DNA of 64,000 nucleotides, taken from Cymbomonas tetramitiformis (taxonomy: Eukaryota > Chlorophyta > Pyramimonadophyceae > Pyramimonadales > Pyramimonadaceae). The notes under the pieces are model-generated. The model saw only the letters and a program-made list of their open reading frames with translations. It was not told the origin of the DNA and searched no databases. Shown here one piece after another: positions 1 through 64,000 of this stretch. The stretch spans positions 26,015 through 90,014 of the forward strand of contig LGRX02034765.1 of NCBI GenBank assembly GCA_001247695.2, read 5' to 3'. Made by a program: the position numbers and the translations under genes. Position 1 is the first letter of the stretch. Each line of letters opens with the position of its first letter.

Positions 1-263
1 CGGGCAAGTTCTCCGACCACAATACGCGAGGTTCGTTGGTGAATTTTCGGTGGTGGTTCGAGAATTAACCGCCCCCTCAATTCATCCAGAGGTACGTTAA
101 GCCTAATCAACCCGTGTGCTTCCGTGTGGATGTTCTCGGACACCGTACGGACGCCGCACGGACGGCGTATGAAGCCGTTGTCCATCCGGTTGTTCCTCCA
201 CCATTCACACCTGGCATGTCCCGGTTCGAGATTAAGGTTGCCTCTCATTATTTTGCCTTTCAG

Positions 264-1910
264 GAAATGAACAAGCTGCAGAGCCGAGTCATGCAGTTGA
301 GAGATGAGATGGAGCGGAACAACTCCCCTGAGGCGTTGGTGATTATGTCGCATCTTCTCGTGCACATTGTCGACCAGCTGAAGGACAACGGCCCTGCACG
401 GGAAATCTGGATGTATGTCTTCGAAGACTATTTCGGGTTGTTGAAGCTGTCCATCAAGACCCGCTCACAACCCGTCGCCAGCATGATGAAAGGACTGGAG
501 TTGCGGCGAACGGTTTCCATGGTTGCTGGCATCAAGCGAATGCATCGAAGTGGTCGAGCTCCCCAGTATCGACCTCCTGCAAAGCAGAACATCTTTACAA
601 CGAAATCAAGCACTGTGCGGCCAACCGCTGGTGAGCACATCCCTAAGTATCATGTGTGCCATGCATGTTAGTCTTTCCATGCGTGTGGATGCTTTTTAAG
701 TACGTGTGCACGTAGTCGTTCACACGTGTGGCCAGCGATCCATACGCACGGACGGTACTTTACTATTGTCCGTTTGGTCAATACCACCTGTCCAAGCGCG
801 TGGACGAAGAGCCCACCGTGCGGACGACGTCGTCCACATGTGTGGAATACCTGTCCGTACGTACGGATGGGTTTTCACTATTGTCCGTTTTTTTTCCTCT
901 TCAGTCTTCTTATGAGACAACTAATTCGCTTGCGCGGCGTCAATCGCAACAGATGACAGAGAAAAGATTCAAGTCTACCTTCGTACCGAGTTCCCCGAGT
1001 ACGACACTCTGTGCAAAAAGTTCGACGACACACTCGACTCATTCAACAGGTACCAACTTATGTGCATGTCTGTAAATTGTGCGAACGCCACGTGGACGGC
1101 GTACGGACGGCGTACGGCCACCGTATGACAACGTACGGAACATTGAGTCCACCCGTGTGTACTTGCGAATGCAGGAACGTTGGACAACGGAATCGTCGCA
1201 ACCGACGGGCGGGTCGTCGAAGGCCGATGACGAATGACGTGGTTCCGGTGTTTCTACAACCAGACACGTGGAGAAGGTGCCCAAGAACTTTGCAGATTCA
1301 GCCTTTCACCGAGGAGGAGCAGACCTTCGCCTTGGCCGGGATCGCCCCGTGGACGGAGTATCCTAGCATCAAGATTGGGCGTGAAGATTTTCGAGTGCAC
1401 GACAGCGACATTGGTTTGAAGAGTTATCAACGGTATTTCAAGAGCATCTTTCGAAGTCCGGGAGTGCCAACTCCAGCTCAACTTCTTACAGGCGAGATAC
1501 CGGACGATGACGTTGAAGATAGGTATGGGGAAATCATGAAGATCGTCAAGCTTGATCTTCCCGGTCACGAGATCTTTCTGTTGAAGGCCCGTTGGTACCC
1601 AAAGGCGGCTGCGCTTGCGGACGATATCAGCAAGAACATTTACCTGCGCAAAGACATGCCATGGGACGTGTCTCAGCCATTCGTTCGCGCAAACAACATT
1701 GAGAATCAAGTGGTAATTCAGGATGTTCCTTTCATGCCGGCTTGGCTTGCCCGGTACAAAGGAAATGTTGTCCCTTTGGCCATTCGACGACGAACTGATT
1801 GCTTGCAAGTTGTGTTGGATCGCAAGGCGGATTTCTTCCGTGAAATCGATGATAACAGTAGTAGCGAGGATGACCGTAGTAGTTCATCTGATTCAGATGA
1901 TTGCGGATGA
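264..1910 (+). CDS. CACTA transposase, C-terminal exons (DUF4218 and DUF4216 regions)
   Basis: Three exons join in phase: 264-630, 953-1049 and 1175-1910. The first begins after a strong acceptor (TTTTGCCTTTCAG) and ends at GTGAGC. The first exon contains SHLLVHIVDQ followed by an aromatic and basic stretch ending in TRSQPVASMMKG, matching the DUF4218 pattern of plant CACTA transposases. The third contains RYGEIMKIVKLDL, LLKARWYP and PFVRANNIENQVVIQDVP, matching DUF4216. The C-terminus is an acidic Ser/Asp tail. The catalytic half would lie upstream, outside the window. Both introns contain the same CGTACGG and CACACGTGTGG motifs as the 3' subterminal region. Domain assignment is from motif recall; the splice phases agree exactly. 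Confidence 0.7.
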
Positions 1911-2149
1911 TACACGATGTATTATATATGCAAATAAACCGTATGTGCGCGGACACCTGTATTCACACGCATGATTCCGCTAATCCATACGGGTAAACCC
2001 TTATCCACACGCGCGGATGTATGTGTCCACACGCGTGTTTCAACAAACTCCAATTTTGACGTCCATACGTATGGATTGGCGAATTCCGATCGTCCATACG
2101 TCTGTCCACACGTCGTCCGTACGCATGAGTTCGTTCGTTGACACGCCCC

Positions 2150-3075
2150 CGTGGTGCCCATATATGGCTGATGAAGGGGCAAGCAACGCTCGGGCACACC
2201 CAGGCCCGGGTGCAATGGCTGTCCACACGTGCGGACAAGCGCAAACGAGTGGCACGGCACGGGCCTCACACTGTCCATACGCCCGTCCACACGTCGTTCG
2301 TACGCGTCGGTACGACCCAGGGACACGCCCCCATGGTGTCCATGTGGCTGATGAAGGGGAAGGAAATGCTTGGGTACACCCAGGCCTGGGTGCAATGGGT
2401 GTCCACACGTGCGGACACGCGCAAACGAGTGGCACGGCACGGGCCTCACACTGTCCATACGCCCGTCCACACGTCGTCCGTACGCGTCGGTACGACCCAG
2501 GGACACGCCCCCATGGTGTCCATGTGGCTGATGAAGGGGAAGGAAATGCTCGGGTACACCCAGGCCCGGGTGCAATGGCTGTCCACACGTGCGGACAAGC
2601 GCAAACGAGTGGCACGGCACGGGCCTCACACTGTCCATACGCCCGTCCACACGTCGTCCGTACGCGTCGGTACGGTCCAGGGACACGTCCCCATGGTGTC
2701 CATGTGGCTGATGAAGGGGAAGGAAATGCTCGGGTACACCCAGGCCTGGGTGCAATGGCTGTCCACACGTGCGGACAAGCGCAAACGAGTGGCACGGCAC
2801 GGGCCTCACACTGTCCATACGCCCGTCCACACGTCGTCCGTACGCATCAGTACGTCCAGGGACACGTCCACATGGTGTCCACATGGCTGAGGAGGGGGCA
2901 AGCAGTGCTCGGGTACACCCAGGCCCGGGTGCAATGGCTGTCCACACGTGCGGACAAGCGCAAAAGAGTGGCACGGCACGGGCCTCACACTGTCCATACG
3001 CCCGTCCACACGTCGTCCGTACGCGTGGGTACGGTCCAGGGACACGTCCCCATGGTGTCCATATGGCCGAGGAGG
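2150..3075 (+). repeat. 180-bp tandem repeat, five copies, in CACTA 3' subterminal region
   Basis: Five near-identical 180-bp units follow one another; the segment beginning near GGGTACACCCAGGCC recurs at about 2191, 2371, 2551, 2731 and 2911. Each unit contains several GTCCACACGT, CCGTACGCGT and GTCCATACG motifs. Long open frames run through the array on both strands because the unit has few stops and a length divisible by three. I treat these as repeat artefacts rather than genes. Such arrays could act as a transposase-binding platform, but that is inference from CACTA biology. Confidence 0.85.
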
Positions 3076-3400
3076 GGTAGAAGCGGCATTTCTCGCAGTC
3101 CGCACGTGTGGACAACATTTTCCAGTGGTTCATGCGTATGGACGGCACCTATCCATACGGTCGGAGCGTCCACACGCGTAATAAAATCAGGTAAACTAGC
3201 ATATGTCGTCCACACGGATGCGCACGTACGGACGACGTATGGATTTATCGTATGGACACCGTATGAACATCACTTTTACAAATTAGACAATTTCACACGT
3301 GTGGATTTAGCAAAAAAAGCGTCCATAGGGTGTCCGTACGCTGTCCACGCGTCGGACGGACGGTTTTCCACGCGTGTAAAAAGGCCAATGATTTGTAGGG

Positions 3401-4396
3401 GCTAGTCTGATCGCACCCAATGTGATGCTCACCGCGGCGCACTGTTTTCCGAAGACGGTCGAGGGTTGGCCTTATTACAATCGAGCGGTATGTCGTGATA
3501 CGTGCGCCTACGATGAGACGTACCGTGCTAACAACGGGCAGTGCGACGACACTCGAGGCACGAGCTACTGCAAGCTGAATGCGGACTGCCAAGATTGCGG
3601 GACGTACGTCGCCAACTATAGCTGCACCACGGGATCCATAAATCGCGCATTATTGTTGAGTGTCACACGTCGCAATACCTCCAGCGCCGACACGTGCGCA
3701 GAAAGGATCCCATTGAAACGCGCATACGAGTATCCCGAATACGTGTCAGCGGAAAACGAGGCTGCCAACTTATATTTTTTACGACACGATATTGCAATAA
3801 TAACCCTGGGCGCCTACCCTCCAATATCGCTCTATAACGGAACCGCGGCTAACCTACTAAATGCGGACGTGATGGCGATCGGTTGGGGACGTACCGAGGC
3901 TACCGACCACGTAACGAACGAGCTGCGAAAAGTGCGTGGTAAGATCCAATGCGTTGGTACGACGTGTCACCCCACGTCCGCAAACTGCGTATACCTACGA
4001 GATTTTAACATAGACGACATGCTCTGCGTGCGATACGGTGAGTCGGACGAAGGTGGGGCGTGCAGCGGTGATTCTGGTGGACCGGTCGTGATGATCGATC
4101 CAAACATGGAGGCCGTGTTATCCTTGGTGGGTGTAGTCTCATTCATGACGGGTGATTGCGGCGCGTCTAATGCGCGGTATTTTGCCATGAACCTGGCGAA
4201 CGCGTCGATCACCGTCAATGGCTGCAGCAGTTCGTATGAACGCGTTCGCGTGTCCGATTACGGTCATTTCGACGACGGTGTGCATAACTTTTTGACTACG
4301 TTGACTATGTCGCACGAATCAGTTTTTATGCATCATCGCTTTCGTGGTGATATTGCCGATATGTTTCGGCGAGTAGGGGTGGTAGTCGATGATTAG
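3401..4396 (+). pseudogene. Trypsin-like serine protease (S1 family), 5' part missing at a CACTA junction
   Basis: The open frame begins directly after the CACTA end with ASLIAPNVMLTAAHC, the region around the catalytic His of chymotrypsin-type proteases. Asp follows in LRHDIAIITLG and Ser in CSGDSGGPVV, so the catalytic triad is intact. Between His and Asp is an inserted Cys-rich segment, with CRDTCAYDETYRANNGQCDD and then CxLNADCQDCG, of a kind I recall from algal secreted proteins. The signal peptide, activation peptide and first strands are absent. Either the transposon interrupts the exon, or TTGTAG at 3393-3398 is a splice acceptor and the element sits in an intron. The frame ends at a normal stop with no internal damage. 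Confidence 0.85.
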
Positions 4397-5220
4397 ATTG
4401 CCACAAAATAAAACGCAGTAGACTGTGAAGTGATCTTGCAGTTCTGCCATGTTCTGAAACGCGCACGAATATCCACTACCCGGAGGTACATAATAGGGAT
4501 ATACCTAGGAGACCTTAGGTACATCCCTGTGTACCTAAGCTTATCGACCGTATATGACACCAAATCGAACGGTTTGGCAACGTACAACTCACCAACGTTG
4601 ACCAACTCGATGCTTGACATGGGGATATATCGCGCACCCCATGCGATCGAGAATATATACTCATTTGAACGTCAGGAAATGACCATTTGACGGTTTTCAA
4701 CAAAAAAAACATTTCAAACGTGCGCTAGGCGCGTAGGCGGCGTGTTTTTATTTTGGATAGCTAGCATTTGACATAGATATGTTGGCATCATATGGCAACC
4801 CAGCAAATGCTAGTTGCTTTAAAGTGTATATATTATGCCTGAGGTGTTTTGTTGCGCTTTCTGTCACCATTAGCCCCTTAGCCGGTGACTGTTACGCTAG
4901 CGTAACAAAGCGATGTTGATCATTTTGCTTTCACACGTCGGTGTAGGCACGTAAGTTGTCATAGTCGACCACAAACTCGATATGCATACGGGTGCATGTC
5001 CATACTATGCATGTATGCATGCTTGGGGATATGCTAGTATTTGATATCCATATACACTCACCATATCCATGCCAAGGTGAGCCGACAAAAACATATTTTG
5101 GGGCCCTCGTTTCGGTCTAAAATGAGCTGAAATGGGCATATGCGGGAAGGTTTCGGCTTCGACTTGCACATGCATGGCCATATATGTTCGAGGTTTACAA
5201 TATTCATCCATGGGAAACCA
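4397..5220. other. AT-rich intergenic region with small dyads
   Basis: No convincing gene is present. Three short perfect dyads are visible: a 10-bp stem with 6-nt loop at 4514-4539 (CTTAGGTACA and its complement), CTAGCATTTG at 4761-4770 with its complement at 4804-4813, and the 16-bp palindrome GTTACGCTAGCGTAAC at 4891-4906. Their role is unknown. Confidence 0.5.
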
Positions 5221-5323
5221 ATATTCTAAGGCTCGGGGTTTATTCCGGATTAACTTTGGGCCGAAAACTAGATTAAAAATGATAGTGCCTACTTTCGAAT
5301 TAAAAATGACACGTTACATGTCG
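5221..5323 (+). repeat. MULE left target duplication and terminal inverted repeat
   Basis: ATATTCTAA at 5221-5229 is the target duplication. The inverted repeat runs 5230-5323. Its segment 5249-5290 (GATTAACTTTGGGCC through AGTGCCT) matches the right end at about nine of ten positions; the rest is more diverged. The repeat contains internal copies of CTAGATTAA-like motifs. Confidence 0.85.
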
Positions 5324-5481
5324 TCCGCGTATGTCATATAGAGTACGCCCGCGCTGCCATATTGAGCGTCCACTTATGTCACATCGATGCAAATTCGAAT
5401 GTTGCGAGTGGAGTGAGCTGTCCGTTTTCGCGGTATGAATGAATACTCGAAAGGTTTGTGCTCACAAAGGTCTTATACTAA

Positions 5482-8155
5482 ATGGAAACAATGGCTACCG
5501 AAGGTGATATCGAATGGGCTAGTCCCGGTAATTTGAATAATATATATCACGACGATACCGAGGAGGAGGAGGAGGACGAGGAACACGTGACTATGAAGAA
5601 ACGTATTCGAAAGAACCTTATAGATGAGGAAAGTTGGGTATATATATATGCTAGTGTGACCTCGGAAGATCAGTGCCGTGACAAAATAAGAGCCCTTTGC
5701 CCCGAGGGATTTTGCCGAGCCACCACACCCTATACTTCCAAAAAACATGGCGACATTACAACCACCTACCGTTGTTCTAAGAAACTCGCCCACCACTATG
5801 AACTCAGTTTCAAGATTAGAAGTAGGGTTTGCAGTGACGGCATCGAGAGGTTTTCCTTAAGTCAAAAGGGTGCACATACTCACGGGGAGTTCTATGGCAA
5901 GCAACTGGATCCTAAAGTTAAGGAAAAGGTGGTCAACCTCATCTTGGACCGTAAGCAACCGAGACAAATATGGGAAGCACTTCAAAAAGATCCTAAGATG
6001 CCGGCAACCAGCTACAAAACTGTCAAGGCGTTCGTGAAAAATCATCGTGGGGGACTATTAGCGGAGTTCGATATCAAAACCTACTCAGATCTAAAGGAGG
6101 TTGCCCTGAGCCACAATCTATTGTTTTTGCATCGTGCCGACGCTTCTACTAACGGCCATACCGCCGGCATCCTTGCGTTTTTCGACAACGACATCCTTTC
6201 CGCCGACGGCTTCACCCGTTGTGATCGCTTTCCTGCGTCCACCACGTTGCCCCCTCTTCCACATGAAGCCGAGGGCTTGCTAGAGTTGCTTGGCAAATGG
6301 AAGAAGTCCAAATGGAATGAAACCGCTACCACTATGCAGCAGGCTCTCAACGAAAATATTCGGACTATCGGCAACAATGCTTCCGCCCCCTTTTTTCTTG
6401 ACCTACTCAAGAATCTACTTGGGGCAAGTGGGTGGAATTTCAAGAAGAATGCTTTTCACACTCGTGAACTAAACGTGCAAGGTTTCTACAAGAGTTTCAA
6501 GTTACTCATCGAGGACTACGGCGCCCAAGTGAATAGGCGACGGTTCGTGGTGCTTTCTACAACGCTCGAGAAACTAAAGCTATTCGTAGATTTCAACATG
6601 TTGCAACGCGACGATGTCTACAAACTTCTTTGGAATCAATTTCCTGTGGAGACGGGCGGTACCTCCGAGAACCGTCGGTACTCTCTAGGTTACCTCGCCG
6701 TGAAGTCTCACGAAGATGCTATCGCCAGTGAGATCGTGAACACCCTACTCGTGCACGCTATCTATCACTTGGAGGACAAACTGTGGTGCCCACGCACCTT
6801 TGGTCTTGATCACTCCTTTGCCTTTTACAACGCGAACTTGACCTTCCCTGACGTCGTCAGCTGGATGTGCCACACCTTCCACATCCCCCCCCCACCCACA
6901 CGTGGCGAGTTACATCGCTGGAGAGGTCAAACTTCTGCAAGCGATATGCTATGCGCATTGCCAACGCAAGGTCAACGAGAAAAAACACTTCTTTCTCACG
7001 GCCGAAAACTACCAGACCTTCAAGCGTGATGTCGGACTCCTTCGACGCATGTGGGACCCTACAGCAAAGCATGGAGAAGGGGACGCTCTGGCGGACGCCG
7101 CGCTACGCTTGCTGGTCACGAAGTTTGAGGGCAAGGATGAAACTTACATTAACGAGTGGTTCGAGAACTTTTGGTGTGGTAAGTGGGGCACTTGGCGCGA
7201 CGGGTCACTCCCTGCGGGCAAGCCAACCCACAACAACGGTCCTGAGTGCTATCACAACCTCGCCCAAAAGTTCCTGGCAAAGAGAACTTGCTTGCCGTTC
7301 GGACAGTTCGTGTCCGAGGCACTCGTATTTATGCATCGCGAAAGTGTGCGTGACTCGGAAAACCCCCTTCAAGTGTACGATGCCATCGAGCTCCATACGT
7401 GGCGCAAGGGCTTGCTCCTACTTGAAAGTCATGCCCTAGAATACACTATGAAATCTACGGCCAACGATGGTCGTATCGTGTACGTTATGCCCTCTGAGAA
7501 GACCTACAAGTCCCTTGAAGGCATGACTGCTGTGGACAAGAAGAGGGCGCTCGCGACTCAGGCTGCACTTTACATGTCCTTGGTTAAAACTCCTACTGAG
7601 CTACCTCCAACCATTTCTTCCTTCGATGATTTTCAGGAGGCATATTTCTCTTTCAGAATTCTAGAAGAACTCGTCGTTCCCAAGGAGGCCTACTACTACT
7701 ACTCTTGCTCGTGCCATGAATATTTGGTGGCTAAAGTTTGTGAGCATACCTTGGCCTTCGGTGTTTACAAGGAGAAGTTCAAGGCGCCTATCGAGCGGAA
7801 TCTGGACTTGATTGGAAGGCAGCCACAAATCGGTCGCCCCCCTAAGCCACGGCATGCGTTAGTGAGACAGCCAGGTCCTGATGAAAAGGTCTCCTTGACC
7901 AACAAGAGGAAGCTTGCAAAACGTGCAAAACAGGGAGGTGATGCGAGTAACTCGCCTGAGCTAGACTTGGCGTTTGGTTCTCAACAAGCGCCTCCAACCC
8001 TGAAGTGCCAGATCTGTAAGAAAACCAGTCGTGGTGACAAGATGCTTTTGTGCGATATATGTGACAAGGGCTTTCATATTTTCTGCCTGCAGCCTGAGTT
8101 GAAAGAAGTGCCAGTAAGCGATTGGTTTTGCTCTATTTGTATGTATGCTTCCTAG
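5482..8155 (+). CDS. MULE transposase with SWIM and PHD zinc fingers, interrupted by one frameshift
   Basis: The first frame (5482 to about 6893) starts with an acidic stretch, then a Cys/His DNA-binding-like region ending KGAHTHGEFYGKQLDP, then a transposase core. The second frame (about 6894-8155) continues with CYAHCQRKV, the C-x2-H region of MULE transposases, and THNNGPECYHNLAQKF, which carries the probable third acidic residue. A SWIM finger follows (CSCHEYLVAKVCEH), then a basic patch and a C4HC3 PHD finger (CQICKKTSRGDKMLLCDICD to WFCSIC). The frame changes at a run of nine C at 6885-6893; eight C would restore one frame of about 890 codons. It could be a sequencing error or a real mutation. 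The PHD finger suggests chromatin reading, by inference. Confidence 0.82.
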
Positions 8156-8740
8156 ACACATACTGAACACTGTGATCTAGTAGCAAGCTTCCTCGAGAAA
8201 TACTAAACCTTGCACTCCAGTAGCACGTTTCTACAACTACTATATTGATTGTATTTTACAACAACTCTATTTGCAGTGATATGATCGTATTTTGTGTCCT
8301 TGTGCCTATATGTATGCATACCATATATACAAAAGCATGCAATATCACATACAAAGCATACTGAACCTACGTGCAGACTCATCACATATTTCTTGATATA
8401 CATATCCTCGCCTTGTAGGAGTGCATAACATGTATTCCGGCGTGTGGTCGACACGTTGATGTATATTACTATATGATAAGATCAACGTCTCGACCATACG
8501 TCTTGAATTGGTACTCGTACGCGTACTGTACCTGCCATACATTAATACCTCTAGGTGTGTACAGAGCGTGGTGGTCTTAGAAATATTCGAAATATATGTA
8601 TGTAGCTTCGTTCGAAAGTGAGCGCTCTAAACGTTCCGAGCGTGCAGAAATATTTTCAGCAGTGGTATTCAAGTTTATTTATGTTCTTATATTATGTCCT
8701 ATGACTTGGTATGAGAGACAGTTGAGTTTCACTTTGTGCC
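8156..8740. other. Intergenic region inside the MULE
   Basis: No gene is visible. An imperfect direct repeat of about 45 bp lies at 8160-8235: TACTGAACACTGTGATCTAG and TACTAAACCTTGCACTCCAG, each followed by TAGCA. The region is AT-rich and probably holds the transposase 3' end and the promoter of the next gene, but no specific promoter element can be shown. Confidence 0.4.
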
Positions 8741-11155
8741 ATGCATTCAAAAGATATTGAGAAGCCATCAAAAGCCATCAGGCCTCGGAGTGATGTTCTA
8801 CGTGCCTTACTGACAAGAATGCTACAAGTTGAGAGGCAAAATATTAGATGGCAAGTGAATGGCGCAAGGCCAGGATGGTTTCCAGAACATGTGCCGTGGG
8901 ACCTATCAATATTTAAAGCTCTTCCTACAAAAGGTCTAAAGGTAGACGACATAGAGTTCGTTGTAAGAGAGCTTGCAGTAGAGCGGGCGCTTGCAAGGCC
9001 CTTTAGCGATCCTTGCTTCGATTGTTTTCGCCGCGACCTTCCTTTGGACGCTACAGCTAGGAGTGGATTTATCGCTTGGCTCCAAGGCTTCTTGCCTGAC
9101 GCCTTTGCTGAGCACATTCCGAAAGCTGCGCCCATTCCCCAAAAGATCACAGAGTCAGCGGCAGTTGATTTTCTTAGAAAACTTCTATCAGCACCGTGCA
9201 ATGCGCCTGCAGTTGAAGAGTTTTTCGAAACAGGACAACCTCCAGCACAGTTCCAGCAGCTTCAGAATCCAGCTCAGATTCCAGAGAACGTACGCAAGGA
9301 TATGGAAGCACAGCAGAGATATATTGCAGAGTTACAGGGAGAAGTTGAAAAAAGAAGAAACGATATTCAGAAACTAGAGCAAGAAACAGTGCAGCAGTTT
9401 GCAGACTCAGACTCAGACAACACCGAAGAGTTTGTAGGTGTTGAGATGGAATACGATGAGAATAGAGGGGTGTGGGTTCACGATGATGGAGAAGACGACG
9501 CAAGTTCGCAGCAGACGGTGGGCACAAGCAATCAGACGCCTGATAGACCGACAGTATTTGGCAGCCAGCGTGCTTTTGGAGAGTTGGAACAAAACTTGCC
9601 CCAGCATCGTATTCGACTAAGGCCAACTAGTTACAGACCGGCAACCATACGCAGAGTGCCTCCGCGAAAAAAACCACGTTCAGACATTCCAAGGAGCGTG
9701 AACTACAACTGGTTCAATCTCACGTACGCACTCGCCCCTAGAAACAAGAACACCGCTTTTTACCCAACCCATACTTGGCAATACGCTGCTTTGAGGTGCA
9801 TTCTAGGGGAGGTTTTTAAAGGGGAAGTCATATGCGATTACTTGTGCGGCATAGACTCAAGGGTTGAGCTAGAATTCGCGAAGTTTGCACCACGACGCAT
9901 AGTGTTGCGAGATGAAGCGCACGAGGATAGTAGCCGCCGGCTTGACGTTTTGCATGCGCACGTATTTCCTATGGCCGAGGGGAGTATTTGTGTGTCTTCT
10001 CTACCTTACACGAACACCGCCGCATTTCTAGAGCGGCTTCTTTTTTGTGGCGTTAAGGTAGTGATCGTGAAACTCCTCGACTCATACAAGCGAGTCGCAA
10101 ATAGCGACTGCCGGCAAGCATTGGAAGAGTATTTGGTGCTTCGCATTTCTTTAGGCCCTGCTGCTTACCCTCCATACGAGAGCACGTTTGGGCAGCCCGA
10201 ATCTTGGTTTATTTACGTCCCACCAACGCCGGACGCGGACACCGTAAAGCATCAAGTCTACAAGTCGTGCAATGAGTTTCTAGAGAGGTGTAGAGGCACA
10301 CCGCAAGATGCGGAAAGAAAACATTTTCACTTGCTTCAAGTAGAAAGAAGTTTGGACGTGTTTGTGCATGTTTACCCGACACAGAACCTCATAACTTGGG
10401 ACACTCGTGAGCGGAAAATAATTAGCCGAAAGTAACTCTTTATTTATTGGACATGTTTCCTTGTTGCCTTGCCTTGTTGCTTTTGCAGGGTGATGAAGCT
10501 TTTGAAAGGTGTAGAGGAATTCCTCTACACCGTGGAGGATAGTCAGTGCACGAGGTGGCGGGATCCTACCACAGCTAAGTGTACCTGGAGGTGGCAAAGG
10601 AGCACCGGGAGGACCTGCAATGCCTTCGGTGCAGGTCTTGGGATGTTTGACACACCACACAACTTTCTAAGGGGGAAGGGTGTTTGCATGACACCCGTTT
10701 GTGATCGGAAAAGTATCCGACCGTGGTTACTGCAGGTGTACACTATGTTACACCCCGTGATGCAAATTGTAGACCCGGTTTTTGCCGAAGGGGAGCACTA
10801 CTGCCTGCAGGTTGCTCGGACCGACGATCCCAATGCACACGTTGTGCGTAGGCACAAGGAAACCAAAGACATAACCCACCAATACTTGTGTGCACTTGGC
10901 AATTTTTCTGGGGCCACACTCAGGCAGCACAGTGAGGGGGGTGGGAAGCACTTTGACATGAACACGCAATGCCGCATAGTCCGTATGGACGGGAGGATAG
11001 ATCACGAGGTGGTATTCCAAAACTTCAAGGGGGTTCGTTTTGGTTTAGTGTTCTACAAAAGTTTTGACCCAAAGATCCAAGCACCGACTCCGAAGCTACA
11101 CCGGCCGAGGTATGTGTGGCCAGTAGAGGAGGAGGTGGCTTCAGATGAGGACTAG
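8741..11155 (+). CDS. Spliced MULE cargo gene: degenerate methyltransferase-like domain fused to 2-oxoglutarate/Fe(II) dioxygenase-like domain
   Basis: Exon 1 (8741-10431) and exon 2 (10489-11155) are joined by a 57-nt intron that starts GTAACT and ends TTGCTTTTGCAG; reading phase is kept and the apparent stop at 10433 falls inside the intron. The product is about 785 residues. The N-terminus has NGARPGWFPEHVPW. A coiled-coil stretch and an acidic region follow. Residues around 330-490 resemble a Rossmann methyltransferase: ICDYLCGIDSR in place of motif I and VSSLPYTN in place of NPPY, so catalysis is doubtful. Exon 2 has HKETKDITHQYLCALGNFSG, DGRIDHEV and GVRFGLVFY, fitting the H-x-D/E, distal H and R of 2-oxoglutarate dioxygenases, possibly TET/JBP-like. 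Substrate is unknown. Confidence 0.68.
10432..10488 (+). other. Predicted 57-nt intron
   Basis: The segment begins GTAACT and ends GCTTTTGCAG after a pyrimidine-rich tract. Removing it joins codon AA|G across the junction (phase 2) and makes one continuous frame from 8741 to 11155. Confidence 0.7.
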
Positions 11156-11240
11156 GTAGCTAAGAATCTTGTACAGAACTAACCCTAATATGTAAATACC
11201 CATACGCGTATCATAGCATGCATACCTGAAATATATGTTC

Positions 11241-11972
11241 TTAGTCCAGGAAGTGAAGGGAACTTCTTTCCATAGCTTGCCCTTTCATATACGCAAGATA
11301 GTCGAGGTACTCGGTGCGCCAGTGAACTGTTCCGTCTGTTGTAGTTGTGTCCCAAACACACCTCCTGTAGCCAGGGTTATCGGTGCTCACGATATGGGTG
11401 CAACACGTCGAGCATAAAAAAAGTGTAGGCACTCCTTTCATAGCGACGTGCACGTCGGCACCTCGTTTGCAAAAGTGCATAGCCTTGTTACGGTCCACGA
11501 GGAGCTTAGATAGACAACAAGTAACCCGAATAAGGTCTTGAATATTATTGTATCGGGCGACTTGCTCACGGAAGAGTGTCTGGAATAAAGGATAGTCTTG
11601 TGGTGCGATCACCCCCAAGTAGGCATAATCGGGCTCGTAACCCGAAAGAAAGTGACGTTGACACGAGCGGTTGGGGAATACGCCCACGTTCGGCGTAAGA
11701 CCTCCAGCTTTGTTCGCGTATTCCGCCCCAGGCGTATACTCAATGAAGACGTATTCGCCGTCAAAGTTTTCCACGGGACCACCGTGGGCTCTAACCTCGT
11801 CGCGAAACTCGTGCCGACACTTGGAAACACTATTTGGAGTTATGATCTTACTTTCTTTTGGCGACGGATAAAAGTCTGTAAGCTTCCCTTGGTTATACGC
11901 GGGCGTTCCATTGGTTATACGAAGGCGGAGAGACCTTCGGGGAATGCACGCTCGTTTGGGATTTCTAGGCAT
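11241..11972 (-). CDS. Unknown protein with a canonical PIP box (PCNA-interacting peptide)
   Basis: The frame is open from 12026, but the ATG at 11972 (MPRNPKRACIPRRSLRLR) is the likelier start because upstream codons are low-complexity. About 243 residues. Residues 28-35 from that start read QGKLTDFY, an exact match to the PIP consensus Q-x-x-[ILM]-x-x-[FY]-[FY], preceded by a basic stretch. Further on there is C-rich sequence (HFCKRGADVH, LFLCSTCC) that could bind zinc. I recognise no enzymatic domain. It converges on the dioxygenase-like gene with 85 bp between stops and lies inside the MULE. PCNA binding would link the element to replication or repair forks; this is inference. Confidence 0.6.
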   Translation of the reverse strand: MPRNPKRACIPRRSLRLRITNGTPAYNQGKLTDFYPSPKESKIITPNSVSKCRHEFRDEVRAHGGPVENFDGEYVFIEYTPGAEYANKAGGLTPNVGVFPNRSCQRHFLSGYEPDYAYLGVIAPQDYPLFQTLFREQVARYNNIQDLIRVTCCLSKLLVDRNKAMHFCKRGADVHVAMKGVPTLFLCSTCCTHIVSTDNPGYRRCVWDTTTTDGTVHWRTEYLDYLAYMKGQAMERSSLHFLD

Positions 11973-12129
11973 AATTTGAGACGAATGAATATATATATGT
12001 ATGTGAATGGAAATACGAAAGAGCAAAAGAGAGCAAGAGAGCGAGAGAATGTCCGGCGAAATGCTTCGGTTCGTTTAAATGGTCGGCATTTTGGTGGTGA
12101 TGACAATCGAGCGGGAAGACATGCGACTG

Positions 12130-12231
12130 CGACATGACACACCCAAACTTAATCTAGAATAAGGCACTGTCATTCTTAATCTAGTTTTGGGCCCAAAGTT
12201 AATCTAGAAATAACCTTTTGCCATATTCTAA
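12130..12231 (-). repeat. MULE right terminal inverted repeat and target duplication
   Basis: The inverted repeat runs 12130-12222 and reads inward as GGCAAAAGGTTATTTCTAG then GATTAACTTTGGGCC. It has three internal copies of TTAATCTAG. The target duplication ATATTCTAA occupies 12223-12231 and exactly matches 5221-5229. Confidence 0.85.
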
Positions 12232-12306
12232 GGGCAAGGACGATATATACGCACTTGTAGGCGAAAAACATCAAAATATTGCTTAAGTGTGGCAAAACAT
12301 TGAAAA

Positions 12307-12600
12307 ATGAATGCTTTTTTTTGTTTTTTCTTGATTTTTGTGGCATATGGGAGTGACCAACGCACCTTTCATGATGACGTAATTTCTCTTTGTGAGTGGG
12401 TGCTAAAGAGAGTTGGCTCGATAAGGCAGGTGGAGAAAAAAGTCAACGAAAGAAGCCGGAGGGCTGGGTTCGTTCTTGCACGAAACCACCCTCCTACAAC
12501 CAAGCTGTCAAGAGGACGGTGCGTTGTGTGCAAAAAAACATCCTGGCATAGCCCGAGGATGCTCAGAGTGTGAGGTGATTCTTTGCGATGCCAAGTGTTG
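12307..12600 (+). pseudogene. Probable piggyBac-type transposase C-terminal Cys-rich domain, relic
   Basis: The frame from 12307 ends in SRGRCVVCKK. After a run of seven A, the sequence continues in another frame with ARGCSECEVILCDAKCWKRHHEDI. Together these give C-x2-C ... C-x2-C ... C-x3-C ... H-H, the spacing of the C-terminal Cys-rich domain of piggyBac-derived transposases. The catalytic core is not visible nearby. It could instead be another small zinc finger; the match is by pattern only. Confidence 0.4.
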
Positions 12601-14181
12601 GAAACGTCACCACGAAGACATATAATAGCCCACCGATATTTTCAACAGAGCGACACACAGGGTGTGCAGGTACTGTTCACGCGATCGGCGATGAGCGAGG
12701 TTCGCGTGAGAAAACGTTGGCTCAGATGCAGAAGCAAATCGGATAGGAATCTTACAATGTACCTTGCTTTGGAGTGAACGCTTGCAACAGTTTTTTTAGT
12801 TACCCACATACTAAGTGTAAGACATATTGCACTGCCTCCTAGCCTCATACCTCCGCCCTTATGCAGCATTCTCGCTGAAAAATGTGGTACAGAAGTGTCT
12901 GAGAACAGATGTAAGTGTAATCTGAGTGAGGGATGAGGAATCTTGGGGGAAGCACCTCAAACTTTAAAATCAGAATATGTATGTATCTGATATGTAGGAG
13001 TTTACAACTTGTTGGGGGCATTGGGTAGCACAGAGAAGGGCACCGAAACCCTAACGCGCAGTGCCCACAACAGCTAAAATATACCACTTTCACACCCTAC
13101 TCTTAGGAAGGATAAAATCTGTTTTTCTTGGTCTAGCAAGCTACACTCGGTAATAGGATATCATTGTTACATCATATTGAGTATGTAGAATCATTTTTAG
13201 CAGATTATGATAACATAGATGAGTAGCATAACATATTTGCTACAGGAATTATCCTCTAAAGCACTTCAAAAATTCATGCAACCCGATATTCATGCATGTA
13301 TTTCTTTGTCGTTAATGGTCGGATTAATATGTTCGATAGCTCAATTTATTGGTTTAGAAGCGACGCGTAAGCCTGCGAAATTTGGTGATAAGAGCATAAG
13401 TACTTCAAAAGATATGAACCCAAACCCAAACCCTATCGAATTTACGTGTAAAATGCAGCAAATCCTTGTGGCAACTTAGGGGTTAACTACCATCGTTTCA
13501 CTGGCTCACCCCCATTTTCCACTGTTTTCATTGCCCCCCCCCGCGACCGTGATTTCCTATAACGATTTCGAGGTCCCAAATGTTGGACGATTATTTGCTT
13601 TTTGGCATTTCACAAATAATGACCTCGCATGACATCGCCGGATGTCAGTCGCGACAGGAGCCAATGAAATCGCTGCGATCAACACATTTGCTTTCCCAAG
13701 TTTCGATGTAGCACAAGCCTTACTTCGTTCACTCGACTGTTGATCGCCGACTTTCCTTCCATCATCAGTGATCACCGTCATTCAGGAGGGATCGTCCGAT
13801 CTCACTCCCCGGATCGAGGAAATGAAGGATCACGAAGTGGCTGTTCACCTCCACGTCCAGCTTCGGAGTCCAAGTGTCGCAGGGTGTTGCTCTTAAGTCG
13901 GAAATTGGTGAAAATACTTCACTTTTCCTACCTGCCGACGATTGCTGCGTCTTTCTCCTCCGTTTCCTAACACAATTTTGATGTGAAATGAGACTTTCAG
14001 CCCCCATAAGGTGGGGGGCAGTCACACTCTCTAATCACCCCTTGCCCCGATGTCATTTATTTGTCGTACCTGACACATTTGTCCATTTGCTCGATCCACC
14101 GTCTGGGGGGTTGCCATTAATCGTATCACATGTTAAATTCTTACAAACTAAACTTTGTCCAAAACTACTCATATGTTTATA
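12601..14181. other. Intergenic stretch without a recognisable gene
   Basis: Only short frames occur (for example 13219-13479 on the forward strand, 86 codons, no recognisable domain). Composition is AT-rich to 13500, then more mixed with homopolymer C near 13540. I see no RNA gene. Confidence 0.4.
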
Positions 14182-15249
14182 CTATACTGATGTAAAATAA
14201 TTGAATCCTGGGCTTACCCAAATCAATACACCGCCACCAGCACCGGCAACTTTAGATTCCATAGCTGTTCCGATATATGAATCACCCGCTGTGATCTGAG
14301 CACTATTGATTTCCCCACCTATTATGCATTTCACACGTTGGCCCTTCACATACGTATTATCTGTAGCAGCGGCATTTCTACATGTGGTGAAACCGCGTCC
14401 GATCAACACGAAACAACTCTGAGATGCAGCACTGTCTTGAATACAGACACCGATGGGTGTGCAGTTTTGGTTACTTTGAGTATACGAGTTAATATTGAAT
14501 GGTTGAACTCCATTCACGGTGTTTATTCCATCATCATCAAACATGACAATTGTTGAAGCAGTAATCGTATCGGCGGTGTTATTTACAAATGTAAACACAT
14601 CCCCGGTGAATCTCAACGGGTTTGCTGGAAGGGTGGTATGAGCGTACGTTTTCGTAATGAGTGTCAAAGGTACGCCCGTTAGTGTGAGTGAGTTGGTTGA
14701 ACTTGGATAAGCATAATTTAACGAGTTACTTAAAATAACAGATGCAGAATTTGATTCATCCAATTCCATGATCGAACCGGTATTTCCCACAGCCAAAACT
14801 TCACTCAATGAACCAATACTTCCATTGTTAACAGCTCCACTTCTAACTTCGTTTGATGCTGAATCGTAATACAATTGTAGACTTTCTGAACTTACATCAG
14901 GACTGACCCTGATAGGTCTGATATAACAACTATTTGCGACCCTGGCGTTCAATTCAGCCCCGCTTGCGTTCAAAACGATCGTATTATCGGTGTTTACCGC
15001 TCTCTGAGCAGAGTTTTGTCCTGCGAGAGCCCCAATATTGATTGCATTTTCGCCGCATGAAAACTCACCACAGTATTTCCCGATATTCACTGCGGCATCT
15101 TTGCAGTTAACTTGAGAGCTGTCGTCCCCGATTGCCACAACAAATGAACCACAATTATTGTTGGCCGCCCCCGAGCCGATGGCAATCGTATCATTAGAAG
15201 TTGTATTGTTTAAAGATAAGGCATTTCGGCCGATCGCTATAGAACGGTC
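14182..15249 (-). pseudogene. YadA-head/tail-fibre-like structural protein, 5'-truncated, virus-type
   Basis: The frame is open from 15249 and opens directly in repeats of the form IAIGRNALS, IAIGSGAANN, VAIGDDSSQ and INIGALAGQN, the trimeric-adhesin (YadA) head pattern. Then come VLNASGAELNA and YIRPIRV with LYYDSASNEV, a region I associate with fibre or adhesin-like proteins of large DNA viruses and related elements. A mixed beta-rich C-terminal half follows, ending FNYFTSV. There is no start codon near the 5' edge and a TGA precedes it, so the gene is cut there. It is probably an insertion from an algal virus or virus-like element; origin is inferred. Confidence 0.6.
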
Positions 15250-15400
15250 TCAACACGCTATTCGATGAAAACGACATTATGGAATGTCATTTTTCACTTT
15301 AATTATAGATAGCTAAATAATTCCAAGGCGTACGAAAATAACGTATTTTCCGACGAGACGTGAGACGCACGTATAAACGCGGGTGCCGTTGAGGCTAATA

Positions 15401-15742
15401 GATACGTACGTATGAGTGCTTAAATAAATTCTCAAGCACATGCAAGCATTCAATGTGGTAAACACGATACAAAATATGATGCGGTGACTAATTTCATTTT
15501 GTACATGTGTTTTATTAATGTTCAGGACTAGTCGTTAGCACTGCGACCACAATCTACGCGGTATCTGCTCGGATACGTACGTATGAGTGCTTATAATAAA
15601 TTCACAAGCACATGCAAGCATTCAATGTGGTAAACACGATACAAAATATGATGCGGTGACTAATTTCATTTTGTACATGTGTTTTATTAATGTTCAGGAC
15701 TAGCTGTTAGCACTGCGACCACAATCTACGCGGTATCTGCGT
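15401..15742 (+). repeat. 171-bp tandem duplication
   Basis: Two almost identical units begin GATACGTACGTATGAGTGCT at 15401 and 15572 and end ACGCGGTATCTGC. They lie just beyond the 3' end of the reverse-strand methylase-like gene. Differences are limited to a few bases, so the duplication is recent. Confidence 0.88.
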
Positions 15743-15785
15743 TCATTCCAGGTTCAAGACAGGCAGTTGGCACGGCGTGCACTAT

Positions 15786-18700
15786 TTACTCGGCTGGTGC
15801 GTCTCCGGCAGATGCGGGGGGGTCGCTGTCTCCTGGTGCGCCTTCTCCTGCCTCTCCTTCTCCCTCTTCTCCTTCTTCATGAGGTGCACCAGTACCGAGT
15901 GCCTCGGGTTGCCCAGAATCCGTGCCGGTTTCAGCGGGTGCACCTGCAGCGGGTTCTTCATCGTCGCCATCAATCAACTGGTTGATGTCCGCAGCGCACT
16001 CGGCAATTTCTTTCGCCTTTTTGAAGTTTTCCTCCTCTATGCGTTGATCCTCTTTGAGCTTCGCCGTTTCCTCGAGTGACATGCATTCCGTATCGCCGTC
16101 AGGCTCGTCGGTAATGTTCCCAAGCCTCTGACTGGCTGCTAGCACCATGTCTTGGTCGGAGTCGAACGCGACAGCGTTCAAGCCGCACCGGAGAGCTGCC
16201 ATTGTGGCCGTCGCGACCCCACACCCTGCATCCAAGACCCAGTTGGGTGACGAATTGTTGTTTAACCGGGCGAAAGGTGCGGGTCCCATCATGTGGCAGT
16301 TGATGAGGTCCATTAGCAGGTGCTGGGGCTTCTGGTGAGCGCATACCACTTTCCCATTGTCTCGGAAGGGTTGCTTGACGACAGAATACCCCTCCAACAA
16401 ATTCGCCCTCGAGCTCGCCTCCGCTTCCTTCGTCGAAAAGTCGAAGTGGCACATCCATGGTTTGCGAGTGGATTTTCCCCCGGACTCCACGTCCGCCATT
16501 TGGAACCCGATGACAGCCGCTTCGAGGACATTGTACCGGATGGCTTTATTGGCACCCACATCTTGGTTCTCCTTGCGCCACCATATGCGCTGGGCCCCAC
16601 CGTTGCATTTGCTCTCCAGGATCTTCAGGAACCCGGTCTGCTGAGCAAATCCACAAAATGTCAATATTGTCCAGTCCGGCGAGGTGGTGAGCGCCGCAAA
16701 GGCATCTATGAACTTGATCAGGTCGGGCTCGGATAACGCGTGCTCTGACACCTCCGTATCGAAGTCGTAAATAACGTCCAGTATCGTCCCCACGTAATGC
16801 AACTTCGGGACAGACTCGAGTTTCGTCAACTCGTCTTTGTAGATCATGTAGCCGGTTTGAACCTCCATCTTCTCGTACTCTTTCTCAAGCAGTGCCTCCT
16901 TACCATCCTCCACAAGGGGGGAGGGAAGTGCCACCTATTATACCGCAAACCGCATGTTAATATTTGAATGACCCAAAATTGCTAGCGCAATAAAACATGC
17001 AACTACACGACTATTACAACAAAGAATGTTGAAAGAACGCACACCTTAACTGTATTGGGGACGTAGTTGACGGTCAGCTGCCCGAGGTCTCCCTCTCCGG
17101 CCTGACACCGGGAAAGCCACGTGTTGCAGTCTGAGACGAGTTGGACGATGGCCTTGGGAACCGTGAGCTCACTCCCCCCTCGCCCAGTTTTACCTTGTTT
17201 CACCGCTTTGATGCATCGCTCGATGGCCTCCTGGCAAGCCCAAGTCTCACCGTATTTCTTCTCAAAAGCATCCCAATTCTCCACCCCAGATTGCGACACG
17301 ATCCAGGCCTGAACGTTGCGTTGGTTCTTGAACCTCTTCAGGGTTTCAATCGCCTCTGGGATGGTGATCTCAGTGGTCAGGATTTTCTTCAGAACGCCGT
17401 TCAAGTAATCAACCTCCACGTCCGAGTGAAACCCGAGCATCGTCTGGAACAGGGGCATGTTCAACTCCTTCTTCTCGCTCTCCTTCACGATTGCCTGCTG
17501 CAAAGGCTGTGCCGGCTGACCGACACTCAACGTGTTACCGGCGCTTCGAGGAACACGCCTAGACTTGGCCTTGCTACCCGACTTCTTCTTCTTGAGGTCG
17601 ACACCTACATCCTTCAACGCCTCCTCCGCCCCAGACGTCTCGGTAGTCATGTCAACGATCTCACTTTCCGGAGCCCAGATCTTGCGTTTCTTACTCGACC
17701 CCTTGGTGGGGGTCTTAGTCTGCCCCTTCAGAATACCCGCGCCGTACGCATGCATGATTCTAACAATGAACTCCCAAGCAAGTGTCCTGACGCACTGTAG
17801 CGATCGACCAATGCGTTGCGTAGTCGTTGGCGTAGGAGATGTGATTCGTTTGCAACACCTCCGCCTTAATCTGCATATGCTGAGGCGATGTCAAATAGCT
17901 CCAGACCGGGAACCATTTGCCACTTTCAACGTCTCCCCCGAAAAGCTGCCAGTCATTCACATTGGCCCAGTCCCCCTTCGACAGCTTCTCGTAGACCTGC
18001 TTCCTAACTTCCGGCCTCCTTGGAAGCTTGAAAATCCTGGGATCGTGCTTTTCCAACTGCTTCACCAGGCCGTCCTCCGTCCAGTCTTGGAGCTGAACGT
18101 CCCAGTCGGTGATGCCACAATGCCAATAGAGTTTGTGGAGAGGGCCCTTCGATGCCTGCATGGTTTGCCGAGAAATTACGGTCAGTAACATTCTTTTGCT
18201 TTAAGTAAGTAAGAGCTTTAAGTGACAAAGATGGATAAGTTACATTATTTTCTCAGAAATCACCTGCATGCCAACTCGCATGGATTTTATGATTTGCTGG
18301 TGCGACTTGCCCTTCATGTTCTGGTCGACGCTGTTCTGCTCGTCAGCCAAAAATCGAACCATGTCAGACTGTAGATTAAAATACAATTTGCACTCGATCT
18401 GCTGAAAAGCTTCGTTATCTGGTTGTTCTTGGTGAAGCTCCCGCCGAGCGGTGAGGCTATGTTGGTGCCCGAAGCACACGAAACGATACAGTAATCACCC
18501 ACCTTTAAGAAAACAGGAGATATGGGGCCAGCCAGCGATATTCACCAACTTGGGTACCCCCGCCAGCGCCAGCTGTCCTATGAAAACGCTATGAATAGTG
18601 GACCGCGATCTCTTCACTCAGCCAGCGCATTTCTTAGCCATCCACATTGACACGCACCTAGCGCAGACATTTTCTTAAAATTTTCACAGTAATGAGCGTA

Positions 18701-19535
18701 TGAACACCAGCTGTCCACACATATGTATCTGATGTGTTGTACTAGTTGTCCCTTATTATTTGAATTGTGGTTGTATATCGATGTACATGAAATATTGAGA
18801 GAAGTGATATATTGATGTTACATATCTATAATATCATATGTAATATTTGCAAATGCCAGCAATTTTTTCTTAGCTATAAGAAATTGGAGAATCAAATCTT
18901 AGGCCGGCCAGCCAGCACCAATAATTCTTATTTTGGTCCGTGCCATAACCTTCAAAAACCAGCCAGCGATATTCACCAACTTGGGTACCCCCCCCCCTGA
19001 AACGCTGGCTACTTTCTTATCGTCGGGTTTTCTTAACGGTGAGTGATTACTGTATACGCCGTCGTACACCTTACTGGGGTCAAACTCCTCCGCGCTTGTG
19101 AGGTGCTCCCCAGAGTCCGCCCATATAACGTACACTAGGGAGGTGTTCTGAAAAGAGTGTGGGTTCCAAGCCATGCTCTCTTTCAAGTTCACGACTTGCG
19201 CACGGTCCTCATCCCTGATGCGCTCGTAGTCCTCAGCCTGTATAATGTACTGGATAGGTATGTTGAAGGTACACCCCTTGACGTCTTTGGCGTTAACGAC
19301 TCTGGGGTACCGGTGGTTATACTCAATCTGATACCGAATCGTATTAGAATGAGATATTGAACGCCGCTGTTTCGGCAAAGTGAGCAAGGACTGCCAGTCC
19401 TGCGCTGCTTGCTGAGCATTCTGTTCTTTGGCCGCCTTCGCTGTCTCTCCAGGCCCGTAAGCCAACAATGAGCCGCCCGGACCACGATTAGCAGCCAGAT
19501 CGCTTTCTGCTGCAGGTGTCAATGGTACCTATATT
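15786..19535 (-). CDS. Spliced ParB-like plus N4/N6 DNA-methylase-like protein with eroded catalytic motif
   Basis: Reverse-strand exons, 5' to 3': about 19535-19020, 18480-18264, 18155-17760, 17830-17044 and 16935-15786. The 18263-18156 and 17043-16936 introns are GT-AG and phase-consistent; the 17.8-kb junction needs a frameshift or unseen intron. The first exon (FNIPIQYIIQAEDYERIRDE, then LKESMAWNP) resembles ParB/Srx-like domains. The last contains IWWRKENQDVGANKAIRYNV, then HQKPQHLLMDLI and NWVLDAGCGVATATMAALRC, matching the HPTQKP and SAM-binding blocks of permuted DNA methylases. The place expected for DPPY reads DVIYDFD, so catalysis may be lost. The tail is a Gly/Glu/Pro-rich low-complexity region. 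Fusion is known in phages; here it is inferred. Confidence 0.52.
18487..19056. repeat. Local rearrangement: 31-bp inverted repeat plus 35-bp direct repeat
   Basis: The end of the first methylase-gene exon (coding YSNHSPLRK) recurs in opposite orientation at 18487-18517 (coding YSNHPPLRK on the forward strand). In addition GCCAGCGATATTCACCAACT with the following TGGGTACCC occurs directly at about 18530 and 18963. The pattern suggests a duplicated and inverted gene fragment within the intron. Confidence 0.65.
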
Positions 19536-19559
19536 GTAATATAAAAGTACAAAGTTAGT

Positions 19560-20560
19560 CACTAACAGGTAACACCTCATTAGGTTAATGAGCAATTCGA
19601 AACAATACTCATATTCATTATAAAACTGTTAAGGGGAAAACACAAAGGTTAGAAACTTTGCACAACTGCTCATTAAGCTAATGAGACATTTTGAACAGCT
19701 CCGGCAAGACGCCGGATATATCGATTTAAGCAAATACACATGTCATATTACGCAAGAAGATTTCAAGCAAACTGTAAAAAAAAATACAAAGAGAAGAAAC
19801 TTTGCACAGCTGCTCATTAAGCTAATGAGACTTTTTGAACAGCTGCGGCCAGACGCCGAATTCATCACAGTCCCATTTACATTGGTTAACTATGTGTTAC
19901 AATCGTTCCCCGCCCCGTGCATGCAGACAGCTGGCAGCGCTATTTATTTGCAATGTGCACACACAATAGACACATATACATATTTTATTAACATCGGTCT
20001 TGATCAATTACGGTTGTCAATGTAAGTTTATGCCTACTTCTTTAGCTTTGCTTTACTACATTCCTGTCGATGGCTCGACTTCCAGTGCTGCTTCGCACAA
20101 TCATGGGAACAATATACTGCTTGGTGACAGCCACCACACCGCTTCTCTCCTTGTTTACCACAATTTATACAGAGACACTGGTGTGCTGACACCGAGGACT
20201 TCCCGAACCGATCTTTGTTTGCCTTCCGAACAGCAGATTGTGTGAAGCACGCGGTCCAGCCGTTGGGAAGCTTTACTGGTGAATTAAAGTCGGTTGTGCC
20301 AGAATCATGCAGTAAAGGGCAAAAAAGAAAAACTGCTCATTAAGCTAATGAGACTTTTTGTTCAAGCTTTGGTCAGTCATCGAATTTATCCGGTAAAAAC
20401 AGTCACACATGTCATATAATGACAGTAGGTATCATACTGACTATAAAGAAAAAAACACGGAAAGGTCAGAAACTTTGCAAAACTGCTCATTAAGCTAATG
20501 AGGCTTTTTGTTCAAGTTTTGGTCAGTCATCGAATTTATCGGGTAAAACAGTCACGCATG
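19560..20560 (+). repeat. Dispersed 45-bp motif with palindromic core, four to five copies
   Basis: Near-identical segments reading GAAACTTTGCACAACTGC followed by CTCATTAAGCTAATGAG lie near 19655, 19798, 20330 and 20476; a partial copy is at 19572. The 17-bp core is a dyad (CTCATTA, AGC, TAATGAG). The rest of this stretch has no supported gene. Confidence 0.75.
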
Positions 20561-20689
20561 TCATATAATGACAGAGGGTATCATACTAATGGGTTGATGC
20601 GGCTGTAGTTGCGGTGTGTGTGTGCGTGCATGTACACGCATGTGCATGTGATGGAATAAATATCCCTTGCACGCCCACAATCTCCTGTG

Positions 20690-21215
20690 CGTGCGTGTGA
20701 GTGAATCCTCCCCACACCAACACAACCCCATACACGTGTGTGCGCGCCGGAACCATAATGCGGCTCCCGAGCTGCGCCTCGATTATGCGGATGTTGCGCA
20801 CATCGCTAGACTGCGAAGGCTGTGCGAGAATAAATTCCCCCCCGCACCAACACAACCCCATACACGTGTGTGTGTGCCAGAATAATAATGCAGCTCCCGA
20901 GTTGCGCCTCGATTATGCGGATGTTGCGCACATCGCTAGATTGCGAAGGCTGTGCGGGAATAAATCCCCCCCGCACCAACACAACCTCATGCACGTGTGT
21001 GTGTGCCAGAATAATAATGCGGCTCCCGAGCTGCGCCTCGATTGTGCGGATGCTGCGCACATTGCTAGGCTGCGAAGGCTGTGCGGGAATAATGAATCCC
21101 CCCCGCACCAACACAACCCCATACACGTGCGCGTGCGCCGGAATAACAATCCCCCTTCGCACGCATTGTGTACGTGTGTGTGTGCTGCCCTCCAGGATGA
21201 GCACACCATCATTTG
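20690..21215 (+). repeat. 130-bp tandem repeat, four copies
   Basis: The segment ACCAACACAACCCCATACAC recurs near 20716, 20846, 20975 and 21107, with GCTCCCGAGCTGCGCCTCG and TTGCGCACATCGCTAGA between. Units differ by a few percent. The reverse-strand long ORF runs through most of the array. Confidence 0.85.
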
Positions 21216-24200
21216 CAACGCTACCATAAAGATGTTGCAATAGCACCGAGTCATCGTCACCATTTACAGCAGCTGCGTCACGTGATAATGATGTAGACGA
21301 CAATTTTGCCCACTCCATCGCTGATGATGGATGACCTGGGCGTACAGTTGGAGATGGTGGAGATGGTGATGATGCACTAGCAGCCGCAGCTGCCACAGCC
21401 GCAACATGCTCACATCTTCTTCGTAGGGAGTTATTTGCCGCCGATGGGGGCACCAATAATGGTGCTGAATCGGAAGGGTATCGCGGCGATGCGGATCCAG
21501 AGTGAACAACCAACAAAGTATATGCGTACGCGATCGGTGACGTCGAATGGCATTTTGTCGCCGGTACGCGCATGATGAAACACTCATGTGATAATCTAAG
21601 GTGTATACACAGTGCCGATGGTATAATATGCAAGCCATGCGCATCACCATTCGTATTGTTATGTATACTCTTGTCGGTCGCGCAGTGATGAAACGCACCG
21701 TCATCCGTGCATGGGACAACATCGCCGTGGGCAAGCTGTCGCACCTCGCATGCGTCATTGGTTGCGCCCATATCACCGGTATCGCTGGCTACATAATGAT
21801 GTGCTGACAATGCCGATGTGGCTGCACGATATTCGGCCGTGCAACAATCAGCCACACCACCGGCTGTATAATAATGATCCATTGCTCCATCCATATCGAC
21901 AGCTTCCGCACAGGCATGCACGAGTGCGTGCGCACCTCCGCAATGATCAGCCGCATTACTAGATGCGCAATAATGATCCACCGCCCAATGATCATATACG
22001 CAGTCAGTGTGCGAGGCAGCAGTGGCTGCACAATGTTCGGCCGTGCAACAATCAGCCACACCACCGGCTGTATAATAATGATCCATTGCTCCATCTGTAT
22101 CGACAGCGTCCGCACATGCATGCACGAGTGCGTGCGCACCTCCGCAATGATCAGCCGCATTACTAGCTGCGCAGTAATGATCCACCGCCCAATGATCATA
22201 TACGCAGTCAGTGTGCGAGGCAGCAGTGGCTGCACAATGTTCGGTCGTGCAACAATCAGCCACACCACCGGCTGTATGATAAGGATCCATTACTCCATTC
22301 GTATCGACAGCGTCCGCACATGCATGCGCGAGTACGTGCGCACCTCCGCAATAATCATCAGTTGTGTCGTGAGATAATAAATCCACATAACCATTCGACA
22401 ACGACGACGTTGGATGCACCACCGATATGGCACACAATGATGAGGCCGAGTGATGCCGAGCCCCTGGGGCATTACTATACTCAGTCGTGCAATAACCATC
22501 TGCTGCCCGATCAGTATTACATAATAATGCGTTGACCATACTCTCAGGTGGACCATCGCAGTGACGGTATACTGACGGCGGTGGTGTATACATTGCTGAC
22601 GAGACGGTCGATGACTCGCCGGTGCTGTATGCCGTCGGTGCTGACACTAACGATGAAACAGCATGCGCGGCGGGTGATATACAATCTTCCTCATCCGATT
22701 GTTCATCATTGCTGCCGATGATTATATGTCGTTGCTCAAGGCAAACGCGAGCCCGCCGCTGCCGCAATTGCTGAGACAGCGCAATAACCCGCTTGGATTC
22801 TGCGATCAGGTCTTGTGTGCGCACCGAAAAATCAGAAACACGAAGATGATGCGATGCTGATGGTGCAGAAGTGTCAGCACACATAGTTGTATCGGCAAAA
22901 ACGGATGATGACGACAGTGATGACAATTGAACATTATCAATATCCGGCTGCCGCTGCTCGCCACCGTTCTCAACTGCATTGCCACTGAATTCTGCACCAT
23001 CAATAGTATACAATAATCCCAATTGATGATGTGCTGACGACGCCGATGTCTCATCATTCATGGCCGATATGTCACAATTACACTTCGATAGTGTTGCAGC
23101 CATGTCCATACTCAAGGCTGTATCACAATAATGAAGGCAATGTGACGGCCCATCAGCATTAATTACAAGTGCTGCATCATCGTTATTAGTATATACTATA
23201 TGGGCAGATTGCCGCACCTCACATGCATTCCAAGTATCAGCAGGGTCATCAGCCGTATAACAATGTGTTGCTTCATTAGACGAAGGGTCGTCATATGTGA
23301 GTATACGATGTGTAGCTGATAGTGACGGCGATGATGATGCTCCATGATTTCCAGCACTCACAGTCTCAGCATGATGCTCAACCACGTCGCAAAATACATC
23401 ATCAAAAGGCGGCTTCGGAGGTGGCGATGGTGCCGTGCCGATGATGCACTGCCGATGTTCATCATAATGAGACAACGACGACGTATGCTTGGCAGCCGGC
23501 AACGTTTCATCACTGCCAATGATTATCTGCTGCTGCTCAAGGTGAACGCGAGCACGTTGCTGCCACAACCGCTGAGACATTGCAAGAACCCGATCGGACT
23601 CTGCGATCACGTGCTGCGCATACACCGAAAATTCGGAGACACGAAGATCGTCATATGATGCTGATGATTCAAGTTGTTCGGGGTATTGCGATGATGCCGA
23701 GCCGTTATCCTTTGCAGATTTGCACGTTGCTATCGTAGCTGATACTGACATTGCCGATGAATTGCACGATGATAACGTATCCGCACGGTCAATACATGGG
23801 GGTGCATGATAGTCGGCTGTACGATATCCTGCCGTGCAGTTGTCAGCCGCTTCATCATCAGCTGTGCAATAATCCGTACCAATCGGTGGCGGCTCTGGAG
23901 GTGGCGACAGACTATGGACATCCTTACCCGAGTCACCGGATGAAATATAATGACCAGTCGTGACATTAGATATATCAGGCGGCTCTGGAGGTGGCGAATC
24001 TGCATGGTTATTGCTGATGATCACTCCTCCCCCTCCCTCAAGGTGATCGAGACGCGGCGAGATCGGCGCCTGCGGCTGCTGCGAGTGCACACCCAGCTCA
24101 GGTCGCGCGTCGTCTTGCAGCGACCGGCCGTGCACACCAAGCCGTGCAGCAACTGCGGAAGGCCCTTCCATCCAGAGGCAACGCGGATGCTACTGCTGCG

Positions 24201-24811
24201 CGAGCGTTCTCATCATCAACGCAAGCCCAGACGACATCATCATCATCATCAGTTGTTATTGCTAACGTTGTCGCAGCCGACTGTCGCCTGGCAAGAGCAG
24301 CGTTAGCATCGGCAGCAACCTCAGCATCGCAACTCCAGAAGTCATCCTCCTCCTCTGGGTCCGGCGACTCCTCAACCGCATCCACCGCAGCCCAGAAGGC
24401 ATCGTCATCCATAGCCAATAACTCGGATGGAGTTACGGATAATAGTGTCACCCCTCTGGGTGACGCCGCGATATCCGGAGCAGAAATACGTGATGCTGCT
24501 GGATCATCGGGCGAAGACACACACTGAGTCGATGACATTTCAGAGCTGCCATCACGTATCGGCAGCGTCTGCTGCTGCCGTAACCGCTGGTGATGTCGTA
24601 TGGCGATCCGATGCTGGCGACGATGCTTGGCGTTTAACCACCGCGTGCACCCAGCCAACTCCTCCGTTTGCTGCCGATGCAGCCGTTGACACCGTCGCTT
24701 GGCGATAAGTTGTTGGCGCCGATGCTTGGCGGCCAGCCACCGCGAGTACTCAGCATGCGGAATCCGTACGTCCACGCGCGCATGACGCCATAACAACGTA
24801 CTATACGACAT
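20806..24811 (-). CDS. Long low-complexity ORF of unknown function, with in-frame repeats
   Basis: Two reverse frames, 24811-24098 and 24171-20806 (1,121 codons), overlap by 74 bp and probably form one gene with a small intron or frameshift near 24.1 kb. The N-terminus has two basic 25-residue repeats (RWLAAKHRRQQ and RWLNAKHRRQH). The long frame has two related 50-residue blocks (LRVSEFSVYAQHVIAESDR and LRVSDFSVRTQDLIAESKR) and three 68-residue tandem repeats rich in Ala, His, Cys and Asp. Related blocks that diverge while staying in frame argue for coding. I recognise no domain. The final part lies in the 130-bp array and may be spurious. Confidence 0.4.
21800..22410 (-). repeat. 204-bp tandem repeat (68 codons), three copies
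   Basis: The segment ATCCATTGCTCCAT recurs at 21877, 22081 and (variant) 22285. The unit length is divisible by three, so the repeat stays in frame within the long reverse-strand ORF. Confidence 0.85.
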
Positions 24812-24869
24812 CTCAGGCCGACAAGAGCCAACGGTAGCACTTCACTTGTGTCGCATGATCTTTTATTTT

Positions 24870-24985
24870 TGTCGCACCATGCGACATATCAATTATATTC
24901 TGGGACGACAAAACTGAGTACGGGACTCATTATTGTCGCAGTGCGACAAACAGTGAGTGCGGGGCTGATTATTGTCGCAGCGACA
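24870..24985. promoter_or_regulatory. Cluster of three TGTCGCA dyads upstream of the reverse-strand ORF
   Basis: Three inverted repeats occur in 116 bp: TGTCGCACCATGCGACA (24870-24886), TTGTCGCAGTGCGACAA (24933-24949) and TGTCGCAGCGACA (24973-24985). The last two lie in a 41-bp direct repeat. They sit just upstream of the putative start at 24811, so a binding-site role is possible but unproven. Similar TGTCGC words recur near 26450 and 27300. Confidence 0.4.
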
Positions 24986-24989
24986 CAAA

Positions 24990-25600
24990 GAAGACTATAT
25001 TTTTGAACCGAATCTACAAAACTTATACAAAAGATTATGGAGTATACCATATCACATTACGGAAGAAAAGAAACAATTTGACAAGCTAGCATATGCAAAT
25101 TAACTAACAATTGGCAGGGAAATGTGCTCACGTTAGCACAGCATGCACTATTTTCTACTCTACTTTAATTACATAACTATGCTTATACATCTTAACAATA
25201 AATGTGCAGTGCATACTGTTATTAAGTCAGGTACAAACAAAACAAATCCTATAAAAGATTGACTTCTAAGTTCTAAAATCTAAAGGCTAAGCAGGTTGCT
25301 GGATACAGCAACATGCAATTCGCCAGCGATAAAGGTGAACCTGAATTACCTGCACACAGCGAATGCGAAAACGTCAGAACGAAGTGAAAAAATATTGCAA
25401 TCATCACAAAAACACGCAGGCAAATACGCATCGGAAGCCAATAAGCAAAATAATTCAACACTCTTCACAATTTCCACACCGTAACATGCGTCTCGCCAAC
25501 GAGCATGAGATATTTGAAATACCTGCACACGGTAATCGCAAACAGGTCAGAAATAAAATGAATAACAAAACCAAACGTACACGCAACGACCAACAGCACA
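24990..25600. other. AT-rich stretch without a recognisable gene
   Basis: Only short overlapping frames are present. Two related segments with GCGAATGCGAAAACGTCAGAA (25358) and GTAATCGCAAACAGGTCAGAA (25532) suggest an old duplication of about 175 bp. No RNA gene is visible. Confidence 0.35.
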
Positions 25601-25605
25601 CATGC

Positions 25606-25680
25606 GAAACAGGCGTTCAGGAATGCGAAACAGGCGTTCAGGAATGCGAAACAAACGTGCAGGAGTGCGGCGAAACAGGA
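25606..25680 (+). repeat. 22-bp tandem repeat
   Basis: Three to four copies of GCGAAACAGGCGTTCAGGAAT, the later ones diverged, occur in tandem. Confidence 0.75.
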
Positions 25681-25721
25681 AAACGTGAAAAGTATCCTGC
25701 AAAATTACGGAGGGAAAAGTC

Positions 25722-25797
25722 AGTGAGAGAGGTGGGGCTCGAACCCACGCTGCACAAACTGTGCAGACATCGCCCTCGAAAAATAGACTCACCACAG
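25722..25797 (-). tRNA. tRNA-like 3' half (relic or tRNA-derived repeat)
   Basis: On the reverse strand GTGGGTTCGAGCCCCAC forms a perfect T-arm with a TTCGAGC loop and a full B-box, followed by CTCTCTCA and, shortly after, a T-run. Upstream GCACAGTTTGTGC could be a long variable arm. The D-arm, anticodon arm and 5' acceptor strand do not fold canonically, so a functional tRNA is doubtful. Confidence 0.3.
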
Positions 25798-26291
25798 GAG
25801 AAACAGAACGAATACAAAACAGAAGCTCGAAAACCAAAAGTAAATTCCTGCAAAATATCAGTCAGTGAATGCTTGCGACAACATCAAAACGACGGGCAGC
25901 GGCACAGCCCGTCAGCCGGCCTACAAGAATGCCGCCAGCAATACCCGAATGTTGCTGGGGGCGTCACACATATAGCAAAAACGAACGCGACCTGTAGAAC
26001 AATGAAACACAACTCTGCAAGGATGTTAGGATATACCGGAAATTAGTTAGTATGAAGGGAAAAAATACATGCAGCAGTACAAAGCAGGGCACAGCAAAAA
26101 ACATTGTGAGGTGCGCCGCTAAACGAAAGGGTCAAGAATGAATGTGAGAGTCAACATCGAGATATCTCATATGTGAAATCAGCCAGCCGCGGCCCGCGTG
26201 GGTCTCACCGGTGAACCGATTTCGCCATGACATGACATGCGTTGCCATGTCATGTAGTCACACAGTCGAGTGGGATTCCATTGTTCCCCTT

Positions 26292-26336
26292 CTGTCCCAT
26301 TTTACACCTGTTCTCGACAGGTGTAAAATGGGACAG
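26292..26336. other. Perfect 20-bp hairpin with 5-nt loop
   Basis: CTGTCCCATTTTACACCTGT is followed by TCTCG and its exact reverse complement. Stems this long and perfect are unlikely by chance. It may be a foldback repeat, a structured RNA or the scar of a mobile element. Confidence 0.85.
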
Positions 26337-26339
26337 TAG

Positions 26340-27940
26340 CAGTAGGGGACGGTACAGTATGGTTTCGGGTACTGTATGGCATTCAACTGTGACACTGTAA
26401 TCTTCGTCGCAACCCCATGCCATGTCAGCATGTCTGCCAGGCGAATTTTTTTTGTCGTGTCGCAAACCCATGCCATGTCAGCATGTTGCGAAAGTCTGGA
26501 ACCAGTCGCATCGCATTTGTCGCGAGGGAGCCACACTTAAGGGCTTTTTGTGGTGCAGTTTTTTAATTTACCAATATATAAATCGAAACTGATCGCGTCG
26601 CTGATTGGCTTATCCATCGTCTGCAAAACCATCTCGTTTTTGTCGTGTGATCCCTTTCCCTTGTCGTCCCATATTCATGGTGCCTATCTCAGGCGCTCGC
26701 ACTTCTTATTGGCGGTTATGGGCGATCAGTCCAAAACATCTCATGTAAGCCACCCTGAAATCTGTAGCACGTGCGCCTTCTATAATTATACAAAAAAAAC
26801 GTGCTCCTTGTACGTGCACAGTCAGCTTATGGTATTTCGCGTGTGACCCATATTCATGGAGTTTATCTAATCTCATGGCTTCTCTGATTGGCGATCGGTC
26901 GGAAATATCTTTTATACGCCATCTGAAATCTGTCGCGCTGATAACTTCTGCATGAATATCCATAATTCGATACTACGCCCAGGAATATTCTATGCGTCTC
27001 TGATTGGCGGCAATGCTCCACCGATTTGTATAACTCTCCTGCTTGCCATCTTAAGGTGACCGGTGTGGACTGCAATATAATTATATATGGGCGGTTACTC
27101 CCGATCTGACAGGGAAATCACACTGTTTCCGTAAAAAAGGGCCCCAAAGGTGGACAGTTCTGGTAGTATCGTGTGCGTCGATGTCACTTTTTCCAGGAAA
27201 ACCTGTTTCGCTCCTATAAGGGAAACGCAGGACCTTGCAGCTTTTTTTTGAAAAAGCTGCGAACCGTCGGTGTATAATGTTGAGTATAATCGGATCTGTT
27301 TGCGACACGACCAAAAAAATACACCTCGCGACACAAAAAAGGCGCTTCCAGAGCCAACGCCCAGCGGACATGACGACATGTGATGGAGCTGAAGCACGGG
27401 CAACAGAGGCGAATAGAAGTCGTACAACCCAATACACGCACAATCGTGCGACAAAACTCGTTCCAAGGTGCACAAGTCATGCGGCTGCAGCATACACGGT
27501 TGCATAGGGCGCTGCGCGTACGCGCACCAATTTACGTACTGAGCATGGGTCGCCAGTCGACGGTCGATCATGCCGTGCAATACATGCGCCTCCAGTCGTA
27601 CAACAGCACTCGAATACTCTCCCACAGGGGACTCTAATAAAATCGAGAATGGCACGCAGTTCATCGATTATACCGATTGACGACGTGTAGATATTCGCTC
27701 GCAATATTCGACAATATTCGCAGCCTTGACGAAAGGCGGACGCGACCAACGCGTTTTTAAGGTCGACGTCTTCAGAATCTTCGCGGGTTTCCGTGGAAAA
27801 CCCTCCCGGAACTTGCGTACCGGCAATTGTTGTTCACCCGCTACTGCCGGCACAGACAGGCCGCGTCTAACGCAACCACGCTGATACCATTTCCGGGGGG
27901 GGGGAGAGAGGTGAGCACTCTTCACTGATCGGAGCAAGAT
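26340..27940. other. Region of diverged short repeats, no supported gene
   Basis: CCATGCCATGTCAGCATGT occurs at about 26416 and 26470. Three diverged segments of about 110-130 bp sharing CATATTCATGG and a TCTGATTGGC-like word lie at about 26670-27010. Open frames on both strands (for example 27095-27664 reverse) lack recognisable domains. Confidence 0.4.
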
Positions 27941-27944
27941 GTAA

Positions 27945-28451
27945 TTGTTGGGTGAATTGACATCCAATTGCCGAACCCGGCAGATCATTGAGTACTACGA
28001 TCCAGCATACTACTTCATTGAGAACCCGGCTGGAGATGCACTGCGAGGGCTGCACACGCGATCCGTGATGAAGGGTTTGCCCGATCCTCACCCAGTCTCT
28101 TACTGTAGGTATGGGACGCCCTACATGAAACCTACACATATTTGGACGAATGCCCTGTTACCCATACCCCTGCTGCAGTGTACCCAAGCAACACCATGTC
28201 CCGCGAGAGCTGTGCTGGGAAAGCACGAGAACACAGCGCAGGAAGGAATTTCGGCGTCCAGAACACGAGGCATGGGGTCAGCCCAAGCAGTATACGCGAT
28301 CCCACGCACCTTGTTGCACCACCTGTTCTGTGGGCTGAAGTTGGGAAAGCGCATGACCGAGGAAAGCGCAGCAGCAGTCATGGACCTCATCGCCACTTTG
28401 ACAGCGCAGACGGACGAGATCCCGATGCAGGAACAAGATACTGGGGTGTAA
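27945..28451 (+). pseudogene. C5-cytosine DNA methyltransferase-like fragment
   Basis: The frame contains YYFIENPAGDALRGL and later VSYCRYGTPYMKPTHIWTN. The ENP motif and the YCxYG...KPTxIWTN block are characteristic of C5 DNA methyltransferases of phage and plant-transposon type. The N-terminal SAM-binding and PCQ catalytic region is missing. The C-terminal 90 residues (from CPARAVLGKHEN to MQEQDTGV) recur in inverted orientation at 28940-29225. It is probably a transposon-derived remnant. Confidence 0.55.
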
Positions 28452-29225
28452 GCATGATATATTGCGATACCAGTTCTGTATCTGATACAACTCGTCATCT
28501 GGTCATATAAATGCCTGTCATTGGTGACTGTCATAGTACCAGTCACTCGTCATTCTGACACGTCTGTCATTCTGTCTCGTGACTTACCCTAGCACAACTC
28601 TCCCCCCCTTTTAGGCACGCGCTTACGTCCTCGCTAGCGTTTAGTGTTCGCCTGTATTTACATTGTCTGGGGATCAACAAGCATGCACAGTGATGCTGGC
28701 TTCTAAGCCTCGGGTTCTCGGGTCCCGTGCCCCTCAGTCCTTGGGTCTGAGTCCCCCTGGCTTCTAAGCCTCGGGTTCTTGGGTCCCGTGCCCCTCAGTC
28801 CTTGGGTCTGAGTCCCCTTCCGCGCTGGAGGTTTCCCGAGGTTCCGTCCCCGAATTACGCTGCCAACGCTTAAACGGTTCTGTCGCCCTGGTACTCCTCT
28901 CGCTCTGCGGGTCTTGCGCTGCTTTGCGCCCTGAGGGTTTTAGACCCCAGTATCTTGTTCCTGCATCGGGATCTCGTCCGTCTGCGCTGTCAGAGTGGCG
29001 ATGAGGTCCATGACTGCTGCTGCGCTTTCCTCGCTCATGTGCTTACCCAACTTCAGCCCACAGAACAGATGGTGCAACAAGGTGCGGGGAATCGCGTATA
29101 CCGCTTGGACTGACCCCATGCCTTGTGTACTGGACGCCGAAACTTCTTCCTGCGCGGTGTTCTCGTGCTTTCCCAGCACAGCCCTTGCGGGACATGGTGT
29201 CGCGTGGGTACACTGCAGCAGGGGT
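28166..29225. repeat. Inverted duplication with about 286-bp arms and a 488-bp spacer
   Basis: 28166-28451 and 28940-29225 are reverse complements at roughly nine in ten positions; both encode the segment ending DEIPMQEQDTGV. The spacer holds a tandem duplication of about 60 bp at 28698-28817, repeating TGGCTTCTAAGCCTCGGGTT. Confidence 0.8.
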
Positions 29226-30740
29226 TCTGCGCGAGCTGTTGGGGCAGCGAGGTCTGCGCGAGCCGCAGGGGCAGCGAGGTCTGCGCGAGCCGCCGGGGTA
29301 GCGAGGTCTGCGCGAGCCGCCGGGGTAGCGAGCCCAATGCGAGCTGCCGGAACTGCGAGTTCCGCACGAGTTGCAGGGGCAGCGAGGTCTGCGCGAGCTG
29401 CCGGGGCAGCGGGGTCTGCGCGAGCTTGCATTGTGGGCTGCGTCTTAGTGCTGCTGATAGGGCAGCATGCTTGCGCCATGGGCTGCAGCTCAGCGCTGCT
29501 GATGGGGCAGCGTGCTTCCGTCGTGGGCTGCAGCTCGGTGGTGCATGCGCAGCACGCCGCTGTGGGCTGCAGCTCAGCGCTTTTGGGGCAGCGAGCCTCC
29601 AAGGGCTGCAGCTCAGCGCTGACGGGACAGCACATCGCCAAGGGCTGCAGCTCAGCGCTGCATGGGCAGCAAGCCGCCAAGGGCTGCAGCTCTGCGCTAC
29701 CAGGGCTACATGCTTGCGCTGTGGTTTGCAGCTCTGCACTGCTGGTGGGACAGCGCGCTTGCGCCGTGGGCTGCAGCTCAGCGCTGCGGGTAGGGCAGCG
29801 CGTTTGCGCCGTGGGCCGCAAGGCTTTCCCAGCGCTGCTGATGGGGCAACCAGTGTGTATTGCTTATTTTTTTCTTTACGGCCCGCAATCAGCAAATCCA
29901 CTGGCCCGCTTTCGGCCAATACGGCCAATATCCAAAACTGCCCGCCGCAGGCGCGAAATTTTAATTTTAAGTATGGCGATATCGTAAAAATCGCATAATT
30001 TTGCATAATTTTGGGTATTTTCATATCAAACGTCACGGCCCGCATCCATATATTCCATCGGCCCGCATGCGGCCCGGAGTGGTGAGCTACGGCCCCGGGC
30101 CGGCCCGCCACGGTAAGCAATATACCCTAGGGGCAACACGCTTTCGCCAAAGGCTGCAGCTCTGCGCTGTTGGGGCAGTGCGCCACCGAGGGCTGCAACG
30201 CAGCGTTGCATGCGCAGCACGCCGCCAAAGGTAGCGGCTCAGCGCTGCATGAGCAGCCCACCGCCAAGGGCTGCAGCGCAACGTGGCATGCACCGCACGC
30301 CGCCAAAGGTTGCAGCTCAGTGCTGTCTGCGCGAGCTGCCGGGGCAGCAAGGTCTGCACGAGCCGCAGGAGCAACAAGGTATGCGCGAGCTGTCGGCGGG
30401 GCAGCGAGGCAGCACGCCGCTGTGGGCTGCAGCTCAGCGCTTTTGGGGCAGCGAGCCACCAAGGGCCGCAGCTCAGCGCTGGCGGGACAGCACATCGCCA
30501 AGGGCTGCAGCTTTGCGCTGCTTGGGCAGCAAGCCGCCAAGGGCTGCAGCTCTGCGCTACCAGGGCTACATGCTTGCGCCGTGGGTTGCAGCTCTGCACT
30601 GCTGGTGGGACAGCGCGCTTGCGCCGTGGGCTGCAGCTCGGCGCTGCGGGTAGGGCAGCGCGTTTGCGCCGTGGGCCGCAAGGCTTTCCCAGCGCTGCTG
30701 ATGGGGCAGCACGCTTTCGCCAATTAACCCCTCGGCAGGG
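28940..30740 (-). repeat. GC-rich repeat block encoding degenerate 11-12-residue repeats
   Basis: Reverse-strand frames read repeats such as SAELQPLAxCCP and ARADLAAPA. The block 29549-29848 is repeated almost exactly at 30411-30711. Several frames stay open because the unit lacks stops, so coding is uncertain. The reverse frame ends in the methyltransferase-associated tail at 28940, so it may derive from the same family as 27945-28451. Confidence 0.55.
29851..30129. mobile_element. hAT-type MITE, 279 bp, copy 1
   Basis: Termini CAGTGTGTATTGCTTA and (reversed) TAGGGTATATTGCTTA are flanked by the 8-bp direct repeat GGGGCAAC (29843-29850 and 30130-30137), the hAT signature. It has no ORF. It is inserted in the GC-rich repeat block. 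Subterminal DNA is rich in CGGCC/GGCCC words. Its central part, CCCGCCGCAGGCG onward, is shared with the copy at 37452. Confidence 0.85.
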
Positions 30741-30751
30741 GGGGAGAAGTT

Positions 30752-31945
30752 GTGCAAGCACCAGTGAGCCCAGCACCACCGGGTACATTGCCCAGTGAGC
30801 CAGCAGGGGATATTCAAGCATTGGTGACCCCTGTTCATTCCCCTGTTTTCACTCCTGTCGCCACTAAGTTGCAGGAGCTGGAAAGAATGAAAATGGCGTC
30901 ATTGGCAGCACAGCCAGTCTCTGCGACCGCGTGCCCGAAAGTGGGGGATAGGGTCCCCACATCGACCCTGTGCGCCGGAGGCCCTGGCGAAATTTCGACA
31001 TCGCCAGTATCTGGAAGAGCAGCTGTGGTCGCTTGTTCAACGGTGGGGGATAGGGTCCCCACATCGACCCTGCGCGTCGGAGGCCCTGGCGAAATTTCGA
31101 CGTCGCCGGTATCTGGAGATGCAGCTGTGGTCGCTTACCCGAAGGTGGGGAATCGGGCCCCCACACCGACCCTGTGCGCCGGAGGCCCTGGCGAAATTTC
31201 GACGTCGCCCGTATCTGGAGGAGCAGCTGTGGTCGCTTGCCCAACGGTGGGGGATAGGGTCCCCACATCGACCCTGTGCGCCGGAGGCCCTGGCGAAATT
31301 TCCGCGTCGCCAGCATCTGGAGGTGCAGCTGCTGTGCTCGCTTGCCCAACGGTGGGGGATAGGGTCCCCACATCGACCCTGTGCGCCGGAGGCCCTGGCG
31401 AAATTTCCGCGAGCACGCTGACAGGCTCGACGACGACGCCGGGAGGACTGGCAGCGGTGGCAACACCTGGTGTGACCAGCGCCTCAGCAGTAGCCAGCGA
31501 GAAGCGCACGACTGCCACGGTGTCCCCATCTTCAACGCCGGAACAGCCAGCAAACGTTGCTTCAACGGGCAATGCAGGTGCGGCCCCGGCCGTCCAAGCA
31601 GGCGCGGTCCCAGCGATCCACGGCCAGAATTCCTCACCTGTAGCTGAGCAGGATAACGCGACCACTTGCCTAAGGATGGGGGATAGGGTCCCCAACCCAA
31701 CCCTGAGCGCCGGAGGCCCTGGCGAAAATCCGACTCAGCCAGCGTCAGGGTTACAACACGCGGATTTTGTATTACCAAACTCCAGTGTCTCCTCAGAGGA
31801 TTTCCCAGCACTGCCCCTTCCAGCAACACCGCGCCCAGTAATGGTTACAAGGAAGGATCTGGCCAGCCAGGAGTTGATAGCTGCCCTATGCAGCAGGAAC
31901 AGCGGAGGAGCAGGGGGCGAACCACAGGAGATCGCGCAGAGTTAG
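30752..31945 (+). CDS. Gag-like protein of Ty3/gypsy element with 33-residue repeats
   Basis: About 397 codons. Residues around 60-230 consist of five tandem copies of a 33-34-residue unit (CPxVGDRVPTSTLCAGGPGE with a variable tail), encoded by about 99-102-bp DNA repeats at 30930-31420; a diverged sixth unit lies near 31670. The C-terminal part has SSEDFPALPLPATPRPV. No CCHC zinc knuckle is visible. The stop at 31943-31945 overlaps the pol frame, which lies one base forward, so expression of pol would need frameshifting. The gag assignment is from position only. The start chosen is the first frame codon and is uncertain. Confidence 0.5.
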   Translation: MQAPVSPAPPGTLPSEPAGDIQALVTPVHSPVFTPVATKLQELERMKMASLAAQPVSATACPKVGDRVPTSTLCAGGPGEISTSPVSGRAAVVACSTVGDRVPTSTLRVGGPGEISTSPVSGDAAVVAYPKVGNRAPTPTLCAGGPGEISTSPVSGGAAVVACPTVGDRVPTSTLCAGGPGEISASPASGGAAAVLACPTVGDRVPTSTLCAGGPGEISASTLTGSTTTPGGLAAVATPGVTSASAVASEKRTTATVSPSSTPEQPANVASTGNAGAAPAVQAGAVPAIHGQNSSPVAEQDNATTCLRMGDRVPNPTLSAGGPGENPTQPASGLQHADFVLPNSSVSSEDFPALPLPATPRPVMVTRKDLASQELIAALCSRNSGGAGGEPQEIAQS

Positions 31946-34900
31946 CGAGCCAGTACTTGCAGCACCTATAGAAGCTGAGACAGGACAAAGCAAAGATGGG
32001 TATAGCTGTTTCAGGAAGGAGGCACCAGCTGCTACGGCGACACCTGGTGATGAGCGGAGCAGCGGCACGGACGGCAAGGTCAAGCAGCACGGAGGCGAGA
32101 CCAAGGAGGCCAAGCCGGATGAGGAGGACGCAGAGGTACCGCAATGGATCCTGGACGAACTGGTGAAGCTGAAGCAGCGGTACCAGGACGTGGTGGGAAT
32201 GGAACTACCCAAGGGCGTGGTTGATCGAGAGCACAAATCGCCGCTAGTACTGGATCTTGAGTACAAGGAGGGGGCTCGGCATAAGCGATGCTACAAATTA
32301 TCCATGGAGGAAATGAAGCAGCTGCGTGCACAGCTAGACGAGCTTCTGGCAAAAGGGTACATCCGCCCTTCTTCCTCGCCATGGGGCAGCCCGGTGTTGA
32401 TGGTACCCAAACCTTCTAACCCGAAGGAACTGAGGCTGGTGATTGACTATAGGCAGATCAATGAGATCACCGTAAAGGACCGTTACCCCTTACCGGACGT
32501 GCAAGCTCTTATTGATGACATGCAAGGATCAACCATCTTTTCTACCGCTGACGCACTGTGGGGGTTTTGGCAAGTCCCTATGGAGGAAGAAGCAGTGGAG
32601 AAGACCGCCATGACCACGCCGTTTGGAGCATATGAGTGGTTGGTCATGCCAATGGGGCTGTCCAACAGTCCTTCGTGTTGGCAGCGGATGATGCAGAAGT
32701 ACTTGGGCCACCTACCGTTCGTCAGAGTTTTGTGGATGCCATTATGATCTTCTCGCGCAACCCCGAGGAGCACCTGGACCACCTGCGGCAGGTTTTGGAG
32801 GTATGTCGACAGAATAAAGTCAAGTTGAAGGAGTCCAAGCTGCGATGCTTTAAACGCTCAGTACGATTCCTGGGACATGTCATTGACCGCACTGGCTGCC
32901 GACCACAGCAGGACAAGATAGCATCCATACGGGACTGGCCGCGACTGGAAACGGTGAAGCACGTGCGGCAGTTCTTGGGTTTAGCTGGGTTTTATCGACG
33001 GTACATACAGGGTTTCGCTGACTTGGCGCACCCCCTGATCAAGCTAACCAAGAACCTAGTGCCATGGGAATGGGGGCCGGAGCAGGAACACGCTTTTACA
33101 CGCCTCAAGACCGCCCTCACCACTGCACCGACCTTGATCTTGCCCGATCAGGAAGCAGCTCATCGCGGCACCAGCCCCTTTGTTGTGCAGACCGATGCGA
33201 GCGCAGTAGCATTAGCTGGCGTGCTGATGCAGGATCTAGGCAAGGGCCTGCAGCCCATAGCCTTCGAGAGCAAGCAATTCTCTTCAGCCGAGCAGAACTA
33301 CCACGCGGGTGAGCGAGAGCTGGCCGCGATTCACCACTGCACCACACAGACGTGGAGGCATTACCTAATCTTCACGGAGTTTAGGCTGATGGGGGACCAT
33401 GCTCCACTGAAGTGGCTGTTTGCACCTGGACGTGAGCTCAGCCGACGACAGGCCAGGTGGTATGAAGATCTGGTGGAAGTAGGAGTGCATGCAATGGAGC
33501 ACGTGCCAGGACGCACACTGGTGGTACCGGACGCTGCCTCACGGCGACCGGACTATGTGCAGGCGACGGCGCGAGAAGGGCTTAAGGAAGCAGGGTATGT
33601 GGACCCGAGCACCGACCAGCCAGTATCTGCAGAGGAGGGCAGAAGAGCAGCGGGAGCTAAAGGGAAACCAGAGGAAGAAGGGAACGTGATGGCTGGCCTG
33701 AAGAAGGTTGTAGAGGAGGAGGATCCCACTTCACCTTTGGACTTGGAGCTCAGCTCGTCGGATGAGGAGGAAGATGAGTACCCACCGGTCAGTGTGCCCA
33801 AAGTAAGCGGTAAGCTAACTCAGCTGAACGGTCTCTGGTGGGCAGAAACACCGGACTTATGGCTGGACGCTATGGTCACAGTGGAAAGGATGGCTGCGCT
33901 ACCAGCAATGGCGGGAGTCCAGACACGAGCTCAGAATGAGCAGCAGCCAGCAGAGAAGCAGCAGCCAGCAGCGGAGCAGCAGCAGTCCACGCCAAGGATG
34001 CAACCTGGGGAACCCCTGGTAGACAATCAGGACTGGAAGCTAATTCCGTCCGAGTTCCGTCGACTACAAGCCAAGTACGCGCGAGTGTTGGGCGGCCGGG
34101 TCCAGGTGGACGCATGCTGCGATCTCATGGGGCAGAACCGGCAGGTGGACACTTTCTGGACAGACTGCCTAAAAGAACAGTGGAGGGGTCATGTGGTGTG
34201 GTGTAACCCACCCTTCTCGGATTCCAAGGTGAGTATTGCAGACATCCTAAGGCACTACGCTTCAGAGGCCCGGCACGCCCCCCAGAGCACAGCCGCGCTG
34301 TTCCTGCTGCCTGACTTTCCGCAGGCTGACTGGCGGCCCTTGCTGCGAAAATATGGGATGGAGATCGTGGAGACCATACCTCGCGTGAACGAGCAAGGTG
34401 AGCCCAACCGAATGTTCATCTCTCCTGGTGAAGAGAGGGGGCACCGCACAGCCTTACAGGAGTTGCCCATCCCATGGCCCGTCTTGGTGGTATTGGCCAA
34501 ACCACGGCGTAAGCACTTCGACGAGATCACAGCTCCGAGAGAAAGACCTTCAGCATCACCAGCAGTGACTCTCAAGGGAGCCGCAGCAAAGATCAGGGAC
34601 CAGGCAGGTGTGGTGGAACCGGGAATGTTTCTGCGTGCCTTACGGGCAGAACACAGGCGCGGTGATTACCTATCAGCCCTGAAGCAGGAATTACTGGCCA
34701 CACAGCACCACCGCACCGAGCATTTTCGGCTGGTAAGTTACATCATCTGGAGAGTGGCGGAAGGACGCTATCAGGTGGTGTTAGCTCCCGACTCCCCTCT
34801 GAGAGAGCTGGTCTTGAGGGCAGCTCACGAAGCCCCTGCAGCAGGTCATACAGGGAGGGACAAAACCTTGGACAGAGTCAGACGGCGATTCTGGTGGCCG

Positions 34901-35548
34901 CGAATGGACCTGGACGTAGCTGAATGGGTGAAGACTTGCGTAACCTGTCAGCAAACCCAGCCGCGCCAAGGATACCCAGCAGGCTTGTTGCAGCCCCACA
35001 CTGTGCCCAACCGGTTGTGGGAAGTGGTAAGCATAGACTTCGTCACTGGTCTCCCCACGACAGAGAGGGGTGTGAATGCCTTCGCCACATTTACATGCGT
35101 AAACTGAGTAAGATGGTGCACGTGGTCCCAATGACGTATAACGATAGTTCAGCAGAGGTGGTGACCAGGTTGTTCATGGATGTAGTGTGGCGACTGCACG
35201 GGGCCCCGATGAAGATTGTGTGCGACCGGGATCCGCGCTTTCGAGATGCCCTGACACAGGAGTTCATGCGATTGATGGGCGTAAAGGTAGCCAGCACCAC
35301 TCCCTATCACCCGCAGAGTGATGGCCAGGCTGAGCGTAGTAACCACACCGTGGAGCGCATGCAAGAACCAGGAGGACTGGGACCTGTGGGTGGCTCCAGT
35401 GGAGTACGCCATCAATGACTCCAAGTCAGCAGTAACAGGGTTCTCACCATTCGAGCTGGTGTACCGACACGCGCCAGCAACCCAGCTGGATCTCTTCATG
35501 GACGCGGCACTGGAGGGAGGCGCAAAGAGGAGAAAGGATAAAGCCTAA
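31944..35548 (+). pseudogene. Ty3/gypsy pol: RT, RNase H, NPPF methyltransferase-like domain, integrase; frameshifted
   Basis: RT: YIRPSSSPWGSPVLMVPKP, LRLVIDYRQIN, then FVDAIMIFS where YVDD is expected, so the second catalytic Asp is Ala; a frameshift at about 32735 precedes it. RNase H begins with FVVQTDASAVALAGVLM. A Glu/Gln-rich linker follows. At about 34070-34530 a domain with DACCDLMGQNRQ, HVVWCNPPFSDSKVSI and LFLLPDFPQADW resembles phage N6-adenine methyltransferases. Integrase has the HHCC region (HEAPAAGHTGR...CVTCQQTQP), first Asp in VVSIDFVTGLP, then after a frameshift near 35100 IVCDRDPRF and YHPQSDGQAERSN. A third frameshift lies near 35365. Confidence 0.85.
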
Positions 35549-36325
35549 TGAACACTGGGTGGGAAGGGTGTCATGACCAGGTCGTGGCATCGTGACCTGA
35601 AATCGCGACCTGACGTGGTTTCCTCGGCGATTTCTGGCGAAATCGCTTCATCGTCACGCGTCTACAGTTTTCCTATGTAGTTAAAATATGGAATTTACGG
35701 AAACGTGAAAAGTCCATTCTATATTTTAAAGCATATAATTATATAATTGTATTATTGTTTAAAGGATATAATCGTACAATCATATAATTATATAAAGAAA
35801 TTACGGTATTTAATATATACATTGTACGTCATAATATACATACGTATCATATTTATATTTATATGTATATTTATATTTATGACATATCGTCGGTATGGAG
35901 ACGAGGGCGATGTGGTGGGGGAAGGTGGGGAGGGGGGTTGGATATGTCGATAACCGTGGGTGGGGGAGGAGCCGGAAGGATCCATGGACATGAAAGTCGG
36001 GTATTGACGCCCGATAATGTTTATCGATTAATCGAAGAAATCGTGCCTATCGATTTTATTCCGTTGCCAAAATAATAATAAAAACACCCTCCATCTCCCC
36101 CATAGTTGATTTAATTTATCCCCCTAATAAAATCGATAGGCACGATATTGCAATAGTAAATAAATATATTGTAAAAAACTTGTGTCCTACTTTTATTGCA
36201 TGGCCGCGCAGCGGCCATGGCCGCGTAGGGGGCGGGAGGGGGGGGTTCATGTCGCTTTTTACAAAAGGGTATGACTACTCTTAGCCCCCTCTTAAGATGT
36301 GGAAGTCTAGGTTGGCCTTTGCTAA
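35549..36325. other. AT-rich region with a 21-bp inverted repeat
   Basis: No supported gene. ATCGTGCCTATCGATTTTAT plus T at 36040-36060 is exactly complementary to 36126-36146, with a 65-bp loop. A small forward frame (35863-36075) ends inside the left arm. Confidence 0.6.
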
Positions 36326-36327
36326 CC

Positions 36328-36495
36328 TAGCTTGGGTTAAATCTCAACTACATCACTATTGTGCACACATATTTATTCGTGCTAGCTTGGGTTAAATATC
36401 AACTAAATCGTTATTGTGCACACATATTTATTCGTGCTAGCTTGGGTTAAATATCAACTAAATCGTTATTGTGCACACATATTTATTCGTGCTAG
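36328..36495 (+). repeat. 55-bp tandem repeat, three copies
   Basis: The unit AGCTTGGGTTAAATATCAAC to TATTTATTCGTGCT is repeated three times; the last two units are identical and the first differs slightly. Confidence 0.88.
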
Positions 36496-36499
36496 TTTG

Positions 36500-37330
36500 C
36501 ACATCCTTGAATGTGAGTTTGCGCATATTGATGGAAGGACAAATATATATATATATATAATATTAGTCAAGCCAAACAGCGGAAACAGTCGGATGCTGCA
36601 GAAACGAAGGCTAAGATGGGATAATAAAATAACTTAGGTGTTTTATTATCGGACGGAACTGACGACAGGCAAGGTGCAAGTGACACTACACGGCGAGGGG
36701 TGAAACAGGAAGAGACAGTCACCCCCATTTTATGGGGGGGCGAAAGTCTGTCTCCCCATGCCATATTCAATCACGTGCGACTTAGCGTTGTCTGCGGCGG
36801 CAGGCGCGTTGATCGTGTAGTTGAGAGCGGAACGTATGTGGCAGTGAGACGACCGCGATTGTGGTTTTGGTGTCTGGAGAGGAAAATTTTGAAATGATAC
36901 CCCCCCCCGGCTGTCGGTGTAGAAAGCGACGTCGTAGTTTGTGGCAAATTGCTGCATGGTGTACGTGGAGAGCTGTGGTATTGATTTGTTGGGTACGGGG
37001 TGATCTGACGGCTGCGTGGGACAATCTTCTGGTTGCGGGAAGTGGGAGATGACGTCGGCATTGTTTTGAGTGCGGGAGGCGTGGTGATATGGGAATGTAG
37101 ATTGATGGAAGGGGTTGGGTGGGCGATTGTGTCAATACTTCCCCCCCCCAGTCTTGAGGAATCTGTGAGGAAGACGTGAGACTGACATGGTTTTTTTTTT
37201 GTTCTTGGGGGTTGGTGGCCGCTGGGAGAGTTGTGGAGGCATGGTGGTGAAGGGAATTTGTTGTACTGTTGGGCTGCTGTATTGCCTGTACCTGTGTAAC
37301 AACAATCAGAATCGGGTGCTGTCCCGCGCA
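36500..37330. other. Region without a supported gene
   Basis: Open frames exist on both strands (for example 36771-37334 reverse) but they are Thr/Ser/Pro-rich and unlike known domains. A short TA microsatellite lies at 36545-36560. Confidence 0.35.
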
Positions 37331-37359
37331 GCACCCGGGTCAGTACCTTTCAGGAGTGG

Positions 37360-38385
37360 TTGCCCCACTGAATAGTGAGGTGCAACACTGAATAGTGCTG
37401 CTACACTGAATAGTGCGTTTGTGTCGTGACCTGGAATTTCCAGGAGTGGTTCAGGGAACATATCAAACTTTTATGTCGTACGGCCAACACTCAAAATTTC
37501 CATCGGCCAAGTTTCGGCCATCTCGGCCAAAATCTAAAATTGCCCGCCGCAGGCGCAAAATGTTAATTTTAATTATGACAATATCGTAAAAATCGCACAA
37601 TTTCGGGAAAATTTTCATATTTTTACATACTTCGTCTCGGCCGATAAGCAAAAGCACCCTCGGCCAAACCTCGGCCACAGCCTTCGTCGTACGGCCACAG
37701 ACCGGCCATAGGAGGTTGATATGTTCCCTGGAGTGGTTGCCCCACCGAATAGCGAGGTGCAACACTGAATAGTGCTGCTACACTGAATAGTGCGTTGTGT
37801 TGTGACCTGGAATTTCCAGGAGTGGTTGCCCCACTGAATAGTGTTGTATTGTGACTGGAATTTCCAGGAGTGGTTGCCCTTGCTTTGAATAGTAAGTTGC
37901 AACAACGAATGTGTGAGGTGCAACAGCGAGTGGTGAGGTGCTGCAACGAATGAAGATGTTTGCTACAGCGAATAGTGCGTTGTGTGTTGTGACTGCAGGT
38001 TTCGGGAGTGGTTGCCCCGAATAGTGAGGGTGCAACAACGAGAAGAATGTTTGCTACACTGAATAGTGCGTTGTGTTGTGACCTGGAACTTCCAGAAGTG
38101 GTTGCCCCACTGAATAGTGAGGTGCAACACTGAATAGTGCTGCTACACTGAATAGTGCATTGTGTTGTGACCTGAATTTCCAGAGTGGTTGCCCCATCAA
38201 TAGTGAGGTGCAACATCAATAGTGTCTACACTGAATAGTGCTGTGAGAGATGTGACCACTGTTGGGCCTGACCACTGCTTGCGGTCTGATCCTGGAATTT
38301 CCAGGAGTGGTTGGCCCACTGAATAATGAGGTGCAACACTGAATAGTGCTGCTACACTGAATAGTGCGTTGCGTTGTGACTGATG
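37360..38385 (+). repeat. Minisatellite of about 90 bp with CTGAATAGTG core, interrupted by a MITE
   Basis: Repeated blocks read GAATTTCCAGGAGTGGTTGC, CCCACTGAATAGTGAGGTGC, AACACTGAATAGTGCTGC and so on. Six to eight diverged units are present on either side of the MITE at 37452-37730. Simple GATGATGGCT repeats follow to about 38600. Confidence 0.82.
37452..37730. mobile_element. hAT-type MITE, 279 bp, copy 2
   Basis: Perfect 15-bp inverted termini CAGGGAACATATCAA are flanked by the 8-bp duplication GAGTGGTT (37444-37451 and 37731-37738). The length is the same as the copy at 29851 and the internal sequence around GCCCGCCGCAGGCGCAAAAT is shared, although the termini have diverged. Subterminal TCGGCCA words are repeated. 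No ORF. Confidence 0.88.
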
Positions 38386-38881
38386 TGACTGGTGATGACA
38401 AAGGATGGCTGATGATGGCTGATGATGGCTGATGATGACTAATGTGACTGATGATGATGATGACTGGAAAGTGATGCGCCGATGAGGATGCTGGCGCGGA
38501 CTGAATAGTGATGCGCTGATGATGATGCTGGTCATGACTGCCGTGAGTGATGATGACTGATGCTGATTGATGATGACTGAAATGACTGATGATGACTCGG
38601 AATATCTTTATTTTGGAATAGAAAAGTGACCTTCCTGGAATAGAAATTTGAATTCTGAATTTTAATTTACAGATCTGCCTAAAAAATTCTTCCGCCTTTC
38701 AAGAATGATATTTCCCAAAATTTCCCCCACCTCCTTCTGAAAATATAAAAGTTTCTTCAAAGATGTCATCAGTCGACACAATAATTATATTGTCACTTCG
38801 ATCTCCGAAAGTCATGACGTGTCCGACCTCGTCCATGTGCGGCCGAAAAAGATATCAAAACACAACGCTGGCTCGTACCCG

Positions 38882-38965
38882 CTCAGACCTGTATCTCACG
38901 CAGCTGGACAGTGACTTACGGGGGCCCGTAAGTCACTGTCCAGCTGCGTGAGATACAGGTCTGAG
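38882..38965. other. Perfect 84-bp palindrome (41-bp arms, 2-bp spacer)
   Basis: The arm CTCAGACCTGTATCTCACGC ... GACTTACGGG is followed after GG by its exact reverse complement. Such a palindrome can be a cruciform-forming site, a foldback element, or an assembly or amplification artefact. Confidence 0.9.
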
Positions 38966-39201
38966 AAATAAATACGAAGCACCAAAACTTAGCATACTGA
39001 TGAAGAGGTGCGTTAGGAACAACATATTTTTTGCGCGCGCGAGATCCGTGCACAACCTGGGGTCTGGGACGCCGCGCATGGACGGGGGTCATTGGGCACG
39101 CATCGAGCCAACCGCTCGACATACGCATCGCATAAACGCATCTTGCATATCACAAACCTTCCACGCATATCATATATGCATAAGGAACATATTTTGAGCA
39201 T

Positions 39202-39321
39202 CTGACAGCGCGCTGTCAGCTCTAGCGAAAACGCGGATGTCAACCGCGTCCACATTTTCGCTAGGGTTTCCTCCCTCATCCGCGCGCTCGCCTGCAAGCG
39301 TGCGTGCGCAGCGGATGAGGG
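39202..39321. other. Three consecutive stem-loops
   Basis: CTGACAGCGCGCTGTCAG (39202-39219) is a perfect palindrome. CTAGCGAAAA pairs with TTTTCGCTAG (39222-39264) around an inner CGCGG/CCGCG stem. CCCTCATCCGC pairs with GCGGATGAGGG (39273-39321). The density of structure suggests a structured RNA or protein-binding site inside the 1.9-kb element. Confidence 0.7.
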
Positions 39322-40539
39322 AAGCGACTAGCAAAATATTATCTGATATGCGTTATCTTTTAACGGTAATTCGTATACACTGAAAATCCCACTACAAATC
39401 TCGCTAAGGGCTGGCGCGTTCATGTGGGTATAGTGAGCGTGAATTTACGATTTTCGCAACTTCCAAAAGTAGCGAACGGGGTTATCATTGCGCACGATGC
39501 GGATACCCACTGACTCAGTAGGAATATGTGATAATATTAGATACAAATAAGTTACTTAGATGTGCACACAATCTTAAAGATCTTCACTTGGCAGGACAGG
39601 GTCTCGCTGCGAGAGAGAGAGCGTTCCGCGGTAAGTCGAAAGTGCATATTTAATAAATCGCATCTGTACCCGTAATGCGACAATGGGGAAAGTGTTTCGT
39701 CAGTGGGGAAATTGGAAGCGTTTGTACTGTACGAGTATCACGTATGCGTCTGTCGTCTCCCTTTGAAGATTCTCTCAACAAAATATATAAACGCAAGTCC
39801 CGAGAAAGCAGTCATATGCCACCCAAGAAATGTGGCGTAAACCACTTCAACCTTTTTCGCGGGTGCGCACGATTAAGTAGAGAAATTTACACGTTTTCAG
39901 CGAACGGTTAAGATGAATATCTTTATAATCCCGAATTCTCTCCGACTAATGTCTCACGTACTGCATCGAAGATGGGAACTGCATTGCGCCACATCAGCTA
40001 CAGTTTTCGACATTCGATATCTCCAGCCTCTTATCGCCAGTTATATCCACGAAAGAGACATTTATATTCTGAGGGGGTCGTGTACTTAACATATGACATT
40101 TCCCAAAGCAATGTTCGCCCCCCCCAAGGTAGTCGGGGCACCTGTATGACCCCCTTGCCCCCAAGGCATTGCATATAGTGACTGCTCGAAGGTACCAAAT
40201 TTTTAAAAATGTTATATCTAGGAATTTGTTCACCGCTTCAAGAAATTTGCATAAAAAATTTAATAACTATGAAATTGAACTGCCACATATCGTCTTTTTC
40301 GTGGACGAATAAAAAAACGAAAATTTTCCCCAATATTTCCCAATATACATATATCCCTTTGGCATCATTGTTATAATAATTTTTCGAGGGACGGTATAGA
40401 ATTTTCAGGCTGCATTAATTAATAAAATTTTTATTTTCTATTCCAGGAAGGTCACTTTTCTATTCCAAAATAAATGCACACCCATGATGACTGAATAGGG
40501 ATGCGCTGATGATGATGCTGGTGAAACGCGCTGTCCAGG

Positions 40540-42230
40540 TGGAGCACGTCAGTCAGGCGGGCGGGCCATTTCTTTCAAGGCGAGCGGGCATTGCAGTGAC
40601 ACGAGCACACCATTTCAGGCGATGCGTGCCAGTTAGGCGATGCATGCGTGTAATCGATACGCTCACTTCAGGCGATCCGCGCATTTCGGGCGAAATGCGC
40701 CTCTCAGGCGATGCACGTGTTACAGGCAAGCGCGCGTTACAGGTGGTGTGTGCGCTCCAGGCGACTCAAGCGTTTCAGTCGATACGCGCATTTCAGGCGA
40801 ACGCGTCCTTTCCGGGTGCAGGGCGGAACGCGCATTTCGGGCGACACAGGTGTTTCCGGCAGATGCGCATTGCAGCGAAACGAGCACTCAATGTGATATG
40901 CACATTTCGGGCAAAGCGCGCCTCTCAGGCAAATTACGCATTTCCGATGACGTACGCGTTTCAGGCGCTACGCGTATTCCTGGCGTCGCGTGCGGTTCGG
41001 GTGACATGAGCACTTCCGGTGACACATGCGCCCTACTGATACGCACGCTGTAAGCGATGTGCAAGCTTCGGGCGATAAATGCAACTCGGACTGCGCGAAC
41101 TGCGCCTTTCAGGTGATGCGCGCTGGCCTGGCGCTGTGCGACATTCAGGCGATGCTCGCCATTCCGGTGAGGCATGCATGTCGTCGGTACCCTGGTTCCA
41201 AGCGAACTGTGAACTTCGGGTGTCGTTCCGCGAAACAGGCGGTGCGCGCGTCTCGGGCGAGGCACGTGTTTCAGGCAACGGGCGCGTTGCAGTGAAACGA
41301 GCGCTTCCGGCGAGGTGTGAACTTCAGGTGATGTCGGGCGGAACAAGCGGTGTGCGCGTCTCGGGTGATACACATGTTTCAGGCAACAGGCGCATTGCAG
41401 CAAACCGAGCATTTCAGGCGATGCGCACATTTCGCGCGAAGCGCTCCTTTCAGGCAAACATGCCTTTCAGGCAACACGCGCTATCCTGGTGATGCGCGCC
41501 ATTCTGGTGATGTGCGCCATCTGGGCGAAACGCGCCTTTCAGACGGTGTGTGTCTTTCAGGCGATGCGCGCCATTCGGGCGAGTCGAGCGTTTCGGGCGA
41601 TACACGTGTTGCAGGCGACAGGCGCATTGCAGCGAATCGGGCATTTCAGGCGATGTGCGAACTTGGCAGCGAAATGAGCATTTCAGGCGAGGTGCGAACT
41701 TTGCAGCGAAACGAGCATTTCGGGCGAGGTGCGAACTTGGCAGCGAAACGAGCATTTTCGAAGAGGTGCGAATCCCTGCGCCGAAACGAGCATTTCAAAG
41801 TGAGGTGTGAACTTTGCAATGAAACGAGCATTTCAGGCGAGGTGTGAACTTTGCGCCGAAATGCGCATTTCAAAGTGAGGTGCGAACTTGGCGCTGAAAT
41901 GAGCATTTCAGGCGAGGTGCGAACTTTGCAAAACGAAATGAGCATTTCAGGCGAGGTGCGAACTTGGCGAACGAAACGAGCACTTTAGGTGAGGTGCGAA
42001 CTTCAGTGATGTCGGGCGGGACGGGCGGTGCGCGCGTCTCGGGCGATACACGTGTTTCAGGCAACATGCGCATTGCAGCGAATCGAGCATTTCAGGCGAA
42101 CGCGTCTTTCCGGGCGAACGGGCCTTTCCGAGCGAATGCGCCTTTTAGGCAGAGCGCGCCTTTCAGGCGGAACGCGCCTTTCGGGCCGCATGCGCCTTTC
42201 AGGCCGCACGCGCCTTCGTCAGGCTTTTCA
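40540..42230. repeat. 1.7-kb degenerate minisatellite (TTTCAGGCGA-type units)
   Basis: Units of about 27-30 bp built on GCGCATTTCAGGCGAAACG, with many variants, fill the segment. Open frames on both strands reflect lack of stop codons in the unit and are not treated as genes. Confidence 0.88.
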
Positions 42231-43255
42231 GGTGAGGGCCGGAGTCAGGAGTCAGGGAAATGGAGACAAGGGGAGTATAAGAGTGAGTAGGGAAGAGCGC
42301 GCTTGCGGAGCCGGCAGGTCGCTGCTGCCGGTGGGCTGCGAGCTTGAGGGTGACGTGCGTCTGTTGTGGGCTGCTACCCACCAGTGAAGTTGTTTTCGCG
42401 GACCTGCACACCAAGCCATACAGAGCCTCCCCCAACCCGAAAAAGCAAGGAAAGGAGCACAGCCGCTTTGGCCCGGAGGCATGGCTGGAAGGGCCGAAAG
42501 CAGGTGTCGCAGTTGGCATGGCACTGAAAGGTCGCAGAACTGCGCAAAGCTGGCGTCTCAGGCGCCATGGCTGCGAAGCACTGTACCCGTGCTGAAGAGT
42601 CACAACAGAAGCACACTCAACAAAAGTTGCTGACCCAATCTGCTACAAAGTTTGAAAAACCATGTCAGGCATGCACAAGCTGGCCTGAAGTGCACTGAGC
42701 CTATGGCTGCCGTGTCACTTCGCGCGCGAGCCTGGTGCCATCACATAGGAGTTCACGCACAAGTGACAACAAAGGAGATCCGAGGAATATTTCAAAACCA
42801 ACGAAGAGGTTCGGCACCCTGTTAGGTGACACCGTTCCAGCAGAACAAAACAACACTTTGCAATTGGGCATTCACTGCGGCTCGCGTGTCGTGCGCCCGG
42901 GTCGCGGCACGAGCGGCTCCTGCGGTGAATGCCCCCAACCTGCCACAAGGCCTAGTTGGCGCCCTTCGAGCAGCCAAGCACGAGTTCACGTCGAAACTTA
43001 TGAAAGAAACTGCGGGCAAAGGCGTGCTTCGAGCACACGCATGGCAAAAAGGCATAGGTCAGGTGTCCAAACCCGAGCTGGCGCGTCGCCAACCATGAAT
43101 TCCCACAACCTGTCATACAGGCCCGTCGGGGAATTCACCGCTGCCAACGCCCGCATGGGTCGAATTCACAAAGACAAACACAATACATATTCGCTGACAG
43201 GCCTTTCAGGGGTGCCCGAGGGACCCCTTCTAAGCGTGTTTGTTGTTGTGACATC
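42231..43255. other. GC-moderate region without a supported gene
   Basis: Several overlapping short frames exist on both strands, none with a recognisable domain. TGTCATACAGGCCCGTCGGG at 43108 begins sequence that leads into the tRNA-like array. Confidence 0.35.
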
Positions 43256-43582
43256 CCCGGCCTGGCTCACCTTTTTCGGGCTTCTGGTCTAGCGGTACAG
43301 TTTCTGTTTCCCCATGAGGTTATGGGCCCACCACGCTTCCACTGCGCATCGCGGTTGTGTGGTTGTGCCACGTAGACACTTCAGAGTGAGGTTGTGTCAT
43401 GAGGAACGCAATTATTTCCCCCAACAGTCGCGGCGGGACCAGCCGCGTGCCCCGCGGGTCCAGCGGGTACCGACAACGGCAGATTGGGGGAAAACATAGC
43501 GTTCCTTCGTGTGTCACTCCTCGGCGTCTACGTGGCACGGTGGGGATTCAGTACTCTGTACCGCGCCAGATTCGCCATCAAT

Positions 43583-43655
43583 AGCCTGAGTAGCTCAAAC
43601 GGCAGAGCGCTTGCCCGGCATGCGAGAGGTCCGGGGATCGATCCCCGGCCTAGCT
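43583..43655 (+). tRNA. tRNA-like module, copy 1
   Basis: A-box TAGCTCAAACGG, anticodon-type stem CTTGC/GCGAG around CCGGCAT (GGC, Ala-type, but C where U33 is expected), and T-arm CCGGGGATCGATCCCCGG. The acceptor strands pair poorly. Confidence 0.35.
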
Positions 43656-44141
43656 CACCTTTTTCGGGCTTCTGGTCTAGCGGTACAGTTTCTGTTTCCC
43701 CACGACGTAGACCAAAAATGAAAGGTGCTGCGCTGTTTGTGTCCCGACATGAACACGGATTGCTCAAGCACACCACACTAACTCGGACAGTTCATTGGTC
43801 TCTCTCGCATCGACCCTGATTTGCCCTACCGCGGTCACAGTGTCTCGCCACGCGCGACCCTCGCGAAGGGAATCACAAAATGCTCATTTCCCATCGATCT
43901 AGATCTACAATTTTTATGCTAATGTTGACCTCCAGCAAACCATACTCATGGAGGATACAATCGTGCCGCACAGGCCGCGCGCCCCCAACAGTCGCGCCGC
44001 CCATAGCCGCGCGATGCCCCGAGAGAGCGCACCGCAACGGCAGATTGGGGGAAAAGTTGTATCCTTCGTGTTTCACTCTTCGCCGCCTACGTGGCACCGT
44101 GGGGAGTCAGTACTCTGTACCGCACTAGAATCGCCATCAAT

Positions 44142-44213
44142 AGCCAGAGTAGCTCAACGGCAGAGCGCTCGTCCGGTATGCGAGAGGTCACGGGCTCGAT
44201 CCCGGCCTGGCTC
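44142..44213 (+). tRNA. tRNA-like module, copy 2
   Basis: AGCCAG pairs with CTGGCT, GCTC with GAGC, and CTCGT with GCGAG around CCGGTAT (GGT, Thr-type). A-box TAGCTCAACGG is complete. The T-arm CGGGCTCGATCCCG has a 6-nt loop, and position 33 is C, so it may be a pseudo-tRNA or tRNA-derived repeat. Confidence 0.38.
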
Positions 44214-44553
44214 ACCTTTTTCGGGCTTCTGGTCTAGCGGTACAGTTTCTGTTTCCCCATGAGGTTATGGGCTCTTACCACGCTTCCACTGCGCAGGTGT
44301 GACGCCGGCAGCTGGTTGTGGTTGTGCCACGTAGACACTTCAGAGTGAGGTTGTGTCATGGAGGATACAATCGCGTCGCACAGGCCGCGCGCCCCCAACA
44401 GTCGCGCCGCACAAAGCCGCGCGATGCCCCGACAGAGAGCGCACCGCAACGGCAGATTGGGGGAAAAGTTGTATCCTTCGTGTTTCACTCTTCGCCGCCT
44501 ACGTGGCACCGTGGGGAGTCAGTACTCTGTACCGCACCAGAATCGCCATCAAT

Positions 44554-44625
44554 AGTCAGAGTAGCTCAACGGCAGAGCGCTCGTCCGGTATGCGAGAGGT
44601 CACGGGCTCGATCCCGGCCTGGCTC
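44554..44625 (+). tRNA. tRNA-like module, copy 3
   Basis: As copy 2, but the 5' strand reads AGTCAGAG, weakening one acceptor pair to G-U type. Confidence 0.33.
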
Positions 44626-44967
44626 ACCTTTTTCGGGCTTCTGGTCTAGCGGTACAGTTTCTGTTTCCCCATGAGGTTATGGGCTCTTACCACGCTTCCA
44701 CTGCGCAGGTGTGACGCCGGCAGCTGGTAGTGGTTGTGCCACGTAGACACGCTTCAGAGTGAGGTTGTGTCATGGAGGATACAATCGTGCCGCACAGGCC
44801 GCGCGCCCCCAACAGTCGCGCCGCCCATAGCCGCGCGATGCCCCGACAGAGAGCGCACCGCAACGGCAGATTGGGGAAAAAGTTGTATCCTTCGTGTTTC
44901 ACTCTTCGCCGCCTACGTGGCACCGTGGGGAGTCAGTACTCTGTACCGCACCAGGATCGCCATCAAT

Positions 44968-45039
44968 AGCCAGAGTAGCTCAACGGCTTCGCGCTCGTCC
45001 GGTATGCGAGAGGTCACGGGCTCGATCCCGGCCTGGCTC
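44968..45039 (+). tRNA. tRNA-like module, copy 4, damaged
   Basis: As copy 2, but the D-arm reads GGCTTCGCG instead of GGCAGAGCG, which breaks the D-stem. Probably non-functional. Confidence 0.28.
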
Positions 45040-45379
45040 ACCTTTTTCGGGCTTCTGGTCTAGCGGTACAGTTTCTGTTTCCCCATGAGGTTATGGGCTC
45101 TTACCACGCTTCCACTGCGCAGGTGTGACGCCGGCAGCTGGTTGTGGTTGTGCCACGTAGACACTTCAGAGTGAGGTTGTGGCATGAAGGATACAATCGT
45201 GCCGCACAGGCCGCACGCCCCCAACAGTCGCGCCGCCCATAGCCGCGCGATGCCCCAACAGAGAGCGCACCGCAACGGCAGATTGGGGGAAAAGTTGTAT
45301 CCTTCGTGTTTCACTCTTCGCCGCCTACGTGGCACCGTGGGGAGTCAGTACTCTGTACCGCACCAGACTCGCCATCAAT

Positions 45380-45451
45380 AGCCAGAGTAGCTCAACGGCA
45401 GAGCGCTCGTCCGGTATGCGAGAGGTCACGGGCTCGATCCCGGGCTGGCTC
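45380..45451 (+). tRNA. tRNA-like module, copy 5
   Basis: As copy 2, with CCGGGCTGGCT at the 3' side. Confidence 0.36.
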
Positions 45452-45743
45452 ACCTTTTTCGGGCTTCTGGTCTAGCGGTACAGTTTATGTTTCCCCATGA
45501 CATACCTTGATATAATTATTCACACTTATATATATCTCTTCTTTCGTGATGTTTTTTGGGCCGGACATAGGCCAATAATTATAGATTTGCCCCCGGAACT
45601 CTAGGGTAAACCTAAACCTGGTCCCGGGCGGGGCGCTTGTTTTCACCCCTGGATGGGTGTTGCCCGCCCTATTGGATGCCTCGTTTGTACCATATAATTT
45701 TCGATTCGGGCCGTATAATTCTAGCAAAAATACCCCCACGTGA

Positions 45744-47439
45744 AGATACCTGAGAACGCTCAACGAGAATAACACCGCCCCCACTAAAGATATTTCCAAA
45801 ATAACACCTAAAGCTTTCACCGCTTCTAGAAGCAGAGAACTCCTGGGTCTTCAAGCCTCTCCAGCACGTTTATTTAAACGGGGGAAAATCGGGACTGAAA
45901 ACTGTCCCTACTGCCAACAGAATACAAAATGCACCTCCAAACACATCCAACTTGAATGCCCAGGACATAATAATAGTTTATATAGTCTTAGAACAACCCA
46001 AGATAGCGAACTAAGGAAAATCATCGCTGAAGAAATCTCAGAAAAGCCTAAACTACTAAACCCTGGAAAAGGTACCACATACATCAAAACACAGCCATCG
46101 AAACTTTTTCCACTTGCTGACCTAAGATAGGAAATGAATGAGGAATTATACTTACACGCTCTCCCGGAAGCCAGCATGTACCGTCCATCAAGTTCAAAAA
46201 CGAATACCATTGCTGTGACCGCTAAGCCCGAAGTGGACCATGTTACGGGAACAATTAAATATCCCGAACTCCAATATGTCCAAAAGAAAGAGTTTTGGAA
46301 ACTTTTGGCTTGGCACCGCCTTTCCAACAAAGCAGTCCCATGCTCACTTGCGGAGTACTCGAATAGGGCACACGATATTCATGAAGAACTCAATGCATGT
46401 AAGTTTGAATCGGGAGATCCTAAAAACTGCTACGCAATAAGAAGAAGCCTCTTAGATATTTTGGTGGATGACAGAAACCTTGACAAAAACGGCTGTGAAC
46501 TTTTCTCCAACCCACTAAATGCCCACCCTAGAATTTACTCGAGAAGATGCATACCCACCACAAGAATGAAAAAAGCCCTCAGGCCCTTCTGCCATCATGG
46601 GAAAATCGGCTTTGATGGTCTCGCTTGGGATGCCTACGTGGACCCGATAACAGGCATTGGCAGAATCGTTTACGGAAATCCCCCCTTTGATGGGAAGGAT
46701 AAGGGCAAATCTTCGGCGGTTATGACTACCTTGGAAATGGGACATAAAGCGGCCAACACCGTCCCTGGATTTTCAGGAACATGGATTCTTCCGCTGTCTC
46801 CCAAAAACCAAAAAAGATGGTTTGATAAAGGCTTTAAACTTGTTTCCAGATTCCCGCATAACACTATTCCATTTATCCCACATGGTTATTGGACGGGTGA
46901 TGACCCCTACGTTCTTCCAGGTGGCGGATGCTATAAGGATGACTTTTCGGATGTCGTTATCATAGCTATAGACAGTGCACCCAGTGATACTCAACCAGCC
47001 TTTGAATGGAGGCCCCGACACAGAAAAGATTGCCAGATGGTTCCTCAATGTCCTTCCTAAGTCCAGAGTCACGGAGAAGAGGCTAGAATACACAGGAGTC
47101 AACCCTGATATTTGGAATGAAGTTCTGAACGAAAGCGACAAAGTACTTCCTTCTTCGTTGTGCCCATGGCCCACTCAAGACCCTCCCTATCATCAGAATG
47201 ATGCTGAGCATTATTATGGTGGTCACCATGACACGACAATCACCAATGCAAATTCCAAGCCCTTCATAAGCACCGTGAAATGGCCCAAAGTACTTACACT
47301 CATGGGGTACCTCCCTCCTCTTTTTGGTACTGTCCTCAACACGATAGGTGTTCCCCGTGGCAAGATTAAACCTCTCCTTAAAAACTTCCAAGAATCTGTA
47401 GGCAACACACCAAAAATAGGCGAGACGTGTTTCTGTTAA
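45744..47439 (+). pseudogene. LINE ORF remnant: RT C-terminal zinc finger, in-frame TAG, NPPF methyltransferase-like domain
   Basis: The frame 45744-46127 contains RELLGLQASPARLFKRG and then CPYCQQNTKCTSKHIQLECPGH, a C-x2-C...H...C finger typical after LINE reverse transcriptases. A single TAG (46128-46130) follows, then the same frame continues from an ATG at 46134 to 47060 with GIGRIVYGNPPFDGKDKGKS, TWILPLSPKNQKRWF and FIPHGYWTGDDPY, resembling N6-adenine methyltransferases with an NPPF motif. The frame then shifts near 46980; the other frame runs to 47439 with GPDTEKIARWFLNV. The fusion could be read by stop-codon readthrough or be a simple nonsense mutation. Confidence 0.6.
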
Positions 47440-47965
47440 ACACCACCACGACCTTGAACACTGACCCGCATACAGTTGACATCTCGAGCAGTGAGACCAT
47501 GCCGGAAACAGAAGCTGTGCAGCAATCAAACGACTTTCTTCAAACCCCCCTGCAATAATTTTCAAAAGTCTTGCAATATAAGATGGTTCTCTGTCCCCTA
47601 GGGACGCCCCCCTCCCCTCCCCACCCCCCCCTCTCCCCGCCCACCCCGACCCCCTTCCTCAACGTCTCCAAATACCCCCTTAATTCTTCGACTTCCCTCC
47701 CCACCGCTCAGATTCAGCCACCCCTCCACTCACCCGGCCATGGCTGCTTCTCCATCTTCTAGAGTTTTTTGCTTAGCACCTAGCTTTTTCTCTAGATGTC
47801 ACCCTGCTGAAAAGTGGGCTGAGCCCCTTTGTGGGCGCGCTATAGCAGAGGGAGTAGCCCCTTGGTGTTTTCACTAGCCTGCTTTGCAGGGATACCGCAC
47901 TCTCAGGACTTTGTCCCCTTTGCTAGCGTAAATGTTTTATTATTATTATTATTATTATTATTGAC
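45744..47965 (+). mobile_element. 5'-truncated LINE (non-LTR retrotransposon) with methyltransferase-like domain and (TTA)n tail
   Basis: The coding remnant begins with the zinc-finger region that follows the reverse transcriptase in LINEs and ends in a 3' untranslated region closing with about eight TTA units (47937-47962), the simple-repeat tail of many LINEs. The polymerase domain itself is missing, as expected for 5' truncation. The exact 5' boundary and target duplication were not identified. Confidence 0.62.
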
Positions 47966-48173
47966 ACTCGAGAGTGACTTTGGGTGCAGGTCCCGGGTGG
48001 AGCGTTTTTTCCTCGAAGAGAGAGAAGAAAAGAAGAGAGAGAAAATTTGCAGAAAAGAAAATGGCACGGTTCGGAACTTGCGAGTTCATCTGTTCAATTT
48101 CGTCAGGCAGCTACACTGCATAAACAGCTGTTTATGGCACCGAAAATTCGCATCATTCGAACATAATACAGTA
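47440..48173. other. LINE 3' untranslated region and short spacer
   Basis: C-rich tract at 47600-47660, then sequence ending GCTAGCGTAAATGTT and the (TTA)n tail. After 47965 a purine-rich stretch leads to the start of the sulfotransferase-like gene. No further gene seen. Confidence 0.45.
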
Positions 48174-49145
48174 ATGGATTTTAGAACCACCAAGCTTGCT
48201 GTACCAAGTCTACTGACGGTGCTGTCCTTAGCTTTCACACAAAACGTCTCCGCTGACTGCAGTGCATGGCTGCAAGTTCATCTTGCGAAAACCGGAGGAA
48301 CTTTCTTTCGGCGTCTAGGGGAGGAATCTGCTGGTGATTATTCCCCACAACCCTCACAATACCTAAATCATGAGGAGAATCTGAAGTGTGTTGAGCTGAT
48401 ATTTACGCTCTGATAAGTGTTTATGCCACTGTCCTTAACGTTCGTACAAAACGCAGATATCACTTCGGTCCGGAGCGCCGACGAAGCGGCCGCCCTCCTT
48501 CGCACGAACTCAAGCGCGGTTGTGGAATGCGAATATCACGTCGGTTTCGGAATCGAGCACTTTACAGAGTGGGAGCAGTTTTGTAACCAGTGCGATTGCA
48601 TCTGGCACATAAATATCAGGCAACCTCATGACTATTACAAGAGTATGCTTCAGGACGACTTCCTACACGGGGTTTTGACGGCCCAAGCGTACAAGGAACT
48701 GACTGGAACCTCCACAGCACGTGACCGTAGCGCTCTTAAAAAATCAGTGCATGATCAGCCGGATCTCGTATCAGAGATGCTTCCCGGCGCACTTGTTAAA
48801 ATTATTCTCAGATTCGCCGGAGAGGAATATCATAATATCACCGACTGGAAGTTGGCACTGCGCCAGAGCTTCAAATTTTTGAGACGCTTCGATATAGTCG
48901 GACGTACGCGGGACAACTTTCGAACGGCAGGCGTGATTGGGCGTCGATTGGGTATCAATTTGATGGGCGCCTTCCCTCAGAAGCATTATCACAGCGAAAG
49001 TTTTAGGGCTGCGTCAAGCCACAATCTGGCTTTAGATAAGCTTCACGACAAAATTATTACAAATGCTCTGGAGAAAAACTCAGTTGACCAGGATCTCTAC
49101 GAGTCCACCTTTTTCCATTGTGCGGACGAGGATGACGCTCCTTAG
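48174..49145 (+). CDS. Sulfotransferase-like protein, two exons, secreted or Golgi type
   Basis: Exon 1 (48174-48387) and exon 2 (48457-49145) are joined by a 69-nt intron (GTGTTGAG to AAAACGCAG) in phase 1, giving 300 codons. The N-terminus is a hydrophobic signal sequence ending FTQNVSADC. HLAKTGGTFFRRL follows, the 5'-phosphosulfate-binding loop pattern (H-x-x-K-T-G-G-T-x-x-x) of membrane/secreted sulfotransferases; WHINIRQPHDYYKSML corresponds to the 3'-phosphate-binding block. The C-terminal region FDIVGRTRDNF also fits. Likely uses PAPS to sulfate a glycan, by family inference. Shorter than typical, so possibly incomplete. Confidence 0.65.
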
Positions 49146-49516
49146 GTGAGAAGTGTCCCTTGATTTGGGATGGCTGCACAGATGCAGCTTTCGATCGACC
49201 ACCGCTTGTCCGAGAGTTCGGCGAGGCATGACTCAAACATGCCATGCCTCAAACATACCAGCAAAGATATTAATGTTAACCTGTGCGCATGTGAGCATTC
49301 ATGTCAGTCCGCGCAAAAAGTGTAAGCATACAATCTGACGGCCAGTTTTTCATTGAGCAGACGCCTCGTGTCTTTCAGTAACATCGCTGCAAACACGTAT
49401 TTTAATATCCGTACGATATAGTTTATGTGCTTTCCACGGGTAAAGGTCACGCCTTGTGTTGCGGCTGCTTGTGTTGACAGCGGATCGTGTAGAATTCCCG
49501 AAAGGAACTGCGTCGC

Positions 49517-49545
49517 GGCGGCAGTTCGGCCACCGAACTGCCGCC
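49517..49545. terminator. GC-rich 13-bp perfect hairpin
   Basis: GGCGGCAGTTCGG, loop CCA, then the exact complement. It lies about 370 bp beyond the sulfotransferase stop. Terminator is only one possible role; in a eukaryote it may be structural. Confidence 0.3.
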
Positions 49546-49549
49546 TTAA

Positions 49550-51601
49550 TTCTGCAGCGCTGTGTGTGCGTGACAAAAGCCGTGGTGAAGCTGCACTGCA
49601 ATGCTCCTTCGGCTTAACTGAAGAAGACTCCGTGGAGGAACCCCTGACAGTTGCAGCTCCAGACTCCATACTTGTAGTGCCGGGTGTCAGTGCGTGTGAG
49701 ACTCCTGCTCTACGATTCTATTGTTGAGGTCTCTTTTTTACCAAAGTGTGCAAGCAAAGGAATCATCCTAGATTGCCATAAACTTGAGCCGCCTAAGTTC
49801 ACAGGAGAACCTCATAAAGGTGGCCAATCATTGGTAGAATATGTTGCATCCGTCTAATATGTTTCCATCCTGCCTCATTCGGTCCATTCTTTCTTTGTCA
49901 AAGGGATTTGGAGATATGCAGTAATATGCAGCAAAAACCAATATGCCGGTCTGCAATTACGAGGGCGGAAGCAGCCACCGAGTTTTTTGGGCGGCCAGAG
50001 CTCCGTTATGAAATGAAATTGGCAACTAACTTTCTAGTGGACATCTGTACAAAGAGCAACGATATGATTACTGTTGCGTGCCTCAAATCTTGCTTTATTT
50101 GGGCCAACTACGTCTCCATATTTGAAGCGCTGTTGCACACTGGGCTTGAAGTCAGTGAGAGCTGCTGGTAAATATTGATAAAATAGTGTGGTATCGTATA
50201 ATGACTATTCCACTGGTCTATGCTGTGACATGTCATCAACATAGCTTTGAAGGGCTTTCATAAACGTTATGTTGGTGTACATCAGCTCAATAAGGGAATT
50301 GTGTGTGGCACTCTTCAGTACTTCTGTCAAACCTCATTCGGATACAGTTTGGAAGGTTTCCAAGAGAGTTCCAGTTCTCATTACCAACGAGGCACTGTTT
50401 TTGTAAATGACCTTGTTTGCTTGGGAGCTTTTATGAACATATCACCCATTTTGACTGCGGACCTAAGGTGTCTTGACATTGAGCGATGGCAACCACAAAC
50501 TCTTGAATGCAATTAAGTCGTAGCTCCTTTTGTATCCGTTATAAGTGAATATTCCGTCAGCAGCAATATCAGTTACGCTGTCAGAACTTTGAATAAGAGA
50601 AGTGTCCGCGTACATATTGTTGAAATAAGTAGATACAAATTTGATTTATTTCACGGGTGATCAGGCCAATGACGAAAATTCATTATTCATCTACGCCCGG
50701 TTGTGTGGAGGGCAGAGTAAACCTTGAATGGTGAAAGACACTTCTTCCCATTTGATAAAGATCCTGGCTTGAATGTAACCGCGTTTTCATCAGTAACTTG
50801 TCACCGCTGCCGATTCGTTCTTCTCAAAGAATTGCAGACCTTTATCTCGCTGATTTTTAAATGACCATTTCGTAGCCAAAAAATAACGAACCACTCTGGC
50901 ATATGCAACCAATTACAGGACGCCAAAGAATCCATCTCGGACATTTGCGAGGAGCGGGAATTCATATTTAAACTTTGATGGTCTCGCGTGGTTCTGGGAA
51001 CGTTGGGATTTGATATATGCATGTTGACCCACTCACCAGTTACAAAATTACCTTTCTATGCTATTCAATTTGTTGTACCTACATACTTGTGTCTACCAAG
51101 CCTAACTAAAGTGTCACCAAGCACTAACAACCGATCTTGCAACCATACCATTCTACACTGCCAACATATGTACTGCTACATGTGATCCAACGTCCAACAA
51201 ACACGCGCATAAGGAGAAGAATAGCTCCCTCAAATATTTCTTTTTCTAAACATTCTGCTTCCAATAACTGTTTCCCGGGGCACCTTCTTGATCTTCGCGC
51301 CTCCCACATATCACAAAGGATTAAAGATGTACAATCCAGGCATATCAACTCTGTATGAGTGCAAGTGGGACATCTCATTGCCGCCTTCCTCGTCTCGAGA
51401 TGAAACTTGCCGCACAGAGGCGCACGCGACGTGCAGTTGGGCTGAACTCTCAAACACATGACAACGTGGTCACCACGTGTTTCGAATCGAAGCCAGGGGC
51501 CTCCTGGCAAAGCACATTCTCGATTCTGGCCTCCATTTCAAGTGCTCCAAAAGGATTGCTTGAAGAGATGATGGGCAGCAAGAGGGGATGCATCACTTGA
51601 C
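49550..51601. other. Region without a supported gene
   Basis: Short frames (49908-50171, 50247-50516 forward; 51124-51510 reverse, which has RCPTCTHTELICLDC) show no convincing domain. The reverse Cys pairs could be a zinc-finger relic. Composition is near 40 percent GC, lower than the gene that follows. Confidence 0.35.
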
Positions 51602-51870
51602 TCACACAGCGACATCAAGCAGCAGCCACTGAAAGGTGGAGGTATCGGACTCCACCACCGTGCCGTCTGCTGCGAGGGCAGAGACAACAAAATGGGATCC
51701 TGCCACTTTGGATGTGACCATGTGGTACGACGCCGGCTCTCCACTCAGCGCCAGCAAGGTGATGAACACGAGTGACGTGTCGGTGACGGCCACATTAGGT
51801 ACAGTGATCGTTCCTCTCATTAGAGTTGCCTTCCCCACGACCACGCCACTCGCGAGCGACAACTTGCCTG
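51602..51870 (-). CDS. Terminal exon of fibre-like gene
   Basis: Contains KLSLASGVVVGKATLMRGTI and the tip domain ending WLLLDVAV and stop. The acceptor at 51871 keeps phase; 51887 is an alternative with better sequence but wrong phase. Confidence 0.65.
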
Positions 51871-54800
51871 CTGCGCCCACCTCGAAGCTGCATCACCACC
51901 CAACCCCACCCCACCCCAACCCCCCCAGGTCAGGCGGCGGCACACCAGCCATTAGCTAGCGCCAGGCCAAGCTTTCGCAGGCTGAAACAAAGTGCGGTCA
52001 TTCCTCCCAGGCTAGAGCGCCACTTCCTCATAGCAGTGTGCAGCGGTGCCGCAGACATCAGTGCGGTGCGTCGGATCTTTTGAGAGCTCATCGACCGGCG
52101 CAGACATCAGCCCTGGGAATCTGATCTGCCGGCGAGCCCGTCGACCGGCGCAGACATCAGCCCTGGGAATCTGATCTGCCGGCGAGCCCGTTGACCGGCG
52201 CAGACATCAGCCCTGGGAATCTGATCTGCCGGCGAGCCCGTTGACCGGCGCAGACATCAGCCCTGGGAATCTGATCTGCCGGCGAGCCCATCGACGGGAG
52301 CGAATATCGGTTCGGTCAATGGCAGCGACTGGGCTTTATGTCATCCATGTTAACATTGAGACGTATCTGAACTTTCCGATGTGTCCTGGTTCGCTAACCG
52401 GGATGATGAGAGAGATGGAGTGAACACAGGTGTAGGCCTAGCCGCAGTGTGCCATTCTCACAAAAGCTGATGCAAGCTGCGCCCTCAAGGGGCACCGACC
52501 TGGGCGATGCTGACCCTGCACGCACTTGGAAGGCCTGGCCTGTCCCGTCCCCGAGCTCCACCGCCACGTGGCCCTCGCTAGCGGAGGCCACGAGCTCGGT
52601 CTCCGCCTGCAGGCGCACCCGCCCGGTGCGTGCCTGTACCGTCACGTCTTGCTGCGCGGTTAGATCAGCGCTTTGCTGGGAACTGCGAATTGAGATGGCG
52701 CCCCCCTCCATGTACACATGCGTAAGCCTGCCCCCATCTTCCCCCTCCAGGCGCAGTGAGGCAGGGAGGGTGTGCTCAGCCCCGCGTGCTCTGAGCCGCA
52801 CGGTCCCAGCACGTGATCCCGCATGCCCCACCTCGATGTCTGCACCACACTCCCCTCCCCCATTGACTCCCCACAACGTCAGCCTTCAGATGCTGGCTCA
52901 GCGATGAGGATTTTGTGAACTGATGTTAAACCCTGGGAACTCCTCTCGGATGTCGACGGTTCTCGGATCTGCTCTGCAGCAAGCACGATCAATGGTACGC
53001 GAAGAGGCCCTTCCTCCATTGTTTGATACATGTTTGTATGGGAGGAGGAACATCACGGACACCCTCACCAAACACCGAAACCCTAAGTCCTAGATTAGCT
53101 ACCTGCCCCCTGTCCCCCCTTGAGGGCAAATCTGATGTATCGAGGACCCCGGTTAACGATTAGAGTAAAAACGCAACAACGGCTGGGCAGTGTGGCAGAA
53201 TTGGGGGAACTACTACAAGCACGTGCGCCAGCGTGCCCTCCCGCTTTGCCAGCAGCCTTCTCCCGAGGAGATGGGACTTGCCGGCAGCGCCCATAGTGGG
53301 CAGCATTCACCAGCAGTCTCCAGCACGAGTGCGATCTGCCTAACGTCGGCGGGGAGGGAGAAGAGGGGAAAGAGTTCCGTGACTGTCAGCAGAGGTCCGA
53401 GGGGTGTGTGGCAGAACCGAGAGGGATGGAGCACTCCTCCAGTCGGCCTGCCTGGGGATGCTGGGAGGTGGGGCGCTCACCTGCCAGCCCAGCTGAGGCC
53501 GCATCAAAGCCGCCCTTGTGAGAAGCGACCATGGTCACCGCGTCACCTGCGGGATCGTGCACTCAGCACTCAGAAGCTTCAGGGCAGCGGCCGGGCGCAT
53601 CGGTTTGTGGGAGGGACGTCTCCTTTGATGGATTGACCTTTGAGTGCGGCGAGGGGGAGCTGCCCTTATTCGCGGGCAGCGGCTCCCGACTCTGCTGCAC
53701 ATCAGCTGGAGGCGCAGGGGCGTAGCAAGCGGCGCATGGGACACCCGACGGGCTGCATGCTGGCGCGCGCCCGGCGCTTGTTTGCTGCATTCGTAGACCC
53801 GCGTCATCGAGCGGGCAGGCGAAGGTGGGGCGAAGGTGCCCTTGTGGGGCGCTCACCCTCGAGGGATACCCCAGCCGCTGCGGCGCGCAGCTCGATGGGC
53901 CCGGAGCTCGTGTGAAGCGCCGCCCCTGCCGGCGCCGGCAGTTGCGCCCTTCTTCCCTCGGCGGCGCTGCGTGCCCCCCCTAGCTGCAGCTCCGCTCCGG
54001 TCCCGCGCAGCCGCAGCCCCCCGGGAGAACGGGACTCCACTGCACCACCGGAGATCTCCACACGGCCCTGTTCTCACCACCGCCCATGGTTCCGGCGCCG
54101 CGCCTTGTGTGAGCGAGAAGTGCGTCGTTGCCGAAGGCGTTGCATGGGAGCGAGTGGCGCCGGAACATGAAGCAGAGGACGAATACAGAACGCTTCGATG
54201 GCAGCTGGTTGAGGGATCCAAGGGCTGGGCACAGGTAATCTCCGGAACGCGCTTAGCGCTTCGATGGCAGCTGGTCGAGGGATCCAAGGGCTGGGCACAG
54301 GTAATCTCCGGAACGCACATAGCGCTTCGATGGCAGCTGGTCGAGGGATCCAAGGGCTGGGCACAGGTAATCTCCGGAACGCACATAGCGCTTCGATGGC
54401 AGCTGGTCGAGGGATCCAAGGGCTGGACAGACATGTTCGGCAGGACCCCTCACAGGCAGGACACAGCAACAGGCGCAGCCTGAGCTTCAGGGACAAACCA
54501 CCCTTAACAACATGGATGCTGCAGCGACTCGAGTTTGATGCCGAAACGGTCAGTTTGATGCGCCTCGATCTCGACGGCTCGAGTTTGATGCGCCTCGATC
54601 TCGACGGCTCGAGTTTGATGCGCCTCGATCTCGACGGCTCGAGTTTGACGCGCCTCGATCTCGACGGCTCGAGTTTGACGCGCCTCGATCTCGACGGCTC
54701 GAGGGATAGGATAGCGCATACCTCGAGCTTCACCGCGTGTGGCATTGGAGCGGACAGGATGACATCCCCCTCAGATGCTGCGCGCCACCCGGCCGCACAG

Positions 54801-57800
54801 AGCCATCTTCAGCTGAGGCTTCTAGGCCCGCGAGGGACGTGCTGCGTATCCGACACGGCCGCGGCTAGGGCCTCCAGCCTAGGAATCAGACACGGCCGCG
54901 GCTAGGGCTTCCAGCCTAGGAATCAGATGTGCGGAATCCGCAACTTAGATCAACATCAGAGGGGGGGGACTCACGTGCGGCCTGACACATCTCCGTGATA
55001 TGTTCATTGCAGCACGAAGGCGCATGCCCCGAGGGAGGCGTCGGGGAGGGCAGCGACCACCCACAGGGAAGCGCTGTGTCAGATCTCCCGTCCTACTGCG
55101 ACGCCAGGGCGAGCAGCCGGGATGCGGGCTTCATTGGGAGTCTATCAGAGCGAGCCGCCACCAGCCGCGCTTTTCAAACAGTTCCATCTCTCGCACGCGC
55201 TTCAGTGCTCCGCAGCGCAGGAGGCGGTTCAATCCAGGCCGTTCCAGCGGCTCAGTGGTTCAATCCGGGCCGTTCCAGCGGCTCAGTGGACCGTCCACAA
55301 AACTCATTCTGTGTAAAAAGCATTTCTGTACAAGTGGAGTACTCGCCGGACACTGCGATGAGCTGGATGGAGGCCGCACGAGCGCATGCCAGCCTTGCCG
55401 CTGCAGCCGGGCTAGCGCGCACCTTGCACACGAGCGTTGCCAGACTCCGCAAGGCTGCTCATCCCGGCTGGCCCGCTCAGGCTCAGCGCCGCCCCATCCC
55501 CTGCTCTGACACTGCCTTGCACCACCTCTACCACACCCTGCACAGCTTCGACCCCGCGCGCCCCGCCGCCTGCCCTCAGGACTCCGGGCGCTCCTGGTAT
55601 GAGACGCAGAAGGCTTGAGCAGCAGCAGCAGCCCTCACGTCAGCTACCAGAGCGGATGGATGCGGCGCAGGCAGCACTTCCGGCTGCAAACAGGTGGGGG
55701 CATGCGCCTCCCTCTCATGTGATAGGGCCGGCTGCAAGAGGGCCCAGCGTCTCATGCAAGACAGCGGTGACAGCGTCATCGTGTTGAATGTGCACGAGGC
55801 CGCGCCGTGATGCGCTGCATAAACGGCGGCGCGCCGTGATGGCGAAAAATATTTTATTTTGTCTACTCGGGGCAAGCACAATCACGACGAGGCTTTATTC
55901 GTGGGGAAGACTCTATCACCAAACGTGAAGGAAATAATGCATGAAGGCATATCGGCACGACTAGGCCCGAAACTTATTTGGGATAGACTTGTGAAAAATC
56001 CAATTGCCTTTTTTTGGCAAGCCGCCCGTAGTCCCGCATAAGTATGCATATCTCCTTCTCTTTGCATCTTGGCTTTATTGTTGGTCACATAGGTTCGGAC
56101 CGTGTTGATATGAGGTGCTTCATATGGACTTTGCACAAGTCTATCCCAAATAAGTTTCGGGCCTAGTCGTGCCGATATGGCTTCATGCATAATTTCCTTC
56201 ACGTTTGGTGATAGAGTCTTCCCCACGAATAAAGCCTCGTCGTGATTGTGTTTGCCCCGAGTAGACAAAATAAAATATGTTTCGCCATCACGGCATTAAC
56301 TTGGCGCACAAGTCGACGAGTGTTCATCGATGGCAGCAAATCAAGGTTTCAACCCGCCCGTGGGCGCTCCTAGGGGAGGCCGGTCGGAGGGGAGAAGGGG
56401 CGAGAGCACAACATTGGTCACACATTACCCCGAGTCCTTCAGGTGTGACGCCAGCCTCCCTGAGTCAAACAGCCACTCTCCCCGGCACGGAGAAGGACAT
56501 CTGTTTCCATGGCATGGCCACTCCTTGGCTCATCCTGGTAAGGCGAGGGCTCAAAAGGGTACCTCTGAGGCCCGCCATTGCAAGGCCAGGGTCCCTGGGC
56601 ATGGCTCTGAGGCCCGCCATTGCAAGGCCAGGGTCCCTGGGCATGGCGCTGAGGCCCGCCATTGCAAGGCCAGGGTCCCTGGGCATGGCGCTGAGGCCCG
56701 CCATTGCAAGGCCAGGGTCTTTGGGCATGGCGCTGAGGCCCGCCATTGCAAGGCCAGGGTCCCTGGGCATGGCCCGCCATTGCAAGGCCAGGGTCCCTGG
56801 GCATGGCGCTGAGGCGGGTGGCACCTGGGGCTGCAGGCCATCGGCGCCCACGTCCAGGCGAATGCTCCCACCGGAGTTGTGTGCCGCCCCGGTGGAGGAG
56901 ATGGTTACTCCGCCCTCCGCAGTCAGCTGCAGATTTGTTGCAGCGTGTACCTGTCGCCACGGGGGTGCAACGCCGCAGTCTTGAGTCGGATATGTCACGA
57001 CAACCTGCTGTGAAGCACGTCAAAACGGTGCTTCGTTTGGGGAGTGAAGGAATGTGCCGGAACTGCGTTGTGGAACCGGCATATGCTCCCGGGAGTGGCG
57101 CAGGCGACTGCTTAGCGCACAAAGCAGTAGCCAATGCGAACGCGCAACTCTTTGCGACGATGATGGGCCGAATGGCAAGCGGTATTGCGAATGCGGGGGA
57201 CTCTGCCTCCTCGACTTTTCTCGTCTTGAGATCGCTCGGGGCACGGCGTGGTCCGTGAAACCCTCGAGGCCGCGAAGCCTTCGGTACTCCGAAAAAAGTA
57301 GAAGCTCAGGCCTCCCCCCAGCAAATGGTCTTTTGAGAGGAGGTTGTAGAGGGCGCTTGAAGACGGCAAGCATCGTGATTATTTTGATGAGAATACTATT
57401 AATTATAGCTGGGAAATGTGAGGCGCACTCTGGAGAAGCAGGGAGCGCCTCAACGCCACGTGGCAGGCTCGCGCGAGGCGCGCTCTGGAGAAGCAGGGAG
57501 CGCCCCAACGCCACGTGGCAGGCTCGCGCGAGGCGCGCTCTGGAGAAGCAGGGAGCGCCTCAAAACCACGTGGCTGGCTCGCGCGAGGCGCGCTCTGGAG
57601 AAGCAGGGAGCGCCTCAACGCCACGTGGCAGGCTTGCGCGAGGCGTACTCTGGAGAAGCAGGGAGCGCCTCAACGCCACGTGGCAGGCTTGCGCGAGGCG
57701 TACTCTGGAGAAGCAGGGAGCGCCTCAACGCCACGTGGCAGGCTTGCGCGAGGCGTACTCTGGAGAAGCAGGGAGCGCCTCAACGCCACGTGGCAGGCTC

Positions 57801-60800
57801 GCGCGAGGCGCGCGCTGGGGAAGCAGGGAGCGCCTCAATGCCACGTGGCAGGCTCGCGCGAGGCGTGCGCTGGGGAAGTGGGGCATACCTCAACACCAGC
57901 CGCAGTGGAGTGAAGAGACGAGCGCCCAGAGGCCTCGAGGTGAAGCCCCTCTTTGTCATGCGTGAACAGCCGCCCGTACTTTGCCTCCACCCCCTCCTTG
58001 CCCTGCACATCGAGCACCCCTCTCCCCTGGTAAGAGTGTGTGCTGATTGTATATATCCCGCCCGAAGTGGCCTTGGGAGATGACACCACTACCGCCTGCA
58101 TGTTCCGGATGACGCCACAGTGTACACAGTGGCCTGGGGCGTGGGCGCTGCCCTCCTAGGTGACCATTCACAATAGCGTCAATGCGGGCTGGGGCGAGGA
58201 CACCCACCTCCAAAATAACCGCCCCGGACGATGCCAGTGTCGCTTCAATTGCCGAGCTGAGGTGGAGCGGCCCCGAGGGGGACCGCATCGTGGTGCCCTC
58301 TGTCCCCCTGCCCTCCAGCTGGCAGAACCCACGCGCCGCCGGAGCCCCTCCCTCCCCTCAGCTCCACTCGCCACCCTACCACCTCAAAGATACGCGCGGC
58401 ACGTAGCATCGGGGGGACTCTGTCACGCCTTGGCTTTGGCTCATTCTGAGCGAGTGTCAAGGCTCAGAGTATGTCAGCACTGCCTCACCCCCAAACCTCT
58501 CCCGTAGGTCAGCCCTAACAAAATTTTAGGGTTTTGCAGCCACTGCATCGCAGCGCGCCTGTTTCACCCAGGTCCAGCTTCTGGCCGCACTTTCCTTCCG
58601 AGCGACCGATGATCGGTCATTCGAGGGCCTGCACCGTTCGATGGGCGATTTCAATCTGCGGCCGAATTAAGTTGGGCAGCTAGCTGTCTTGGAGAGGCAG
58701 CACACGTGGCGCACACAAAGCAACCACAGGGGGGCCCGTGGGAAGGAAGCGCTGGCTACCCGGATTCCCTGTTGACCAACCATGGAGAGGGGGCTGTCGT
58801 TGGAGGAAGTCAGAAAGGTGCCCGCAGCGAGCTCCACCCCACCCTCCTCGCCTCCCTGTAGTGACCCCATATTGAGAGGTGTAATCAGCAACCAGAGAAG
58901 GGAAACACCTCGTGGTAACACCTTCGCATTTTTGGAGACATTTCTTCGCCCTGGGACACCACTTTGCTCGGAAAGGCTGCAAGTGCGAGTGCGCCTTTGG
59001 GGGGGGGCACACGGGTGGAGGCGTAATTCAGGGGAGGGATGCTGGGTATGCGGGTCGAGGAGTGCCTCTAAGGGTGTGCGGGGGTGCGGGGGTGCGGGTT
59101 GAGGAGTGCCATTAAGGGTGTGCGGGGGTGCGGGTTGAGGAGTTGAGGAGTTGAGGATTGCTTCTATAGGTGTGCGAGGGTGCGGGTGTGCGGGTTGAGG
59201 AATGCCTCTAAGGGTGTGCGGGGGTGGGGGGATGTGGGGGTGCGGGTATGCGGGTATGCGGGTCGAGGAGTGCCTAAGGGGTGCGGGGTGCGGGTGTGCG
59301 GGTTGAGAAGTTGAGGAGTGCTTCTAAGGGAGTGCGAGGGTGCGGGTGTGCGGGTCAAGGAGTGCCTGAAGGGTGACGCGGCTGTCCGGGCTGCCAGCGG
59401 CGGAGAGGTGGAGGTCGCCATGGCGCGAGCGTGCCATCAGCCCAGCAGGGCCCTCCAGCAACATGCGCTTCGTGGCTGGCGCGGTCAACACTCCATTGCC
59501 CACCTCCACTCCGCCTGCGCCGCCATCTCGCAGCCGCGCCCTCGGGCTTCTCTTAGGGACTTGGGGAATGAGCGGAGCATCGCCGGCGCACTGCAGGGAG
59601 TGCCCGGGAATAATGAGAGCCAGTGAGCCGCAGGGAGCCGGAAGGTGACCCGAGGAGGCGAATCAGGAGCCTGGACACACAGAAAGAGAGGTAAGGGCGC
59701 ACCGGTAGACTGGAGGCGCAGGACGCCCTGCGATTCACTCAGGATGGCCTCGTGGTGCTGATTGCCGAGCTTCAACTCCGCGGTGCTGCCCCCACCTGCC
59801 TTCACCTCCAGTGATGCCTCTGCGTTGGCCGAGTGAACCCGCAGCTGGCTGGGTCCAATAACACCCCCCACGTGCACCCCGCCTCCGACGTGGAGGGAGC
59901 CGCCCATGCCCACCCCACCTCGCACCGAAAGAGCTCCCGAGGAGGTGGAGGAGGCTTCCGTGGCGTCGCGCAGCACCAGCCTCCCGCCAGCGATGTCCAA
60001 ACCTTCTTTAGGTGTCAGCATCGTCATTTTCCCATCAGCCACGGAGATGAAAGCCGAAGATGATCCGCTCTGAGACCCAAGAGCATCCCTCAGCCCTCTT
60101 ACACGATGGGCTCATCGTCCATCATCACGATCTACAGATGCTCCTTTCAAACCACTTCCTATGTTGTGGTCATGGTTCGTGGATGCAGTTATGCGCTCAA
60201 GCAAAAACTGCCCCATCCGCATCTCAAACACGCCAGCTGCGCACCCATTGCCAAAGGCGATCAACGACATGAGTGCGCCAGCTGTCTGCCCATAGCCGCA
60301 GGTCATGAAAAACACGGCGCAACCACGGCACGTGTGGTCTGAATATAGGATTGAGCAGGCCAGTGTCAACCTCCCTAGAACACACATCTCATCAAACAAT
60401 ATATTTAAAAAAATTGGAAGATCTACAGATGATTGCACATCTTCCTGCCATGAAGAGCATATTTGTGTATCTGAAAGGTTTGGGGTTTAGGGTTAGGGTA
60501 TGACTGATGCAGGACGGACTGTGTGTTGTTGTGCCAAACCTGTAGCTGAAAGCCAGCACTCTTCTTGCCATCCGCACCGCCCGATTGCACCACAATCGTC
60601 GCCGCGTCATCAGTCGACCTTATCTGTACAGAGGCACCCCTCCCTATACTGTCCCCGCTAAAGCCCCTCATCGGCACTCCTCACCCCGCCCGCATCAAAG
60701 CCCCTCATCGGCACTCCTCAATGCATCCTCGCCATAGCCCCTCATCAGACCTACGAAATGCGGAAAGGGAGCACCGCGGATGCCCCCCACTCTGCGCAGC

Positions 60801-63695
60801 CCCAAGAAAGTCTTTTGTCCCATCCCCAATGCGCGCCCCTGCGCGAGGGCAGAAGAACGCCTGATTGGCCGCAGAACTACCTTCATGGTCTGAGAACGCG
60901 TGATTGGCCGCAGAACTACCTTCATGGTCTGAGAGCGCGTGATTGGCCGCAGAACTACCTTCATGGTCTGAGAACCTTTGACTTGGCCGCCGACGGTCAA
61001 GCTGCCACCGATTGTGGCCTTCTTCCCCACGTGAAGCCCGCCACTGACTCGCAGCGCCCCACCGCCTGTCGCAGATGAGTCCACCGTGTCTAGGACCTGC
61101 TCACCCCTCCCCAAATGCAGAATAATCGGGCGAAGAAATGCTACCTCCTGCGAAGGTGCTGGATGGTAGCGCAGCTGTCAAGCGGATGGCGGGTCTCCGC
61201 GAGACTTGCACCATATTGGCCGCATCCTAACGTAGAGCAACATTTCTAGTTGGCGAGATGGGGCATCGGCAACCAAAGATCCACCGTGGGTGGGGATCCG
61301 AATCGGAAAAGATCCTCCTCGACGGCTGAGATCACCCGAGGTGAGCAGCATGCACTCTAATGGGTGGTCCTTGAGATTGTCCCTTTAAAGGAGCCCCAAA
61401 TGGGAACTGGCGGGCTCTGCCGGCAGGGCACCATAGGACAGCTGTGCTTTACTACTAGATACCTCCCCCCCCCACACACACACGACTTCCGCCAACATTG
61501 CATGCACCTCGTTGCTTCCGGACTCGCCGCGGTCCGAGACTGGGCTGCTCGGGGGCCATCTCTCTCCGGAACCAAAAATATGACGCGCTGCAAATACATG
61601 GAGAGCACCTTGAGATGCGGGTCAGGACGTGTCGAGTGTTAAGCCGAAAACATGCTCTTTAATTACACTTTCCATATTCAGGATGAAACTTCGTCATGTG
61701 ATCGATAAGAACATGGTTTTGGTGCAACACTGCACGAGTCTTCGCCCCTGACTTGAGATATTCCGTCTTCCAGGCTCGATGCGCCGCACATGTGTCAGGC
61801 GAGCCGCGCGAGCTCCTCACTCTCGCAAGCGTTGCCTACAACCCTCGGCCTCAGCACTGGAGCAGAAGAAGCGAGCGCGCATACCTGCAGTGAACCCATG
61901 ATGACGGCAGATTTGCCAATACTCAGCCCACCCTTGGACACTAATGCAGCCTCCCCGCCAACTCCAGCGTCCTGCACATGTCCCGAATCCGACTGCCCCA
62001 TCACTCTTCGGCCCAATTGGTGCCTCCCATAGGCGCGCCCCAATCCTTCGGCCTACCATATAACGTTGCGCTCTCACTTCATTCGTGCCGCCCATGCCTG
62101 TAGTATCTCTCCAGGCGCCGTTTTGTCAACCCGCATCGACTTGGGGCGTGGAAATGAAACGCTCCCTCCCTCCCTGGAGCTGCCCGCTCCCCTCGTACCT
62201 GCTCCCTCCCTCGGACCTGCTCCCCCTCGGACCTGCTCCCCCTCGGACCTGCTCCCCCTCGGACCTGCTCCCCCTCGGACCTGCTCCCCCCTCGGACCTG
62301 CTCCCCTCGACCCGCCCTCCCTCCCTCGACCTGCTCCTCCCTCGGACCCGCCTCCTCGGACCTGCTCCCCGGACCCGCTCCCCCTGACCTGCCTCCTCGC
62401 ACCTGCTCCCTCCCCGGACCTGCTCCCCTGACCTGCTCCCCTCGGACCTGCTCCCTCCTCGGACCTGCTCCCCTCGACCTGCTCCCCCTCGGACCTGCTC
62501 CTCTCCTCGGACCTGCTCCCTACCTCGGACCTGCCCTCTCCCTCGGACCTGCTCCCCTCGACCTGCCCCTCCTCGGAGCCGCCCACTCTCGCAGAGCGCA
62601 ATGTCCCTTCTCAGATATTATATAGATAGATATCATATATATATATATATATATATATCATATTATGTCCGTCCTCGGATATATTTCACATTGATGGCGC
62701 CGATGTCACTTTTGGAGACAGCAACGACTCTCAGGAGCCGTGCCCAGCGCAAGAGGAGTGCCAAATGCGGGTGCACCTGTATCGAGCTGACAGTGAGAGA
62801 GCCCTCATTGGTCATGTCACCGTCCGCCGTGATCTCCAGCAGGGTGTCTTCACCGCGGATCGCCTGCCTCCCGGGAGCATCGCAACGTCCGTTGTTGTCC
62901 AACGCTTGGTCTCCGATGTGCTCTGACCTCCGTCTCACCTCACGAGGTTCCCTCTGCCTTCGTCAAGCTATTTCTACCGAGTCATGCGCGGATTCGACAA
63001 TGCGAGGAGGTGAGGTAAGCGGCTATGTCATAGCTGTGACCTTCTCCGCTGCATGAGCGCTGGGATGCGTCACCTGCAGGATAGGAACGCGTTGGCTCGG
63101 GTGTGCGACAATCTTCACAGGGATGCGTTTGGGGCCCCCGTAGAACACCCCAGCTTCCTCCACGGCGCCGGCCCCCCGGCTCTCCGCTTCCACCGGCCCC
63201 GTTGTGAGCACCTCCGCCGATGCTCGCTGCAGGAGGTGCGCATCCTCCGCTGTGACCATCGAGGCAGTCTCCTGCTGGAGAGGCACCGGCGCGATCTCGC
63301 GCTGTACTGGTGTCTCGACGGCCCTCTGCTGTCCTGCCATCAGCACTGCACCGTCTTCCTCCCTGTGGCCTCGGACGGTACCACTCACGTCCGGTATTTT
63401 CCCCAGCTCTGCCTCCTCGTGCGCTGCCTCTGGAGGTGCTGCCTCCTCGTGCGCTGCCTCCTCGTGCGCTGCCTCCTCGTGCGCTGCCTCCTCGCGCGCT
63501 GCCTCCTCGTGCACTGCCTCTGGAGGTGCTGCCTCCACCTCTACTGCCTCCTTCAGCAACGGGGCTGATTGGGGCTCTCCGTGGTGTGACACGTCAGCAG
63601 CCTCTTGCGTGCGGCCACGTGGCTTTGCAGTCTGATGATCTTCCAGGGTCTGCACCACCTTGCTCATGATGACGAGCACCTCGCCCTCGGCCACC
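51602..63695 (-). CDS. Multi-exon gene for tail-fibre-like beta-repeat protein
   Basis: Fourteen exons, 5' to 3' on the reverse strand: 63695-63074, 62863-62777, 61971-61885, 61096-60959, 60623-60540, 60069-59703, 58299-58208, 58095-57889, 56950-56825, one or more unseen, 54777-54722, 54067-53857, 53546-53481, 52839-52462, 51870-51602. All listed junctions are GT-AG and phase-consistent except across the unseen exon. Motifs: SSTSSGALSVRGGVGMGGSL, SSATGGGALRVSGGLHVGKK and EAALVSKGGLSIGKSAVIMG, the TGAL-GGVGIGG repeat of phage tail fibres and similar algal proteins. The C-terminus (GTITVPNVAVTDTSLVF to DTSTFQWLLLDVAV) matches a known fibre-tip domain. The 5' end lies beyond the window. Function probably surface adhesion. 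Confidence 0.72.
52085..52292. repeat. 51-bp intronic tandem repeat, four copies
   Basis: GACCGGCGCAGACATCAGCC recurs every 51 bp from 52091. Confidence 0.85.
52462..52839 (-). CDS. Exon of fibre-like gene (378 nt)
   Basis: Starts after GTGGTGCAG. Beta-rich pattern with GGAISIRSSQQSADLTAQQD and VTVQARTGRVRLQAETELVA. Ends before GTGAGAATGG. Confidence 0.62.
53857..54067 (-). CDS. Exon of fibre-like gene (211 nt)
   Basis: Starts after GAGAACAG. Reads GRVEISGGAVESRSPGGLRL and ends VSLEG|GTGAGC. Preceded in phase by a 56-nt exon (54777-54722, SEGDVILSAPMPHAVKLE) and followed by a 66-nt exon (53546-53481, DAVTMVASHKGGFDAASAGL). Confidence 0.6.
54190..54428. repeat. 66-bp intronic tandem repeat, about four copies
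   Basis: CGCTTCGATGGCAGCTGGTC recurs at about 54191, 54257, 54323 and 54389. Confidence 0.85.
54540..54712. repeat. 30-bp intronic tandem repeat, about six copies, abutting a 5' splice site
   Basis: GCCTCGATCTCGACGGCTCG and AGTTTGATGC alternate; the array ends about 10 bp from the donor at 54721. The unit contains AAACTCGAG-like sequence resembling the exon end AAGCTCGAG. Confidence 0.85.
55833..56294. repeat. Inverted duplication of a MULE transposase fragment (161-bp arms)
   Basis: Arms 55833-55993 and 56134-56294 are reverse complements with about four mismatches, around a 140-bp loop. On the reverse strand the right arm and loop encode GKHNHDEALFVGKTLSPNVK, then IWDRLVQSPYEAPHINTVRT and HTYAGLRAACQKKAIGFF. 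This corresponds block by block to residues about 130-220 of the MULE transposase at 5482 (GAHTHGEFYGKQLDPKVKEK, IWEALQKDPKMPATSYKTVK, KTYSDLKEVALSHN), though from a diverged family. A transcript through it would form a long hairpin. It lies in an intron of the fibre-like gene. Confidence 0.85.
56561..56818. repeat. 42-bp intronic tandem repeat, about six copies, abutting a 5' splice site
   Basis: GAGGCCCGCCATTGCAAGGC recurs every 42 bp; one unit is shortened. The array ends 6 bp from the donor at 56824. Confidence 0.88.
56825..56950 (-). CDS. Exon of fibre-like gene (42 codons)
   Basis: Starts after GCGACAG and ends CCCCAG|GTGCCA. Reads TNLQLTAEGGVTISSTGAAH. Phase 0 at both ends. Confidence 0.6.
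57420..57885. repeat. 55-bp intronic tandem repeat, about eight copies, abutting a 5' splice site
   Basis: GGAGAAGCAGGGAGCGCCTC recurs every 55 bp from 57432. The units contain TTGAG like the exon end before the donor at 57888. Confidence 0.88.
57889..58095 (-). CDS. Exon of fibre-like gene (69 codons)
   Basis: Starts after ACATGCAG, ends GAG|GTATGC, phase 0 at both ends. Contains GVLDVQGKEGVEAKYGRL and GLHLEASGRSSL. Confidence 0.62.
58208..58299 (-). CDS. Exon of fibre-like gene (92 nt)
   Basis: Reads GTTMRSPSGPLHLSSAIEAT and ends ILE|GTGGGT. Confidence 0.55.
59040..59370. repeat. G-rich intronic minisatellite
   Basis: Degenerate units built on GTGCGGGGGTGCGGGTTGAG and GGAGTGCCTCTAAGG fill most of the segment. 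Confidence 0.8.
59703..60069 (-). CDS. Exon of fibre-like gene (367 nt), core tail-fibre repeat
   Basis: Starts after GGTCTCAG. Contains DGKMTMLTPKEGLDIAGGRL and SSTSSGALSVRGGVGMGG, then KLGNQHHEAILSESQGVLRL. Its one-base overhang matches the next exon. Confidence 0.68.
60540..60623 (-). CDS. Exon of fibre-like gene (28 codons)
   Basis: Starts after TCTGTACAG and ends CTACAG|GTTTGG. Reads IRSTDDAATIVVQSGGADGK. Both ends phase 0. Confidence 0.55.
60858..60978. repeat. 39-bp tandem repeat, three copies, containing the 5' splice site
   Basis: TGATTGGCCGCAGAACTACC recurs at 60862, 60901 and 60940. Each copy has AAG|GTAGTT on the reverse strand. Confidence 0.85.
60959..61096 (-). CDS. Exon of fibre-like gene (46 codons), GGLHVGKKATIGGSLTVGG repeat
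   Basis: Starts after GTGAGCAG. Ends ATGAAG|GTAGTT inside the first unit of a 39-bp repeat whose other copies each carry the same donor-like AAGGTAGTT. Confidence 0.6.
61885..61971 (-). CDS. Exon of fibre-like gene (29 codons), GGLSIGKS repeat
   Basis: Starts after CATGTGCAG and ends CTGCAG|GTATGC, both phase 0. Contains SKGGLSIGKSAVIMGSLQ. Confidence 0.6.
62190..62585. repeat. C-rich intronic minisatellite of 16-19-bp units, plus TA microsatellite nearby
   Basis: CCCTCGGACCTGCTCC-type units repeat about 20 times. A TA tract lies at 62636-62660. Confidence 0.85.
62777..62863 (-). CDS. Exon of fibre-like gene (29 codons)
   Basis: Reads AIRGEDTLLEITADGDMTNE and ends SSIQ|GTGCAC. Both ends phase 0. 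Confidence 0.55.
63074..63695 (-). CDS. Exon: Glu/Ala-rich region of the fibre-like gene
   Basis: Starts after GGGCGTGCAG and ends CTGCAG|GTGACG. Reads VAEGEVLVIMSKVVQ then a tandem EEAAH segment encoded by 15-bp DNA repeats at 63406-63525. Probably helical. Confidence 0.6.
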
Positions 63696-64000
63696 CTGCA
63701 CGCCCAAAAAAGCACTCCGGATTCAAAGGACAGAGAACATCTAAAGAGCTCAGCGCGCAAATTGTCAGCTCTGAGCAGTGTGCACCGGACAGGCAGTGGT
63801 GGACGGCCGGCGATGGGGATGGGGTCGGGCTGTTCTGCAAAGGCACGGCAGTGGAGGCAGGGGAAAGGGCTATGTTATAATGAGTGTGGGCAAGAAGATG
63901 TGGGCAAACCTGTGCTATACAGGGCCAGGCAAAGGCGGGGGCTGCGCGGACCTGTGTGAATAGGGGCGTGGCAGGGGGGCGGAGGCAGGGCAACGCGACA
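63696..64000. other. Upstream intron or further 5' gene sequence of the fibre-like gene
   Basis: Reverse-strand sequence before the acceptor at 63696 has no clear exon. Frames on both strands are short and unrecognised. Confidence 0.3.

Follow-up and report, generated by a model that had tools for sequence, protein, structure and literature searches.

In fungi, DNA transposons described as TET+ carry a 2OG dioxygenase of the TET/JBP type, and escape from methylation-dependent silencing has been proposed as its role (Kojima, 2025; PMC12730594). VANDAL elements, which are Mutator-like elements (MULEs), encode VANC proteins that act in sequence-specific anti-silencing (PMC6446971, PMC12730594, PMC10398659), while Table 1 of PMC6446971 lists Phytophthora MULEs with a SET domain, as well as Rehavkus elements with 9-bp duplications and a PHD finger accompanying the transposase. 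Phages, in turn, have DNA-modification cassettes in which a methyltransferase is combined with TET/JBP (PMC12730594). We found no publication uniting a DNA transposon, a dioxygenase, an alga and an adenine methyltransferase in the open-licence literature, which is a weak absence; among the open-licence matches listed for adenine methyltransferases and DNA transposons, none was on the subject by its title, and the one open-licence paper connecting PCNA and the PIP box with transposition concerned LINE-1.

The window analysed here, meaning the whole stretch of 64,000 nucleotides, contains at 5230-12222 a single Mutator-like element of 6993 bp that starts with GGC and finishes with GCC. Its borders are the following.

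5221..5229, + strand: left target-site duplication ATATTCTAA, exact 9 bp
5230..5322, + strand: left terminal inverted repeat, with strong matching in its outer 60-67 bp
12130..12222, - strand: right terminal inverted repeat, from sequence comparison of the ends
12223..12231, + strand: right target-site duplication ATATTCTAA, exact 9 bp

With both strands counted, ATATTCTAA occurs just twice in the whole window, at the two element borders, and the single insertion unit with an exact 9-bp duplication of the original prediction was borne out, as were its MULE-type ends. The inverted repeats do extend over approximately 93 bp, as had been claimed, but they are diverged: 49 of 60 positions are identical between the outer 60 bp and the reverse complement of the opposite 60, and 67 of 92 aligned positions over the first 93 bp. 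An ungapped 67-bp terminal match scores 52/67, compared with a best score of 34 in 200,000 random segment pairs derived from the window. In its own genome, the left end had at least 40 matches (best 40 of 202 first-look candidates scored) and the right end likewise at least 40 (best 40 of 196), the window included in both cases. The further copies with matching termini expected from the prediction were indeed present, since 20 additional places that we retrieved comprised 6 full-length copies, 11 deleted copies with both ends, and 3 partial ones. The full-length copies (n=7, window counted) are 99.0-99.8% identical and every one lies at a separate site, flanked by a perfect duplication of 9-10 bp (7/7; a script flagged six, and the 10-bp duplication of L011 was read by eye), within the 8-11 bp characteristic of MULEs, which also have terminal inverted repeats. 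The element is a real, lately mobile DNA transposon of a marine green alga, very probably Cymbomonas tetramitiformis. No retrieved copy combines four open frames with uninterrupted sequence; in L022 every frame is open, yet a 1.8-kb insert is present. We read the family as an autonomous-type Mutator-like transposon of 6.99 kb making 9-10 bp duplications.

The left part of the element is occupied by the transposase gene.

5482..8155, + strand: transposase gene, frames 5482-7029 and 6902-8155 (ORF list, copy comparison)
6607..6624, + strand: putative first catalytic Asp region, RDDVYK (motif)
6805..6825, + strand: putative second catalytic Asp region, LDHSFAF (motif)
7232..7258, + strand: putative catalytic Glu region, NNGPECYHN (motif)
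7706..7747, + strand: SWIM-type finger C-x-C-x8-C-x-H (pattern, without Pfam match)
8006..8140, + strand: PHD finger (Pfam PF00628, E 6.4e-12)

The transposase frame of the window copy is disrupted at a C homopolymer, and an 889-aa transposase is open in three other copies (L018, L020, L022). From its motifs we take the protein to be a putative DDE transposase with a possible MULE signature; with the L020 transposase as query, the Pfam MULE domain gave no match at E<=10. The motifs RDD-YK, DH-AF..FP..C-AHC and N-xx-E are common to class A and class D transposases, and the SWIM-type pattern is found in classes A and B, a Cys replacing the His in class D. Of the SWIM/PHD transposase predicted earlier, the PHD finger was thus recovered by Pfam and the SWIM finger by pattern only, as Pfam SWIM gave no match for the class A transposase.

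Downstream lie a candidate two-exon gene and a convergent open reading frame.

8741..10431, + strand: fusion-gene exon 1, with N-terminal domain, linker and methyltransferase domain (ORF and structure model)
9701..10431, + strand: methyltransferase-fold domain, SLPY inside SSLPY at 9995-10009 (predicted structure, alignment)
10432..10488, + strand: candidate 57-nt phase-2 GT-AG intron uniting two frames (deduced from sequence)
10489..11155, + strand: exon 2, 2OG/Fe(II) dioxygenase domain, with HKE within 10850-10861, H within 10997-11011 and R within 11033-11047 (alignment, predicted structure)
11241..11972, - strand: ORF4, a Cys/His-rich protein of 243 aa encoded convergently with the fusion gene (ORF list, copies)
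11868..11891, - strand: PIP-box-like QGKLTDFY in ORF4 (motif; shuffle rate 2.8%)

Both folds of the predicted methyltransferase-dioxygenase fusion were recovered, by predicted structure and not by Pfam, but a fusion within a single frame was not: ORF2 and ORF3 are distinct DNA frames in the window copy, and we join them because the candidate intron connects the two. Judging from the sequence, the gene is probably spliced. The class B copy L057 has the same intron acceptor as the window element, and in L058 the corresponding frames abut with no clear intron. The ORF2 model, with a mean pLDDT of 52 across the entire chain, contains a domain with a predicted Rossmann methyltransferase fold. This fold appears to be of the N6-adenine type, with putative activity, and other class I methyltransferases (CbiT, RumA) are also in the Foldseek list. 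Sequence searches returned no Pfam methyltransferase or oxygenase match for window ORF2, ORF3 or ORF4 at E<=10, no named PHROGs match at E<=1, no credible PDB match with ORF2 or ORF3 as query, and nothing at E<=0.001 in an ORF2-only protein search (8000 candidates scored). ORF3 is predicted to form a 2OG/Fe(II) double-stranded beta-helix, which structure comparison did not clearly place nearer to TET/JBP than to AlkB, FTO or PHD2, and its active site H-x-D/E...H...R is intact in all 14 rows of alignment A3, classes A, B and C having E in place of D. For ORF3 alignment A2, 11 of 20 short stretches were taken; the nine omitted were L041, L049 (in-frame stop) and others that were near-duplicates. 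Matches in a viral structure library were general 2OG oxygenases, many labelled AlkB type; when viral_contigs was scanned with the alignment of the oxygenase, none of the 45 pattern matches proved to be a confirmed relative.

The PIP box of ORF4 is present in class A and class B copies, i.e. in two element families only, and was not found in the more distant ORF4 proteins L031 and L058, of which both N-termini were examined. As a general ORF4 feature it is therefore unsupported outside A and B; the motif of the predicted PIP-box protein stands, and the idea of PCNA binding is weak. In L019 and L020 the frame of ORF4 is split, and its pN/pS inside class A is 1.58 on 9 changes, i.e. weak constraint.

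Transposase, fusion gene and ORF4 recur in the same order in families that are 36-57% identical in the transposase, the farther of these families being without the methyltransferase part. L058 has the trio of methyltransferase, dioxygenase and ORF4, with no recognisable A-type transposase within 6.5 kb. The right ends of classes B and D are sharp (two copies compared per class); their left ends were looked for and not found. Between class A and class B, synonymous sites are saturated and all four reading frames are under purifying selection, the dioxygenase being the slowest-evolving and best-conserved part of the set. Given the shared order, the synonymous saturation and the conservation of the dioxygenase, the gene set is not random cargo, and the genes look like an old module recurring beside diverged transposases. 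Hence, from the original prediction we retain a MULE with a transposase and a methyltransferase-dioxygenase gene, and drop the freshly captured host cargo, because the module recurs in this way and its parts are found in other contexts.

These data suggest that transposons here come equipped with the means to edit DNA's chemical marks themselves, and we hold with moderate confidence that the gene set is a DNA-modification (anti-silencing) module retained by MULEs. The transposase, with its DDE, SWIM and PHD parts, would cut and paste the element; the N6-adenine-type domain of the spliced fusion may methylate the exocyclic amino group of a base, and/or the dioxygenase domain may oxidise a methylated base, and the altered epigenetic state would let element DNA escape silencing or be recognised as self. 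ORF4 would be a small partner that binds DNA or protein; in two families it may tether the complex to PCNA, and newly replicated copies would thereby be treated.

A less likely though serious alternative is that the methyltransferase domain is dead or a DNA-reading relic, and that the dioxygenase alone acts, as a TET-like eraser that would counter silencing by oxidising methyl marks which the host has placed on the element. The class D copy L031 has the N-domain and then the dioxygenase, the methyltransferase part missing between them, and a methyltransferase match was likewise not found in L030, so the methyltransferase ("writer") is dispensable; the slow evolution of the dioxygenase points the same way, as does motif IV, which is SLPY (invariant in 9/9 alignment rows) where NPPY or DPPY, of the general form (D/N/S)PP(Y/F/W), is usual. 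A DLPY variant is seen in the Pfam N6_N4 match of L033. The same eraser role has been proposed for the fungal TET+ transposons (PMC12730594). However, constraint acts on the methyltransferase domain as well (dN 0.22 vs 0.57 for the linker), SLPY, DxxCG and KLLxS are kept between families approximately 28% identical, and approximately 100 further relatives, at 30-40% identity, were among 150 matches listed, which include methyltransferase classes with frames of 441, 395 and 383 aa. A more elaborate form of the modification module, which we consider doubtful, has a single bifunctional enzyme that methylates the DNA of its transposon lineage and then oxidises it to a (hyper)modified base, a PCNA-docking partner loading it at replication forks; the resulting transposon-specific self-mark would have been traded, in the course of evolution, with virus-like elements resident in the genome.

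Action of the module on RNA (element transcripts or rRNA) instead of DNA seems improbable, although the closest methyltransferase folds in the structure search include the rRNA N6-adenine enzymes METTL5, KsgA and DIMT1, and the predicted dioxygenase fold ties with FTO and AlkB types. Equally improbable, in our judgement, is a viral-type hypermodification of self DNA common with polinton-like viruses, in which DNA is methylated and then oxidised and would thereby pass unnoticed by the host's nucleases or sensors. Relatives of the dioxygenase lie next to other DNA methyltransferases or form a single protein with them (virus-like loci, one metagenomic protein); L032 and L033 have the same dioxygenase family next to DNA methyltransferases, and many matches were listed for both their classes. 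These two loci are, however, termed virus-like from sub-threshold D5-type matches and gene content only, and transposon DNA remains inside the chromosome. Moreover, in a midpoint-rooted tree, where L030 and L058/P0081 sit on long branches, the class A-D dioxygenases form a clade of their own (support 100/99) apart from the virus-like ones, which gives no support to the idea that the element captured its dioxygenase recently from virus-like loci of the same genome. That the genes are captured host passengers without function for the element is very improbable, despite the gene capture known for MULEs (PMC6446971), given the constant gene order across families and the strong constraint between classes A and B.

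Should the modification module be confirmed, transposon-encoded base-modification enzymes would extend from fungi to green algae and MULEs, with an oxygenase and a methyltransferase paired within one gene. One alga has the same oxygenase family in transposons and in virus-like loci, beside methyltransferases of different classes, which makes chemical self-marking of mobile DNA directly testable in one sequenced organism.

Among the known systems, the fungal TET+ elements are likewise DNA transposons with a 2OG dioxygenase, but MuDR/MULE is not among the lineages named in the abstract (PMC12730594), and the algal oxygenase, which has no Pfam Tet_JBP match, shares its candidate gene with a methyltransferase domain and is accompanied by ORF4. 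VANDAL elements share the combination of a MULE with an accessory gene against epigenetic silencing, as proposed for the algal element, whose accessory gene has predicted enzyme folds, whereas VANC is described as acting in sequence-specific anti-silencing. The Phytophthora MULEs also carry a chromatin-modifying enzyme, in their case a SET histone methyltransferase and not a base methyltransferase-dioxygenase. Rehavkus, likened here by description only, has the 9-bp duplication and the PHD finger, but has one ORF and a minisatellite, and its hosts are insects and annelids. Finally, in cassettes of phages and polinton-like viruses a dioxygenase adjoins a DNA methyltransferase, and a homologous oxygenase occurs in the virus-like loci of this genome; there, however, the methyltransferases are of other families, the genes are separate and the oxygenases fall in a separate clade.

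The reading best supported by our sequence comparisons is that MULEs of C. tetramitiformis carry a putative DNA-modification module. In the window, the relevant features are:

5230-12222: the element, with ends GGC...GCC and diverged inverted repeats
8741-10435 and 10493-11155: predicted methyltransferase-dioxygenase gene, in two frames
10432-10488: putative intron GTAACT...TTTTGCAG, 57 nt, which would join both frames in phase 2
11972-11241, minus strand: ORF4, 243 aa, Cys/His conserved

The original prediction described a single insertion unit with an exact 9-bp duplication. Indeed, ATATTCTAA occurs at both element borders and nowhere else in the window. The predicted inverted repeats of about 93 bp held in extent (49/60 terminal positions match, 67/92 over the longer alignment), but their sequence has diverged. 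Searching the assembly (851.7 Mb, 25,745 contigs) with the two ends gave 40 matches each; because only 40 of 202 first-look candidates (left) and 40 of 196 (right) were scored, the copy numbers are lower bounds. Further copies with the same termini, a proposed check, were found: of 39 left-end places outside the window copy, 20 were examined, and these comprised six full-length copies, 11 deleted copies with both ends (0.7-2.4 kb) and three partial ones. Counting the window copy, the seven full-length copies are 99.0-99.8% identical, and all have perfect target duplications at different sites (9 bp in six, 10 bp in the copy L011). All 11 deleted copies have duplications of 9-10 bp, six detected by script, three (10-bp) by eye, and two, in copies L009 and L010 with flanks common to both, after the end was shifted to the final GCC. 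The element copies reflect recent transposition rather than decay. An additional copy (C15029:75490-77930) was seen from its right end through ORF4 and the dioxygenase into the methyltransferase domain, most of which is present. L022 (contig C15989) is a full-length copy in which all four frames are open and a 1.8-kb insert separates ORF4 from the right end.

The transposase is of the SWIM/PHD type anticipated, with a PHD finger at its end (Pfam PF00628, E 6.4e-12) and a match to the SWIM pattern CxCx8CxH. Its 889-aa frame is open in the copies L018, L020 and L022 and broken at a C homopolymer in the window. The Pfam MULE model did not match the element transposase; three acidic motif regions, which we read as a candidate MULE DDE core, are kept across families 37% identical. 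Elsewhere in the window, at 12307-12640, the frame 12307-12573 has at its end a stretch with Cys residues (RCVVCKKTSWHSPR...) that resembles the C-terminal finger of piggyBac transposases, for which Pfam gave no support in this interval; at 43584-45450 (plus strand), four weak tRNA matches within 1.9 kb (29.1-33.9 bits vs a 29-bit threshold) are perhaps a tRNA-derived repeat.

Both parts of the predicted methyltransferase-dioxygenase fusion are present, but as separate frames in the DNA, joined only via the proposed intron. In L057, a class B copy, the acceptor and continuation are the same as in the window, and in the predicted host protein P0081 a related methyltransferase domain, represented by its end, is joined to a dioxygenase; that gene model does not include the domain's SLPY part. 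In L058, a locus at C17208:229700-236200, the two frames abut and no clear intron was seen.

The genes had been regarded as captured cargo. The same gene order in diverged families, with long-term constraint, instead points to an old module. Own-genome searches gave at least 151 matches for ORF3 (150 of 720 candidates scored), at least 150 for the methyltransferase domain (150 of 399) and at least 150 for ORF4 (150 of 494), falling into several identity classes. Gene order is unchanged in L029 (class B; transposase 57 and 51% identical in two frames, fusion 57%, ORF4 51%) and in L031 (class D; transposase 36%, N-domain 33%, dioxygenase 41%, ORF4 24%), the latter without the methyltransferase part. 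The stretch L030 combines N-domain, dioxygenase and ORF4, with no transposase or methyltransferase match within the part examined; its frame at 5186-5833 has the same protein letters as the predicted protein CYMTET_30629, found in the dioxygenase search. L058 has ORF4 (32% identical), methyltransferase (28%) and dioxygenase (28%), with no A-type transposase within 6.5 kb, and this trio may be carried by an element of a different type.

When class A is compared with class B, synonymous sites prove saturated throughout the gene set, and dN is 0.13 for the dioxygenase, 0.22 for the methyltransferase domain, 0.37 for ORF4, 0.36-0.44 for the transposase, 0.57 for the linker and 0.44 over codons 1-170 of ORF2. 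Within the seven A copies, the two parts of the fusion gene have pN/pS values of 0.31 and 0.38, the transposase 0.64-0.70 and ORF4, which is split in the copies L019 and L020, 1.58 based on 9 changes. Long-term constraint on the gene set is thus clear, and clear current constraint was not seen for ORF4. The predicted PIP box was found in part of the copies: QGKLTDFY occurs in ORF4 of the window, L011, L013 and L018, the L022 version is QGKLTYFY, and L029 and L057, the two class B copies read, have QRKVSDFY. The motif is absent from ORF4 of L031 and L058; the frames read for L056 and L023 lack the N-terminus. Such a motif arises in 2.8% of shuffled ORF4 sequences, and a candidate PCNA-binding PIP box is suggestive for classes A and B only.

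A homologous dioxygenase also occurs in virus-like loci, of which one per class was examined with its surroundings. In L032 (C494:4500-11800), a 325-aa dioxygenase is the immediate neighbour of a methyltransferase of C5 type (PF00145, E 2.9e-6), alongside a primase-helicase-like protein (D5_N and DUF5906 matches both sub-cut-off); in L033 (C2570:53500-60500), the dioxygenase has 318 aa and its immediate neighbour is a methyltransferase of N6/N4 type (PF01555, E 5.1e-28). From their gene content we read both as polinton-like loci, and many ORF3 matches among those listed resemble them in score and frame length. The genome paper describes polinton-like loci as numerous (PMC10675990). In the metagenomic protein P0026, a Dam methyltransferase (PF05869, E 1.8e-20) is fused to the same dioxygenase family. 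The pairing of one oxygenase family with four methyltransferase types (C5, N6/N4, Dam and the element's SLPY type) argues that the dioxygenase would work on methylated bases. In a midpoint-rooted oxygenase tree (31 rows), classes A-D form one clade (100/99) with the proteins P0002 and P0055; the virus-like and remaining metagenomic oxygenases lie outside it.

Most simply, the module would serve escape from, or rewriting of, silencing marks. Its known kin are VANDAL/VANC and SET-carrying MULEs, as described in PMC6446971, and the fungal TET+ transposons of PMC12730594, whose abstract names lineages without MULE among them. As far as our searches of the open-licence literature reach, the superfamily, the kingdom and the putative writer-oxidiser fusion are new.
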